Of a stretch of DNA of 64,000 nt, positions 1 to 64,000 are shown in pieces. Origin of the DNA: Pelagibacterales bacterium SAG-MED41 (GTDB lineage: Bacteria > Pseudomonadota > Alphaproteobacteria > Pelagibacterales > Pelagibacteraceae). Numbering within the stretch: the first letter of the stretch is position 1; every line of letters starts with the position of its first letter. The position numbers and the translations under genes were made by a program. The DNA lies in assembly GCA_014653545.1 (NCBI GenBank), contig JACWEJ010000003.1:1-64000 (forward strand). The letters run 5' to 3'. The notes beneath the pieces are model-generated. The model was not told the origin of the DNA and did not search any database. It worked only from the letters and a program-made list of their open reading frames with translations.

Positions 1-51
1 ATGATTTAAGATTTTTGGGGGCAGCTAACTGGTTAGAAAAAAATTGTAAAG

Positions 52-231
52 ATGAAGGATAAAATTGCTACAATCATCGGTGTTACTCTTTGTGCCTTAT
101 TTTTAATAGGTCTTGCTACTACGCTAACTAGATCAATGATGATAGGTTTCAAAGATGTACTGCCAGTTTATATCTTAATGATAATCGTGATAGTAATGAT
201 GTTCTATGAAGCCTTCGGCGATAAGAAATAG
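52..231 (+). CDS. small 59-aa membrane protein (not in ORF track)
   Basis: ATG at 52, TAG at 229-231; MKDKIATIIGVTLCALFLIGLATTLTRSMMIGFKDVLPVYILMIIVIVMMFYEAFGDKK, two hydrophobic segments; overlaps start of next ORF by 26 nt. Confidence 0.55.
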   Translation: MKDKIATIIGVTLCALFLIGLATTLTRSMMIGFKDVLPVYILMIIVIVMMFYEAFGDKK

Positions 232-1111
232 CTCTTACTTTCCTTACCTATTATTATTTGTACAGCCAATTTTCATGGCAACCAATATTATCGTTGCTAG
301 GGGTGGTGTAGAGTATGTTCCGCCGATATCTTTAGCTTTTTGGAGATGGTTAACAGTCTTTTTAATTTTGTTTCCTTTCTTTTATAACGAAATTTTAAAA
401 AACAAAAAATCCTTTAATAAAGAATTTTGGAAATTATTTTTTCTTGGTTCTATGGGTTGTGGAGTATGTGGAGCATTTCCATTCATTGCCGGCATGTCTA
501 CCACAATGGCGAATATGGGAATCATTTATACTTCTTCACCAATTTTTATAATTATTTTGTCCGCAATGTTTTTCAATGACAAAATTAATTTCTCGAGAAT
601 TATTGGATTAGTGTTATGCTTAATTGGTGTTTTAACAATTATAAGTAAAGGCAATTTAGATTTATTAATAAATTTTAAATTTACATCGGGAGATTTATGG
701 ATGATAGGTGCTGCTATGGGTTGGGCTGTTTATTCGATTTATCTTCTAAACTGGAAAAGTAAATTTAGTTTAATGGCAAGATTTACTTTGATAGCTATGT
801 TTGGAACTATATCTCTATTTCCTTTTTATATTTTAGAAGAAATTTTTTATTTAAATACAGCTTTCAATAGTAATTTTTTATTTTGGGTTTTGTTTGCAGC
901 TGTATCACCAGGTATTATTGCGTTTACTTTATATACTAGGGTACAAAAATATTTAGGCGCCTCATTAACTGGTTTTACTCTTTACATTTTTTCAATTTAC
1001 TCTGCTATATATGGCATAATACTTTTTGATGAAGCTCTTTTAAATTTCCATTATTTTGGAGCAGCGTTTGTCTTTGCAGGCGTATATTTAGCAAGGAAGA
1101 TTACATCATGA
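206..1111 (+). CDS. EamA/DMT-family transporter
   Basis: 301 aa, about 10 TM segments, EamA-like repeats (SLAFWRWL, YTSSPIFIIILSAMFFNDKI). Confidence 0.8.
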   Translation: MKPSAIRNSSYFPYLLLFVQPIFMATNIIVARGGVEYVPPISLAFWRWLTVFLILFPFFYNEILKNKKSFNKEFWKLFFLGSMGCGVCGAFPFIAGMSTTMANMGIIYTSSPIFIIILSAMFFNDKINFSRIIGLVLCLIGVLTIISKGNLDLLINFKFTSGDLWMIGAAMGWAVYSIYLLNWKSKFSLMARFTLIAMFGTISLFPFYILEEIFYLNTAFNSNFLFWVLFAAVSPGIIAFTLYTRVQKYLGASLTGFTLYIFSIYSAIYGIILFDEALLNFHYFGAAFVFAGVYLARKITS

Positions 1112-1908
1112 AATATTTTTATCTAGCAGCAAGCTCAATAATATTAGCTTATATAGGAATGACCATCTTTATATATTTTTATCAAAGAAATTTATTATAT
1201 CACCCAAGTGAAAATAATTATTTAAACGATAAAATTACTTTTGAATATGAAGAATTTTTTATAAATACAGATGATAATATTTCACTTAAATCTTGGTTTA
1301 TAAAAAAAGATTTATCTAAATTTAAAACAATACTTTTTTTTCATGGAAATGCTGGAAATCTCCTAAATAGAGTTCATAAACTTAATGAACTTAATAAACT
1401 AAATGTAAACATTTTATTAATTTCATGGAGAAGCTTTAGTGGAAATAAGGGCAAACCTTCAGAGAAAAACTTTTATCACGATGGTAATAGAGTTGTTGAA
1501 TGGCTCAATGATCAAGGAATAAATAAAAACGACATTATTCTATATGGAGAGTCTCTAGGAACTGGTGTAGCTACTGAACTAGCCTCAAAGAATAAATTTG
1601 CTGGAGTTATTTTAGAATCTCCATTTACTTCAATAGCTGACTCAGCAAAAATTTATTATCCATATTTACCAGTCAATCTATTGCTAAAAGATAGATATGA
1701 CTCAAAAAATAAAATCAAAAAAATTAATTCTCCAATTTTAATTATGCATGGAAAAAAAGATAATATTGTACCTCAAAAAATGGGACTAGAACTTTTTGAA
1801 AACGCTAATAACCCTAAATTTAGTTATTTTCCTGATAATGACGATCATATGATGGAATATAACGACGAATTACTCTTTAAGATTAAAAATTTTATCAATA
1901 ATCTTTAA
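1108..1908 (+). CDS. alpha/beta hydrolase (BEM46/YqkD-like)
   Basis: FFHGNAGN oxyanion motif, GESLGTG nucleophile elbow, LIMHGKKDNIVP; N-terminal TM. Confidence 0.8.
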   Translation: MKYFYLAASSIILAYIGMTIFIYFYQRNLLYHPSENNYLNDKITFEYEEFFINTDDNISLKSWFIKKDLSKFKTILFFHGNAGNLLNRVHKLNELNKLNVNILLISWRSFSGNKGKPSEKNFYHDGNRVVEWLNDQGINKNDIILYGESLGTGVATELASKNKFAGVILESPFTSIADSAKIYYPYLPVNLLLKDRYDSKNKIKKINSPILIMHGKKDNIVPQKMGLELFENANNPKFSYFPDNDDHMMEYNDELLFKIKNFINNL

Positions 1909-2825
1909 TTTTCGATACCTAATAGTGCTTTCGAGAAATATTCAGCATTAAAGGGTTGTAAATCAGTTTCCTTCTCACCCATTCCTACTGCGACTATTGG
2001 GAGATCAAATTTTTTACAAATTGCTAAAACAACTCCTCCCTTAGCAGTACTATCAAGTTTGGTAATAATTAAACCAGTCAAATCGTGAATCTTACTAAAT
2101 TCTTCAACTTGATTAAGTGCATTTTGCCCAGTGGTAGCATCCAAAACTAAAATAACTTCATTTGGAAACGAAGGGTCTATTTTTTTAAGAACATTGATAA
2201 TTTTTTTATACTCTTCCATTAAGTTCTTTTTGTTTTGAAGTCTTCCAGCTGTATCTATCAAAGCTACATCGATTTCATTTTTTTTTGCAAACTCAGCAGT
2301 TTTAAAGGCTACTGAAGCAGGATCACTATTGATTTCGGATTTAATAATATCAACTTTGACTTTCGAAGCCCAAACTTGCAGCTGATCTATGGCAGCTGCT
2401 CTAAAAGTATCTGCAGCTCCAAAAACAACAGATCTATTATTGTCTTTAAAATACTTTCCAAGTTTTCCGATACTAGTTGTTTTTCCAACTCCGTTTACTC
2501 CGGATACAACAATCACTGCAGACTTTGCATTTCCCATAAGGCTTAGGTCTTTTTCATATTTTTGAAGATTAAGAGCTAGTTTATCAGCTAGAAGTTTTAA
2601 AATTTCTTTATGATCATCTAATTTTTTATCAACTTTAAAGTGTTCAAAATCTCTCCTTAGTTCTTTAGCGACCTCTACTCCTGCATCGGATGTGATAATT
2701 AATTCTTCAAATTCTGAAAGAACATTTTCATCAATTTTTTTTTTGGAAAATATATTTTTAAAGCCGGTAGAGAGCCCATCTGAACTTTTACCTAATCCTA
2801 TTTTAAATTTATCAAATAAACCCAT
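1905..2825 (-). CDS. ftsY: signal recognition particle receptor FtsY
   Basis: SRP GTPase NG domain: GVNGVGKTTSIGKL, DTAGRLQNK, TKLDSTAKGG. Confidence 0.95.
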   Translation of the reverse strand: MGLFDKFKIGLGKSSDGLSTGFKNIFSKKKIDENVLSEFEELIITSDAGVEVAKELRRDFEHFKVDKKLDDHKEILKLLADKLALNLQKYEKDLSLMGNAKSAVIVVSGVNGVGKTTSIGKLGKYFKDNNRSVVFGAADTFRAAAIDQLQVWASKVKVDIIKSEINSDPASVAFKTAEFAKKNEIDVALIDTAGRLQNKKNLMEEYKKIINVLKKIDPSFPNEVILVLDATTGQNALNQVEEFSKIHDLTGLIITKLDSTAKGGVVLAICKKFDLPIVAVGMGEKETDLQPFNAEYFSKALLGIEN

Positions 2826-3656
2826 TTAGATTTCAAGGCTAGTATGTTTTATTTCTGAAACTGGACCTCTCATAAATATATTAAGATCTATGTCTATTTT
2901 AATATTTAAGCTTCCTTCTTCAAATTTAATATTGATATCATTTTTAGTTAGCTTCTTGATAAATGCTGCAACAGCAGTAGCACAAGCAGCTGTTCCACAT
3001 GCTTTTGTTAATCCTGCACCTCGTTCCCAAACATTCACTGTAATATTATTTTCATCATTTATTTGAGCAAAAGTAACATTGGTTCTGTCAGGAAATAATT
3101 CATGATTCTCTATTTTTGGTCCTAATATTTTTAGATCATATTCAAAACAATCTTTAACAAAAAAAATTATATGAGGATTTCCCACGTTAAGGCTAAATCC
3201 ATAAGTGAATTCTTTACCATCAATATCTAAAGTTATATTTTGTGGATCTAACTTTTGTTTTAATGGAATCTTATTCCACTCAAATACAGGTTTCCCCATT
3301 TCCAGTTGAACATCGGACTCACCCACAACTTTTGCATTAAGTAGTCTATTGTTTGTTTTTAATTTAATTTTTTTATTATTTAAATCTTTGCTTAACAAGT
3401 AAGCCACGCACCTACTTCCATTTCCGCATGCATTTACTTCACCCCCATCTGAATTAAAAATAGTTATTGGAAATGTGTTATTAATTTCTTTTTCAATAAA
3501 TATTATTTGGTCAAATTCAATGTTACGATGTAAAGATTTTAGATTTCCCAAATGAACTATTTTTTCTTTCGGAATGTTTATGGAATTCTTTCTTCTATCT
3601 ATGATAATAAACCTGTTACCTAATCCGTCCATTCTAAAAGCTTTAATTAAAGGCAT
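2826..3656 (-). CDS. dapF: diaminopimelate epimerase
   Basis: NACGNGSRC and ERGAGLTKACGTAACA active-site motifs. Confidence 0.95.
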   Translation of the reverse strand: MPLIKAFRMDGLGNRFIIIDRRKNSINIPKEKIVHLGNLKSLHRNIEFDQIIFIEKEINNTFPITIFNSDGGEVNACGNGSRCVAYLLSKDLNNKKIKLKTNNRLLNAKVVGESDVQLEMGKPVFEWNKIPLKQKLDPQNITLDIDGKEFTYGFSLNVGNPHIIFFVKDCFEYDLKILGPKIENHELFPDRTNVTFAQINDENNITVNVWERGAGLTKACGTAACATAVAAFIKKLTKNDINIKFEEGSLNIKIDIDLNIFMRGPVSEIKHTSLEI

Positions 3657-3681
3657 AATATTAGATTAGTATAATTATTCA

Positions 3682-3710
3682 TTGACTTTTAAAACCCCAA
3701 ATTGTAGTTT
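3682..3710 (+). promoter_or_regulatory. putative sigma70 promoter for the ffh leader
   Basis: TTGACT, 17-nt spacer, TAGTTT, upstream of the structured leader. Confidence 0.45.
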
Positions 3711-3716
3711 CAATAA

Positions 3717-3822
3717 TCTTTCCGCAAATACTTAAGTTTTTGCGGTGCTCTTGAAAACAAGAGTGTCGACACTAGTCAGCGAAGGTTCGCCCACTAGTGC
3801 GATAGGTGTTGGACGTTATAAA
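3717..3822 (+). ncRNA. structured 5' leader upstream of ffh (probable 'ffh' motif reported for Cand. P. ubique)
   Basis: hairpins CCGCAAA..TTTGCGG, CTCTTG-AAAA-CAAGAG, CACTAGT..ACTAGTG with nested GCGA-AGGT-TCGC; locally GC-rich; directly 5' of ffh. Confidence 0.75.
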
Positions 3823-3823
3823 A

Positions 3824-5176
3824 ATGTTTGAAAACTTAACAAATAAATTAGAAAAAATTTTTTCTAAACTAAAAAGCGCTCCTTCCTTAACGGAAGAACA
3901 AGTAGATTCTGGCTTAAAAGAAATTCGCTTAGCTCTATTAGAAGCTGATGTGGCCCTGTCAGTTGTGAAAGAGTTCATTGGAAATGTAAGACCAAAAGCT
4001 ATTGGTCAGGAAATCATTAAATCAACCTCACCTGGTCAAATGATAGTGAAGATTGTTTACGATGAATTAGTAAGCATACTTGGTTCAAACAATGAAGAGA
4101 TTAATCTCAAAGCAGTTCCACCAGTTTCTATATTATTAGTAGGTTTGCAAGGTTCAGGAAAAACAACTTCAGCCGCTAAATTAGCCAAGTTTATTGAAAA
4201 AAATCACAAAAAAAAAGCTATGCTTGTGAGCTTAGACGTTTACAGACCAGCTGCTCAAGAACAATTAAAATTACTTGCAGAAAAAAATAATATACAAAAT
4301 TTACCAATCATAGAAAAACAACAGCCTATTGATATTACTAAAAGAGCTATGAACGCTGCAAGTCTAGGTGGCTCAGATGTCATAATTTTTGATACAGCTG
4401 GTCGGACTCAAATAGATTTGCCAATGATGTCTGAAATAAAACAAATTAAAGATTTAACAAAACCAGCTGAAACTATTTTAGTAGCTGACTCTTTAACTGG
4501 GCAAATAGCTGTAAACGTTGCAAAAGAATTTGATACGGCAGTCAACCTTTCGTCAATTATTTTAACCAGAGTAGATGGAGATGCACGAGGTGGAGCTGCA
4601 TTAAGCATGAAACATGTCACCGGCAAACCAATAAAATATATTGGAGTTGGAGAAAAAGTTTCTGACTTAGAAATGTTTCACCCAGATAGACTTGCAAATA
4701 GAATTCTCGGAATGGGTGATGTGGTTACGCTTGTAGAAAAAGCAGCGCAAGATTTGAGTGAAGAAAAAATTAAAGAAACTGAGGAAGAACTTAAACAAGG
4801 TATTTTTACAATGGACTCCTACCTTTCTCAATTAAGACAAATGAAAAAGATGGGAGGCATGGAAGGAGTTATGTCTATGCTGCCTAGCGTAAATAAAATG
4901 AAATCACAAATGGATCAAGCTAATATAGATGAAAGTATGCTTATTGAAAATGAGGCTATAATTTTATCTATGACAAAAAATGAAAAAGAAAATCCAAAAA
5001 TCATTAGCGGTTCTAGAAGAAAAAGAATTTCACAAGGTGCTGGAGTAGATGTTTCCAAAATAAATAAGTTACTTAAACAATTTAAAATGATGTCGGATAT
5101 GATGAAAAAGATGTCACAAGGAAAAAAAATTCCATCAGGAATGATACCAGATGAAATGCTTGATAAACTAAAATGA
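3824..5176 (+). CDS. ffh: signal recognition particle protein Ffh
   Basis: GLQGSGKTTSAAKLA, DTAGRTQ, TRVDGDARGG, Met-rich M domain; likely start is ATG 3824 (MFENLTNKLEKIF), not TTG 3806. Confidence 0.95.
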   Translation: MFENLTNKLEKIFSKLKSAPSLTEEQVDSGLKEIRLALLEADVALSVVKEFIGNVRPKAIGQEIIKSTSPGQMIVKIVYDELVSILGSNNEEINLKAVPPVSILLVGLQGSGKTTSAAKLAKFIEKNHKKKAMLVSLDVYRPAAQEQLKLLAEKNNIQNLPIIEKQQPIDITKRAMNAASLGGSDVIIFDTAGRTQIDLPMMSEIKQIKDLTKPAETILVADSLTGQIAVNVAKEFDTAVNLSSIILTRVDGDARGGAALSMKHVTGKPIKYIGVGEKVSDLEMFHPDRLANRILGMGDVVTLVEKAAQDLSEEKIKETEEELKQGIFTMDSYLSQLRQMKKMGGMEGVMSMLPSVNKMKSQMDQANIDESMLIENEAIILSMTKNEKENPKIISGSRRKRISQGAGVDVSKINKLLKQFKMMSDMMKKMSQGKKIPSGMIPDEMLDKLK

Positions 5177-5186
5177 AAGGTAAAAT

Positions 5187-5615
5187 ATGTTAAGAATAAG
5201 ACTATCAATGGGAGGAGTAAGGAAAAGACCAGTATATAAAATAGTTATCGCTGATGGCAGATATCCACGAGACGGTAAATTTATTGAAAAAATTGGTACT
5301 TATAATCCATTGCTTCCAAAAGATAAAAAAGAAAGAATAAAAATAGAAGCTGAAAGAGTAAAATATTGGATGAGTAAAGGTGCTCAACCAACTTTAAGAG
5401 TTTCTAGACTTTTGGGCGAACTACAAATAATGCCAATGCCGAAGCCAGGTAATAATCCTCAAAAAGCTATTCCTAAAAAAGACAGAAAGAAAAGCGTAGA
5501 AGAAAGCAAAGAAGCACCCAAAGCAGATGGTAAAAAAGAACAACCTAAAGCCGAAGCTAAAAAGGAAGAACCAAAAGCCGAAGCTAAAAAGGAAGAACCA
5601 AAAGATAAAAAATAA
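5187..5615 (+). CDS. rpsP: 30S ribosomal protein bS16 with charged C-terminal extension
   Basis: MLRIRLSMGGVRKRPVYKIVIADGRYPRDGKFIEKIGTYNP. Confidence 0.95.
   Translation: MLRIRLSMGGVRKRPVYKIVIADGRYPRDGKFIEKIGTYNPLLPKDKKERIKIEAERVKYWMSKGAQPTLRVSRLLGELQIMPMPKPGNNPQKAIPKKDRKKSVEESKEAPKADGKKEQPKAEAKKEEPKAEAKKEEPKDKK
5550..5603 (+). repeat. perfect 27-bp tandem duplication in the rpsP tail
   Basis: gccgaagctaaaaaggaagaaccaaaa twice in tandem, encoding AEAKKEEPK x2. Confidence 0.9.
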
Positions 5616-5626
5616 GGTTTAAAAAA

Positions 5627-6328
5627 ATGCTCGAAGTACAAATATTTACTTTGTATCCGGATTTATACCCTGGGCTTTTAGATGTAGGTATATATAAAAA
5701 AGCTAAGGAACAACAAAAGTGGAGACTCAAAATTGTAGATATAAGAGACTATGCTTTTAATAATAATCGGACAGTTGATGACACTCCTTTTGGTGGTGGA
5801 AGTGGCATGTTATTAAAACCAGATGTTGTAGCATCTGCTTTAGATAAAAATATAAAATTAAAAGAAAAAATAATTTATTTATCTCCTAAAGGAAAAAAAT
5901 TAGATCAAAAAAAGGTGAAGCTTCTTAGTAAACTAAAAAAAATAAACATATTATGCGGCCATTTTGAGGGTGTAGATCAAAGACTTTTAGAGACACGAAA
6001 TATTGAAGAATATAGCATTGGAGATTTTATCTTATCAGGGGGTGAGAGTGCATCATTTGTATTTGTAGACGCCCTGGTAAGATTATTGCCAGGTGTTTTA
6101 GGCAATATTAACTCTATCACAGAAGAAAGTTTTGAGAATAATCTTTTGGAATACCCTCAATACACTAAACCAAGAGATTGGGAGGGTAAAAAAGTACCAG
6201 AAGTCTTATTTTCCGGTGATCATGCTAAAATTAAGGGGTGGCGTTTATCTCAATCTGAGGCTATAACACGTCGCCAGAGACCTGATCTTTGGAAAAAATA
6301 TTTAGATAAGAAAAATGAAAAACATTGA
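5627..6328 (+). CDS. trmD: tRNA (guanine-N1)-methyltransferase
   Basis: [31 protein letters not shown] motifs; between rpsP and rplS. Confidence 0.95.
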
Positions 6329-6821
6329 AGACATAAATAAAGCAGCAATTCAAAAAATCACCGCTAACAAGAAAATCACAGATTTTTCTCCAGGAGACAC
6401 CATTAAAGTTGGTGTAAAGATTGTCGAAGGTAAGAGAGAACGAATTCAATACTTCGAAGGTGTTTGTATTGCAAAAAAAAATAGAGATTTAAACTCGTCT
6501 TTTACCGTAAGAAAAATATCTTTTGGAGAAGGAGTAGAAAGAACTTTTGCTTTATATAGTCCAAATGTAGACACGATTAAGGTAATAAGATCAGGAAAAG
6601 TTAGAAGAGCTAAACTTTATTATCTTAGAGATAGAAAAGGAAAATCAGCTCGAATTGCTGAAAAGATTAAGAAAAAAATTGGTGTGGACGTATCCGTTAA
6701 GCCTGAGGAAACAAAAAAGATTGTTGAACCTGTAAAAGTTGAGGTAAGTTCTGATAATAAAAAAAAAGAAGCTTCGTCTGAAGAAGTAAAAGTTGAAAAA
6801 TCAACAAACGAAAAAAAATAA
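6315..6821 (+). CDS. rplS: 50S ribosomal protein bL19 with charged C-terminal tail
   Basis: [52 protein letters not shown]. Confidence 0.93.
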
Positions 6822-6830
6822 AAATTTTTA

Positions 6831-8228
6831 ATGTCAAAAACACTATATGATAAGATATGGGAGAACCATCTTGTTAACAAGCAAGAGGATGGAACTTGTT
6901 TAATTTATGTCGACCGTCATTTGGTACATGAGGTTACAAGCCCCCAAGCTTTTGAGGGTTTAAGGTTAAATAATAGAAAAGTAAGAAGACCAGAGTTAAC
7001 CCTAGCAGTGCCAGATCATAATGTTCCAACTACTGACCGTTCAAAAGGAATAGATGATGAACAATCAAGAATTCAAGTTGAAACTTTAAGAAATAATTGT
7101 AAAGAATTTGGCGTAAAACTTTTTGACGTAAACGATAAAAGACAAGGCATAGTCCACATTATCGGTCCAGAGCAAGGATTTACTCAACCAGGTACAGTAA
7201 TAGTTTGTGGAGATAGTCATACAGCTACTCACGGTGCCTTTGGAGCTTTAGCATTTGGAATTGGAACTTCAGAAGTAGAACATGTTTTGGCCACTCAAAC
7301 TTTAATTCAAAAAAAATCAAAAAATTTAAGAATAAATGTTATTGGATCATTACCAAAAGGTGTTACGGCAAAAGATGTAATTTTAAAGATAATCGGAACA
7401 ATAGGAACTGCCGGTGGGACAGGTTACGTGATTGAATTTGCTGGAGAAGTAATAAAAGGTTTAAGCATGGAAGAGAGGATGACCGTTTGTAATATGACAA
7501 TTGAAGCTGGCGCTAGAGCAGGTTTAATCGCACCAGATGAAAAAACTTTCGAGTATTTAAAAGGAAAAAAAATGTCTCCAAAAGGAGAAACTTGGAATAA
7601 AGCGGTTAACTTTATGAAATCCTTGTATTCTGACGATGGCTGCAAGTTTGACAAAGAAATAAATATTGATGGAAGTGAAATTGAGCCATTAGTCACTTGG
7701 GGAACTTCGCCACAAGATGTTTCTCCAATTACAGGTGTAGTACCGGATCCTGAAAAAGAAAAAAATGCAGATAGAAAAATGGCAATGAAAAGGTCACTAG
7801 AGTATATGGGTTTAGAGGCTAATACAAAAATCTCTGAGATTAAAATTGATAAAATATTCATTGGAAGTTGTACTAACGGAAGAATTGAAGATTTAAGAGT
7901 AGCGGCGGACCTTTTAAAGGGCAAGAAAGTTGCTGGAAATGTGAGTGCTATGGTAGTACCAGGTTCGGGATTAGTGAAAGCACAAGCTGAGGAAGAGGGT
8001 TTAGATAAAATTTTTATCAATGCGGGTTTTGAATGGAGAGAGCCAGGATGCTCTATGTGTTTAGGCATGAATCCTGATCAATTAAAACCTAAAGAAAGAT
8101 GCGCTTCAACATCAAACAGAAATTTTGAGGGTAGACAAGGAAGAGGAGGAAGAACTCATCTAGTCAGCCCGGGTATGGCTATCGCAGCCGCAGTTACTGG
8201 CCGTTTAACCGATGTAAGGAAGATTTAA
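6831..8228 (+). CDS. leuC: 3-isopropylmalate dehydratase large subunit
   Basis: aconitase-family motifs [44 protein letters not shown]. Confidence 0.95.
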
Positions 8229-8230
8229 CA

Positions 8231-8839
8231 ATGGAAAAATTTACAGAATTAAAGTCTATCCCATCATATTTATCTTTACAAAATATTGATACAGACATGA
8301 TCATTCCAAAACAATTTCTTAAAACAATAAAAAGAACCGGTTTAGGAAAAAGTTTATTTTATGAGATGAGATATGATGAGAATGGAAAAATTAATGGAGA
8401 TTTTATTCTAAATAAAGATCCCTATAATAAATCTAAAATACTAATAGCTGGTAAAAATTTTGGCTGCGGTTCTTCAAGAGAGCACGCTCCATGGGCTTTA
8501 TCAGACTTTGGAATAAAATGTATTATAAGTTCAAGTTTTGCTGACATATTTTATAATAATTGTTTTAAAAATGGTATTCTACCAATTAAAATTGATGAAC
8601 AGACAGCTATTGAATTATCAGAATACTCTAAGCGAAAAGAAGAAATAGAAATTAATCTACAAAATCAAGAAATTAAGTTTGGAAATAAAATTCAAAAGTT
8701 TGAAATAGACCAGTTTAAAAAAAAATGTTTAATCGAAGGATTAGATGATATTGCCTTATCGATGGAAAAAATAAGTAAAATTGATAATTTTGAAAAAAAA
8801 CTAACCTCTGATAGACCTTGGTTGCTAATTAATGATTAA
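8231..8839 (+). CDS. leuD: 3-isopropylmalate dehydratase small subunit
   Basis: [31 protein letters not shown]. Confidence 0.95.
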
Positions 8840-9938
8840 AGTAAAAGATAGAAAACTTTTACTTCTTCCAGGAGACGGAATAGGGCCAGAGGTAATGCGT
8901 GAAGTAAAAAAGATTATTGAATGGTTTAACAAAAATAAATCTTTAGATTTTAAGATTGAAGAGGATTTAGTTGGAGGGGCTTCTTACGATAAACATAAAA
9001 ACCCCATTACTGATGAAGTTTTTTATAAAGCTCTAGAAAGTGAAGCAGTTATTTTAGGTGCTGTTGGAGGACCAAAATACGATAATTTAGAATTTTCTAA
9101 AAGACCAGAAAGAGCTCTTCTTAAGTTAAGAAAAGAATTAAAATTATTTGCTAATTTACGTCCTGCGATATGTTTTAAACAATTAGTTGAGGCTTCTTCG
9201 CTTAAACCAGAAATAATATCTGGTTTAGATATCATGATTGTAAGAGAGTTAACCGGGGGAATTTATTTTGGTGAACCACGAGGAATTGAGCCAATTGAAA
9301 ATAATGAACGTAAAGGAATTAACACTCATACTTACACAACAAGTGAAATTCAAAGAGTTGCAAGAGTTGCTTTTGATTTGGCAAAAAAAAGGAAAAATAA
9401 AGTAACATCTTGTGAAAAATCAAATGTAATGGAAGCAGGAGTATTATGGAGAGAAGAAGTTCAAGCATTAAAAGACAAAGAGTATTCAAAAATTGAATTA
9501 AGTCATATGCTTGCAGACAACTGCGCAATGCAACTATTAAGGAATCCAAAGCAATTTGATGTAATTGTTACTGATAATTTATTTGGAGACATTCTGTCAG
9601 ACGAGGCTGCTATGTTAACTGGCTCCTTGGGTCTATTACCATCAGCCTCGCTTGGTGCCAAAGATAAAAATGGCAAAATCAGATCAATGTATGAACCCGT
9701 ACATGGTTCAGCACCAGATATTGCTGGAAAAAATATAGCTAATCCAATAGCAACAATTTTAAGTTTGGCTATGGCTTTAAAATATTCTCTTGATTTGGAT
9801 AAAGAGGCAAATCAACTTGAGAAAGCAGTTCAAAGTGTCTTAGACGATGGTTTGAGAACAAAAGACATTATGTCCAAAAATATGAGAGAGATTAACACTT
9901 CTGATATGGGTAATGCAATTATAGCAAAATTAAAATAA
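8832..9938 (+). CDS. leuB: 3-isopropylmalate dehydrogenase
   Basis: [51 protein letters not shown]. Confidence 0.95.
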
Positions 9939-9948
9939 ACTAATCTTT

Positions 9949-10941
9949 ATGAATTTTGCAATAATCGGGGCATCTGGAAACGTTGGAAGAAAAACTATTG
10001 AAATTTTGGAGAAGTCTAAAATTCCATTTCAAGAATTATTTTTGGTTGCGTCTAAAAAAAGTTCTGGAAAAAAAATTAGATTTAGAAAAAAAGAAATTGT
10101 AATAGAAAATTTAGAAAATTATGATTTTTCAAAAGCGCAAATTACTTTTTTTGCAGCAGGAAGCCAAATAGCCAAAGAGTGGGCGCCTAGAGCTGCTGAA
10201 AAAACTATTGTTATTGATAATTCTAGTCACTTTAGAATGCAAAAAGACGTTCCTTTAGTGGTTCCTGAGGTTAACGTTGACGATTTAGATAAACATAAAA
10301 ATATTATTTCTAATCCTAATTGTTCGACAATGCAGATGGTTCTCGCGCTTAAACCTCTTCATGATGAGTATAAAATTAATAGAGTTGTAGTATCAACCTA
10401 CCAAGCTGTATCAGGTGCGGGAAAAGCTCCAATGGATGAACTTTTTGATCAAACAAAAGATTTTTTAAATAAAAAAGAAATAAATTCACAAAATTTCACT
10501 AAACAAATTGCTTTCAATTTAATTCCTCATATCGATGTCTTTGATAAAGATGGATATACTAAAGAAGAATTGAAAATGACTAATGAAACAAAAAAAATAT
10601 TAGATGAAGATATTAATGTTACGGCAACATGCGTTAGAGTCCCCGTTAAAACTGGGCACTCGGAATCCATTAATATTGAATTTGATAATCTTTATGATTT
10701 CGAAAATATTATTAAACTTTTAAATAATGCTCCTGGATGTAAAGTTTTGGATGAAAGAAAAGACGGAGGGTATATGACCCCAGTTGAAGCTGAAGGAGAT
10801 TATACAACCTACATTTCAAGAATTAGGAAAGATAATTCCAATGTTAAAGCAATAAATATTTGGGTTGTATCTGATAACTTACTAAAAGGCGCTGCTTTAA
10901 ATAGTGTACAAATTGCAGAGCATTTAGTGAAAAAACTATAA
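9949..10941 (+). CDS. asd: aspartate-semialdehyde dehydrogenase
   Basis: IIGASGNVGRKTIEIL, ISNPNCSTMQMVLALKPL, RVPVKTGHSESI. Confidence 0.95.
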   Translation: MNFAIIGASGNVGRKTIEILEKSKIPFQELFLVASKKSSGKKIRFRKKEIVIENLENYDFSKAQITFFAAGSQIAKEWAPRAAEKTIVIDNSSHFRMQKDVPLVVPEVNVDDLDKHKNIISNPNCSTMQMVLALKPLHDEYKINRVVVSTYQAVSGAGKAPMDELFDQTKDFLNKKEINSQNFTKQIAFNLIPHIDVFDKDGYTKEELKMTNETKKILDEDINVTATCVRVPVKTGHSESINIEFDNLYDFENIIKLLNNAPGCKVLDERKDGGYMTPVEAEGDYTTYISRIRKDNSNVKAINIWVVSDNLLKGAALNSVQIAEHLVKKL

Positions 10942-10961
10942 GTTTAGTTTATATAATATTT

Positions 10962-11348
10962 ATGCAAGATAAAAATAATCCTTTAAGTCCTCATCTTCAA
11001 ATTTATAAGTGGCAGATATCCTCTTTGCTTTCAATTACCCACAGGATAGTTGGAGTTATAAATATATTAGCAATAACATTAATTTGTTTTTTAAGTTTGT
11101 CATTACTACTCGGTGCAGAAAGTTACGAGATTATTCACAGTTTCTTTAAAAGCTTCTTTGGAAAATTTATAATAGTAGGTCTCTGCTGGACATTCAGCTT
11201 TCATATTTTAAATGAATTAAGACATTTACTCTGGGATCTTGGATATGGTTTTGATTTAAAAGTTGCAAAGATAACAGGTGTAATAGCTTTATTAGGATCA
11301 TTTATTCTTACAATTTTATTTTATCTAATAGGAAAAAATATTTTTTAA
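10962..11348 (+). CDS. sdhC: succinate dehydrogenase cytochrome b556 subunit
   Basis: NPLSPHLQIYKWQISSLLSITHRIVGV, HxxxxxRHLLWDLG; upstream of sdhD/A/B. Confidence 0.93.
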   Translation: MQDKNNPLSPHLQIYKWQISSLLSITHRIVGVINILAITLICFLSLSLLLGAESYEIIHSFFKSFFGKFIIVGLCWTFSFHILNELRHLLWDLGYGFDLKVAKITGVIALLGSFILTILFYLIGKNIF

Positions 11349-11349
11349 T

Positions 11350-11676
11350 ATGCACGCTTCTACAAAAAAATGGTTATTTACAAAAATAAGTTCATTTATT
11401 CTTATTCCATTTATGATTTGGTTTATTATGAATTTTGTCTCTATTTATGAGAATGATTATCAAGAAGTTGTTTTTTTCTTCACGCAACAACCAACAAAAA
11501 TTCTATTTCTTTTATTTATTGTTATAGCGTTCTTTTTTTCAGCTTTAACGATTAGCGAGATATTTGAAGATTATATAAGGAACGAAAAAACCAAAAATGT
11601 CGCAAATAAACTATTAAATATATTTGCTATAGTAATTCCTGTATTAACTATTATTGGAATATATAATTTATCATAA
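11350..11676 (+). CDS. sdhD: succinate dehydrogenase membrane anchor subunit
   Basis: 108 aa, 3 TM, between sdhC and sdhA. Confidence 0.85.
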
Positions 11677-13451
11677 TGAGTGCATATAAAATTATAGATC
11701 ACGAATACGATGTTGTTGTACTAGGCGCAGGTGGGTCTGGTTTAAGAGCAGCTGTAGGTTTATCTGAAGCTGGTTTAAAAACTGCATGCATATCCAAAGT
11801 TTTTCCAACAAGAAGTCATACTTCAGCTGCCCAAGGTGGTATTTCAGCTGCTTTAGGAAACATGGGTGAAGATGACTGGAGATGGCACATGTATGATACT
11901 GTAAAAGGCTCTGACTGGTTGGGTGATCAAGACGCAATTGAGTACTTATGTAAAGAAGCGCCCAGAGCAGTGGTAGAATTAGAAAGATATGGTGTTCCAT
12001 TTAGTAGAACAGATGACGGAAAAATTTATCAAAGACCTTTTGGAGGAATGACAAAAAATTATGGAAATGGGACGGCTCAAAGAACATGTGCTGCAGCCGA
12101 TAGAACTGGTCATGCGATTTTACATACTTTATATGGTCAAGCTTTAAAACATAACACAGAATTTTTTATTGAGTATTTTGCATTAGATCTAATTATGAAA
12201 AACGGGGAATGCAAAGGTGTTGTTGCTTGGAACTTAACAGATGGAACAATTCACAGATTTAGATCTCACATAACAATAATCGCAACAGGAGGTTATGGAA
12301 AAGTTTACTACTCCGCAACGTCTGCTCATACTTGTACTGGAGATGGTAATGCTATGGTATTAAGAGCAGGTTTACCTTTACAGGATATGGAATTTGTTCA
12401 GTTTCATCCAACAGGTATTTATGGTGTGGGATGTTTGATAACCGAAGGAGCAAGAGGTGAAGGCGGTTTCTTAGTCAACGGAAAAGGTGAACGATTCATG
12501 GAGCGTTATGCTCCAAATGCAAAAGATTTAGCCTCAAGAGATGTGGTGAGTAGATCAATGGAGATGGAAATTAATGAAGGTAGAGGCGTAGGTAAAGACA
12601 AAGATCATATAAGTTTACATTTAGATCATTTGGATAAAGAAGTTTTAGACGAAAGGCTTCCAGGAATAACAGAAGCAGCAAAAACTTTTGCAAACGTAGA
12701 TATTAATAAAGAACCAATACCAGTAGTACCTACCGTTCATTATAATATGGGAGGAATTCCAACTAATTATAAAGCAGAAGTTTTGACTTTAAATGGTTCT
12801 GAAAAAACAGTACCAGGCTTAATGGCGATTGGAGAAGCCGCGTGTGTATCAGTTCATGGAGCTAATAGATTAGGTTCAAACTCATTAATTGACCTAGTAG
12901 TGTTCGGAAGAGCAGCCGCTAAAAGAGCAGCTGAGCTTATAAAACCAGGTTCAGCGCATGAGGAAGTATCTAATTCTGAAACGGACAAGTGTTTAGATAG
13001 ATTTGATAAAATTAGAAACTCAACGGGCTCTACAAAAACATCTGAATTAAGATTAAAGATGCAAAAAACAATGCAATCTAAATGTGCTGTATTTAGAACT
13101 GAAAAAACTCTTAAAGAGGGTGTGGACCAAATTAGAAAACCTTACGAAGGAATGGAGGACGTTTCGGTGAAAGATAAATCTTTATTATTTAATACTGACT
13201 TAGTTGAGACTTTGGAGTTTGATAATCTAATAAGACAAGCGCTAACTACTATGGACTCAGCTTATAGCAGAAAAGAAAGCAGAGGGGCTCATGCTCGAGA
13301 AGATTTTAATAAAAGAGATGATAAAAATTTTATGAAGCATACTTTAGCTTGGCAAAGTGATAAAAAAGTTAAAATAAAATATAGAGATGTTCATTCGAGA
13401 ACATTAACAAATGATGTTCAATATTTTCCCCCAAAGGAGAGAGTCTATTAA
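11676..13451 (+). CDS. sdhA: succinate dehydrogenase flavoprotein subunit
   Basis: [40 protein letters not shown]. Confidence 0.97.
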
Positions 13452-13453
13452 AC

Positions 13454-14230
13454 ATGGTTCAATTTAACTTACCGCAAAATTCAAAAATAGAAATCGGTAA
13501 GCATTATCAAGATAAGACAAATTCTAAAAACATAAAAAAAGTCAACGTATATAGATGGGATCCATCATCAGGACAAAATCCTAGAATAGATACATTTGAA
13601 GTAGATATGGATAATTGTGGTCCAAAAGTTTTGGATATTTTGTTTAAAATAAAAAATGAAATTGATCCATCGCTTACATTTAGAAGATCCTGTGCTCATG
13701 GTGTTTGTGGATCTTGCGCAATGAATATCGATGGCGTAAATACTTTAGCATGTATTAAGTCGCATACAGACATCAATGGTGATTTGAATGTTTATCCACT
13801 TCCACACTTGAAAGTAGTGAAAGATTTGATTGGAGACTTGACTACGCTTTATAAGCAATATGAATCTATTAAACCATGGCTAGAGACTGAACAAACTGGA
13901 GAAGAAAAAGCTGAATTACAACAATCTCAAAAAGATAGAGAAAAGTTAGACGGATACTATGAGTGCATTCTTTGTGCGTGTTGTTCAACCTCTTGCCCGA
14001 GCTATTGGTGGAATGGTGAAAAATATTTAGGTCCCGCTGTTTTATTACAAGCTTATCGTTGGATTCAAGATAGTAGAGACGGAAATAAAAAAGAGAGATT
14101 AAAAAAAGTAGCAGACGAATTAAAATTATACCGTTGCCATACTATTATGAATTGCACTAATTCTTGCCCAAAAGGATTAAATCCTGCAAAAGCTATTGGA
14201 TCTATCAAGAAAATGCTTGCAACAAGTTAA
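13454..14230 (+). CDS. sdhB: succinate dehydrogenase iron-sulfur subunit
   Basis: [52 protein letters not shown]. Confidence 0.97.
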
Positions 14231-14253
14231 AACCTTATTTATTCAATATCTTC

Positions 14254-15747
14254 ATGAAAACTATCAAACACTTTGTTGACGGTAAATCGTTCATTGGAGA
14301 GTCAAAAAGATTTGGAAAAGTATTCAACCCTGCAACAGGTGAACAAAGTGCAGAGGTTAATCTAGCAACTAAAGAGGATGTAAATACAGCAGTGGCCAAT
14401 GCTCAAAAAGCATTCGAGTCATGGTCAAACAAACCACCTCTACAGAGAGCAAGGGTTATGTTCAAATTTAAAGAATTAATCGAAAAAAATTCAGATGAGC
14501 TTACAAAAATTATAGTGGCAGAACATGGAAAAGTTTATGAGGATGCAAGAGGCTCATTAACTAGAGGTTTAGAAGTAGTAGAGTACGCTTGCGGCATTCC
14601 ACAAATGCTCAAAGGCGAGTTTACTGAAAATGTTGGATCAAATGTGGATAGTTGGTCTATTCGACAACCTTTAGGAGTTTGTGCAGGAATTACACCTTTT
14701 AACTTTCCAGCAATGGTTCCAATGTGGATGTTTCCAATGGCTATTGCATGTGGAAATACATTTATTTTAAAACCATCTGAAAAAGATCCATCATGCTCTA
14801 TGCGACTAGCAGAACTTTTAAAAGAAGCAGGCCTCCCAGATGGAGTTTTTAATGTTGTAAATGGAGATAAAGAAGCAGTTGATGCTTTGATAAACAATAA
14901 AGATGTTGTTGCAATGAGCTTTGTGGGTTCAACACCAATTGCGAAATATATTTATGAAAATTGTGCTAAAAATGAAAAAAGAGTCCAAGCTCTTGGCGGA
15001 GCTAAAAACCACTGCGTGGTTATGCCTGACTGTGATTTAGATCAAGCGGTAAATGGATTAATGGGAGCTGCTTACGGATCAGCTGGTGAGAGATGTATGG
15101 CTCAATCAGTTGCGGTAGCAGTTGGAAGTATTGGAGATAGATTAGTAAATTCATTAGCAAAAAAAGTTGAGATACTTAAAGTAGGTCCAGGAATGGATAA
15201 GCAATCTGAAATGGGGCCATTGGTTACAAAAGAACATTTAGCAAAAGTTAAAAATTATGTTGACATTGGTGAGAAAGAAGGAGCTAAGCTAATAGTTGAT
15301 GGAAGAAATTTTAAGCTACAGGGATATGAAAATGGATATTATATCGGTGGATGCTTATTTGATAATGTAACAAAAGATATGAGAATTTATAAAGAAGAAA
15401 TATTTGGGCCAGTTTTATCTGTAATCAGAGCAAAAGATTTTGATGAAGCACTTAAACTAGTTAATGAGCACGAATTCGGAAATGGTGTAAGTATTTTCAC
15501 AAGAGATGGAGACTCAGGCAGAACATTCTCAAGCAAAGCCAAAATTGGAATGGTAGGAATAAATATACCTATACCAGTGCCTATGGCATTTCATAGTTTT
15601 GGAGGGTGGAAGAGATCCTTATTTGGCGATCAACATATGCATGGCCCCGAGGGAGTAAGATTTTATACAAAATTAAAAACCATTACATCAAGATGGCCAT
15701 CAGGAATGAGATCTGATCCTGAATTTGTGATGCCTACAATGAAATAA
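14254..15747 (+). CDS. mmsA: CoA-acylating methylmalonate-semialdehyde dehydrogenase
   Basis: ALDH family: TPFNFPAMVPMWMFP, AGERCMAQS; likely start is ATG 14254 rather than 14164. Confidence 0.9.
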   Translation: MKTIKHFVDGKSFIGESKRFGKVFNPATGEQSAEVNLATKEDVNTAVANAQKAFESWSNKPPLQRARVMFKFKELIEKNSDELTKIIVAEHGKVYEDARGSLTRGLEVVEYACGIPQMLKGEFTENVGSNVDSWSIRQPLGVCAGITPFNFPAMVPMWMFPMAIACGNTFILKPSEKDPSCSMRLAELLKEAGLPDGVFNVVNGDKEAVDALINNKDVVAMSFVGSTPIAKYIYENCAKNEKRVQALGGAKNHCVVMPDCDLDQAVNGLMGAAYGSAGERCMAQSVAVAVGSIGDRLVNSLAKKVEILKVGPGMDKQSEMGPLVTKEHLAKVKNYVDIGEKEGAKLIVDGRNFKLQGYENGYYIGGCLFDNVTKDMRIYKEEIFGPVLSVIRAKDFDEALKLVNEHEFGNGVSIFTRDGDSGRTFSSKAKIGMVGINIPIPVPMAFHSFGGWKRSLFGDQHMHGPEGVRFYTKLKTITSRWPSGMRSDPEFVMPTMK

Positions 15748-15762
15748 ATTAAAAGGAAATAA

Positions 15763-16723
15763 ATGAAAAAAAAAAATTACATTAATTGGAGCAGGACAAA
15801 TAGGAGGAACTTTAGCCCATCTTATTGCTTTGAAAGATTTAGCCGATGTTGTTTTATTTGATGTTGCAGCAGGAATAGCTAAAGGAAAAGCTTTAGATAT
15901 TGCGCAATCTTCACCGGTAGATGGATTTAGTATAAATTTATCCGGATCTGATAATTATGAAGATACAAAAAATTCAGATGTAATAATTATTACCGCCGGA
16001 GTTCCTAGAAAACCCGGGATGACAAGAGATGACTTACTTGGGATAAATCTTAAAATCATAAAACAAGTCGCAGAAGGAATAAAAAAAACATCACCGAATG
16101 CTTTTGTTATATGCATCACAAATCCTTTAGATGTAATTGTGATGGCGCTACAAAAATATTCAGGCTTGCCTAAAAATAAAGTGGTAGGAATGGCGGGTAT
16201 ATTAGATTCTTCTAGATTTATTTATTTTTTATCTCAAGAATTAAAAGTTCCAGTACAAAAGATAAAATCTTTTGTATTAGGAGGCCATGGAGATAGTATG
16301 GTTGCCATGCTAGGTGCAACAGAAGTTGATGGTAAAAAAATTACTGAACTCGTAAAAGAGGGAAAAATATCAAAAGAAAAATTAAAACTAATAATTGATC
16401 GTACTAAAAAAGGCGGTGCTGAAATTGTGAAATATCTTGAAAAAGGTTCTGCATTTTACGCACCTGCTGCTTCCGGAGTGGAGATGGCAGAGTCTTATCT
16501 TAATAATTCAAAAAAACAATTACCTTGCGCAGTTCATTTAAATGGTGAATACAAAACTAAAGATATTTATGCAGGTGTGCCAGTAATCATTGGTTCCAAT
16601 GGTGTGGAAAAAATTATTGAATTAGATCTATCACCAGAGGAAAAAGAAAATTTTCAGAGTTCAGTTAAAGCAGTTAGAGAATTATTTGATGCTGCAAAAA
16701 AAATAGATCCAGACTTAAATTAA
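15763..16723 (+). pseudogene. mdh: malate dehydrogenase, frame interrupted by one extra A in an A11 tract
   Basis: ATG at 15763 followed by A11 (15766-15776); with A10 it reads [33 protein letters not shown]..., continuous with the ORF at 15830; [15 protein letters not shown] motifs. Confidence 0.85.
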
Positions 16724-17520
16724 TTTTTAATTAAAACAATTTTATAAGCTAGTGAAAAAATCTTAGGAAATAAGAAACTCAAAAACTTGTCTAAATATAT
16801 TAACAATTTAAGAAAAAAAAAATTCATTGGAATATAAAAAGTTTTTGAGGTGACACCACCAGAATTTAAAAATAATGTGCATTCACATAATTTTTTATAT
16901 TTTATTTTAAATTTACTTCCCAAATAGTAATTGAATTTTTTTTCATCATTAAAAATTAGATATGGTATAGCACTATTACCTGACCAAAGATCATTGATGT
17001 CAGTCGCAGGTTCTTTAGAGTTCCAGACGTTTTTAGTGAAGTCAAATCCTTCATGCCTCATCAAAATTAAAATAGACTGAAGCAAGACAGAACAATGGGC
17101 ATCAAAAATAATTAATTTTCCTTTATTTTTAAGAATTCGATGCATTTCTTCGAAAAATTTTAACGGATATGGAAGATGATGAATCATATTGGATGAAATA
17201 ATGAAATCGAAAGAATTATTTTTAAAACCAGTACTTTGCGCATCTATATTTTTGTAGTCTAAATGACTATGATTTGAAAAATCACTTATTTTAAAATTTT
17301 GATTATTTATAAATTTTTTCGAAAATCCTGCTGCAGCACCTACTTCAATGCCAGCTTCATTTTCATTAATAAATTCATTCATCCAAGAAAATCTCTCTTT
17401 TAGAAGCATGAAAAGATTTTTATTTTTATCAAAGTTAATCAATGAAAAAGAAACATCTCCCTCATTTTTCATTCTGTTTTCAGAGTGTAAAAATTTGATT
17501 TTATCTTTTATTTTTATCAT
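16720..17520 (-). CDS. SAM-dependent methyltransferase (Methyltransf_11-like)
   Basis: [50 protein letters not shown]. Confidence 0.75.
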
Positions 17521-17561
17521 AAAGATTTTGAATAGTTTAATTTCATGATAATAGGACTATA

Positions 17562-19166
17562 ATGAATTTTTATAACATTAAAATAAAATATTTATTTTAC
17601 ATTTTTCTAGGCATATATTCATTTTATGTAAATTATTTTTTTTCAAATAAAGGTTTATTCCCGATAGATACTTTTTCATTTTTTGATACAGGGTATTTAA
17701 TTACACAAGGACTGCACCCAATTAAAGATATTTGGGTTATATCAGGTATTTTTATAGATTATTTACAGGCTATATATTTCTTATTATTTGGGTTCAATTG
17801 GAACGCATACGTATTCCACGCATCATCTTTAAATATGATTTTGTGTTTATTTTTTTTTTATTTTCTAAATAATTTTAATAAAAACTTTTATATTAATTTA
17901 CTTTTAAGCTTTAGCGTTGCTACTTTATGTTATCCAGTAGCAGGGACACCTTTCCCTTACCAACATTCCTTTATATTAAGCCTTATTTCATTAATGATTT
18001 TTTATCTAGCAATTAGAAAGGAAAATAGAATTTATTGGTTAACTCTTCCTATTGTTATGCTTTTATCTTTTGCAAGCATGCAGATGCCATCAGGGATAAT
18101 TAATGTAATTTTATTGATTTTTATTTCATTATATTACTACAAATTTGAAAAATTTTTTTTAATTTCTTTTACAAGAGGAGTAATCTTTTGTGTTTTATTA
18201 ATAATTTTCTATATTTTAATTGTTAAAATAAACTTAAAAGATTTATTAATGCAACTTGTATTATTTCCTTTTTCTTTAGGAGAGGGAAGAATAACTGGTA
18301 ATTCAGATTCATATGAATCAGCGAATTTGCTAAAAAAATTTACAATAAGGGGCACTTTTGGTCACTTTAAATTCATATTTTTTTTTATATTCGCTAATTT
18401 AATATCGACAATTATATATATAAAAAAAAAATCAAATAAATTTGATAAAATTGTATTTTTGAATTTTTTTATAATACTATGTAGTCTTGGATTTATTTTC
18501 CATCAACTCATAACAGCAAATCAAACATTTATTTTTTCTTTAATACCAATCCTTTGTGGACTGTTTATAATTCAATTAAATGATTTTTTTAAAATTAAAA
18601 ATAGAATAATAAATACTTCAATCATCTTGCTAATAACCCTTATAACAATAAAGTATCACTACGATTATAATGTGGACAGAAAATTTATGGATTTGCAAAA
18701 TACAGATTTTAGTAATTCAATTAAAGCAAACACGCTTGATACAAAATTTAATAAACTTCAATGGATAACACCGTTTTATTATAAAAAAAATCCTAGTGAG
18801 GAATTAGAACTCTTGAGAAAAACAAAAAAAATAATTTCAAAAGATAAACCTGAAGAAATTATTTTAATTACAAATTATCAGTTTTTTTCTTTATTACTAG
18901 AAAAAAAATTCAATATCTTAAATCGCTGGTATTTTCCTAAAAATAATACTCATCCAACATCTAAAGAAAATAAATACTACGATTATTATTTGGAGAAGCA
19001 ACAAAATTTAATTATTGATAAGAAAATCAAAAAAATTTATTTAGTAAACTCTTATCCTGATGAATTTTCATTTATTAGCATAAAAGATCTTTTGAAAGAA
19101 AAATGTTACAATAAAGAAAAGTATAACAAAATGTTAACTTTAATAGAAATAGTGTCTTGTAATTAA
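17562..19166 (+). CDS. polytopic membrane protein, possibly GT-C-type glycosyltransferase
   Basis: 534 aa with about 11 TM segments; early loop PIDTFSFFDTGYLITQGLHPIKDIW; adjacent GT2. Confidence 0.5.
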   Translation: MNFYNIKIKYLFYIFLGIYSFYVNYFFSNKGLFPIDTFSFFDTGYLITQGLHPIKDIWVISGIFIDYLQAIYFLLFGFNWNAYVFHASSLNMILCLFFFYFLNNFNKNFYINLLLSFSVATLCYPVAGTPFPYQHSFILSLISLMIFYLAIRKENRIYWLTLPIVMLLSFASMQMPSGIINVILLIFISLYYYKFEKFFLISFTRGVIFCVLLIIFYILIVKINLKDLLMQLVLFPFSLGEGRITGNSDSYESANLLKKFTIRGTFGHFKFIFFFIFANLISTIIYIKKKSNKFDKIVFLNFFIILCSLGFIFHQLITANQTFIFSLIPILCGLFIIQLNDFFKIKNRIINTSIILLITLITIKYHYDYNVDRKFMDLQNTDFSNSIKANTLDTKFNKLQWITPFYYKKNPSEELELLRKTKKIISKDKPEEIILITNYQFFSLLLEKKFNILNRWYFPKNNTHPTSKENKYYDYYLEKQQNLIIDKKIKKIYLVNSYPDEFSFISIKDLLKEKCYNKEKYNKMLTLIEIVSCN

Positions 19167-20029
19167 AATTTCAATACTTTTATTTTCTTAAACTCCTGTA
19201 CAAATTTTTTTTTATTAATAGAGCTTAAAAGAAAATTAATTAAATTTAAAGATACAAAAAAACTTAAAACTAATATGAATAAAGTATAATAATTATTAAA
19301 AAAAAAATTATATGAAAAAATCATATATAGTAATGATGAAACCAATATCCTATTTTTCAAAACAGAAAATACTCTTAGAGCATGATAAATAAGACCAAAA
19401 AAATTTACCTTTGATTTTCCAGAAAGTCTTCTTTCCCTGTCGATTGTTATAGACTGTATTTTTTTTAAATTAATTGCTAATGTCGGGGGGTAAGCGTTCC
19501 ATAAATTTTTATCTTTTAAAATTTTATTTACATCAGTTTCTTTTAAGATACTAAAATTACCAAATCTTATTTTTTTAAAAGTTAAAAAAAATATTAATAT
19601 ACAATAAACTTCATAAAAAAACTTGAACCATCTTTCTTCTTTCCTTTGCCCTCGACTAGCTACAACAGGAGAGTTTGTTTTTTCCATCTTTTTTATCATT
19701 TTTAAAATTCCAATTGGATTATCTTGTCCATCAGAGTCTATAATTATTGTGTTATAACTTTTACTATAATGTTTTTGAATAAATTTAAGACCAATTGCAA
19801 TTGCTCTTTGACTTCCTAAATTTTCATTTAATTTAATTATTCTTATACGTTTAATTCTTGAAAATTTTAGCTTATTTTTTTTTATTTTTTGTCTCGAATT
19901 GTCATCGACAACTATTAAATCAAATTTTTTTTTTTTTTTTGAGAAAAGAATGTTTATTTTTGATAAAAGCTTTTCTAAATTCTTCCAATCTCTGTAAACT
20001 GGTGTAAGTATGAGAAAATTGGCTTTCAT
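19163..20029 (-). CDS. family 2 glycosyltransferase with C-terminal TM region (dolichol-phosphate mannosyltransferase-like)
   Basis: FLILTPVYRDWKNLEKLL, DLIVVDDNSRQ, NLGSQRAIAIGL, IIIDSDGQDNP; C-terminal TM helices. Confidence 0.8.
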   Translation of the reverse strand: MKANFLILTPVYRDWKNLEKLLSKINILFSKKKKKFDLIVVDDNSRQKIKKNKLKFSRIKRIRIIKLNENLGSQRAIAIGLKFIQKHYSKSYNTIIIDSDGQDNPIGILKMIKKMEKTNSPVVASRGQRKEERWFKFFYEVYCILIFFLTFKKIRFGNFSILKETDVNKILKDKNLWNAYPPTLAINLKKIQSITIDRERRLSGKSKVNFFGLIYHALRVFSVLKNRILVSSLLYMIFSYNFFFNNYYTLFILVLSFFVSLNLINFLLSSINKKKFVQEFKKIKVLKF

Positions 20030-20070
20030 TATGGAATATTTTGAATTTTATGATAGTAATATCAACTTAG

Positions 20071-21234
20071 ATGAATATTCACGAACATCAAGCCAAAGAA
20101 ATCTTAAAAAAATTTGGGGCGCCAGTCTCAAAAGGAGTAGTAATCTTATCTATTGAAGACATCAATAAAGAAATAACAAAGCTTAATAGTAAAAAATTTG
20201 TTTTAAAAGCACAAATTCATGCTGGAGGAAGAGGTAAAGCAGGAGGGGTAAAAGTTATTAAAAGTATTTCAGATTTGGAGTCAGAGGCAAAAAAAATGAT
20301 GGGAAAAATTTTAATAACTCATCAAACGGGTCCAGAGGGAAAAGAAGTAAAAAGATTATACATTGAAGAAGCGTCTGATATTTCAAAAGAATTTTATTTA
20401 TCGTGCTTAATAGATAGAGAAACCTCTAAAATTGCATTTATAAGCAGCACGGAAGGTGGGATGGACATTGAAAAAGTTGCATCTGAAACTCCAGATAAAA
20501 TTATTACAAATAAAATAGATCTTAGCGATGAGGGACCAAGCACAAAAGAAATTAAAAAAATAATCTCAATTTTTCAATTAAATGAGAAGCAAAAAAATAT
20601 AGCATCAAGGCTAATAAAATCTCTTTACGAAATTATAATTAAAAAAGATGCAATTTTGATAGAAATTAATCCTCTGATTATTACTGCAACCGGCGAATTA
20701 GTTTGCTTAGATGCAAAAATGAATTTTGATGATAATGCAATTTTTAGAAGACCTGAAATTTTAGCTTTAAGGGATTTAAATGAAGAAGATCCAGCTGAAT
20801 TTGAAGCTAGTAAATTTGATTTAGCGTACATAAAACTTAATGGCTCTATTGGTTGTATGGTAAATGGCGCAGGTTTAGCTATGGCAACTATGGATATAAT
20901 AAAGCTTTACGGAAAGGAGCCTGCAAATTTTTTAGATGTAGGTGGCGGAGCAACAAAAGAAAAAGTAGCTGCTGCCTTTAAATTAATTTTATCAGATAAA
21001 AATGTAAAAGGAATTTTAATAAATATTTTTGGTGGAATTATGAGGTGTGATGTCCTTGCTCAAGGGGTTTTGGATGCCGCTAAAGAAATTAATCTTACTG
21101 TACCTTTAGTTGTAAGGTTGGCTGGAACAAATTTTAAAGAAGGAAAGGAAATATTAGACAAATCAAATATAAAGATATTATCTGCATCTGATTTAAATGA
21201 TGCAGCTAAAAAAATTGTTGAGACAATAAAATAG
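20071..21234 (+). CDS. sucC: succinyl-CoA synthetase beta subunit (ADP-forming)
   Basis: [50 protein letters not shown]. Confidence 0.97.
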
Positions 21235-22109
21235 TGTCAGTTTTAATAGATAAAAATACCAAAGTGATTTGCCAAGGTTTTACGGGCACACATGGAACTT
21301 TTCATTCCGAGCAAGCTATAAAATATGGAACAAAGCTTGTTGGAGGCGTTACTCCTAAAAAAGGTGGTCAAAAACACTTAGGTCTACCAGTTTTTAATTC
21401 TGTATTAGAAGCAAAAGAAAAAACATCTGCAGATGCTTCAATGATTTACGTACCACCAAAATTTGCTGGTGCAGCAATTATTGAGGCTATTGAAGCAAAA
21501 ATAAAATTAATTGTTTGTATTACTGAGGGTATACCTGTTTTAGATATGCTTCGAGTAAAACAAGTTTTAGATAAGAGCAGTTCAAGATTAATTGGCCCTA
21601 ATTGCCCCGGGATCATTACGCCAGATGAGTGTAAAATTGGAATTATGCCTGGAAATATTCATAAGAAAGGAACAGTCGGTATAGTTTCAAGATCTGGAAC
21701 CTTGACCTATGAAGCTGTAGCTCAAACTTCTGCAAATGGTATGGGCCAATCAACTTGCATAGGAATTGGTGGTGATCCAATTAATGGAACAAATTTTATT
21801 GACTGTTTAGAGCTTTTTCTAAAAGATGAAGAAACTAAATCAATAGTTATGATAGGTGAAATAGGAGGTTCAGCAGAAGAAGATGCTGCAGAATTTTTAA
21901 AGAAAGAAAAAATCAAAAAACCTATGGTAGGTTTTATTGCAGGATTAACAGCGCCTCCAGGAAGAAGAATGGGACATGCCGGTGCAATTATTTCAGGAGG
22001 CAAAGGAGGTGCGGAAGATAAAATAGAAGTAATGAAATCTGCAGGAATTACTATTTCGAAATCACCAGCTGATATAGGTAAGACACTTTATCAAAAACTT
22101 AATGGTTGA
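21234..22109 (+). CDS. sucD: succinyl-CoA synthetase alpha subunit
   Basis: [41 protein letters not shown] start overlapping sucC stop. Confidence 0.97.
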
Positions 22110-22141
22110 TTTTTATTAATTTATGTTAGAATAAATTTTTA

Positions 22142-25036
22142 ATGTCTTCTTCAAATAATAATACAACTTATAAAAAAACATCCTTTTTAGCAGGAAATAA
22201 TTCAGAATTTATTAATGAGTTTTATGCTGACTATATTTCAGATCCTAACTCTTTACCTGAGAGTTGGAGAAGGTTTTTTGAAGGACTAAGTGATGATGAA
22301 AAACTAGTGTATGATAATCTAAGAGGGCCAAGCTGGTCTCCAGTTCAAAAAATCAAAGAACCAAAAGTAAAATCTAATGTTAACCTTCAGTCTGAGGAAA
22401 TTTCTCAAGATTTAAGTTTAGACACAATCAAACAAGCTTCAAAAGATTCTGTAAGAGCTATCATGCTCATAAGAGCTTACAGAATTAGAGGACATTTAAT
22501 TGCAAATCTAGATCCACTATCAATACAAAAAAAAGAGGAGCATCTTGAACTTAAGCCAGAAAGTTACGGATTTACAAAAATTGATTACAATAGAAAGATT
22601 TTTTTGGATGGTGTACTAGGCCTTCAATATGCTGACTTAAATCAGATTTTAAAAATTCTAAAAAAAACTTATTGTTCAAACATAGGATATGAATTTATGC
22701 ATATGGGTGATCCTGATGAAAAAGCTTGGATAAGGGATAGAATCGAAGGCCCCGAGAAAAATATATCTTTCACTGAGAATGGCAAAAGAGCAATTTTAAA
22801 TAAGATTGTTCAAGCTGAAGGATTTGAAAAATATTTACATCTAAAGTTTGTTGGTACAAAAAGATTTGGCTTGGACGGAGGAGAGTCCCTAATACCTGCA
22901 TTAGAGCAAATAATTAAAAGGGGTGGAAATTTAGGAGCAAAAGAAATTAAAATAGGTATGCCTCATCGAGGTAGGTTAAATGTTTTGGCAAATGTAATGG
23001 GTAAACCCTTTAAAGCTATTTTTAGTGAATTTTTTGGAAAATCCTCTAACCCTAATAAAGATATTGAAGGCGATGTAAAATATCATTTAGGCGCTTCATC
23101 AAATAGAGAATTTGATGGAAATTCAGTTCATATAAGTTTGACAGATAACCCATCTCATCTAGAAGCGGTAAATCCAGTTGTGTTGGGTCAAGTAAGAGCC
23201 AAACAATTTTTTCATAAAGATAAAGAAAGAAAAAAAGTCATTCCTGTTTTAATGCATGGAGATGCGGCATTTGCGGGTCAAGGAATTGTTGCTGAATGTT
23301 TTGCTATGTCTGGTCTTCCTGGACATAACATTGGAGGAACGATGCATATAATTGTAAATAATCAAATCGGTTTTACTACAGCACCAAGGTTTGCAAGATC
23401 TTCACCATATCCTTCTGATGTTGCAAAAATTGCTCAAGCCCCAATATTTCATGTAAACGGAGATGATCCAGAAGCTGTAGTTCACTGTGCAAAGGTAGCT
23501 ACAGAGTACAGACAAAAATTTAACAGAGATGTTGTTATAGATATTGTCTGCTATAGAAGATTTGGACACAATGAAGGTGACGAACCTTCATTCACACAAC
23601 CTATCATGTATAAAAAAATTAGATCTCATCCAACCACTCTTAGTATTTATGCAAAAAAATTAAGCGAAGAAGGATTATCTACTGAAGCAGAGATAAACAA
23701 AGAAAAATCAAGTTTTAAATCTTTTTTAGAAGAAGAGTACGAAACATCTAAAAATTACAAATCAGAACTAAAATGGTTTGATGGTGCCTGGTCAAGATTT
23801 AAACCCGGACTAGGAAAAGATAAAAGAGGAGTAAGTGGGGTTGATAAAAATAAATTAACTGATATTGGTAAAAAAATTTCCAGCGTTCCTAATAACTTTA
23901 ATTTACACAAAACTTTAAAAAAAATACTGGATTTAAGAACTAAAGCTTTAGAAGATGGTAAAGCAATAGATTGGACAACCGCAGAAAGTTTAGCTTTTGG
24001 AACTCTACTCACTGAAGGTTTTTCAGTAAGATTATCCGGACAAGACTCTGGCAGAGGAACTTTTAGTCAAAGACATGCTGTGCTTAGAAATCAGGAAAGT
24101 CATGAAAGATATATACCTTTAAATAATATTTCGAATAGTCAAAAAAAATTTGAAATTATTGACAGTTTATTATCTGAATTAGCAGTTCTGGGATTTGAAT
24201 TCGGATACTCGCTATCTGAACCAGAAACTCTAGTCTTGTGGGAAGCACAATTTGGGGATTTTGCTAATGGAGCTCAAATTATTATAGATCAATTTATTTC
24301 CTCAGGAGAATCAAAATGGGGTAGAGCTAGTGGTTTAGTAATGTTGTTGCCACACGGTTATGAAGGCCAGGGGCCAGAACATTCATCTGCAAGATTAGAG
24401 AGATTTTTACAACTATGTGCAGGTGAAAACATTCAAGTTGTAAATTGTACAACTCCATCAAATTATTTTCATGTTTTAAGACGACAGATGCATAGGGAAT
24501 TTAGAAAACCATTAATTATAATGACACCCAAGTCTTTGTTAAGACACAAAAAATGTGTTTCAAATATATCTGAGTTTTCCAAGAAAAGTAGCTTTCATCG
24601 AGTTTTAGAAGATGACGCCTATTCAAAAGTAAATAACTTATTAGAACTTAAAAAAAGAGACGATAAAATTAAAAAAGTAGTCATATGTTCCGGTAAAATC
24701 TATTATGATTTGATTGAGGCAAGAGAAAAATATAAAAATGATAGAGTGACTTTTGTTAGAATTGAACAACTTTATCCGTTTCCAGCTAAAACTTTAGCAA
24801 ACATCCTAAAAAGATATACTAAAGCTAAGTTTATCTGGTGCCAAGAAGAACCTAAGAATATGGGGGCGTGGAATACAGTAAGAAACTATATAGATCGAAC
24901 TTTAGAAATTGTAAATTTTGGTGATAAATCAGTTAAATATGTTGGTAGAAAAGCATCATCATCTACTGCGACCGGAAATTTAAACAAACATCTTGCACAA
25001 CAAAAAGAAATATTAGAAAAGATACTAAGAGATTAA
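22142..25036 (+). CDS. sucA: 2-oxoglutarate dehydrogenase E1
   Basis: GMPHRGRLNVLANVMGKP, HGDAAFAGQGIVAE, LPHGYEGQGPEHSSARLERFLQL. Confidence 0.97.
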   Translation: MSSSNNNTTYKKTSFLAGNNSEFINEFYADYISDPNSLPESWRRFFEGLSDDEKLVYDNLRGPSWSPVQKIKEPKVKSNVNLQSEEISQDLSLDTIKQASKDSVRAIMLIRAYRIRGHLIANLDPLSIQKKEEHLELKPESYGFTKIDYNRKIFLDGVLGLQYADLNQILKILKKTYCSNIGYEFMHMGDPDEKAWIRDRIEGPEKNISFTENGKRAILNKIVQAEGFEKYLHLKFVGTKRFGLDGGESLIPALEQIIKRGGNLGAKEIKIGMPHRGRLNVLANVMGKPFKAIFSEFFGKSSNPNKDIEGDVKYHLGASSNREFDGNSVHISLTDNPSHLEAVNPVVLGQVRAKQFFHKDKERKKVIPVLMHGDAAFAGQGIVAECFAMSGLPGHNIGGTMHIIVNNQIGFTTAPRFARSSPYPSDVAKIAQAPIFHVNGDDPEAVVHCAKVATEYRQKFNRDVVIDIVCYRRFGHNEGDEPSFTQPIMYKKIRSHPTTLSIYAKKLSEEGLSTEAEINKEKSSFKSFLEEEYETSKNYKSELKWFDGAWSRFKPGLGKDKRGVSGVDKNKLTDIGKKISSVPNNFNLHKTLKKILDLRTKALEDGKAIDWTTAESLAFGTLLTEGFSVRLSGQDSGRGTFSQRHAVLRNQESHERYIPLNNISNSQKKFEIIDSLLSELAVLGFEFGYSLSEPETLVLWEAQFGDFANGAQIIIDQFISSGESKWGRASGLVMLLPHGYEGQGPEHSSARLERFLQLCAGENIQVVNCTTPSNYFHVLRRQMHREFRKPLIIMTPKSLLRHKKCVSNISEFSKKSSFHRVLEDDAYSKVNNLLELKKRDDKIKKVVICSGKIYYDLIEAREKYKNDRVTFVRIEQLYPFPAKTLANILKRYTKAKFIWCQEEPKNMGAWNTVRNYIDRTLEIVNFGDKSVKYVGRKASSSTATGNLNKHLAQQKEILEKILRD

Positions 25037-26347
25037 ATGTCAGAAAAAATTACAGTTCCAACACTAGGTGAGTCAGTTACAGAAGCTACAGTTTCAAAGT
25101 GGCTTAAATCTCAAGGTGAAAAAGTTTCTGCCGATGAACCACTAGTAGAACTAGAAACTGATAAAGTTAATGTTGAAGTGCCTTCGCCAATAAGTGGAGT
25201 ACTAGGAAATATAACAGTAAATGAGGGAGAAACTGTAAACGTAGGTTCTTTATTAGGAATAGTAGATAGTTCAGATGCAAAGAAAGATAGTAGCGTTAAT
25301 GAGGTAAATAATTACAGCCCTCCTAAAAAAGAAAAAGAGAAAGTTCAACCAAAAGTCTTTGAAAAAGAAAAGATTGTTAAGCCAAAAAAAATAAAATCAA
25401 AAAAAACAGAAGAACCAACTCTCAAATTAGAGGAAGAAGCACCATTAATTCTAGAACAAGTTCATGAAGAAAAAGAAGTACAAAAAATTGAAAAACAAGT
25501 TTCCCCGGCAGCAAGAAAATTAGCTAATGAAACCAAGGTGGATCTAAGTAACGTCGAAGGGTCAGGAAAAAATGGTGTTATTTTAAAAGAAGATATAATG
25601 AGCTCAATGGGGTCTAAACCTGCTCCATCTGAAAGAAAAGTTAAATACGGACCTGAAGAGAGGGTTAAGATGACAAGGTTAAGATTAACTATCGCGAAAA
25701 GATTAAAAGAAGCGCAAGAAAACGCTGCAATGCTTACAACATTTAACGAAGTTGATATGAGCGAAGTAATGTCTATGAGAAGCCAATATAAAGAGGAATT
25801 TCAAAATAAATATCAGGTGAAGCTTGGTTTTATGTCCTTTTTTGTAAAAGCTTGCGTGATCGGTCTAAAAAATTATCCAGCAATAAATGCCGAAATTCAA
25901 GGAGAAGAAATTATTTATAAAAATTATTACAATATTAGCATAGCGGTTGGAACAGATAGAGGTTTAGTAGTTCCAGTTCTGAGGGAAACTGACGAGATGT
26001 CATTTGCTGATATTGAAAAAAATATTGGTGAACTTGGCCAAAAAGCACGTGATGGTAAAATCACTATTGAAGATTTACAAGGTGGAACATTTACAATTAC
26101 AAACGGTGGAATTTATGGATCAATGCTTTCGACACCAATATTAAATCCACCTCAATCTGCAGTTTTAGGAATGCATAATATTATTCAAAGACCGGTTGTT
26201 GTGGATGGAAATGTAGAGGTAAGACCAATTATGTATCTTGCTTTATCTTACGACCATAGAATTATTGATGGCAAAGAAGCTGTATCATTTTTAAAAATAG
26301 TCAAAGAGTCTTTAGAACAACCAAAAAGACTTTTCTTAAACATATAA
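25037..26347 (+). CDS. sucB: 2-oxoglutarate dehydrogenase E2 (dihydrolipoyl succinyltransferase)
   Basis: N-terminal lipoyl domain (ETDKVNVEV), E3-binding domain, catalytic [13 protein letters not shown]. Confidence 0.96.
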
Positions 26348-26349
26348 CA

Positions 26350-27756
26350 ATGGAAAATAATTTTGATTTAGTTGTAATTGGTGGTGGACCAGGAGGTTAT
26401 GTTTGTGCAATTAGAGCAGCTCAATTGGGATTAAAAGCAGCCTGCGTAGAATCAAGAGGTGCCCTTGGAGGAACATGTCTTAATGTAGGGTGTATACCAT
26501 CTAAAAGCTTACTAAATCTATCTGAAAATTTCCATAAAGCTCAAAAAGATTTCAATCAGCAAGGTATAGAAATTGATGGAATTAAATTAAATATTGAAAA
26601 AATGATGTCCAACAAGAATAAATCTGTTCAAGTTTTAACTAAAGGAGTTGAGTTTTTATTTAAAAAAAATAAAGTTACTTACTTTAAAGGTAAAGGAGTG
26701 CTATTTTCAAAAAATGATATTGTTGTTTATGAAAGCAACAATAAAAGAATTAATGTAAAAGCAAAAAATATAGTAATCGCTACTGGGTCTGATGTTGCAT
26801 CCCTTCCCGGTGTAAATATTGACGAAAAAAATATAGTTTCGTCAACAGGCGCTTTATCTTTTGAGAAAGTTCCAAAAAAATTAGCAATTATTGGAGGAGG
26901 CTACATTGGATTGGAAATGGGTTCAGTCTGGTCAAGACTTGGATCAGAAGTAACAGTTATAGAGTATTTAGAATACATAACTCCAGGTATGGATAGAGAA
27001 ATTTCAAATGAATTTCAGAAAATATTAACCAAGCAAGGTATTAAATTTAAAATGGGTTCAAAGGTTGAGTCTGTAAAAAATAAAGGCAATTTAGTTTCAA
27101 TAAAATATACTAGTGTAAAAAATTCAAAAGAAGAAACTGTTGAAGTTGATAAAGTTTTAGTCTCAGTTGGAAGAAAACCTTACACAGAAGGCTTAAATTT
27201 AACCAAGGTAGGAGTTAAAAAAGATAGTAAGGGTCGAATAGAGGTTAACAACAAATTACAAACTACGATAAATAATATTTATGCAATCGGTGATGTTATT
27301 AAAGGCCCGATGTTAGCTCACAAAGCCGAGGAAGAAGGTATAGCTGTTGCAGAAATATTAGCAGGTCAAGCAGGCCATGTTAATTATGATGTAATCCCAG
27401 GAGTTGTATACACCTCCCCGGAGGTAGCTACAGTTGGAAAAACTGAGGAACAATTAAAAGAAAAAAATATATCTTATAAAGTTGGAAAATTTCCATTTCT
27501 TGCAAACTCAAGAGCAAAAGTAAATAATGAAACAGATGGATTCGTCAAAATTTTAGCAGATAGTAAAACAGACAAAGTTCTAGGAGTTCATATTATCGGG
27601 CCTCATTGTGGTGATATGATTGCTGAGATGGCTTTAGCAATGGAATTTGGCGCAAGTTCTGAAGATATAGCAAGGACATGTCACGCACACCCAACTCATA
27701 CCGAAGCAATTAAAGAAGCCGCATTAGCTGTTGATAAAAGACCAATTCATTTTTAA
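26350..27756 (+). CDS. lpd: dihydrolipoamide dehydrogenase
   Basis: VVIGGGPGGYVCAIRAAQLG, GGTCLNVGCIPSK, HAHPTHTEAIKEAA. Confidence 0.97.
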   Translation: MENNFDLVVIGGGPGGYVCAIRAAQLGLKAACVESRGALGGTCLNVGCIPSKSLLNLSENFHKAQKDFNQQGIEIDGIKLNIEKMMSNKNKSVQVLTKGVEFLFKKNKVTYFKGKGVLFSKNDIVVYESNNKRINVKAKNIVIATGSDVASLPGVNIDEKNIVSSTGALSFEKVPKKLAIIGGGYIGLEMGSVWSRLGSEVTVIEYLEYITPGMDREISNEFQKILTKQGIKFKMGSKVESVKNKGNLVSIKYTSVKNSKEETVEVDKVLVSVGRKPYTEGLNLTKVGVKKDSKGRIEVNNKLQTTINNIYAIGDVIKGPMLAHKAEEEGIAVAEILAGQAGHVNYDVIPGVVYTSPEVATVGKTEEQLKEKNISYKVGKFPFLANSRAKVNNETDGFVKILADSKTDKVLGVHIIGPHCGDMIAEMALAMEFGASSEDIARTCHAHPTHTEAIKEAALAVDKRPIHF

Positions 27757-27784
27757 ATAAATAAAATTCAACTACTATTAATAA

Positions 27785-29734
27785 ATGAAAGCTCAAGTGC
27801 TGTTACCTAAGATATTTGATTTTCCATTTACATATAACAGTGTTCAAAGATCTCTAAGAGCCGGAGATATTGTAGAAGTGCCATTTGGTAAAAAAAAGGA
27901 AATAGGAGTTATATGGCCTGGTAAAATTTCAGAGTTAAAAAATATTAAAATTAAAAATATTTATAAAAAAATTTATAATTATTCTCTTGACCAAGATTTA
28001 ATAGATTTTATTAGCTGGTTTGCTACATATAACATGATGCCCTTAGGTCTTGTTTTAAAAATGTCTATTGGGAACAATCTTAGCCTTGCTAAAAAAAATG
28101 ATAAAAATTTTAAACAAATTCCAAAAAAAGTTAAAAAATTTTACTTAAATGAGGAGCAAAAAAAAGCATTAAGGTTTTTAAATTTAAAAAATGATAAATT
28201 TGATGTATCCGTTTTACAAGGAACAACTGGCTCGGGTAAAACTCTTGTATATTTCGAGAGAATTAAAAAGATTATCAAAAACAAAAAACAAGCATTAGTT
28301 TTACTGCCAGAGATTTTTTTAACTAATGAATTTAAGTCAAGGTTTGCAGATTTTTTTGGTTTTGAACCTGCTGTATGGCATTCAAAAATAACTCCAAAAA
28401 ATAAACGAATACTTTGGAACGGCATCATTAGCAATAAAATTAAATTGGTTGTTGGAGCTAGATCTTCGTTATTATTACCTTTTAAAAATCTTGGAATTAT
28501 TATTGTCGATGAGGAACATGATTCATCTTACAAACAAGATGAGGGGGTAATTTATCATGCCAGAGATATGGCAATCTCAAGAGCATCTTTTGAAAAAATA
28601 CCTATACACTTAATTACTTCTATACCTTCATTAGAAACTTTTAATAATATAAAAAATAAAAAGTTTAGACATTTTAACATTTTTAAAAGATATAATAATT
28701 ACCCTTTACCAAAAACTACAATTGTTAACCTAAATATTAAAAAAATTAAAAATCGTTTTATTTCAGAAGAAACCATAGAATTAGTTAAAGGTTTCTTAAA
28801 CAGAAATGAACAAGTGTTATTTTTTTTGAATAGAAGGGGATATGCGCCCTATTTAATTTGTAGAAAATGTGGCTTTAAACAAGTCTGCTCAAATTGTTCT
28901 ATGTATTTAACTTTTCATAAGACTAAAAATAAAGCTATTTGCCATCATTGTTCATTTGAAAAAGAAATTTCTAGAAGTTGTAATGAAAACAATAAGTGCG
29001 ATTTTGTAATGTATGGACCAGGCGTAGAAAAAATATTTGAGGAAGTTACTAAAATTTTTCCTGGCAATAAAGTTGAAATCTTTTCTAGTGATTATATGAA
29101 AAATAAAGACCAAGCAAAATCTTTATTTAATAGAATTACAAATAATAAAGTTGATATTTTAATTGGAACTCAAATGATTTCAAAAGGGTTTAATTTTTCA
29201 AAATTAAATTGCATAGTTGTTATTGATGCAGATTTTTCCGGTAGAGGTTACGACTTGCGAGCCACTGAAAAGAATATTCAACTGTACCATCAATTAAGTG
29301 GAAGAGCTGGAAGATTTAGCACAGAGTCATTAATTGTTTATCAAACTTTGTCACCCGAGGACGTAACGTTAAATGAACTAATAAAAAATAATTCAGAAGA
29401 ATTTTTAAAAAAAGAGCTTAAATTAAGAGAGAAAAATTCACTACCTCCATTCTCAAGATTAATTGCTATTATTATTTCTGCAAATTCACATTCTTTTAGT
29501 CTAGATGGAGCAAGAGAGATAAAAAGACATTTGAAAAAAATTAATGAAATTGAGGTGTTGGGCCCCGTTGACTCACCATTATTAAAAATTAAAAAAAAAT
29601 TTAGAACTAGGTTATTGATAAGATTTAATGGTAAAAGCCTTATACAAAAAAAAATCACGAAACTTCTAAATACCTTGAAAATATCTAATAAAATTAAACT
29701 CACAGTTGATGTTGACCCAGTAAATTTTGGATAA
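27785..29734 (+). CDS. priA: primosomal protein N' (helicase)
   Basis: LQGTTGSGKT, VDEEHDSSYKQ, Cys-rich Zn-binding block (CRKCGFKQVCSNCSMYL), GTQMISKGFNF. Confidence 0.93.
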   Translation: MKAQVLLPKIFDFPFTYNSVQRSLRAGDIVEVPFGKKKEIGVIWPGKISELKNIKIKNIYKKIYNYSLDQDLIDFISWFATYNMMPLGLVLKMSIGNNLSLAKKNDKNFKQIPKKVKKFYLNEEQKKALRFLNLKNDKFDVSVLQGTTGSGKTLVYFERIKKIIKNKKQALVLLPEIFLTNEFKSRFADFFGFEPAVWHSKITPKNKRILWNGIISNKIKLVVGARSSLLLPFKNLGIIIVDEEHDSSYKQDEGVIYHARDMAISRASFEKIPIHLITSIPSLETFNNIKNKKFRHFNIFKRYNNYPLPKTTIVNLNIKKIKNRFISEETIELVKGFLNRNEQVLFFLNRRGYAPYLICRKCGFKQVCSNCSMYLTFHKTKNKAICHHCSFEKEISRSCNENNKCDFVMYGPGVEKIFEEVTKIFPGNKVEIFSSDYMKNKDQAKSLFNRITNNKVDILIGTQMISKGFNFSKLNCIVVIDADFSGRGYDLRATEKNIQLYHQLSGRAGRFSTESLIVYQTLSPEDVTLNELIKNNSEEFLKKELKLREKNSLPPFSRLIAIIISANSHSFSLDGAREIKRHLKKINEIEVLGPVDSPLLKIKKKFRTRLLIRFNGKSLIQKKITKLLNTLKISNKIKLTVDVDPVNFG

Positions 29735-29815
29735 TTATCAAATTGCTAACTTGATCAACATATACTCTTATGCTACGAAACGATCAATATTTCACTAAAA
29801 TTCTAATAACTTAAA

Positions 29816-30373
29816 ATGAGCGCAAAAAAATCTTTTTCTACGGAAACTTCAGAAAGATACTCGCGTGCCTTATTTGAAGTGGCTAAAGAGGCAGGTGATT
29901 TAGAAAAATTAGAAACCGACATCAAAAGCTTTAAGTCTCTTTTAGAAAATAGTACAGAATTAAAAAATTTTTTTAATAACCCCACCCAAAGTATTCATAA
30001 TCAAAATAATATTAATAATGTATTATCTGAAAAGTTTAGTTTCTCTAAAAATTTAAAAAACTTTTTTTCACTTTTGATAGAAAAAAGAAGAATATTTTTT
30101 GTATCAAAAATTATAGACAGTTTTTTGAAATTATGTTCAAGAAAAAGAGGCGAGGTAAAAGCTTCTTTAATCTCATCAAAAAAATTATCTGAATCAGAAT
30201 TAGATAACATAAGTAATGATTTATCTTCTTCAATGGGCACAACTATAAAATTTGATTATAAAATCGATAAAGAATTAATAGGAGGATTAAAATTACAACT
30301 TGGAAGTTTTATGATCGATACGTCTATTAAAAATAAATTAAAAAAACTCGAACAACAAATGATAGAAAATTAA
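29816..30373 (+). CDS. atpH: ATP synthase F1 delta subunit
   Basis: [20 protein letters not shown]; upstream of atpA. Confidence 0.92.
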
Positions 30374-30374
30374 C

Positions 30375-31895
30375 ATGTCTATAAATCCATCAGAAATAAC
30401 AAAATTACTTAAAGACCAAATCAAAAATTTTGGAGAAAAAGCTGAAGTTTCTGAAATTGGAAAAGTTTTATCTGTTGGTGACGGTATCGCTCGTGTTTAT
30501 GGATTAGACAATGTACAAGCAGGAGAAATGGTCGAATTTGACGATGGTTCACAGGGAATGGCATTAAATTTGGAAAATGACAATGTAGGAGTCGTTATTT
30601 TTGGGGATGATAGAAAAATCAAAGAGGGTGATACTGTAAAAAGAACTAATGCAATTGTAGATGTCTCTGTTGGTAAAGAGCTTTTAGGCAGAGTTGTTGA
30701 TGGACTTGGTAATCCAATTGATGGAAAAGGACCAATTTCATCTAAAGAAAGAAAAAGAGTTGAAGTAAAAGCTCCAGGTATAATTCCTAGACAGTCTGTG
30801 AGCGAACCTATGCAGACAGGTTTAAAATCCATTGACTCTCTAATACCAGTTGGAAGAGGACAAAGAGAACTAATCATAGGCGATAGGCAAACTGGTAAAA
30901 CCGCAGTTGCGATAGATGCGATTATTAACCAGAAAAAAATTAACGAGTCCTCAGACGAAAAGAAAAAGTTATATTGTGTGTATGTAGCAATAGGCCAAAA
31001 ACGTTCAACTGTTGCACAAATTACAAAAACTTTAGAAGAAGCCGGAGCATTAAAATATACAACGATAGTTGCTGCTACAGCATCTGATTCTGCTCCTCTT
31101 CAGTTTCTTGCTCCGTATACTGGTTGTACAATTGGTGAATATTTTAGAGATAACGGTATGCATGCACTAATAGTGTATGACGATTTATCGAAACAAGCTG
31201 TAGCTTACAGACAAATGTCATTATTACTTAGAAGACCTCCAGGAAGAGAGGCGTATCCAGGCGACGTTTTCTATTTACACAGTAGATTGTTAGAAAGATC
31301 TGCAAAACTAAGTGATGCCAATGGCGGTGGTTCTTTAACAGCATTACCAATTATTGAAACGCAAGCCGGAGACGTATCTGCTTATATCCCTACCAACGTA
31401 ATATCAATTACTGATGGACAAATATTTTTAGAAACCGAACTTTTCAACCAAGGAATTCGACCAGCAGTAAACGTTGGTCTATCTGTGTCACGTGTAGGAT
31501 CTGCAGCGCAAACTAAAGCTATGAAAAAAGTAGCTGGCTCCATAAAACTAGAACTTGCACAGTACAGAGAAATGGCTGCATTTGCTCAATTTGGATCAGA
31601 CTTAGACGCTTCTACGCAGCAATTGTTAAATCGAGGAGCTAAATTAACAGAACTTCTAAAACAAGATCAATATTCTCCAATGACAGTAGCAGAACAAGTT
31701 ATATCAGTTTTTACAGGAGTAAAAGGTTACTTAGATGATGTGGATTTAGATAAAATCAAAAAATTTGAAAAAGATATAATTGAAAAAATTAAATCTGACA
31801 AACCGGAAGTAATTGACTCTATTCAAAATTCAGGAAAAATCGATGAAGATACTGAAAAATTATTAATGCAAGTTATTGAGGATCATAAAAAATAA
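30375..31895 (+). CDS. atpA: ATP synthase F1 alpha subunit
   Basis: [43 protein letters not shown]. Confidence 0.98.
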
Positions 31896-31896
31896 A

Positions 31897-34195
<2,299 letters not shown>

Positions 34196-34196
<1 letters not shown>

Positions 34197-34585
34197 TGTC
34201 TGATAAATTCACAGTAGAAATTATAACTCCAGATCAGTCAATCTTAAAATCTGATGCAAGCGAGGTAACCATACCTTCATATGAAGGCCAAATGGGTATC
34301 CTTAAAGACCATATTCCTTTAATAACTTTTTTAAGACCGGGTCTTATATTAATTAAAGATCAAGATGAGAATAAATTTTATGTAGAAGAAGGTACGGTAG
34401 AGTTTTCAAATAACAATCTTTTAATTTTAACCTCAACAGCAAAAGATTTAAAAAATCTTGATAAGAGTTTAATAAATAATTTATTGGAACAAGCAGAAAA
34501 AAAACTTCAAGACAGTAATTCTACAGACAAGGAAAAATATATCGTTTCCTACCAAATCGATACATTGAAAGAAATTAATCGATAA
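34196..34585 (+). CDS. atpC: ATP synthase F1 epsilon subunit
   Basis: SYEGQMGILKDHIPLITFLRPG; end of atp operon. Confidence 0.94.
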
Positions 34586-35045
34586 CTCGGTTAATTTCTT
34601 TAAGTAGATTTAAATATAGTTCTTTTTTAAAATCTACGATTACTTCAGGCAAATCTTGAGGATCTATCCATTTCCAATCAATAAACTCTGGATTCTGAGT
34701 ATCTAAATTTATTTCATCATCTTTGCCTAAGAACTTAGTTATAAACCACTTTTGTTTTTGACCTCTAAATTTACCTTTCCAAATAATCCCAACCAAATTG
34801 CTTGGTAACTCATATTGATACATATTTTGTATTTCTTTTAAAATTTTTATTTTTTTTATGCCTGTTTCTTCAATTAACTCTCTTCTCATTGCAGTAATAA
34901 AGTCCTCTCCTTTTTCAACACCGCCTTGAGGCATTTGCCACTTGTCACCTGGATTGTCTTTTCTTTTACCAACAAACACTTGATTACTATTATTTAAAAT
35001 AATTATCCCTACACCAGTTCGCAAGGGTAGTTGATGGTTGGCCAT
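34575..35045 (-). CDS. rppH: RNA pyrophosphohydrolase (Nudix)
   Basis: Nudix box GGVEKGEDFITAMRRELIEETGI; WQMPQGG. Confidence 0.9.
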   Translation of the reverse strand: MANHQLPLRTGVGIIILNNSNQVFVGKRKDNPGDKWQMPQGGVEKGEDFITAMRRELIEETGIKKIKILKEIQNMYQYELPSNLVGIIWKGKFRGQKQKWFITKFLGKDDEINLDTQNPEFIDWKWIDPQDLPEVIVDFKKELYLNLLKEINRVID

Positions 35046-35048
35046 AAT

Positions 35049-36185
35049 TCAAGAATTGAAAAGCTTGATTGCGTAATTTAGTTGATTATCTTTTTCAGAA
35101 TTAATTTTAAAATCATTACCAGCTTCTTCAACTAAAATATCAGGAGTAACGCCCACCTCTGAAATAGATTTTCCAGATGGGAGATAATATTTAGAAATAG
35201 TTAATCTCATACCCCCACCATTCCTTAAAGGTATTATTGATTGAACCGAGCCTTTTCCGTATGAATTTTCACCAAGAATTATTGCTCTTTTATGATCTTT
35301 TAAAGCTCCTGCAAAAATCTCTGATGCAGATGCAGAACCATTATTAATCAAAACGATGATTGGCTTACCTTTAATCTCATCTCCTTTTCGTGCAAAAAAC
35401 TTTCTAGTTTCAGAAATTTTACGTCCTTTAGTCGATACGATTTCCCCATCATTTAAGAAAAAGTCAGTTATATTTATTGCTTGAGTCAGTAGACCACCAG
35501 GATTATTTCTAAGATCTATGACATAGCCTTTAATTTTAGAATTTTTTTCAAATTTTTTTACAGATTTTAATAATTGATTGTCACTATTCTCATTAAATGA
35601 TTTTAATCTAATGTAGCCAATATTTTTCTCTTTACTAATTATATTGGAGTTTACTGATTGGATCTCTATTATTCTTCTTGTAATTTTAAACTCTAGAGGT
35701 TTTTTTACGTTTTTTCTTCTTATCGTAAGATCTATTGAAGTGCCAACCGGTCCTCTCATTAATTTAACTGCTTCCATCAAAGATTTACCCTGCACTTGTT
35801 CTTTGCCAATTTTAACGATGTAGTCCCCAGCTTTAATGCCAGCTTGCTCTGCGGGCGTATCGTCAATTGGTGAGATTACTTTAACTACTCCAGCTTCCAT
35901 TCCAATTTCAATACCTAATCCTCCAAATTCCCCACTAGTATCTGTTTGCATTTCTTTAAATAGCTCAGGACTCATATATGCAGAGTAAGGGTCAAGAGAT
36001 TGTAAAACGCCATTAATTGCCGAGTCCATTATTTCAGCTTGGTTGACGTCATCTACATAATCTTTTTTTATGTTTTCTAAAACTTCTCCAAAGAGGTCAA
36101 TTTTTTCATATAAGTCATTTTTTGGATAAACAGATGTACTAATAAAAGTAAATATTAATAGTTGTAAAAAAATAATTTTTTTCAT
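35049..36185 (-). CDS. ctpA: C-terminal processing protease (S41)
   Basis: PDZ domain, VIDLRNNPGGLL, NNGSASASEIFAGALKDHKRA; likely start at MKKIIFLQ (36185). Confidence 0.92.
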   Translation of the reverse strand: MKKIIFLQLLIFTFISTSVYPKNDLYEKIDLFGEVLENIKKDYVDDVNQAEIMDSAINGVLQSLDPYSAYMSPELFKEMQTDTSGEFGGLGIEIGMEAGVVKVISPIDDTPAEQAGIKAGDYIVKIGKEQVQGKSLMEAVKLMRGPVGTSIDLTIRRKNVKKPLEFKITRRIIEIQSVNSNIISKEKNIGYIRLKSFNENSDNQLLKSVKKFEKNSKIKGYVIDLRNNPGGLLTQAINITDFFLNDGEIVSTKGRKISETRKFFARKGDEIKGKPIIVLINNGSASASEIFAGALKDHKRAIILGENSYGKGSVQSIIPLRNGGGMRLTISKYYLPSGKSISEVGVTPDILVEEAGNDFKINSEKDNQLNYAIKLFNS

Positions 36186-36529
36186 ATCATCGCTTTCTGC
36201 TTTGGAATTTCTTCTGACCACATTTTCTCCAAATCGTAAAATTCTCTTTTTTCTGGATGAAATAAATGGACAATTACATCATGCGCATCAACGAGTTTCC
36301 AATCTATACTATTCTTTCCCTCTATTCGGCAGTCGTCCATGCCAAGTTTTTTTAATTCACTTACAAGAATTTCTGATAGAGATTGAAGATGTCTAGAAGA
36401 AGTTCCAGAGGCAACAATCATGTAGTCTGCAATATAAGATTTATTTTTTAAATCTATAGAGGTAATGCTCTGAGCTTTGTTATTATCGAGAATTTTTTCA
36501 ATATTTTTTTTTATTTCTGCTACTTCCAT
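36182..36529 (-). CDS. rsfS: ribosomal silencing factor
   Basis: ADYMIVASGTSSRHLQSLSE, WKLVDAHDVIVHLFHPEKREFYDLEKMW. Confidence 0.93.
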   Translation of the reverse strand: MEVAEIKKNIEKILDNNKAQSITSIDLKNKSYIADYMIVASGTSSRHLQSLSEILVSELKKLGMDDCRIEGKNSIDWKLVDAHDVIVHLFHPEKREFYDLEKMWSEEIPKQKAMI

Positions 36530-36536
36530 TAATAGT

Positions 36537-37067
36537 TCAAACGAGCTTTTTTCTTAATTTTGTTGATGAGATTACTATAGGTTTATTTTTGATAAAAGTA
36601 ATTTTATTTTTATAGTATTTAGTCACAGTTGATTTACTACCTTTTCTATCATATCCCTTTCTAGAAAAAACAATTAATTTTGTTAATTTAACTATTTTTT
36701 TCCAGTCTTTCCACTTGTGAAAATTTATTAAATTATCCGACCCAATAATAAAGTAGATGTTTTTAAGTTTTTTTCTATTAACCAAATAATTTATTATATT
36801 AATGCTTCTTGAAGAATTTACTCTCTTATCTAAGTGCATAACTTGAATTTTTTTGATCCCTTTAGTTAGTGCTTTGGCTTTTTTCAATCTTTGAGAAAGA
36901 GAATAGTAAGGATTATCTTTAAAAGGATTTTTTTTTGTTACAATCCATAATACTTTACTAAGCTTGAGCTTTTTTATTGCAATTTTTGTTATAGTAATAT
37001 GTCCTTTGTGAGCTGGATCAAAAGTACCTCCTACTAATCCAATGGTTTTATTCGAGGCTTTTACCAT
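36537..37067 (-). CDS. nadD: nicotinate-nucleotide adenylyltransferase
   Basis: GLVGGTFDPAHKGHITI, IIGSDNLINFHKWKDW. Confidence 0.92.
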   Translation of the reverse strand: MVKASNKTIGLVGGTFDPAHKGHITITKIAIKKLKLSKVLWIVTKKNPFKDNPYYSLSQRLKKAKALTKGIKKIQVMHLDKRVNSSRSINIINYLVNRKKLKNIYFIIGSDNLINFHKWKDWKKIVKLTKLIVFSRKGYDRKGSKSTVTKYYKNKITFIKNKPIVISSTKLRKKLV

Positions 37068-37070
37068 CGT

Positions 37071-38312
37071 TTATCGTCTAATAATTCCATTTCCAGAAAC
37101 TAAATATTTGTAAGACGTTAATTGATTTATCCCAACAGGTCCTCTTGGTGGAAGTTTATTAGTAGAGATTCCGATTTCTCCTCCAAAACCAAATTCTCCT
37201 CCATCTGCAAATTGAGTCGACACATTATGCATTGCAATTGAGCTGTTAACTCCATTTAAAAAAATTTGAGCATTTTTTTTATTATTGGTAATAATGCTGT
37301 CTGTATGCATTGTTCCATATTTTAAAATATGCTTAACACCTTCTTTGACATTCTTTACAGTTTTAATTGATATGATCGAGTCTAAATATTCTGTTCTCCA
37401 ATCTTTTTCCTTTGCTAACTTAAGTTTACCATTAAATAATTTATTAATTTTACCATCTACTCTTACTTCGCATCCTGAATTTACAAGAGAATTAATTATT
37501 TCTTTTGCGTGAGAGTTAATAGCCTTTTCATCAATTAATAATGTTTCAACTGCACCGCATATACTAGTTCTTCTCATTTTGGCATTAATGATTATTTTTC
37601 TTGCCATATTAAGATTAGCTGTTTTATCAACAAATATGTGACATAACCCTTCAAGGTGACCTATAACGTGAACGTTTGAAAACCTTTGAACTTTGTCCAC
37701 TAATCCTTTCCCACCTCTTGGCACTATAACATCAATGTAGTCACTCATTTTTGATAATAAATTATCTACAATTTTTCTATTTTTATTTTCAATAAATTGT
37801 ACACAATTTTTGTTAATATTATTTTTTTTTAAAGCATCTCTAAAAAGATTGGCTAAAATTTTATTTGAATTAAATGCTTCTGATCCTCCACGTAAAATTG
37901 AGCAGTTACCTGATTTAAGACACAAAGCTGCAACATCCGCCGTTACATTAGGTCTACTTTCATAAATAACTCCAATTACCCCAATCGGTGTTGATATTTT
38001 TTTAATTTTTAACTTATTTGGTCTTTGCCATTGTTCAATGACTCTTCCGATCGGATCTTTAAACTTTGTGATTTCACGTATTGAATATCTCATTCCATCA
38101 ATACGTTTGTCATTAAGAATTAATCTATCTACAAGATGTTTTCTTTTAACATTTTTAACATCTTTTCGATTTTCTTGAATGATTCTTTTTTTATTTTTAA
38201 GTAAAGATTTATTATAGTCCTCTAAAACTTTTTTAATTTTAGAATGATTGACAGATTTTAAATCTTCAAAAGCTTTTCTAGCTTTTTTTCCAATGGTTTC
38301 TAAATAGCTCAT
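37071..38312 (-). CDS. proA: gamma-glutamyl phosphate reductase
   Basis: GVIGVIYESRPNVTADVAALCLKSGN, EFGFGGEIGISTNKLPPRGPVG. Confidence 0.95.
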   Translation of the reverse strand: MSYLETIGKKARKAFEDLKSVNHSKIKKVLEDYNKSLLKNKKRIIQENRKDVKNVKRKHLVDRLILNDKRIDGMRYSIREITKFKDPIGRVIEQWQRPNKLKIKKISTPIGVIGVIYESRPNVTADVAALCLKSGNCSILRGGSEAFNSNKILANLFRDALKKNNINKNCVQFIENKNRKIVDNLLSKMSDYIDVIVPRGGKGLVDKVQRFSNVHVIGHLEGLCHIFVDKTANLNMARKIIINAKMRRTSICGAVETLLIDEKAINSHAKEIINSLVNSGCEVRVDGKINKLFNGKLKLAKEKDWRTEYLDSIISIKTVKNVKEGVKHILKYGTMHTDSIITNNKKNAQIFLNGVNSSIAMHNVSTQFADGGEFGFGGEIGISTNKLPPRGPVGINQLTSYKYLVSGNGIIRR

Positions 38313-40407
<2,095 letters not shown>

Positions 40408-40415
40408 TTATAGAT

Positions 40416-40670
40416 TTAATTAGGGATAACAGAAACAAATGTTCTGTTTAATTTAGATTTTTTGAATTTTACTTTACCTTTAACTAAGGAAAATATGGAA
40501 TGATCCTTACCCATACCTACATTATCACCTGGGTGTATTTTAGTGCCTCTTTGTCTTACGATTATATTTCCAGGTATGACTAATTGATCACCGTACTTTT
40601 TAACCCCAAGACGTCTGCCTTTACTATCTCGGCCGTTTTTCGATGATCCACCTGCTTTTTTTGTTGCCAT
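40416..40670 (-). CDS. rpmA: 50S ribosomal protein bL27
   Basis: [27 protein letters not shown]. Confidence 0.96.
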
Positions 40671-40679
40671 TTGAATTTC

Positions 40680-41087
40680 CTATTTTTTAGTAACTTTTTT
40701 TTTTTCCACTGTTTCTTTTTTAACAGTTTTTTTTGTTACATTAAACTTTGCTTCATCTATTACTTTTCCATCTTTGGACATAATTTTCGTAATCTGTATT
40801 TTAGAATGTCTTTGTCTATGTCCATTTTTCTTTCGAGAATGTTTTCTTCTTCTTTTGTGAAAAATTAAAACTGTTCGATCTTTGACATTATCAAGAAGTT
40901 TAGCTTCTACAGTTGCTCCATCAATACTTGGGCTGCCAATTTCAGTATTTTTATCGTAATTTAAAAGTAAAACATTTTTAAATTTTATTGTTTCACCAAC
41001 TTTGGCATTTAATTTTTCTATTTCTAATATTTTACTAGCCGAAACTTTGTATTGTTTTCCACCAGTTTCTATAATTGCAAATGACAT
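40680..41087 (-). CDS. rplU: 50S ribosomal protein bL21 with Lys/Thr/Val-rich tail
   Basis: FAIIETGGKQYKVSASK, KRRRKHSRKKNGHRQRHSKIQITKI. Confidence 0.95.
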   Translation of the reverse strand: MSFAIIETGGKQYKVSASKILEIEKLNAKVGETIKFKNVLLLNYDKNTEIGSPSIDGATVEAKLLDNVKDRTVLIFHKRRRKHSRKKNGHRQRHSKIQITKIMSKDGKVIDEAKFNVTKKTVKKETVEKKKVTKK

Positions 41088-41113
41088 AATTTCTCGCTTT
41101 TTTGTTTGAGGGC

Positions 41114-41141
41114 AATATAGCTCTCAAAATTATCAAGTCAA
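41114..41141 (-). promoter_or_regulatory. putative sigma70 promoter of rplU-rpmA-obgE
   Basis: minus strand TTGACT, 16-nt spacer, TATATT. Confidence 0.5.
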
Positions 41142-41151
41142 GATCATTGGA

Positions 41152-41913
41152 CTAAAAATTGTCTTTAAGATCCCTTAATTTGCTGAATATTTCTAGATCT
41201 GAAGCTCCCATCAAATTTAGCTGTTTTTTTACATCCAGATCATCATACCTTAAAAATATATTAGTTTTAATCTCATCTGCTACAGTTGATGGAAGAGTAG
41301 GTTTTCTATTTTTAATTTTTTCAGCAATATCTTCTTTTTTCATTATTAAATATTTATTATTAGGATTAAATTTAATGCAGAATTCTAAATTTTTTTGAGT
41401 ATATTCATGTCCACAGTAAATTTTAGTTTTTTCTGGTAGACTTTTAATTCTATTTAAAGAGTTAAACATTTGCTCATTTGTTCCTTCAAATACTCTTCCA
41501 CATCCTAAAGAAAATAAAGTATCTCCAGTAAAAATAACATTTTCCTCTTTTAAATAAAAAGCAACATGACCTTTTGTGTGGCCTGGAATAAATAAAGTCA
41601 CAAAATTTAAACTTCCTATTTTAAATTCTTGGTTGTCTACTAACAATTTATCTAAACCTGGTATTCTCGCCTTATCACCACTAAATCCAAATATTTTTGC
41701 ATTATATTTATTTTTAAGTTGTTCATTGCCACCAATATGATCGAAGTGGTGATGTGTGTTCAATACGTAATCTAATTTTTTATAATTTTGATTTATAACC
41801 TTATCGCAGGTTGAAAATTCCGATGGATCGATTATAGCTATAGTGTTTGTTTCTTCATCACAAATTAAATAACTATAATTATCATTCAAACAAGGGATAA
41901 TATCTATAATCAT
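41152..41913 (-). CDS. gloB: hydroxyacylglutathione hydrolase (glyoxalase II)
   Basis: NTHHHFDHIGGN, FIPGHTKGHVAFYL, GCGRVFEGT, YCGHEYTQ. Confidence 0.95.
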   Translation of the reverse strand: MIIDIIPCLNDNYSYLICDEETNTIAIIDPSEFSTCDKVINQNYKKLDYVLNTHHHFDHIGGNEQLKNKYNAKIFGFSGDKARIPGLDKLLVDNQEFKIGSLNFVTLFIPGHTKGHVAFYLKEENVIFTGDTLFSLGCGRVFEGTNEQMFNSLNRIKSLPEKTKIYCGHEYTQKNLEFCIKFNPNNKYLIMKKEDIAEKIKNRKPTLPSTVADEIKTNIFLRYDDLDVKKQLNLMGASDLEIFSKLRDLKDNF

Positions 41914-41914
41914 T

Positions 41915-42508
41915 TTATCCTATTAAAAATACTCCAAGTTTAGAAAAAAGATTTTTCATCTCTAAATTACTTTTTTTAATTAGCGAAATTTTATCTTCAT
42001 TTACTCCAATAACTTTTTTAATTGCTATATTTTGACTCTCACAATAATTGAAAAGATCTTTAATTGTACACATATGTAAATTAGGAGTATTAAACCAAGT
42101 ATTTGGTAAAGTCTTTGTAATAGGCATTTTACCAAATAATAATAAGCTTGTTCTCACTTTCCAATAACCAAAGTTTGGTATAGAAACAACTACAGATTTA
42201 CCAATCCTTAATAATTCTCTTAAAACTTTATCTGGTTGATAAAATGCTTGAAGAGTTTGACTCAAAACCACATAATCAAAAGATTGTTTTGGAAACTGAT
42301 AAAGTTCTGTTTCAGCATTTCCTTGAATTACAGGTAATCCTTTATAAATACATTCTTGAACATTATCTTGATTAAGCTCTAATCCTCTGACTTCAATATT
42401 TTTTTCTTTAACCAAAAAGCCCATTAGCGCACCATCCCCACAACCAACATCAAGTACTCTCGTATTGTTAGGTAATAAATCTGCAATTACTTTGAATTCT
42501 TTTTTCAT
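41915..42508 (-). CDS. metW: MetW-like methyltransferase
   Basis: RVLDVGCGDGALMGFL, YVVLSQTLQAFYQPDKVLRELLRIGK; follows metX. Confidence 0.92.
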   Translation of the reverse strand: MKKEFKVIADLLPNNTRVLDVGCGDGALMGFLVKEKNIEVRGLELNQDNVQECIYKGLPVIQGNAETELYQFPKQSFDYVVLSQTLQAFYQPDKVLRELLRIGKSVVVSIPNFGYWKVRTSLLLFGKMPITKTLPNTWFNTPNLHMCTIKDLFNYCESQNIAIKKVIGVNEDKISLIKKSNLEMKNLFSKLGVFLIG

Positions 42509-43632
42509 CTTTTAAATTTTTCATACATCGAGTCTAAAAAACCTTTTAAAGTTTTCAAAAACTCTGGTTCATTTACTAAAAAAGAGTCATGACCCTTATC
42601 AGTTACAATTTCTGAATAAGAGACATCTGCCCCAGAAGAGTTTAGCGCTATAACAATATCTTTATTTTCTTTGGTTGTATAAAGCCAATCAGAAGAAAAC
42701 GAGATAACTAAAAATTTTGTCTTTTGATTCTTAAAAGCCTCAGTAAGACCACCTTTAAATTGTTTAGTTAGATCAAAATAATCCATCGCTCGAGTAATAT
42801 ATAAGATGGAGTTAGCATCAAATCTTTCAACAAAAGAACTGCCTTGATGTCTTAAATAACTTTCAACCTGAAAATCTGCATTGAAACTAAATTCATAATC
42901 TGCTTTTTCTTGAAGTTTTCTTCCAAATTTTTCCTGCATTCCTTGCTCAGATAAATAACTTATATGACCAACCATTCTTGCAACCGAGAGCCCATTTTTT
43001 GGTTGAGTATTCTTTAAAAAGTATTTTCCTTTATCCCAAACAGGATCAGCCATTATTGCTTGACGAGCTAATTCATTCAATGCAATATTTTGTGCACTAT
43101 GACTTGCACTACAAGCAATGGGAATTGCTGAAAAAGTTTTATTAGGAAAAGTTGCGCAAAATTGTAATAATTGCATTCCACCCATAGAACCACCTGTAGC
43201 ACATAAAAGTTTTTCTATTCCAAGGTGATCAAGGAGAGACTCCTGAGCTCTAACAATATCTTTAATTGTAATAACTGGAAAATCTAATCCATATGGATGA
43301 TTGGTATCTTTATTTAAATCACTTGGTCCCCAAGATCCCATACAACCACCAATAACATTTGCACAAATTACAAAATACTTATCCGTATCGATTGCTTTAC
43401 CTGGTCCAACAGCTGAAACCCACCAACCCTCTTTTTTTGTAACGGGGTTAGTGCCCGCAACAAATTGATCTCCTGTTAAAGCGTGAAAAACTAAAATAGC
43501 ATTATCTTTATTCTTATTAAACTTCCCATAAGTTTCGTAGGCTAGGGGGAAATCTTTGATAGTTTTCCCACAGTCAAGCTTTAAAGGCTTGGTGACAGTA
43601 ATCTTATTTATATTCTCAGTTTTTTTATTCAT
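42505..43632 (-). CDS. metX: homoserine O-acetyltransferase
   Basis: FHALTGDQFVAG, GGSMGGMQLLQFC; start proposed at MNKKTENI (43632); track start 43662 lies on the terminator hairpin. Confidence 0.92.
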   Translation of the reverse strand: MNKKTENINKITVTKPLKLDCGKTIKDFPLAYETYGKFNKNKDNAILVFHALTGDQFVAGTNPVTKKEGWWVSAVGPGKAIDTDKYFVICANVIGGCMGSWGPSDLNKDTNHPYGLDFPVITIKDIVRAQESLLDHLGIEKLLCATGGSMGGMQLLQFCATFPNKTFSAIPIACSASHSAQNIALNELARQAIMADPVWDKGKYFLKNTQPKNGLSVARMVGHISYLSEQGMQEKFGRKLQEKADYEFSFNADFQVESYLRHQGSSFVERFDANSILYITRAMDYFDLTKQFKGGLTEAFKNQKTKFLVISFSSDWLYTTKENKDIVIALNSSGADVSYSEIVTDKGHDSFLVNEPEFLKTLKGFLDSMYEKFKR

Positions 43633-43634
43633 CC

Positions 43635-43660
43635 AAAAAAAAAGCCCAGCTAAACTGGGC
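43635..43660 (-). terminator. intrinsic terminator in metX leader
   Basis: minus strand GCCCAG-TTTAG-CTGGGC (43660-43644) followed by T9. Confidence 0.85.
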
Positions 43661-43665
43661 ATTCT

Positions 43666-43720
43666 CCCTTTTTAGCTAAATTTATTATGCGCTCGCAATA
43701 TGGTTAAATCAGCGCGTTAT
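43666..43720 (-). promoter_or_regulatory. SAM-II riboswitch aptamer upstream of metX
   Basis: minus strand gataacgcgctgatttaaccatattgcgagcgcataataaatttagctaaaaaggg, near-identical to the well-known marine SAM-II aptamer (GCGCUGAUUUAACC..UUGC..AGCGC..AUAAA..AGCUAAAAAGGG). Confidence 0.95.
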
Positions 43721-43721
43721 C

Positions 43722-43750
43722 TATTTACTAGATCATCATAAACTTGTCAA
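43722..43750 (-). promoter_or_regulatory. putative sigma70 promoter driving the metX riboswitch
   Basis: minus strand TTGACA, 17-nt spacer, TAAATA, just before the aptamer. Confidence 0.6.
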
Positions 43751-43811
43751 TTTTATATACGATAAAGAATTATAGAAAAACATCATCAATTTATATAATA
43801 AAAGATTAATA

Positions 43812-44894
43812 ATGAGATTACCAAAACCTAAAAGAATTGTAGCTGAAAAGTACGTAGCTGGTCTTAGCCTTTTCAAACAAAAAGTTGCTAAAACAAAATT
43901 ATCAGCAAATGAGTCAGCTTTAGGACCTAGCCCAAAAGCTATTAAAGAATATTTAAAAGTTTCAAAAAACTTTAAAAGATACCCAGATTCAGATGGCACT
44001 TTTTTGAGAAAAATCCTCTCAAAAAAATTTAAGTTAGATGTAAATAGAATAATATTAGGATCTGGATCAGATCAAATTTTTGAATTAGTTTGTAAAGCAT
44101 TTCTTGAAAAAGGAGATGAAGTTATTGTACCAAAATATAGTTTTATAATTTACAGAATTTACAGCAAGGTCAATGGTGCAAAAATTATTTATTCAAAAGA
44201 GGATAATTTTAAAATTTCAGTAAAAGATATTTTAAAAAATGTTACTAGAAAAACAAAGATTGTATTTTTAGCAAATCCTAACAACCCAACTGGGACGTAT
44301 ATTGATAAAAAACAATTGATTACTTTAAGAAGAAAGTTAAGAAGCAATATTCTTTTAGTTGTGGATGATGCTTACTATGAATATGTAAAATCTAAAGATT
44401 ATTCTTCTGGATTAAACTTATTTTCTAATTTTAAGAATGTTGTAATAACAAGAACGTTTTCAAAGATTTATGGTTTAGCAGGATTAAGAGTTGGATGGGG
44501 TTATGCTTCTAAAGATATAATTAATGCTTTAAATAGAATAAAACCACCATTTAATGTTGGTCGACCAGCTTTATTTGCAGCATCAGCAGCAATAAAAGAT
44601 AGCGCTTGGTTAAATAAAGAAATTAAACACGTAAATAATTGGAATAAAATATTATTTAAAGAGTTTAACAAAATGAAAATTATAAAAAACAAAAGTTTTA
44701 CTAATTTTATATTAATTAATTTTGATAAATTAAAAATCAAATCTCAAAAAGTTTTTCAGTTATTAGCTAACTCTGGAATACTTGTAAGAAAAATGGATGT
44801 TTATGGGATCAAAAATTCATTAAGAATAACAATTGGAAAAAGTATAGAAAATAAAAAACTTATTTTTAGAATGCGAAAAATATTAAATGTTTAA
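43812..44894 (+). CDS. hisC: histidinol-phosphate aminotransferase-like (HisC family)
   Basis: KLSANESALGPSPKA, LANPNNPTGTY, RTFSKIYGLAGLRVGWG. Confidence 0.88.
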   Translation: MRLPKPKRIVAEKYVAGLSLFKQKVAKTKLSANESALGPSPKAIKEYLKVSKNFKRYPDSDGTFLRKILSKKFKLDVNRIILGSGSDQIFELVCKAFLEKGDEVIVPKYSFIIYRIYSKVNGAKIIYSKEDNFKISVKDILKNVTRKTKIVFLANPNNPTGTYIDKKQLITLRRKLRSNILLVVDDAYYEYVKSKDYSSGLNLFSNFKNVVITRTFSKIYGLAGLRVGWGYASKDIINALNRIKPPFNVGRPALFAASAAIKDSAWLNKEIKHVNNWNKILFKEFNKMKIIKNKSFTNFILINFDKLKIKSQKVFQLLANSGILVRKMDVYGIKNSLRITIGKSIENKKLIFRMRKILNV

Positions 44895-45783
44895 TAAAAT
44901 AACAGTAATTGGCTGTGGTTTGATCGGTTCCTCTATCCTAAGAGTAATAGAAAAAAAAAATATAGCTAAAGAGATTAATGCTTACGATAAATCAAAAGAG
45001 GTCACTTCTTACCTTGCTAAAAATTTTAAATTCAAAATTTGTGATAATATTACAGAGGCAGTGAATAATGCTGATCTAGTAATTATTTCCTCACCGTTAA
45101 GCAGCTACAAAGAGATATTATCTCAAATTCAATCAAATCTTAAAAAAGGTTCAATTTTAACTGATACAGGTTCAGCTAAAAAAGAAATTAATAAAATTAT
45201 TAAAAAGTCTAGTCTTTCAGATGTAACTTGGATTGCTTCTCATCCAATAGCTGGAACAGAATACAGCGGTCCCGAGTCTGGTTTTGCAGAATTATTTGAA
45301 AAAAGGTGGTGTATTCTTTCAGCCGACGAAAATACTGATAAAAAAGAAATTACAAAACTAGAGAAATTTTGGATAGATTTAGGCAGTAAAATAAAGGTCA
45401 TGTCTTTCGAGCATCACGATTATGTTTTATCCTTAACCAGTCACTTACCACACGCTGTAGCATATAGTATCGTGAAAACAGCAATTAGTGATGATAATAA
45501 ATTTAAAGACGATGTCATTCAATACAGTGCTGGAGGATTAAGAGATTTTACACGAATAGCGGCTTCAGACCCTTTAATGTGGAAAGACATTTTTATTGAT
45601 AATAGTGAAAATATTCTAAAGGTATTAGATAACTATTCTAAAAATCTTGAAGAAATAAAAAGTGCTATTAAAGATAAAGACAGTAAAAAACTTCTAGAAA
45701 TTTTTTCATCTACCAAGAAAGTTAGAAAAGAAATTATTGAAGCTGGTCAAGATACCGAAAAACCAGGATTTGGAAGAAAATAA
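44887..45783 (+). CDS. tyrA: prephenate/arogenate dehydrogenase
   Basis: VIGCGLIGSSILR, SHPIAGTEYSGPESGFAELFE, FTRIAASDPLMWKDIF. Confidence 0.9.
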   Translation: MFNKITVIGCGLIGSSILRVIEKKNIAKEINAYDKSKEVTSYLAKNFKFKICDNITEAVNNADLVIISSPLSSYKEILSQIQSNLKKGSILTDTGSAKKEINKIIKKSSLSDVTWIASHPIAGTEYSGPESGFAELFEKRWCILSADENTDKKEITKLEKFWIDLGSKIKVMSFEHHDYVLSLTSHLPHAVAYSIVKTAISDDNKFKDDVIQYSAGGLRDFTRIAASDPLMWKDIFIDNSENILKVLDNYSKNLEEIKSAIKDKDSKKLLEIFSSTKKVRKEIIEAGQDTEKPGFGRK

Positions 45784-45784
45784 A

Positions 45785-46492
45785 TTAGATAAATTTTTTA
45801 TTTTCCGAGTATATTTTATCTTCTACTTCTTTTAGAAAATCATTTTTTTCTTTGCCAGGCAATATAGGTTCTAAAAAAGAAATATGAATATCACCTGAAA
45901 ATTTCATAAAACTATTTTTAGGCCACACTTTACCAGTATTCAGTGCTACTGGTATACATGGAAGACCAAGAGAATCATAAATTCTTCCAATTCCTTTTTT
46001 AAAAGGAGGTTGTTCACCAAATTTTACTCTAGTTCCTTGTGGAAAAATTAGAAGAGGTCTGTTTTGTTCTTCAATTTTCTTTTTGATTTTGTCAAAAAAA
46101 CTTAAATTTTCTTTGGTAGTAGTTTCTCTAACTATTTCAATTGACCCAATTTTTTTTAGATACCATCCAAACAAAGGGATTTTCAGTAACTCTTTTTTTA
46201 AGATAAAAATAGGAGAGTCTAATGGTATTTGAAGAGCAAAAGTCTCAAACATTGATTGATGTGCAGAAGCAACAAAAAAATTATTTACTTTTTTCAAATT
46301 TTCTAAACCGTGAAAAACTACGTTTGTATTAAGAATTATTTTTAAAATAATAACTATATATTTCGCACTAACCCTACCGAAAAATAATGTATATTTTGCA
46401 GGAAGCAACAAAGTTGGAATAGCCAGAATAAATATTAAAATTAAGCCTGAAAATAAAAAAATATTAAATACTAAAGATTTTAAAAACTGCAT
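45785..46492 (-). CDS. plsC: 1-acyl-sn-glycerol-3-phosphate acyltransferase
   Basis: SAHQSMFE (HX4D/E-like), IFPQGTRVKFGEQP. Confidence 0.88.
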   Translation of the reverse strand: MQFLKSLVFNIFLFSGLILIFILAIPTLLLPAKYTLFFGRVSAKYIVIILKIILNTNVVFHGLENLKKVNNFFVASAHQSMFETFALQIPLDSPIFILKKELLKIPLFGWYLKKIGSIEIVRETTTKENLSFFDKIKKKIEEQNRPLLIFPQGTRVKFGEQPPFKKGIGRIYDSLGLPCIPVALNTGKVWPKNSFMKFSGDIHISFLEPILPGKEKNDFLKEVEDKIYSENKKFI

Positions 46493-47721
46493 TAAGAGTT
46501 AATTAATTTAAGCAAGTCTTGTTTTTTTCTAATATATTTTATTTTATTTTTATTAACTAAAAGTTCGGCAATAAGTGGTCTTGAATTATAATTAGAGGAT
46601 AAAGAAGAACCATATGCTCCTACATTAGTGATTGCCACAAAATCATTTTCACTCATTTTTTGATAATTTTTATAGCTACCAAATTTACATGTGCTTTCAC
46701 ATATCGGGCCAACAAATTCTATTGTTCCTTTTAATTTTGATTTTGATTTTCTAATAGGAATAATTTTATGAACTGCATCGTATAGCGCCGGTCTCATAAA
46801 ATCATTCATACCTGCATCTATGATAATAAAGTCCTTCTTTGCCCCCTTTTTTATATATTGAATTTTACTTAAGAGTATTCCTGTGTCTCCGATAATAGAC
46901 CTTCCGGGTTCAAAAATTATTTTACATTTCAATTTTTTTGCAAGTTTATTAACTGAATCTGAGTATTTTTTTAGATTAATTGGTTTGTCTTTTTCATTAT
47001 ATCTTATCCCAAACCCACCACCTAAATCTAAAAATTTAAGATCAAGCTTAAGTTCTTTTATTAAATTAGACATTACATTTAACATTTTTTTATAAGGAAC
47101 ATCGCTTAATATCTGACTACCTATGTGCACGCTTAAGGCATCCAATTTAATATTTTTGTATTTTTTTATGGATTTATAAAAAGATTTAAAATTCTTTATT
47201 GATAAACCAAATTTATTCTCGGCTTTACCCGTAGATATTTTTTGGTGAGTTTTTGCATCAATGTTCGGGTTTAGACGAAATCCTATTGAGACTTTCTTTC
47301 TTAACTTTCTCGCAATTTTATCAATAAGTTTTGCCTCACTTTCAGACTCGCAATTGATAAGTAAAATTTTTTTATTAATCGCAATTCTTAATTCATCTTC
47401 ATTTTTACCAACGCCAGAAAAGACAACCTTATTTGGTTTAATACCCGCTTTTAAGGCTTTTAATAACTCGCCTCCAGAAACTACATCTGTTCCAGCACCT
47501 AATTTTCCTAAAGTTTTTAAAATGGAAACATTACTATTTGATTTAGCAGCAAAACAAATAAGAGGATTTGTTTTTTTGAAAACTTCCTTAAATCTTAAGA
47601 AGTTATTGATAATCTGATTTTCAGAGTAAAGATAAAAGGGAGTTTTGTTCCGTTTTAAAATATTATTAATTGATAATTTTTCAATAAATAAATTTTTACC
47701 GACATATCTTAAATTTTGCAT
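46492..47721 (-). CDS. lysA: diaminopimelate decarboxylase
   Basis: PLICFAAKSNSN, LDLGGGFGIRY, EPGRSIIGDTG, CESTCKFG. Confidence 0.95.
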   Translation of the reverse strand: MQNLRYVGKNLFIEKLSINNILKRNKTPFYLYSENQIINNFLRFKEVFKKTNPLICFAAKSNSNVSILKTLGKLGAGTDVVSGGELLKALKAGIKPNKVVFSGVGKNEDELRIAINKKILLINCESESEAKLIDKIARKLRKKVSIGFRLNPNIDAKTHQKISTGKAENKFGLSIKNFKSFYKSIKKYKNIKLDALSVHIGSQILSDVPYKKMLNVMSNLIKELKLDLKFLDLGGGFGIRYNEKDKPINLKKYSDSVNKLAKKLKCKIIFEPGRSIIGDTGILLSKIQYIKKGAKKDFIIIDAGMNDFMRPALYDAVHKIIPIRKSKSKLKGTIEFVGPICESTCKFGSYKNYQKMSENDFVAITNVGAYGSSLSSNYNSRPLIAELLVNKNKIKYIRKKQDLLKLINS

Positions 47722-47725
47722 TTTA

Positions 47726-47836
47726 TTATAAAATTATTTTTATATGGTTTAATTTACCTTGATATTTAGGTTCAGATTTTTTTCCGCAACTTATCAAAAC
47801 AAAAATTACTAGAAAAAAAAAGGCTACTAATTTCAT
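47726..47836 (-). CDS. small lipoprotein, LptM/YifL-like (not in ORF track)
   Basis: MKLVAFFFLVIFVLISCGKKSEPKYQGKLNHIKIIL, lipobox L-I-S-C then GKK; ATGA overlap with argH stop; argH-lysA context. Confidence 0.75.
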   Translation of the reverse strand: MKLVAFFFLVIFVLISCGKKSEPKYQGKLNHIKIIL

Positions 47837-49215
47837 TTAGATTCCTTTTTATATTTTTTAATCATTGATTTAACATTACTTTCAGAAGTTCCTCCGTATG
47901 ATTTTTTTAAATTCATTGAATTTTTAACATCAAACACTTTTAAAACACTTCTATCTAAATCTTTGTAGATTTTTTTTATTTCCTCTAAAGTTAAATCAGA
48001 TAGCATTTTTTTATTTTTTTCTGCAAAATTAACTAATTTAGATGAGATAGTATACGACTCTCTAAAAGATAACTTTTTAACTTTAACAAGATAATCGGCA
48101 AAATCAGTTGCAGTAGTATAGCCCTTGTTAGCCATCAAAAGCATAATTCCTTTATTAGGTTTAACAGAATTAATTAACTCAGCACTTAAAGTTAAGGTAT
48201 TTTTTAAAGTATCATGCCCATCAAATACTAATTCTTTATCATCCTGCATGTCTTTAAAATAAGACATTGGAAGACCTTTCATAATTGTAAGCATAGCGTT
48301 TAATTTTCCGTAATTTATTCCAACTTTTCCTCTTATCAACTCTGCAGGATCCGGATTCTTTTTTTGAGGCATAATAGATGAACCAGTCAGCATACTGTCG
48401 TTAAACGAAATTAAATTAAAAGCGTCTGAATTATAAATTATAAAATCTTCTGCTAATCTTGATAGATGCATTGCACAAACTGCAGACGCATATAAAAAGT
48501 CGATAGCAAAATCTCTATCTGAAACAGCATCCATTGAATTAGCCGTAGGTTTTTTAAATCCAAGTTTTTTAGAAGTATAATTTCTGTCTATTTTATACGA
48601 TGTTCCTGACAATGCAGCAGATCCCAACGGACACTCATCTAGAAGTTTAATATTATTTTCAAATCTATTTTTATCTCTTTTAAGCATCTCATAATAAGAT
48701 AAAAGATAGTGAGCAAATGAGATTGGCTGAGCATTTTTTAAATGAGTTAAGCCTGGCATAACAGTATCAGTATTTTTTTCGGCTTTTTTAATTATACTTT
48801 TCATCACTAAAGTAATATCTTTTAATATTTCTTTAGATGCATTTTTAATCCATAATTTAAAATCTGTTACCACTTGGTCATTTCTAGATCTCGCAGTGTG
48901 CAGAAACCCAGCAGAAGGACCTATAATCTCAAACAATTTTTTTTCGACGTTTAAATGAATATCCTCAAATTTATCTTTAAATTCAAAGTTTCCTTTATCT
49001 ATAAGAGATTTGATTTTCTTAAGTCCGTCAATTATCTTGGTTCCGTCTTTTGTACCGATAATTTTTTGTTTCATTAGCATTTGAGTATGCACAATAGACG
49101 CAGCTATATCTTGCTCATAAAGTCTTTTATCAATATGAATAGAAGACCCTATCTTTTGAAAAGATAGAGACGTTTTATTTTTAAATCTGTTAGACCAAAT
49201 TGTTTTATTTTTCAT
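47833..49215 (-). CDS. argH: argininosuccinate lyase
   Basis: GSSIMPQKKNPDPAELIRGK signature, TARSRNDQV. Confidence 0.96.
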   Translation of the reverse strand: MKNKTIWSNRFKNKTSLSFQKIGSSIHIDKRLYEQDIAASIVHTQMLMKQKIIGTKDGTKIIDGLKKIKSLIDKGNFEFKDKFEDIHLNVEKKLFEIIGPSAGFLHTARSRNDQVVTDFKLWIKNASKEILKDITLVMKSIIKKAEKNTDTVMPGLTHLKNAQPISFAHYLLSYYEMLKRDKNRFENNIKLLDECPLGSAALSGTSYKIDRNYTSKKLGFKKPTANSMDAVSDRDFAIDFLYASAVCAMHLSRLAEDFIIYNSDAFNLISFNDSMLTGSSIMPQKKNPDPAELIRGKVGINYGKLNAMLTIMKGLPMSYFKDMQDDKELVFDGHDTLKNTLTLSAELINSVKPNKGIMLLMANKGYTTATDFADYLVKVKKLSFRESYTISSKLVNFAEKNKKMLSDLTLEEIKKIYKDLDRSVLKVFDVKNSMNLKKSYGGTSESNVKSMIKKYKKESK

Positions 49216-49245
49216 TTTACTGTGTTAATTCTAATTTAAATTAAT

Positions 49246-49773
49246 ATGAAAATTAGTAAATCTTTTAAAATCTATATTCACATAATCCTTCTATTTCTTC
49301 TGACTCAAAATCTTAGTGAAGCAGAAGATTTTTCCAAAAATATCATTATTCACGAAAAACCGACTAAAATTACAGAACTAAAGTTTAAAGATTCTGATCT
49401 TCAAGACGTGGATTTAACTAACAAAAAAGGCAACATCATGATCATAAATTTTTGGGCGACTTGGTGTTTACCTTGTAAAAGGGAGATGCCTTCATTAGAA
49501 AAATTAACTAACTTATATCCTGAAGTAAAAGTCTATGCTATTAACATGGAAAGACCCAATAAGCTTAAAGTAAGAGATTTTTTTAGAAGTATTAATGTTG
49601 CAAGCTTAGATCCTTATTATGATCCAGAACTTAAACTCGTAAAACAATTTAAAATGCGAGGACTTCCTACAAGTATTTTAATTGATAAAAACGGCGATGA
49701 GTTTGGGAGAGTTATTGGTGAAGTAGATTTTGTAAGCAAAGAATTTATTAATTTAATAGAAAAATATATTTAG
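49246..49773 (+). CDS. TlpA/ResA-like thioredoxin-fold protein
   Basis: signal segment, NFWATWCLPCKREMPSLEKL (CxxC). Confidence 0.88.
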   Translation: MKISKSFKIYIHIILLFLLTQNLSEAEDFSKNIIIHEKPTKITELKFKDSDLQDVDLTNKKGNIMIINFWATWCLPCKREMPSLEKLTNLYPEVKVYAINMERPNKLKVRDFFRSINVASLDPYYDPELKLVKQFKMRGLPTSILIDKNGDEFGRVIGEVDFVSKEFINLIEKYI

Positions 49774-49970
49774 TTCTTAAAAAAATAAGCCAGTAATACC
49801 AAAACGATAATTGCAATAAATTGCAACAAAACACGTAATTGCATTAATTTATTAGAATATTTTTTGCTAGTACTTCCGCCTTTAAATAAAGTATAAATAC
49901 CCATTACTAAAACTATGGCGACAGCCCCTAATAAAATAAAACCTATAAAATTAAATAAAAATTCTGACAT
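49770..49970 (-). CDS. HIG1-domain small membrane protein
   Basis: 66 aa, two TM, SNKLMQLRVLLQFIAI matching the HIG1 core. Confidence 0.7.
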   Translation of the reverse strand: MSEFLFNFIGFILLGAVAIVLVMGIYTLFKGGSTSKKYSNKLMQLRVLLQFIAIIVLVLLAYFFKN

Positions 49971-49988
49971 TTTTTTTAATTAACTATC

Positions 49989-50645
49989 ATGACCTATTCA
50001 TTAAATACAATTGTTTTAGACCCTGCATCAAAGAATAAACCTAAAAATGCTGTAATACTTTGCCACGGATATGGTGGTGATGGAAAAGATATATCAATAC
50101 TAGCAACTTATTGGCGAGCTCATTTACCCGATACAATCTTTATTTGTCCAGATGCTCCAGAAAAATGTGCTGCGAGTCCATCTGGATTTCAATGGTTTGA
50201 TCTTATGGATCAAACACCTGAACAAGTTTTAGCCAAATCATTAGTTGCTGAAAATAAATTAAATAAGCTCATAGATGAGGTAAAAGAGAATAATAATCTA
50301 AAAGCTAATCAAATTATTATAGGGGGGTTTAGCCAAGGTTGCATGATTACTTTACAAACTGGCCTAAAGAGAAAAGATACAATTAATTCTGTCATCGGTT
50401 ATTCTGGAAGAATAATAGATACACAACATCTTTCAAAAAATATTAATTCTAGACCTAATATTATTTTAATGCATGGTGATATCGACCAAGTTGTTTCTAT
50501 TGACTCTTTATTAGAGGCAAAAGATTTTTTTGGAAAAAATAATTACAAAATTCAAACAAATATATTTAAAAACTGTGAACATCGTATACCTACTGAGGGT
50601 TCTAGCTTAGGTCTTCAATTCATTAAAAAACAATTTAATTTATAA
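49989..50645 (+). CDS. phospholipase/carboxylesterase family hydrolase
   Basis: ILCHGYGGDGKD, GGFSQGCMITLQTGL, MHGDIDQVVS, CEHRIP. Confidence 0.85.
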   Translation: MTYSLNTIVLDPASKNKPKNAVILCHGYGGDGKDISILATYWRAHLPDTIFICPDAPEKCAASPSGFQWFDLMDQTPEQVLAKSLVAENKLNKLIDEVKENNNLKANQIIIGGFSQGCMITLQTGLKRKDTINSVIGYSGRIIDTQHLSKNINSRPNIILMHGDIDQVVSIDSLLEAKDFFGKNNYKIQTNIFKNCEHRIPTEGSSLGLQFIKKQFNL

Positions 50646-50706
50646 GCATTATAAGTGTAACATAATTATAACTTGATATAATTTTTCGTATCAGTTAGCT
50701 TAAGAT

Positions 50707-51276
50707 ATGATTATTTCTTCTGTAGACAAAGTTCCATTAGAAAAATGTCCTGCGTTGGTATTGAATGCTGACTTTAGACCGTTAAGTTATTACCCTCTAT
50801 CTATTTGGTGTTGGCAAGATGCGGTAAAATCAGTTTTTTTAGATCGTGTAAGTATAGTATCTAATTATAAAAGAAAAATTAGAAGTCCTTCATTTGAAAT
50901 GAATTTACCAAGTGTTATTGCTCTTAAAAGTTTCATACAACCCTCAAAAAATCCTAACTTTACAAGGTTCAATGTTTTTTTAAGAGATAAATTTGCCTGT
51001 CAGTATTGTGGAGACAGAAAGGATTTAACTTTTGATCATTTGTTACCAAAATCAAGAGGAGGATTAACAGATTGGAATAATGTTGTAACAGCTTGTTCAA
51101 GTTGTAATGTAAAAAAAGGTGGAAAATTATACAAAGATTGCGATCTTAAATTAGCTAGTAAACCCTACGCCCCAACAGTGGAAGACTTACATAGAAACGG
51201 GAGAAATTTTCCTCCTAACTTCCTTCACGAAAGTTGGATGGATTATTTATATTGGGATATTGAGTTAGAACCTTAA
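50707..51276 (+). CDS. HNH endonuclease family protein
   Basis: CQYCGDRKDLTFDHLLPKSRGGLTDWNNVVTACSSCNVKKGG. Confidence 0.85.
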   Translation: MIISSVDKVPLEKCPALVLNADFRPLSYYPLSIWCWQDAVKSVFLDRVSIVSNYKRKIRSPSFEMNLPSVIALKSFIQPSKNPNFTRFNVFLRDKFACQYCGDRKDLTFDHLLPKSRGGLTDWNNVVTACSSCNVKKGGKLYKDCDLKLASKPYAPTVEDLHRNGRNFPPNFLHESWMDYLYWDIELEP

Positions 51277-51810
51277 TTAAATTTTTTCTGAAATTGTTAT
51301 TGCAATTCTAGAGGAAGTTTTAATAACTTTATCTAAAACACCAAACAACCCTTTTTTTGTGGCGCCATTATCATAAGCAATTTCTTTGTGATCTAGTTCG
51401 TCTTGTCTAAATTTTTCAATTTTCTTTTTTAATTCTTTTTCATCTTCACCAAGTTTATAAGTTTGATCTTTGTAATGCCCATCTATTACTTCTTCCACAG
51501 ATGCAGTACAAAGCATTGCTGCTTTTTCACCAAGCATTGCAGTCCCAAATCCAAGTGTGACACCCATTAAGTCCCATAACGGTAATAATTTTGTTGGTTT
51601 TATATTTCTTTTTTTAATTTCATTGTCAAAATATTCGTAGTGTTCCTTCTCGTGTTCTTTCATATCCTCAATTTTCTTCTTTAAAAACTCATCTTGTTTA
51701 AATGTTTTCAAAGCAAGAAGTTGACCTTCGTAGATTTTAATAGCTCCACGTTCACCAGCATGGTCAACTCGAATAATTTCTTCTAAAGTTTTCTTATTAG
51801 TTTTTTCCAT
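51277..51810 (-). CDS. coq7: demethoxyubiquinone hydroxylase, Coq7 family
   Basis: IRVDHAGERGAIKIYEGQ, EKEHYEYFD, ELDHKEIAYD. Confidence 0.9.
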   Translation of the reverse strand: MEKTNKKTLEEIIRVDHAGERGAIKIYEGQLLALKTFKQDEFLKKKIEDMKEHEKEHYEYFDNEIKKRNIKPTKLLPLWDLMGVTLGFGTAMLGEKAAMLCTASVEEVIDGHYKDQTYKLGEDEKELKKKIEKFRQDELDHKEIAYDNGATKKGLFGVLDKVIKTSSRIAITISEKI

Positions 51811-52276
51811 AATTTTTTACAACTCTAATTATAATACCACTAAGAATTATAGATATAATTGTATTTATTGTAGCAAGAGAAAGTCCAAATAACCTAAAAG
51901 TTACGTCTTTACAGCTCACTACAGTTGAATTTTTTAGCTGATTTAGCAGTTCATCCTTCGATAAATTTTTACTATTATCTAAATCACACACTAAAGATTC
52001 GCTAAAAAAGCTTTGTTCAATTCCAAAATGATAAAAAGAAACTACAGCGCCAAATATAAAGAATAACAGAACTATGCTTAGTAAAATTTTTTCATATTTA
52101 TTTAATATAAAGACCAAGGAAATAAGTATAACCGCTGCAAGATAAGGTAATCTTTCAATTATGCATAAATTGCATGGTTTGTGACCAAGTACATATTGAA
52201 TAAAGTAAGCAATTGATAAGGAAAGAACACTAAATACTAAAATACCATTTAAGATTAACTTGTTACTTGAATTCAT
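51797..52276 (-). CDS. dsbB: disulfide bond formation protein DsbB-like
   Basis: 4 TM, CNLCIIERLPY, second Cys pair in periplasmic loop. Confidence 0.85.
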   Translation of the reverse strand: MNSSNKLILNGILVFSVLSLSIAYFIQYVLGHKPCNLCIIERLPYLAAVILISLVFILNKYEKILLSIVLLFFIFGAVVSFYHFGIEQSFFSESLVCDLDNSKNLSKDELLNQLKNSTVVSCKDVTFRLFGLSLATINTIISIILSGIIIRVVKNYGKN

Positions 52277-52872
52277 TTAACAAAGATTATGTATAAGACA
52301 GCTGCTAGTATTACAATAAATATTCCAGTTATTGTAAACCATAGCGCACCTTTTTTTTCTATAAAGTCTCCAAATTTTTTACCAAATAGATGAGTGAAAT
52401 AAGAAACTAAGAAAAATCTTAGTCCTCTAGTAAATAAGCATATAAAAAAGAAAACTGGTAGATTAAAACCAATAACACCACTTGTTATTGTAAACACTTT
52501 AAATGGAAGTGGAGTAAATCCTGCTAAAAACATTATACCTAACCAGGCTAAAAAACCTCCTCGAGTAGACATCTTGTCTTGTATTTCAAAAACTTTTTCC
52601 TCGTAACCATAAAACTCTATAATTACCATTGATGCATCTAAGAAAAAAACACCTAGCATATAACCAAACAATCCACCAATAACAGATCCGACAGTTGCAA
52701 TTAAAAATATTTTTAAATAATCTTCACGTTTAGCAACTACCATTGGAATAATCATCAAATCTGGTGGAACAGGAAAAAAGAAACTCTCTATAAAGGCTAC
52801 AAAACCAAGTAAGGGCTTAGAAAATTTATGCCTAGCAAGCTCTACACATCTATCGTATAATTTTTTCAACAT
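52273..52872 (-). CDS. DedA/YqaA-family membrane protein
   Basis: FFPVPPDLMIIPMVVAKR, FTPLPFKVFTITSGVIGFN; likely start MLKKLYDRC at 52872. Confidence 0.85.
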   Translation of the reverse strand: MLKKLYDRCVELARHKFSKPLLGFVAFIESFFFPVPPDLMIIPMVVAKREDYLKIFLIATVGSVIGGLFGYMLGVFFLDASMVIIEFYGYEEKVFEIQDKMSTRGGFLAWLGIMFLAGFTPLPFKVFTITSGVIGFNLPVFFFICLFTRGLRFFLVSYFTHLFGKKFGDFIEKKGALWFTITGIFIVILAAVLYIIFVK

Positions 52873-53056
52873 GAATTTAAAATGCACAATTCTCAGGTAC
52901 CTAGCAAGTTTAATATTATCTACCGTAGCTATTTATGCGATCGTAATAGTTGCAGGAATCTTTGGTGCAGATTATGGATTTTCTTCGTCTGATATATTCA
53001 TTATTTGGATTCTAATGGCAATTTTAATAAATCAATCTGTAACTTTTAAAAAATAG
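52871..53056 (+). CDS. 61-aa membrane protein
   Basis: two TM segments; abuts next ORF (stop 53056, ATG 53057). Confidence 0.5.
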   Translation: MNLKCTILRYLASLILSTVAIYAIVIVAGIFGADYGFSSSDIFIIWILMAILINQSVTFKK

Positions 53057-54106
53057 ATGTCCAAACCTATAGATTCTAAAACAGTATCAATTTTTAATCA
53101 TTTAAAAAAGAAACCAAATTTAGAGACTAAAGAGATTATAAGTTTAAATTCTGCTGAAGTTTATGAAGTTTTAAATAAAAACTCTAATGACACTGTTAGT
53201 TATTGGTTTAAGCTGCAACAAGCATGGTGCAATAATGCTTATAATACCTTTAAAGACTATGACAGTTATTTAATTTTAATTTATTTAGTAAATGAGATTT
53301 TTAAAAAACTTTCTGATCGTTTCCAGTATTTAACTTATCAAGAATTTTATGAAAGAACTGAACTTTTAATTGATAAAATTAACTTAATTGAAATTTCAAA
53401 AGATTTAAATATACCGAAAGAAACCATAAGAAGAAAAGTAAACTTTTTGCAAGACCAGAACATCATATTTAGAAAAGGAAAATCAATTTATTTTAATAGA
53501 AATCTTACTGATGCTCAAAGACCTGCTAACTCTAAACAAATAATGTCAGTTTTTTTAGAAAAATCAGGTCAAATATTAGCTAAAGAAGATTGGTTTGGAA
53601 GAGCGTTTAAAAGGGAGGAAATCGAAAACTTCATAGATAAATATTTTACAATATGTTGGCAGCACTGGTTTAGATTACAAATACCATTTTTAGTGAGACA
53701 TAGAACTTTTTACGGTGATCTAGAAACCTGGAATGTTTGGGGAGCAATAGGTATCTCTCAATTTACTGATTACAACAAACAAGTTCAAAACAGAGTTATT
53801 GAAGATCCTAGATCTTACGCAGATCTTTACTTACATCTTTTAAGACATAACCCAAAAAATGGAATAAATGCGTCCTCAATTTCTGAAATATCAAATATTC
53901 CAAGAGCAACAGTAATTAGAAAATTAAAAAACCTTTTAAGACAAAAGCTAATAATGAAAAATAAGAAGCTTGAATATATGCTTTTACCTTCGCCCAAAAA
54001 CATCAAATCTTTTGAACAAAATTATATGCACAATCAAAAATATAAAGCTAATTTTGTCACAACAATTTTCGATTTGATGAAAAACTCTTCATTTAAAGTA
54101 GAATAA
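53057..54106 (+). CDS. protein with two winged-HTH-like segments, putative regulator
   Basis: ISKDLNIPKETIRRKVNFLQDQNIIFRKGKSIYFN and ISEISNIPRATVIRKLKNLLRQKLIMKNKKLEYML. Confidence 0.6.
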   Translation: MSKPIDSKTVSIFNHLKKKPNLETKEIISLNSAEVYEVLNKNSNDTVSYWFKLQQAWCNNAYNTFKDYDSYLILIYLVNEIFKKLSDRFQYLTYQEFYERTELLIDKINLIEISKDLNIPKETIRRKVNFLQDQNIIFRKGKSIYFNRNLTDAQRPANSKQIMSVFLEKSGQILAKEDWFGRAFKREEIENFIDKYFTICWQHWFRLQIPFLVRHRTFYGDLETWNVWGAIGISQFTDYNKQVQNRVIEDPRSYADLYLHLLRHNPKNGINASSISEISNIPRATVIRKLKNLLRQKLIMKNKKLEYMLLPSPKNIKSFEQNYMHNQKYKANFVTTIFDLMKNSSFKVE

Positions 54107-54125
54107 AAAATTAGATTTATAAAAT

Positions 54126-54971
54126 ATGGAAATAGCAAAAGCAATAGCTCCGGTGTGTTTAGCCATAATAATGTTCGGTTTAGGTCTTGGTTTAACTATT
54201 TCAGATTTTACCAGAGTTATAAAAAATCCAAGAGACTTTTTCGTTGGATTTATCTGTCAGGTTATTTTACTTCCGATTATAGCTTTTTTGTTAATACAAA
54301 TCATTTCACTTCCTATTGAAATAGCTATGGGGGTCATGATAATTGCAGCGGCCCCAGGAGGTGTAACCTCTAATATTTTAACCAAATTCGCTGATGGAGA
54401 TGTTGCTTTGTCTGTGAGTTTAACAGCAATTGTAAGTTTACTATCTGTTTTAATAGTTCCATTAATCGTTTTCAATTCAGCAAATTTTTTAGGCGTAGAA
54501 AATACAAAGGAAATATCAATGCTAAATATAGCTATGAAAATGTTCTTTGTAGTTACTGTTCCTGTAATATTTGGAATGATTGTAAGAAGTTTTATGACTG
54601 ATTTTATTGTTTCTAAAACTCTTATAATTCAAAGACTGTCAGTAGTTTTATTCTTAGTCGTATTTATTTCAATTTGGATAGAGGAATGGGATAGAATTGT
54701 TTCTTTTATTACTAGAGCAGGTTTAATAGCTTTCATTTTAAATATGACAATGATTTTTGTAGGATATTATGTTGCAAAATTCTTTACTTCAGGTGTTGCT
54801 CAAAGAAAATGTATTTCTTTAGAATGTGGCTTACAAAACGGAACTTTAGCGGTAGTAGTGGCTACACAATTATTTAATGATATTGTATATATGGTTCCTA
54901 CTGCAGCATATGCTTTAGTGATGTTTACAACATCTATATTTTTTGTTCTCATAGTAAGAAAAATCAATTAG
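54126..54971 (+). CDS. bile acid:sodium symporter (BASS) family transporter
   Basis: about 9 TM; AAAPGGVTSNILTKFADGDVALSVSLTAI; LECGLQNGTLAVVVATQLF. Confidence 0.88.
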   Translation: MEIAKAIAPVCLAIIMFGLGLGLTISDFTRVIKNPRDFFVGFICQVILLPIIAFLLIQIISLPIEIAMGVMIIAAAPGGVTSNILTKFADGDVALSVSLTAIVSLLSVLIVPLIVFNSANFLGVENTKEISMLNIAMKMFFVVTVPVIFGMIVRSFMTDFIVSKTLIIQRLSVVLFLVVFISIWIEEWDRIVSFITRAGLIAFILNMTMIFVGYYVAKFFTSGVAQRKCISLECGLQNGTLAVVVATQLFNDIVYMVPTAAYALVMFTTSIFFVLIVRKIN

Positions 54972-54985
54972 ATTATTTAAAAAAA

Positions 54986-55072
54986 GGGCGAATGGTGGAA
55001 CTGGTAGACGCGCCGGACTCAAAATCCGGTGGTAGCAATACCTTGAGAGTTCGAGTCTCTCTTCGCCCACCA
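54986..55072 (+). tRNA. tRNA-Leu(CAA)
   Basis: acceptor GGGCGAA/TTCGCCC, anticodon arm CCGGA-CTCAAAA-TCCGG (CAA), long variable arm, T arm GAGAGTTCGAGTCTCTC, encoded CCA. Confidence 0.95.
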
Positions 55073-55076
55073 CATT

Positions 55077-56747
55077 ATGGAAATAGGTAAAATAAATAGT
55101 CTTGTAGAGTTATATTTTAAAAAATGTGAAGAGGTTGAAAATAAAAAACCATTTTTAAAGTGGTTAAAATCAGAAAAACCTACTTACAGTTGGGGAGACA
55201 TTAAAGAAAGAGTTTATAAATTATCTTATAAAATAAAATCCCTAATTAATGAAGGTGATAGATGTTTAATTTTATCCGAGAATAGACCTTACTGGTTGAT
55301 GGCTGATCTTGCTGTAATGAATGCTGGTGGAATATCGGTACCAATTTTTACTACTTATTCGATAAATGATTATGAATATATTTTAAATGATTGTAGACCT
55401 TCTTTAATAATTGTTTCCAATCAAGATCAATTTAAAAAAATAGAAAATTACATAAATTCAAGCCAAAAGATTATTTCTTTTGAAGAGATAGATAGAGAAA
55501 GTTTTATTATTAAAGATATTTTAGAAGAACAATACGAAAAAAAAATTAATAATAATTTAAAAAGAAATATGCCCGCATGTATAATTTATACATCAGGAAC
55601 ATCTGGAAACCCTAAAGGCGTAGTTTTAAGTCATGGCGGTATTTTATCTAATTGTGAAGGAGCAATTGAATTACTCGAACCTCTGATTAAAAAAAGAGAT
55701 CCAGTTTTTTTAACGTGGTTACCTCTTTCACATTCTTACGAGCACACTGTTCAATTCATACAAATTATCGTAGGCGCTAAAGTTTTTTATGCAGAAAGTT
55801 TAGAAAAGCTCATTTCTAATATGAGTGTAGCTAAACCAACTATAATGACCGCTGTGCCAAGATTTTATCAAAACCTTTTTAATAAAATAAATATGAATTT
55901 TGAAAAACAGAAAGGATTAAAAAAATTGTTAATTAATAAAACCTTGGAATTTGGAAAAAAAATACTTAAAAAGGAAGAATTAGGTTTTTTAGAAAAAATC
56001 ATTAATTCAATTTGCAACACTTTAATAAGAGAAAAAATAAAAAATCAGTTTGGAGGAAATCTTCAGGCTTTTGTATCAGGAGGAGGGGCTCTTGATCAAA
56101 ATATAGGAGAATTTCTGAACGCTATTGGATTACCAACTTTACAAGGTTATGGTCTTACTGAGGCGTCTCCTGTGGTAAGTTGTAATTTGCCTAATCTGGT
56201 AAAAGTCGAAACTGTCGGACCGCCATTTAGAACTAATAATGTAAAGATCGCTGAAGACGGTGAGATTTTAATAAAGGGAGAAAATGTGATGTTAGGCTAT
56301 TGGAACCTAAAAGAAGAAACAGCAAAAGTTATAAAAGATGGATGGCTGCATACAGGTGATATTGGTGAGTTTGATCAGAATAATTATTTAAAAATAACAG
56401 ATAGAAAAAAAGATATTATCGTGAATTTAGGGGGAGATAATATTTCACCAAGTAAAATTGAAAATATTTTATGTTTAAATGAAAGTATTAAACAATCTTT
56501 TGTTTATGGAGATAAAAAAAATTATTTAGTAGCTATTGTTGTGACTGATAAAAAATTTAACAAAGAAAAAATTAAACTTATAATTGAAAATGTAAATAAA
56601 AACTTAACTTTAATAGAAAAAATTAAAAAATTTGTTTTGATTGATGACGAATTTACTATTGAAAATGGAATGTTAACACCAACTTTAAAGTTAAAAAGAA
56701 AAGAAATAATAAAAAATTATAAACAACAGCTAGAAAATCTTTATTAA
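55077..56747 (+). CDS. AMP-dependent synthetase/ligase, long-chain acyl-CoA synthetase-like
   Basis: IIYTSGTSGNPKGVVLSH, LQGYGLTEASPV, DGWLHTGDIGEFD. Confidence 0.88.
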   Translation: MEIGKINSLVELYFKKCEEVENKKPFLKWLKSEKPTYSWGDIKERVYKLSYKIKSLINEGDRCLILSENRPYWLMADLAVMNAGGISVPIFTTYSINDYEYILNDCRPSLIIVSNQDQFKKIENYINSSQKIISFEEIDRESFIIKDILEEQYEKKINNNLKRNMPACIIYTSGTSGNPKGVVLSHGGILSNCEGAIELLEPLIKKRDPVFLTWLPLSHSYEHTVQFIQIIVGAKVFYAESLEKLISNMSVAKPTIMTAVPRFYQNLFNKINMNFEKQKGLKKLLINKTLEFGKKILKKEELGFLEKIINSICNTLIREKIKNQFGGNLQAFVSGGGALDQNIGEFLNAIGLPTLQGYGLTEASPVVSCNLPNLVKVETVGPPFRTNNVKIAEDGEILIKGENVMLGYWNLKEETAKVIKDGWLHTGDIGEFDQNNYLKITDRKKDIIVNLGGDNISPSKIENILCLNESIKQSFVYGDKKNYLVAIVVTDKKFNKEKIKLIIENVNKNLTLIEKIKKFVLIDDEFTIENGMLTPTLKLKRKEIIKNYKQQLENLY

Positions 56748-56876
56748 ATTAAGAAAAATAATTAAATAACTTGCTTAAAAAAACATTGGTATTACTATCT
56801 TTTTTAAAATTTAATAAAAATTAAAAAAATTAATAAAATTTTAAATTTTGAATCAATTTTGCAAATTAATTTATAT

Positions 56877-56906
56877 TTGACATGAATCTTTAATTAATTA
56901 ATGTAT
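56877..56906 (+). promoter_or_regulatory. putative promoter of the 24-aa basic protein
   Basis: TTGACA, about 17-18 nt spacer, weak AATGTA/ATGTAT -10. Confidence 0.35.
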
Positions 56907-56955
56907 TAATTAACAAACGAATCATTAAGATTTGTTTACTAACCAGGGAGAAAAG

Positions 56956-57030
56956 ATGGCTAAAAGAAGAAAAAAAGCTAAAAAGAAAACTAAAAAGAAA
57001 GCTAAAAAAAGAAGAAGAAAAAGACGATAG
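56956..57030 (+). CDS. 24-aa Lys/Arg-rich mini-protein (not in ORF track)
   Basis: ATG 56956, TAG 57028-57030: MAKRRKKAKKKTKKKAKKRRRKRR; SD-like AGGGAG upstream; strong terminator downstream. Confidence 0.65.
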   Translation: MAKRRKKAKKKTKKKAKKRRRKRR

Positions 57031-57044
57031 TTTTCTCATTAACT

Positions 57045-57083
57045 AAACGCCCTTTTTAATTTTTTTAAAAAGGGCGTTTTTTA
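57045..57083. terminator. bidirectional intrinsic terminator between mini-protein gene and carD
   Basis: 15-bp stem AAACGCCCTTTTTAA (57045-57059) / TTAAAAAGGGCGTTT (57065-57079), T run on + strand and A run on - strand. Confidence 0.9.
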
Positions 57084-57755
57084 TTCTGTGTTTTCAGAAA
57101 TATTTGTTCTACCTAAAGCTTTGTCCATTTTTTTTTGTACTTCTTCTGGATTTGTTTTGAGAACCGCTTCAAACTCTGATTTTAATCTTTCGTAAGCTTT
57201 TTCAAATAATTGTCTCTCTGAATAAGATTGATCAGCAATAATATCTGTATTTTTATTAAGGTCTTTCACCACTTCTGCTAATTCGTAGATTTTACCAGAA
57301 TTGATTTTTTGATCATATTCTTGTGCTCTTCTACTCCACATTGTTCTTTTAATTTTTGGTTTTGTTTTTAAAATCGAAACACATTTATTAATCTGATTAA
57401 TAGAAGAAATCGGTCTTAACTTTGATTGCTGATTTATTGGAACTGTTAAAGTCAATTTTTCCTTTTCAACTAATATTTTATAAAACTGAATATCTATTTC
57501 CCCTATCTTAGCTTTTTCAATCGCGGTAATTTTACCTACGCCATGTTTCGGATAAACGACATAATCTTTCAAATTATAAATCTTTTTTTCCGTAGGTTGT
57601 TTTTTGATTTTCTTAATTTCTGGTTTTTCATCAGGACCGGGGATAGTGCTTTTCTTATCTGAGAATTTTAAAGGTGATTTAACTTTATTTAATAATTTTA
57701 CTTTTTTTACTCTTTTAAACTTTTTTACTTTTTTTACTTTTTTCTTTTTTGGCAT
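57081..57755 (-). CDS. carD: CarD/CdnL-family transcriptional regulator
   Basis: YPKHGVGKITAIEKAKIGEIDIQFYKILVEKEKLTLTVPINQ; Lys-rich N-terminal extension. Confidence 0.88.
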   Translation of the reverse strand: MPKKKKVKKVKKFKRVKKVKLLNKVKSPLKFSDKKSTIPGPDEKPEIKKIKKQPTEKKIYNLKDYVVYPKHGVGKITAIEKAKIGEIDIQFYKILVEKEKLTLTVPINQQSKLRPISSINQINKCVSILKTKPKIKRTMWSRRAQEYDQKINSGKIYELAEVVKDLNKNTDIIADQSYSERQLFEKAYERLKSEFEAVLKTNPEEVQKKMDKALGRTNISENTE

Positions 57756-57761
57756 ATTTTT

Positions 57762-58103
57762 TTATTTTCCAGGTTTTTCTGAAAAGTGTTTATCATACTT
57801 ATCCTTAATATTTCGAAATTTCTCATGATCCTTCATTGGCTCTTTTGTTTTAGAAATATTAGGCCATATTGCAGAAAACTTTTTGTTAATCAATAACCAT
57901 TTATCCATATCTTTTACGCTTTGATCTGTATCTGCTTTTATTGCATCTATAGGACACTCTGGTTCACAAACACCACAATCGATACACTCATCGGGATTAA
58001 TTGCTAAAAAATTTTCACCTTCATAAAAGCAATCTACAGGACATACTTCTACGCAATCCGTAAGTTTACATTTTATGCACTCATCTTTTACAATATATGT
58101 CAT
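57762..58103 (-). CDS. fdxA: ferredoxin FdxA (7Fe type)
   Basis: [45 protein letters not shown]. Confidence 0.94.
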
Positions 58104-58489
58104 TTGCTATTTATTAATTTAAGTTTTATTTCTGCACATTCTTTATCTGGTAAATATATTAAACCACAAATCCTTCGCATTAGATTAGATTCGTATTGAT
58201 CAACAGTGTTATCTGAAATAATAACTTTCCACAGATGTTCAATAATATCTTTTTTAATTTCAATAGAATTTTCTTTAATTATATTTGTATAATTTAATAA
58301 CTGATTTGAATTATTTTCTATTTTTTCAGCTTTCTTTAAAATTTCGTTTGCATCATCATCTTTTAAATACGATTTAATGAAATCTTTTACCAAATCTTTT
58401 TCGTGATCAGAGTAAATCTCATCTATATTTGCAGCATGAACAAGCAATGCAGAAATACCAATTACACTATCTTTATCTAATTTATCCAT
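58100..58489 (-). CDS. TerB-like helical protein
   Basis: [53 protein letters not shown]. Confidence 0.55.
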
Positions 58490-60956
58490 TTATTTTAAAT
58501 TTAAAGAAAGAAGCTTATTAAATGGATTTTCTTTTTTGTCAAATTGTATTATTTTCTCTTTTTTCTTTTTTTCCCCTTTAAAAACATAAGTATCTATCGT
58601 TTTATCCTTTTTATAATTCATGTAAGTCATTAATTTATAAAAATTCTCTTTAGAACAACCTAATAAGTTCATCATTTCAGCGTTTATTTTAAATTTTTTA
58701 TCTTTAGTATTATCTATAATTTTCAAAAATAGCTTTTCCAGAATATCAATTCTAACAAAAAATTCTTTAAATTTTTCAAATCCGCAGAGTAAATAAAAAT
58801 TTTTCTCTAAATTACTGCCAACTAAAAAGTTTAATCCTGACTTAGGTATTTTATTTATCGCTGAAATTTTATAAAATATTCTCCACAAACCAATTCTAAA
58901 TTCTACAGCTTTTGGTTTAAGCATTTTAGGAAGATAAACATGATATCTCCCTATTTTTACTCCCATGCCCCACAATTTCTTTCTTTCTTCCAAAGGGATT
59001 GATTTTACAATTTTATCTATTTCACTCCTTTTAATCACGCCATTATTTTCGTACAGCTGAAATACTAAGCCCCTTAGATATTGATTAGTAATTTTATATT
59101 TTGTCAATTTTACTAAATCTCCCAACACGTTATAAATATAATTATTAAGCCATTGAGATAGGAATTTGCCTAACTTTGATTTTAACTCCTCATTTAATGA
59201 ATCATCTGCAATTATATCTATTTCAGGATTTAGATAGTTGTTGCCTTTTTTTAATCTAGCGATCGGGTTATTTTTCCATATTATTCTACTTTCATTATCT
59301 ATTTCAATTTCAGCTTTAGTTAAAATCTCATCAACTCTTTTCAAAAGCTCTTTTTCAATTCCTTTTCTTGCAGCTTTCTTGATTGATTTTATATCAGTAT
59401 CGAGTGTTTTAGATGTAACTTCTATTAAAAATTTTAAACCTTTTAATTCACCTACTAATTGTCCATCAATATGTATCTTATTTTCATCATTAATTTCTGT
59501 ATTTAAAATTAGATCCTGTTTTAAACCTCTAGAAAGAATACTTATTTTTTTATCGATAAAACTTTTTGTTAATTCGTCGTGTAACTTGTCTGACAATTTA
59601 TCTTCTATACTTTTAGTGAGCTGAACCCAGTAATCTGAGTTCTCTAGCCAATTCTTTTTATTAGCAACATAGGACCAAGTTCTAACATTAGAAAGTCTAT
59701 GAGATAATAAATCAACGTTTCCATGATCTTTTTCTAAACCTTTTAGTTGTTCTTTCATAAATGTATTTGGTATTCTCTTCTTTCGGGTAGTAAGAAATTG
59801 AAATACTTTATCGATCACATTTATATGTTGACCGTAAGCTTTTTTCTCAAAGTCTGGGATTTGACAGCATTCCCATAATAATTCTAAATTTTTATGATAT
59901 AGAATATTATTTGCACCCTTTTTTAAAAAAAAATCTTAGAACACTTTCATCAAGTGAGTCATTTGTTCTTAGAAGATTTTTTTGAGTTGGTTTAAGTTCA
60001 AGTGAAGCAACTAATTTATCAGGATTTTTAAAGTCTAACTTTGAATTTCTCCAATAAATTGTTTTAGTATCAGGTAATTGGTGCTTTTCAATTTTTTCTA
60101 TTTCATCTGAATTTAAAGTTTCACAATCTCCCGTTGTTCCAAAACTGCCATCATTCTTATATCTACCTGCACGACCTGCAATTTGAGACATTTCGATTAA
60201 ATTAAGTCTTCTTGTTTTTTTTCCATCAAATTTTTTTAAATTTGAAAAATAAATTTCATTAATATCCATATTTAAACCCATTCCAATTGCATCTGTAGCA
60301 ATTAAATAATCAACATCACCGGATTGATATAAGCCAACTTGTGAGTTTCTAGTTTTAGGACTTAAGGAACCCATGATAACTGCAGCCCCTCCTTTTTGCC
60401 GTCTAACTAATTCCGCAATTGCGTAAACCTCCTCAATGGAAAAGGCTATTATTGCAACTTTTCTGTCCAAACGAGATATCTTTTTTATTCCTGAATAATT
60501 TAACTTTGAATATCTCTCCTTTTTTTCAAATTCTACATTTTGAACTAATTCCCTTATAATTTTGGCCATCACTTGAGAACCAAGAAACATTGTTAATTTT
60601 GTACCTCTCGACTCAAGCAAGCGTTCAGTAAAAATATGACCTCTTTCTCTATCTGCGCACATTTGTATTTCATCAATTGCGATGAAATCTACCTCTTTAT
60701 TTTTAGGCATAGACTCCACAGTGCAAATAAAATAGTCAGCTGTGCTAGGTATAATTTTTTCCTCTCCAGTTATTAAAGCAACTTTTTCAAAACCTATTTT
60801 ATTGACACATTTGTCGTAAACTTCTCTTGCTAGAAGTCTTAAAGGTAAACCAAAAATACCTGAGTCAAATTCAAGCATTTTTTCTATAGCAACATGCGTC
60901 TTCCCCGTATTTGTGGGTCCTAATAGTGCAATAATTTTTTGAGAGATAGTATTCAT
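58490..60956 (-). pseudogene. SUV3/MgpS-like RNA helicase, split by one extra base in a T9 run
   Basis: N-terminal part 59907-60956 (GPTNTGKTHVA, FIAIDEIQM, IGMGLNMDI, QIAGRAGR) and C-terminal part 58490-59818 join in one frame if T9 becomes T8 near 59925-59933. Confidence 0.8.
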
Positions 60957-61068
60957 AATTGTGTTGGATATTTTTTTTTACACTATATGTAGATCAAAGT
61001 TGAGAACAAAATAAGATTAAAACATGACCGAATCGATTTGTCAAATGTTCCTATTTTAATATTTTGAA

Positions 61069-61098
61069 TTGACATTAATCAAGCAGTCCCCGTAAGAT
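61069..61098 (+). promoter_or_regulatory. putative sigma70 promoter of the aminotransferase gene
   Basis: TTGACA, 18-nt spacer, TAAGAT; predicted +1 only a few nt before ATG 61110. Confidence 0.5.
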
Positions 61099-61109
61099 TT
61101 AATGAAAAA

Positions 61110-62348
61110 ATGTCATCGAAAATTAAAAAAAATATTCTTAACTTAAAAGAGTCATCAACTCTAGTAATTAATGAAAAATCTAAAGAGTTAATCAGTCAAG
61201 GTAAAAAGGTTTATCAATTTGGTTTTGGCCAATCTCCATTTCCGGTTCCTGAAAAAATTGTGGAAACCTTAAAACAGAATGCGCATAGAAAGGAATATTT
61301 ACCAGTACAAGGTTTACTAGAACTTAGAGAAAAAATTTCAAAATATCTGTTTAAAGAAACAGGAAATACTTATCCTAAGGAAAATATTTTAATTACTCCA
61401 GGTTCTAAAGAAGCAATGTTGCTAACTCATCTAGCGTTTAATGGCGATATTTTAATTCCTGCACCGGGATGGGTTTCATATGAACCACAAGCAGAAGTGG
61501 GATCGAATAAAGTTCATTGGATTGAAACATCTAAATCTAACAATTGGTATCCAACAGCTCAAGAATTAGAAAATAAAATTAGAAAAGTAGGAAAGAAAAA
61601 AAATTTAATTTTAATATTAAACTCCCCTAATAACCCTTCCGGGGCTGTTTGTAATAATCTAAAAGATTTAGCTAAGGTAGCTAAGAAATATAAATTATTA
61701 ATTCTCTCTGATGAAATTTATACAGATTTATCTTTTGATAATAGGTATCACTCAATCTCAACATTTTATCCTGAGTTAACTTTTATAAGCGGTGGTCTGA
61801 GTAAGTGGTGTGGTGCAGGTGGGTGGAGGTTAGGTTTTCTCGCTGTGCCAAAAAAGTTAAACAAATTTCTATCAAGCCTAAAGTCCTTAGCTAGTGAGTC
61901 GTATTCTACTGTAAATACTCCCACCCAATTTGCTGCCGTTGAGGCATATGAAGGTGATTATAGCGATTATAAATTAAAAGTTAGAGGTATCTTAAACGCA
62001 GTCGGCAATTATGTTTACAACAATTTAAAATCTAACAAAATCTTAATTAATCCACCTCAAGGAGCCTTTTACTTAATGCCAGAATTTAAAAATAGTAAAT
62101 ACAAAAGTTCTGCAAAACTTTGTGAAGCTATTTTAAAAGATTCTGGAGTTGCAATGTTACCAGGATCCGATTTTGGTTTTAAACCAAAAAAAATGTTAAC
62201 GAGGCTAAGTTACACAGATTTTAATGGTCAAGAATTTTTTGATAATGTTACAGACTACAATTCAATCAGTGAGGAAATGGTCAAGAGGTATGCCCCAAAT
62301 GTAGTTGAAGGTATAAGTAAGCTCTCAAATTGGGCTAAAAATTTGTAA
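61110..62348 (+). CDS. class I/II pyridoxal-phosphate aminotransferase
   Basis: LNSPNNPSGAV, LSDEIYTDLSF, GGLSKWCGAGGWRLGF. Confidence 0.9.
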   Translation: MSSKIKKNILNLKESSTLVINEKSKELISQGKKVYQFGFGQSPFPVPEKIVETLKQNAHRKEYLPVQGLLELREKISKYLFKETGNTYPKENILITPGSKEAMLLTHLAFNGDILIPAPGWVSYEPQAEVGSNKVHWIETSKSNNWYPTAQELENKIRKVGKKKNLILILNSPNNPSGAVCNNLKDLAKVAKKYKLLILSDEIYTDLSFDNRYHSISTFYPELTFISGGLSKWCGAGGWRLGFLAVPKKLNKFLSSLKSLASESYSTVNTPTQFAAVEAYEGDYSDYKLKVRGILNAVGNYVYNNLKSNKILINPPQGAFYLMPEFKNSKYKSSAKLCEAILKDSGVAMLPGSDFGFKPKKMLTRLSYTDFNGQEFFDNVTDYNSISEEMVKRYAPNVVEGISKLSNWAKNL

Positions 62349-62412
62349 GAATCCCTTTGACCTAAATCAAATAACGTAGTTAAATTATTACAATTAACAA
62401 ACAGGAGACTAC

Positions 62413-63417
62413 ATGAAAAAAATAATATCAATGATTTCTGCTATTTTAGTAACGGTTGCTTTTTCAAGCCCGATTACTTCTATCGCAAAATCAGCAGAGT
62501 TCTTTACGATAGGAACTGGCGGACCTACGGGAGTTTATTTCCAAACAGGTAACGCAATCTGTAAAATGTTGCACAAGTCAGCAATAAGTGCTGATCACGG
62601 AAGAAAAAAAGGAACAGCTAAAGCTTATAGATGTACTGCTCCTTCTACAGGTGGTTCAAACTACAATATTGGACAAATTAAAGATGGTGAGTTTCAATTT
62701 GGTGTAGCCCAGTCAGACTGGCAATACCACGCTTATAATGGTTCAAGCAAATGGGAAGGAAATCAGTTCAGTGAGTTACGAGCTGTATTCTCAGTACATA
62801 ATGAACCTTTCCAAATTTGGGCTAGCAAAAAATCTAAAATTAAAGATTTTAAAAGCCTAAAAGGAAAAACAGTTAACATTGGTAACCCAGGTTCTGGTCA
62901 AAGAGGAACTATGGAGGAATTAATGAAAGCTATGGGTGCAGACATGAGTATGTTTAAAGCAACTACTGAACTTACTTCTTCTGAACAAGTAAAAGCTCTT
63001 TGTGATGGTAAAATAGATGCTTTTGGATATTCAGTAGGATTTCCAAATGGCGCTATGGAACAAGCAGCAACTTGTAAAGCTAAAGCAAGCCCAATTAATT
63101 TAACTGGTGCTCCGGTTCAAGGAATGATTGACGGTGCTGACTATTATGCTAAAGCAGTAATTCCAAAAGGAACTTACTCGAATCAGAAAAAAGACGCTAC
63201 AACATTTGGTGTAAAAGCAACTGTTGTAACAAGTGCTAACGTTTCTGATGAATTAGTATATTTAGTTACAAAAGCAGTAATGGAAAACTTTGACTCGTTC
63301 AAAGCTCAACATCCAGCTTTTAGCTTCTTAAAAAAAGAAGATATGATTAAAGCTGGTTTATCTGCTCCATTACACCCAGGTGCAATTAAATACTATAAAG
63401 AAGCAGGATTAATGTAA
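62413..63417 (+). CDS. TAXI-family TRAP transporter solute-binding protein
   Basis: signal peptide then EFFTIGTGGPTGVYFQTGNAIC, GNPGSGQRGT. Confidence 0.92.
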   Translation: MKKIISMISAILVTVAFSSPITSIAKSAEFFTIGTGGPTGVYFQTGNAICKMLHKSAISADHGRKKGTAKAYRCTAPSTGGSNYNIGQIKDGEFQFGVAQSDWQYHAYNGSSKWEGNQFSELRAVFSVHNEPFQIWASKKSKIKDFKSLKGKTVNIGNPGSGQRGTMEELMKAMGADMSMFKATTELTSSEQVKALCDGKIDAFGYSVGFPNGAMEQAATCKAKASPINLTGAPVQGMIDGADYYAKAVIPKGTYSNQKKDATTFGVKATVVTSANVSDELVYLVTKAVMENFDSFKAQHPAFSFLKKEDMIKAGLSAPLHPGAIKYYKEAGLM

Positions 63418-63443
63418 TTCAACTTCTAAGTTTGATTAAAAAA

Positions 63444-63472
63444 GGCCCAACATTTCTTGGGCCTTTTTTTTT
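63444..63472 (+). terminator. intrinsic terminator between TAXI receptor and TRAP permease
   Basis: GGCCCAA-CATTTC-TTGGGCC followed by an uninterrupted T run. Confidence 0.9.
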
Positions 63473-63494
63473 AGAATAATGTATCTTTAAACAA

Positions 63495-64000
63495 ATGAAT
63501 CAAAACGTTCAAAGTAATATAAAAGAAAAAATACAAGAAGATATTTCTCCAACACGAAATTTATCAGGTATTCATTTAAAAATAGTTTTTGGAATAGCAA
63601 TTTTATGGACAATATTTCAATTATGGTATGCCTCACCGTTTCCTTTTTGGTTTAATATCGGAATGTTCAAAGGATTACCAGCAAGAGCTATCCATCTAGG
63701 ATTTGCTTTAACATTAACATTTTTAATTTTTCCTATAGCTAGAGGGAAAAAAATTTCAGTATTTGATATTATGATAAGTTTAACAGCAGCATTTTGCTGT
63801 CTTTATATTTATGTTTTTTATGATGACTTAGTAAATAGAGGAGGAATCTTATTAGTAAAAGAAATATTTGGCTTTAATGTACCTGTTGAACTTATCATTG
63901 GCGCTATAGGCATTATTATATTGCTTGAGGCTACGAGGAGAGCGATAGGGATACCTCTTGTAATTATTGCAATATTTTTTTTATTATTTTCTTATTTTGG
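63495..64000 (+). CDS. TRAP transporter fused permease, partial at window edge
   Basis: ATG 63495, open to window end: MNQNVQSNIKEKIQEDISPTRNLSGIHLKIVFGIAILWTIFQLWYASPFPFWFNIGMFKGLPARAIHLGFAL...EATRRAIGIPLVIIAIFFLLFSYFG; follows TAXI receptor. Confidence 0.85.
   Translation, partial: MNQNVQSNIKEKIQEDISPTRNLSGIHLKIVFGIAILWTIFQLWYASPFPFWFNIGMFKGLPARAIHLGFALTLTFLIFPIARGKKISVFDIMISLTAAFCCLYIYVFYDDLVNRGGILLVKEIFGFNVPVELIIGAIGIIILLEATRRAIGIPLVIIAIFFLLFSYF

Follow-up and report, generated by a model that had tools for sequence, protein, structure and literature searches.

The closest described relative of the leader analysed here is the SAM-II riboswitch that precedes metX in the Sargasso Sea metagenome (PDB 2QWY, Gilbert 2008). 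That RNA has been studied as an isolated aptamer, openly accessible papers on it mention neither a terminator nor an antiterminator, and in reviews and simulation papers the metX SAM-II serves as an example of direct RBS occlusion (PMC10907184, PMC12434664); a study of Sinorhizobium meliloti also calls it probably translational (PMC9373788). In 'Ca. Pelagibacter ubique', Meyer 2009 placed a SAM-II before SAR11_0217 metX (PMC2704228), and a 2016 mSystems proteome paper states in passing that SAM-II affects bhmT and metX transcription (PMC5069961), but in these two papers the expression platform of SAR11_0217 metX is not worked out and no antiterminator is described. Terminators were reported after many SAM-II aptamers by Corbino 2005 (PMC1273637), and according to Barrick & Breaker 2007, SAM-II is the class with the most frequent link to terminators, in alpha- and betaproteobacteria (PMC2258182). 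The metZ and metA leaders of S. meliloti both combine SAM-II with a terminator; in metA the layout is SD-AUG1-terminator-AUG2, translation at a distance was measured, and no antiterminator could be predicted (PMC9373788). According to later papers, the tandem leader of bhmT has SAM-II followed by an intrinsic terminator with transcriptional OFF logic, and then a SAM-V translational switch (PMC9481103, PMC11508383). Both SAM-II with a terminator and SAM-II at SAR11 metX are already known, and the element is in itself ordinary. A 2009 paper by Poiata is said to deal with the tandem SAM-II/SAM-V bhmT leader. No description of a metX antiterminator was found in the openly accessible literature.

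The DNA analysed here is a stretch of 64,000 nucleotides from Pelagibacterales bacterium SAG-MED41 (the window). It shares the metX gene and a near-identical aptamer with the Sargasso Sea locus, and its leader is orthologous to that of SAR11_0217. The minus strand carries, in this order, a promoter-like pair of hexamers, a SAM-II aptamer, a hairpin trailed by nine T, and the methionine/SAM genes metX and metW, the stretch from promoter to metX start measuring 120 nt; hisC is the divergent gene on the other side of the leader. The features are as follows.

43722–43750, minus strand: promoter-like TTGACA-17-TAAATA, read from the sequence
43666–43717, minus strand: SAM-II aptamer of 52 nt, equivalent to 2QWY (RF00521 match and near-identity to the crystallised metX SAM-II)
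43715–43711/43693–43689, minus strand: P1 of the aptamer
43698–43695, minus strand: P2b loop strand (P2 contacts from PMC3764141)
43676–43666, minus strand: P2 3′ strand (contacts from the same source)
43671–43677, minus strand: putative 5′ arm of the antiterminator, AGCTAAA, which shares positions with the P2b strand that contacts SAM (sequence, folding, comparative pairing)
43660–43662, minus strand: AUG1, beside an SD-like GGG (ATG in 26/55 related leaders)
43635–43660, minus strand: intrinsic terminator GCCCAGTTTAGCTGGGC and then T9 (sequence, terminator scan, conservation)
43648–43654, minus strand: putative antiterminator 3′ arm TTTAGCT, within the terminator loop and 3′ arm (invariant TAGCT, folding)
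42505–43632, minus strand: metX, homoserine O-acyltransferase (NCBIfam NF001209, 513 bits), start taken as AUG2 at 43632
41915–42508, minus strand: metW (TIGR02081 and PF07021), overlapping metX by 4 nt and presumably on one transcript with it

The window resembles the S. meliloti leaders in combining SAM-II with a terminator, and metA in its layout of two start codons, but unlike metA it has a predictable antiterminator. It also resembles the bhmT leader, except that the metX leader lacks SAM-V. The 2QWY RNA has been studied as a bare aptamer; in the window a near-identical aptamer comes with a terminator and a predicted antiterminator. Taken together, comparative and folding data suggest that the SAM-II riboswitch very probably acts on metX(-metW) as an OFF switch through attenuation of transcription; we infer SAM binding by the window RNA, termination, and the SAM dependence of that termination. 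This reading conflicts with the 'ribosome-blocking' account, because a near-identical RNA has been reviewed as a translational switch.

The promoter-like hexamers lie at 43750-43745 (TTGACA) and 43727-43722 (TAAATA), and transcription is predicted to start near 43715, where P1 has its 5′ edge. By consensus scan alone the promoter does not rise above chance level; TTGACA is kept in all 53 of 53 related leaders. The metX protein is 74-93% identical in relatives of the same genus, and database records with a nearly identical leader, where named, are Pelagibacteraceae.

Aptamer positions follow 2QWY, in which nucleotide n corresponds to window position 43718-n. The H-type pseudoknot motifs GAUUU, UUGC and GCUAAANAGG are all present, as the SAM-II motif demands, and the SAM_alpha model (RF00521) matches at 43725-43651 with 23.8 bits (E 0.003, 501 bases searched). 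Rfam at its gathering threshold returns no SAM match in the window, RF00521 requiring 36 bits; this score is a curator's cut-off and not a biological feature, and the element was found here by E-value search. The sequence of the 52-nt SAM-II RNA of structural work is printed in PMC8494917. Two close relatives, L008 and L013, contain exactly this crystallised RNA and also miss the gathering score, so the low score of the window aptamer reflects a limit of the model and not a bad aptamer. We take the printed sequence to be that of 2QWY, which fits the base contacts. In both relatives it precedes an identical GCCCAGTTTAGCTGGGC-T9, and the window leader is 91% identical to theirs over 88 nt, terminator included. 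The contacts C23-G42, U21-A45 and U20-A46 (PMC3764141) assign G42-A46, part of the 3′ strand GCUAAA, to P2b, the helix that binds SAM, while GGG closes P2a. The SAM-contact nucleotides are retained in the window aptamer, which may bind SAM and discriminate against SAH. Because this SAR11 subtype escapes the Rfam cut-off, methionine control is under-annotated in an extremely abundant marine group.

Between aptamer and gene, where an attenuator would have its terminator, lies a stem-loop (43660-43644) of 7 pairs, 5 of them GC, with a loop of 3 and T9 at 43643-43635. This is the sole terminator-like site in 43400-44000, and the string of hairpin plus T6 occurs nowhere else in the window, with 0 expected. 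A preliminary description of this DNA had named the promoter, the SAM-II aptamer and the terminator with T9, and its coordinates match letter for letter. It had further proposed that AGCTAAA pairs with TTTAGCT, and GGG (43668-43666) with CCC (43659-43657) in a second helix; both complementarities are present as written. In 2QWY numbering, the antiterminator would pair A41-A47 and G50-G52 with UUUAGCU and CCC of the terminator. Since it uses the P2 pseudoknot strand as well as terminator bases, it excludes both structures, and the incompatibility that had been claimed is borne out by base overlap and by the 2QWY contacts. Dinucleotide shuffling of the hairpin yields a tail-terminator helix as good as this one in about 1% of cases (p 0.010).

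Under the proposed mechanism, when SAM is scarce the aptamer 3′ strand AGCUAAA...GGG would pair with CCC and UUUAGCU as these leave the polymerase, and the resulting antiterminator hairpin would block the terminator, allowing metX to be transcribed. With SAM bound, the P2 pseudoknot would hold the 3′ strand. The hairpin GCCCAG/CUGGGC would then form, and the polymerase would halt at the U9 tract, immediately ahead of the start codon. The preliminary description had put this as SAM freeing the terminator arm. That holds in so far as the terminator is predicted upon sequestration, but the wording is amended here, as SAM itself would capture the 5′ strand of the antiterminator (2QWY nt 42-52) in the pseudoknot.

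The nascent RNA was folded at successive transcript lengths with the 3′ strand free or blocked, the blocking of 11 nt of this strand being a stand-in for the SAM-bound pseudoknot. With the strand free, the antiterminator had a probability of 0.96-0.99 at lengths 73-77, and still of ~0.88 up to 80, the terminator winning only after most of the U-tract is free. With the strand blocked, the terminator reached 0.83-1.00 from length 76 and 1.00 from length 77. A second calculation, ending at the hairpin, gave P(terminator) of 0.02 in the free state, and 0.98 on sequestration (a set that includes P1); blocking a control stretch in loop L1 instead left it at 0.02. An antiterminator when the pseudoknot strand is free and a terminator when it is sequestered is the behaviour that the preliminary description had led us to expect. 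Full-length folding counts against the attenuator reading, as the terminator then wins even without SAM; for this reason the switch must be kinetic, and we predict that the decision would be made while the polymerase sits on the U-tract. Full-length MFE folding was rejected as a test, as A/G pairing with the U-tract contributes to the terminator and masks the switch. Across 31 leaders, 12 were predicted to pass from antiterminator to terminator on sequestration of the 3′ strand, and none did so with the control stretch blocked. Several relatives, including L028-L030 of another SAR11 family, gave the terminator in both states by equilibrium folding, which also counts against attenuation.

Among 55 unique SAR11 leaders of the window type, the hairpin is nearly invariant. 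The terminator loop varies between TTT, TAT and TCT, whereas TAGCT, on which the antiterminator depends, is constant, and the T-run of nine is found in 52 of the 55. The other SAR11 family (L028-L030 and others) has a wholly different stem, GCCGCC...GGCGG or ACCACC...GGTGG, and a loop TTAGTTG(T) whose complement, (A)CAGCTAA, lies in the aptamer tail; in L126, TAGCTGT stands against ACAGCTA of the tail.

Beyond SAR11, a scan of 85,462 genomes found at least 119 loci with the SAM-II pattern, and the matches listed include SAR11, SAR116, Magnetospirillum, Leucothrix, Methylibium, Inhella, a Desulfobacteraceae MAG and more; viral contigs gave no match to the aptamer pattern. Downstream genes, named from protein starts without a family search, include metX, metZ/metY-type sulfhydrylases, metA and metK. 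In gamma, beta and delta leaders, a complement of the tail lies inside terminators of unrelated sequence, with tail-terminator pairings of TTGGCTGC x GCAGCTAA in L077, TAGCGGC x GCCGCTA in L101, TTTGGCGGCA x TGCCGCTAAA in L065, CTTTGGCTGCA x TGCGGCTAAAG in L033 and CTTTAGC x GCTAAAG in L091. The GCUAAA core offers no possible covariation, because SAM binding fixes it. In the 5′ flank outside the ligand pocket (-1 to -4), leaders form 39 paired positions with their own terminators and 25.3 +/- 4.3 with swapped ones (7/2000); for whole helices in a lineage-thinned set (n=27) the values are 16.48 and 14.30 +/- 0.43, with 0/5000 swaps reaching the own value. Swap tests of this kind remove relatedness only in part. 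The antiterminator pairing is thus kept in SAR11 and covaries in other proteobacteria, as the preliminary description would have it, and contacts, nascent folding and covariation together point to an antiterminator that excludes both the ligand-bound aptamer and the terminator and that forms first in time.

In canonical alphaproteobacteria the terminator complements AGGUCGG (P2a), the stretch of tail that follows. The swap test was not significant in this group (442/5000 reach the own value), as is expected when nearly all members share AGGUCGG. In the classical alphaproteobacterial leaders L157-L246, AGGUCGG faces CCGACCU or CCUGACC in the terminator, and the antiterminator register appears to differ from that of SAR11 and gammaproteobacteria. 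A count of anchored GCTA complements was set aside as too permissive, at 23/32 against 16.5 in shuffles with a shuffle maximum of 23. An independent case comes from the window's own genus: in L247 (1389-1566) a sulfhydrylase gene is preceded by a tandem of SAM-II, a terminator and SAM-V, of which Rfam detects the SAM-V part only. Its SAM-II tail is GCTAAAGCG and not GCTAAAAAGGG, and its terminator loop is CGCTTTAGT; the altered tail is matched by its own terminator loop, which indicates that tail and terminator changed together. In the betaproteobacterial metX leaders L065, L098, L115, L145 and L146, RF00521 scores above gathering, mostly with a terminator following. A 2014 paper proposed a new 'metXZ' pseudoknot/terminator element at this very position and placed SAM_alpha only in Rhizobiales and Rhodobacterales (PMC4239095); the 'metXZ' element and the betaproteobacterial SAM-II may be identical.

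The choice of start codon bears on whether the riboswitch acts on translation. If it did so exclusively, the SAM pseudoknot would hide the Shine-Dalgarno GGGAG and initiation at AUG1 would be blocked, in agreement with GGG being the end of P2a, with AUG1 being in frame with metX in the window, and with the reviewed status of the Sargasso RNA. Related leaders argue otherwise: a conserved start codon a few nt past the aptamer SD is absent from this set, as AUG1 is ATG in fewer than half of the 55 and is replaced by the stop TAG in 8, the rest having TTG, TCG, ACG and others, while an AUG two nt past the T-run is kept in 49/55. As AUG1 is poorly conserved and the later AUG is kept, AUG1 is probably not the start codon, and the most likely translation start is 43632, with GGG lying 33 nt upstream of it. 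Long ORFs in the window show no enrichment of SD-like motifs ahead of them (8/57 against 7/57 at a control position, a crude and weak measure with start codons taken mechanically), and the conserved terminator and its complement in the tail would be left unexplained. We therefore regard translational control alone as extremely improbable, and the preference of the preliminary description for attenuation over Shine-Dalgarno occlusion as the sole mode is supported.

Attenuation could also be joined by a second layer, in which the aptamer SD aids the distant AUG2 in read-through mRNA. The identical layout of S. meliloti metA, where AUG2 needs a distant SD (PMC9373788), speaks for such dual control. 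We nevertheless consider it unlikely, as the SD-like stretch differs among relatives (AGGG, AGGA, AGGT), the antiterminator would occupy GGG in the ON state, and the window lacks SD enrichment; a minor translational component may still accompany attenuation. The same metA leader lends something to the idea that the hairpin terminates or attenuates constitutively, or makes a small RNA, uncoupled from SAM binding: its terminator is real, yet no SAM-driven antiterminator is predictable, and in the window full-length equilibrium favours the terminator. Covariation of the tail complement across lineages and the switch predicted at nascent lengths make such uncoupling very unlikely.

SAM-dependent attenuation remains the preferred reading and is well supported; what is new is that the model SAM-II RNA would have an attenuator as its natural expression platform. 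More broadly, it is likely that the Sargasso metX SAM-II (2QWY) acts as an attenuator in its natural SAR11 leader, that its apo state is an antiterminator using the SAM-contacting P2b strand and not an open single strand, and that this P2b register is common to SAR11-type and several gamma and beta leaders, with P2a used in classical alphaproteobacteria. The point has consequences, since the metX aptamer has been treated in structural, smFRET, NMR and simulation work as a translation switch in which a free 3′ strand means ON. If an antiterminator decided over ~15 nt of transcription is the natural ON state, aptamer folding kinetics against polymerase speed would set the response, and under this kinetic reading equilibrium SD exposure would not.

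Two minor observations were made besides. In L010, the DNA immediately upstream of the metX promoter contains a duplicated CCTTTATCGTATATAAA(G/A) stretch, and the neighbours of L010 lack the duplication. In the window, an ffh sRNA motif lies at 3755-3807 on the plus strand (RF01793, 42.4 bits), a known SAR11 element usually found upstream of ffh.
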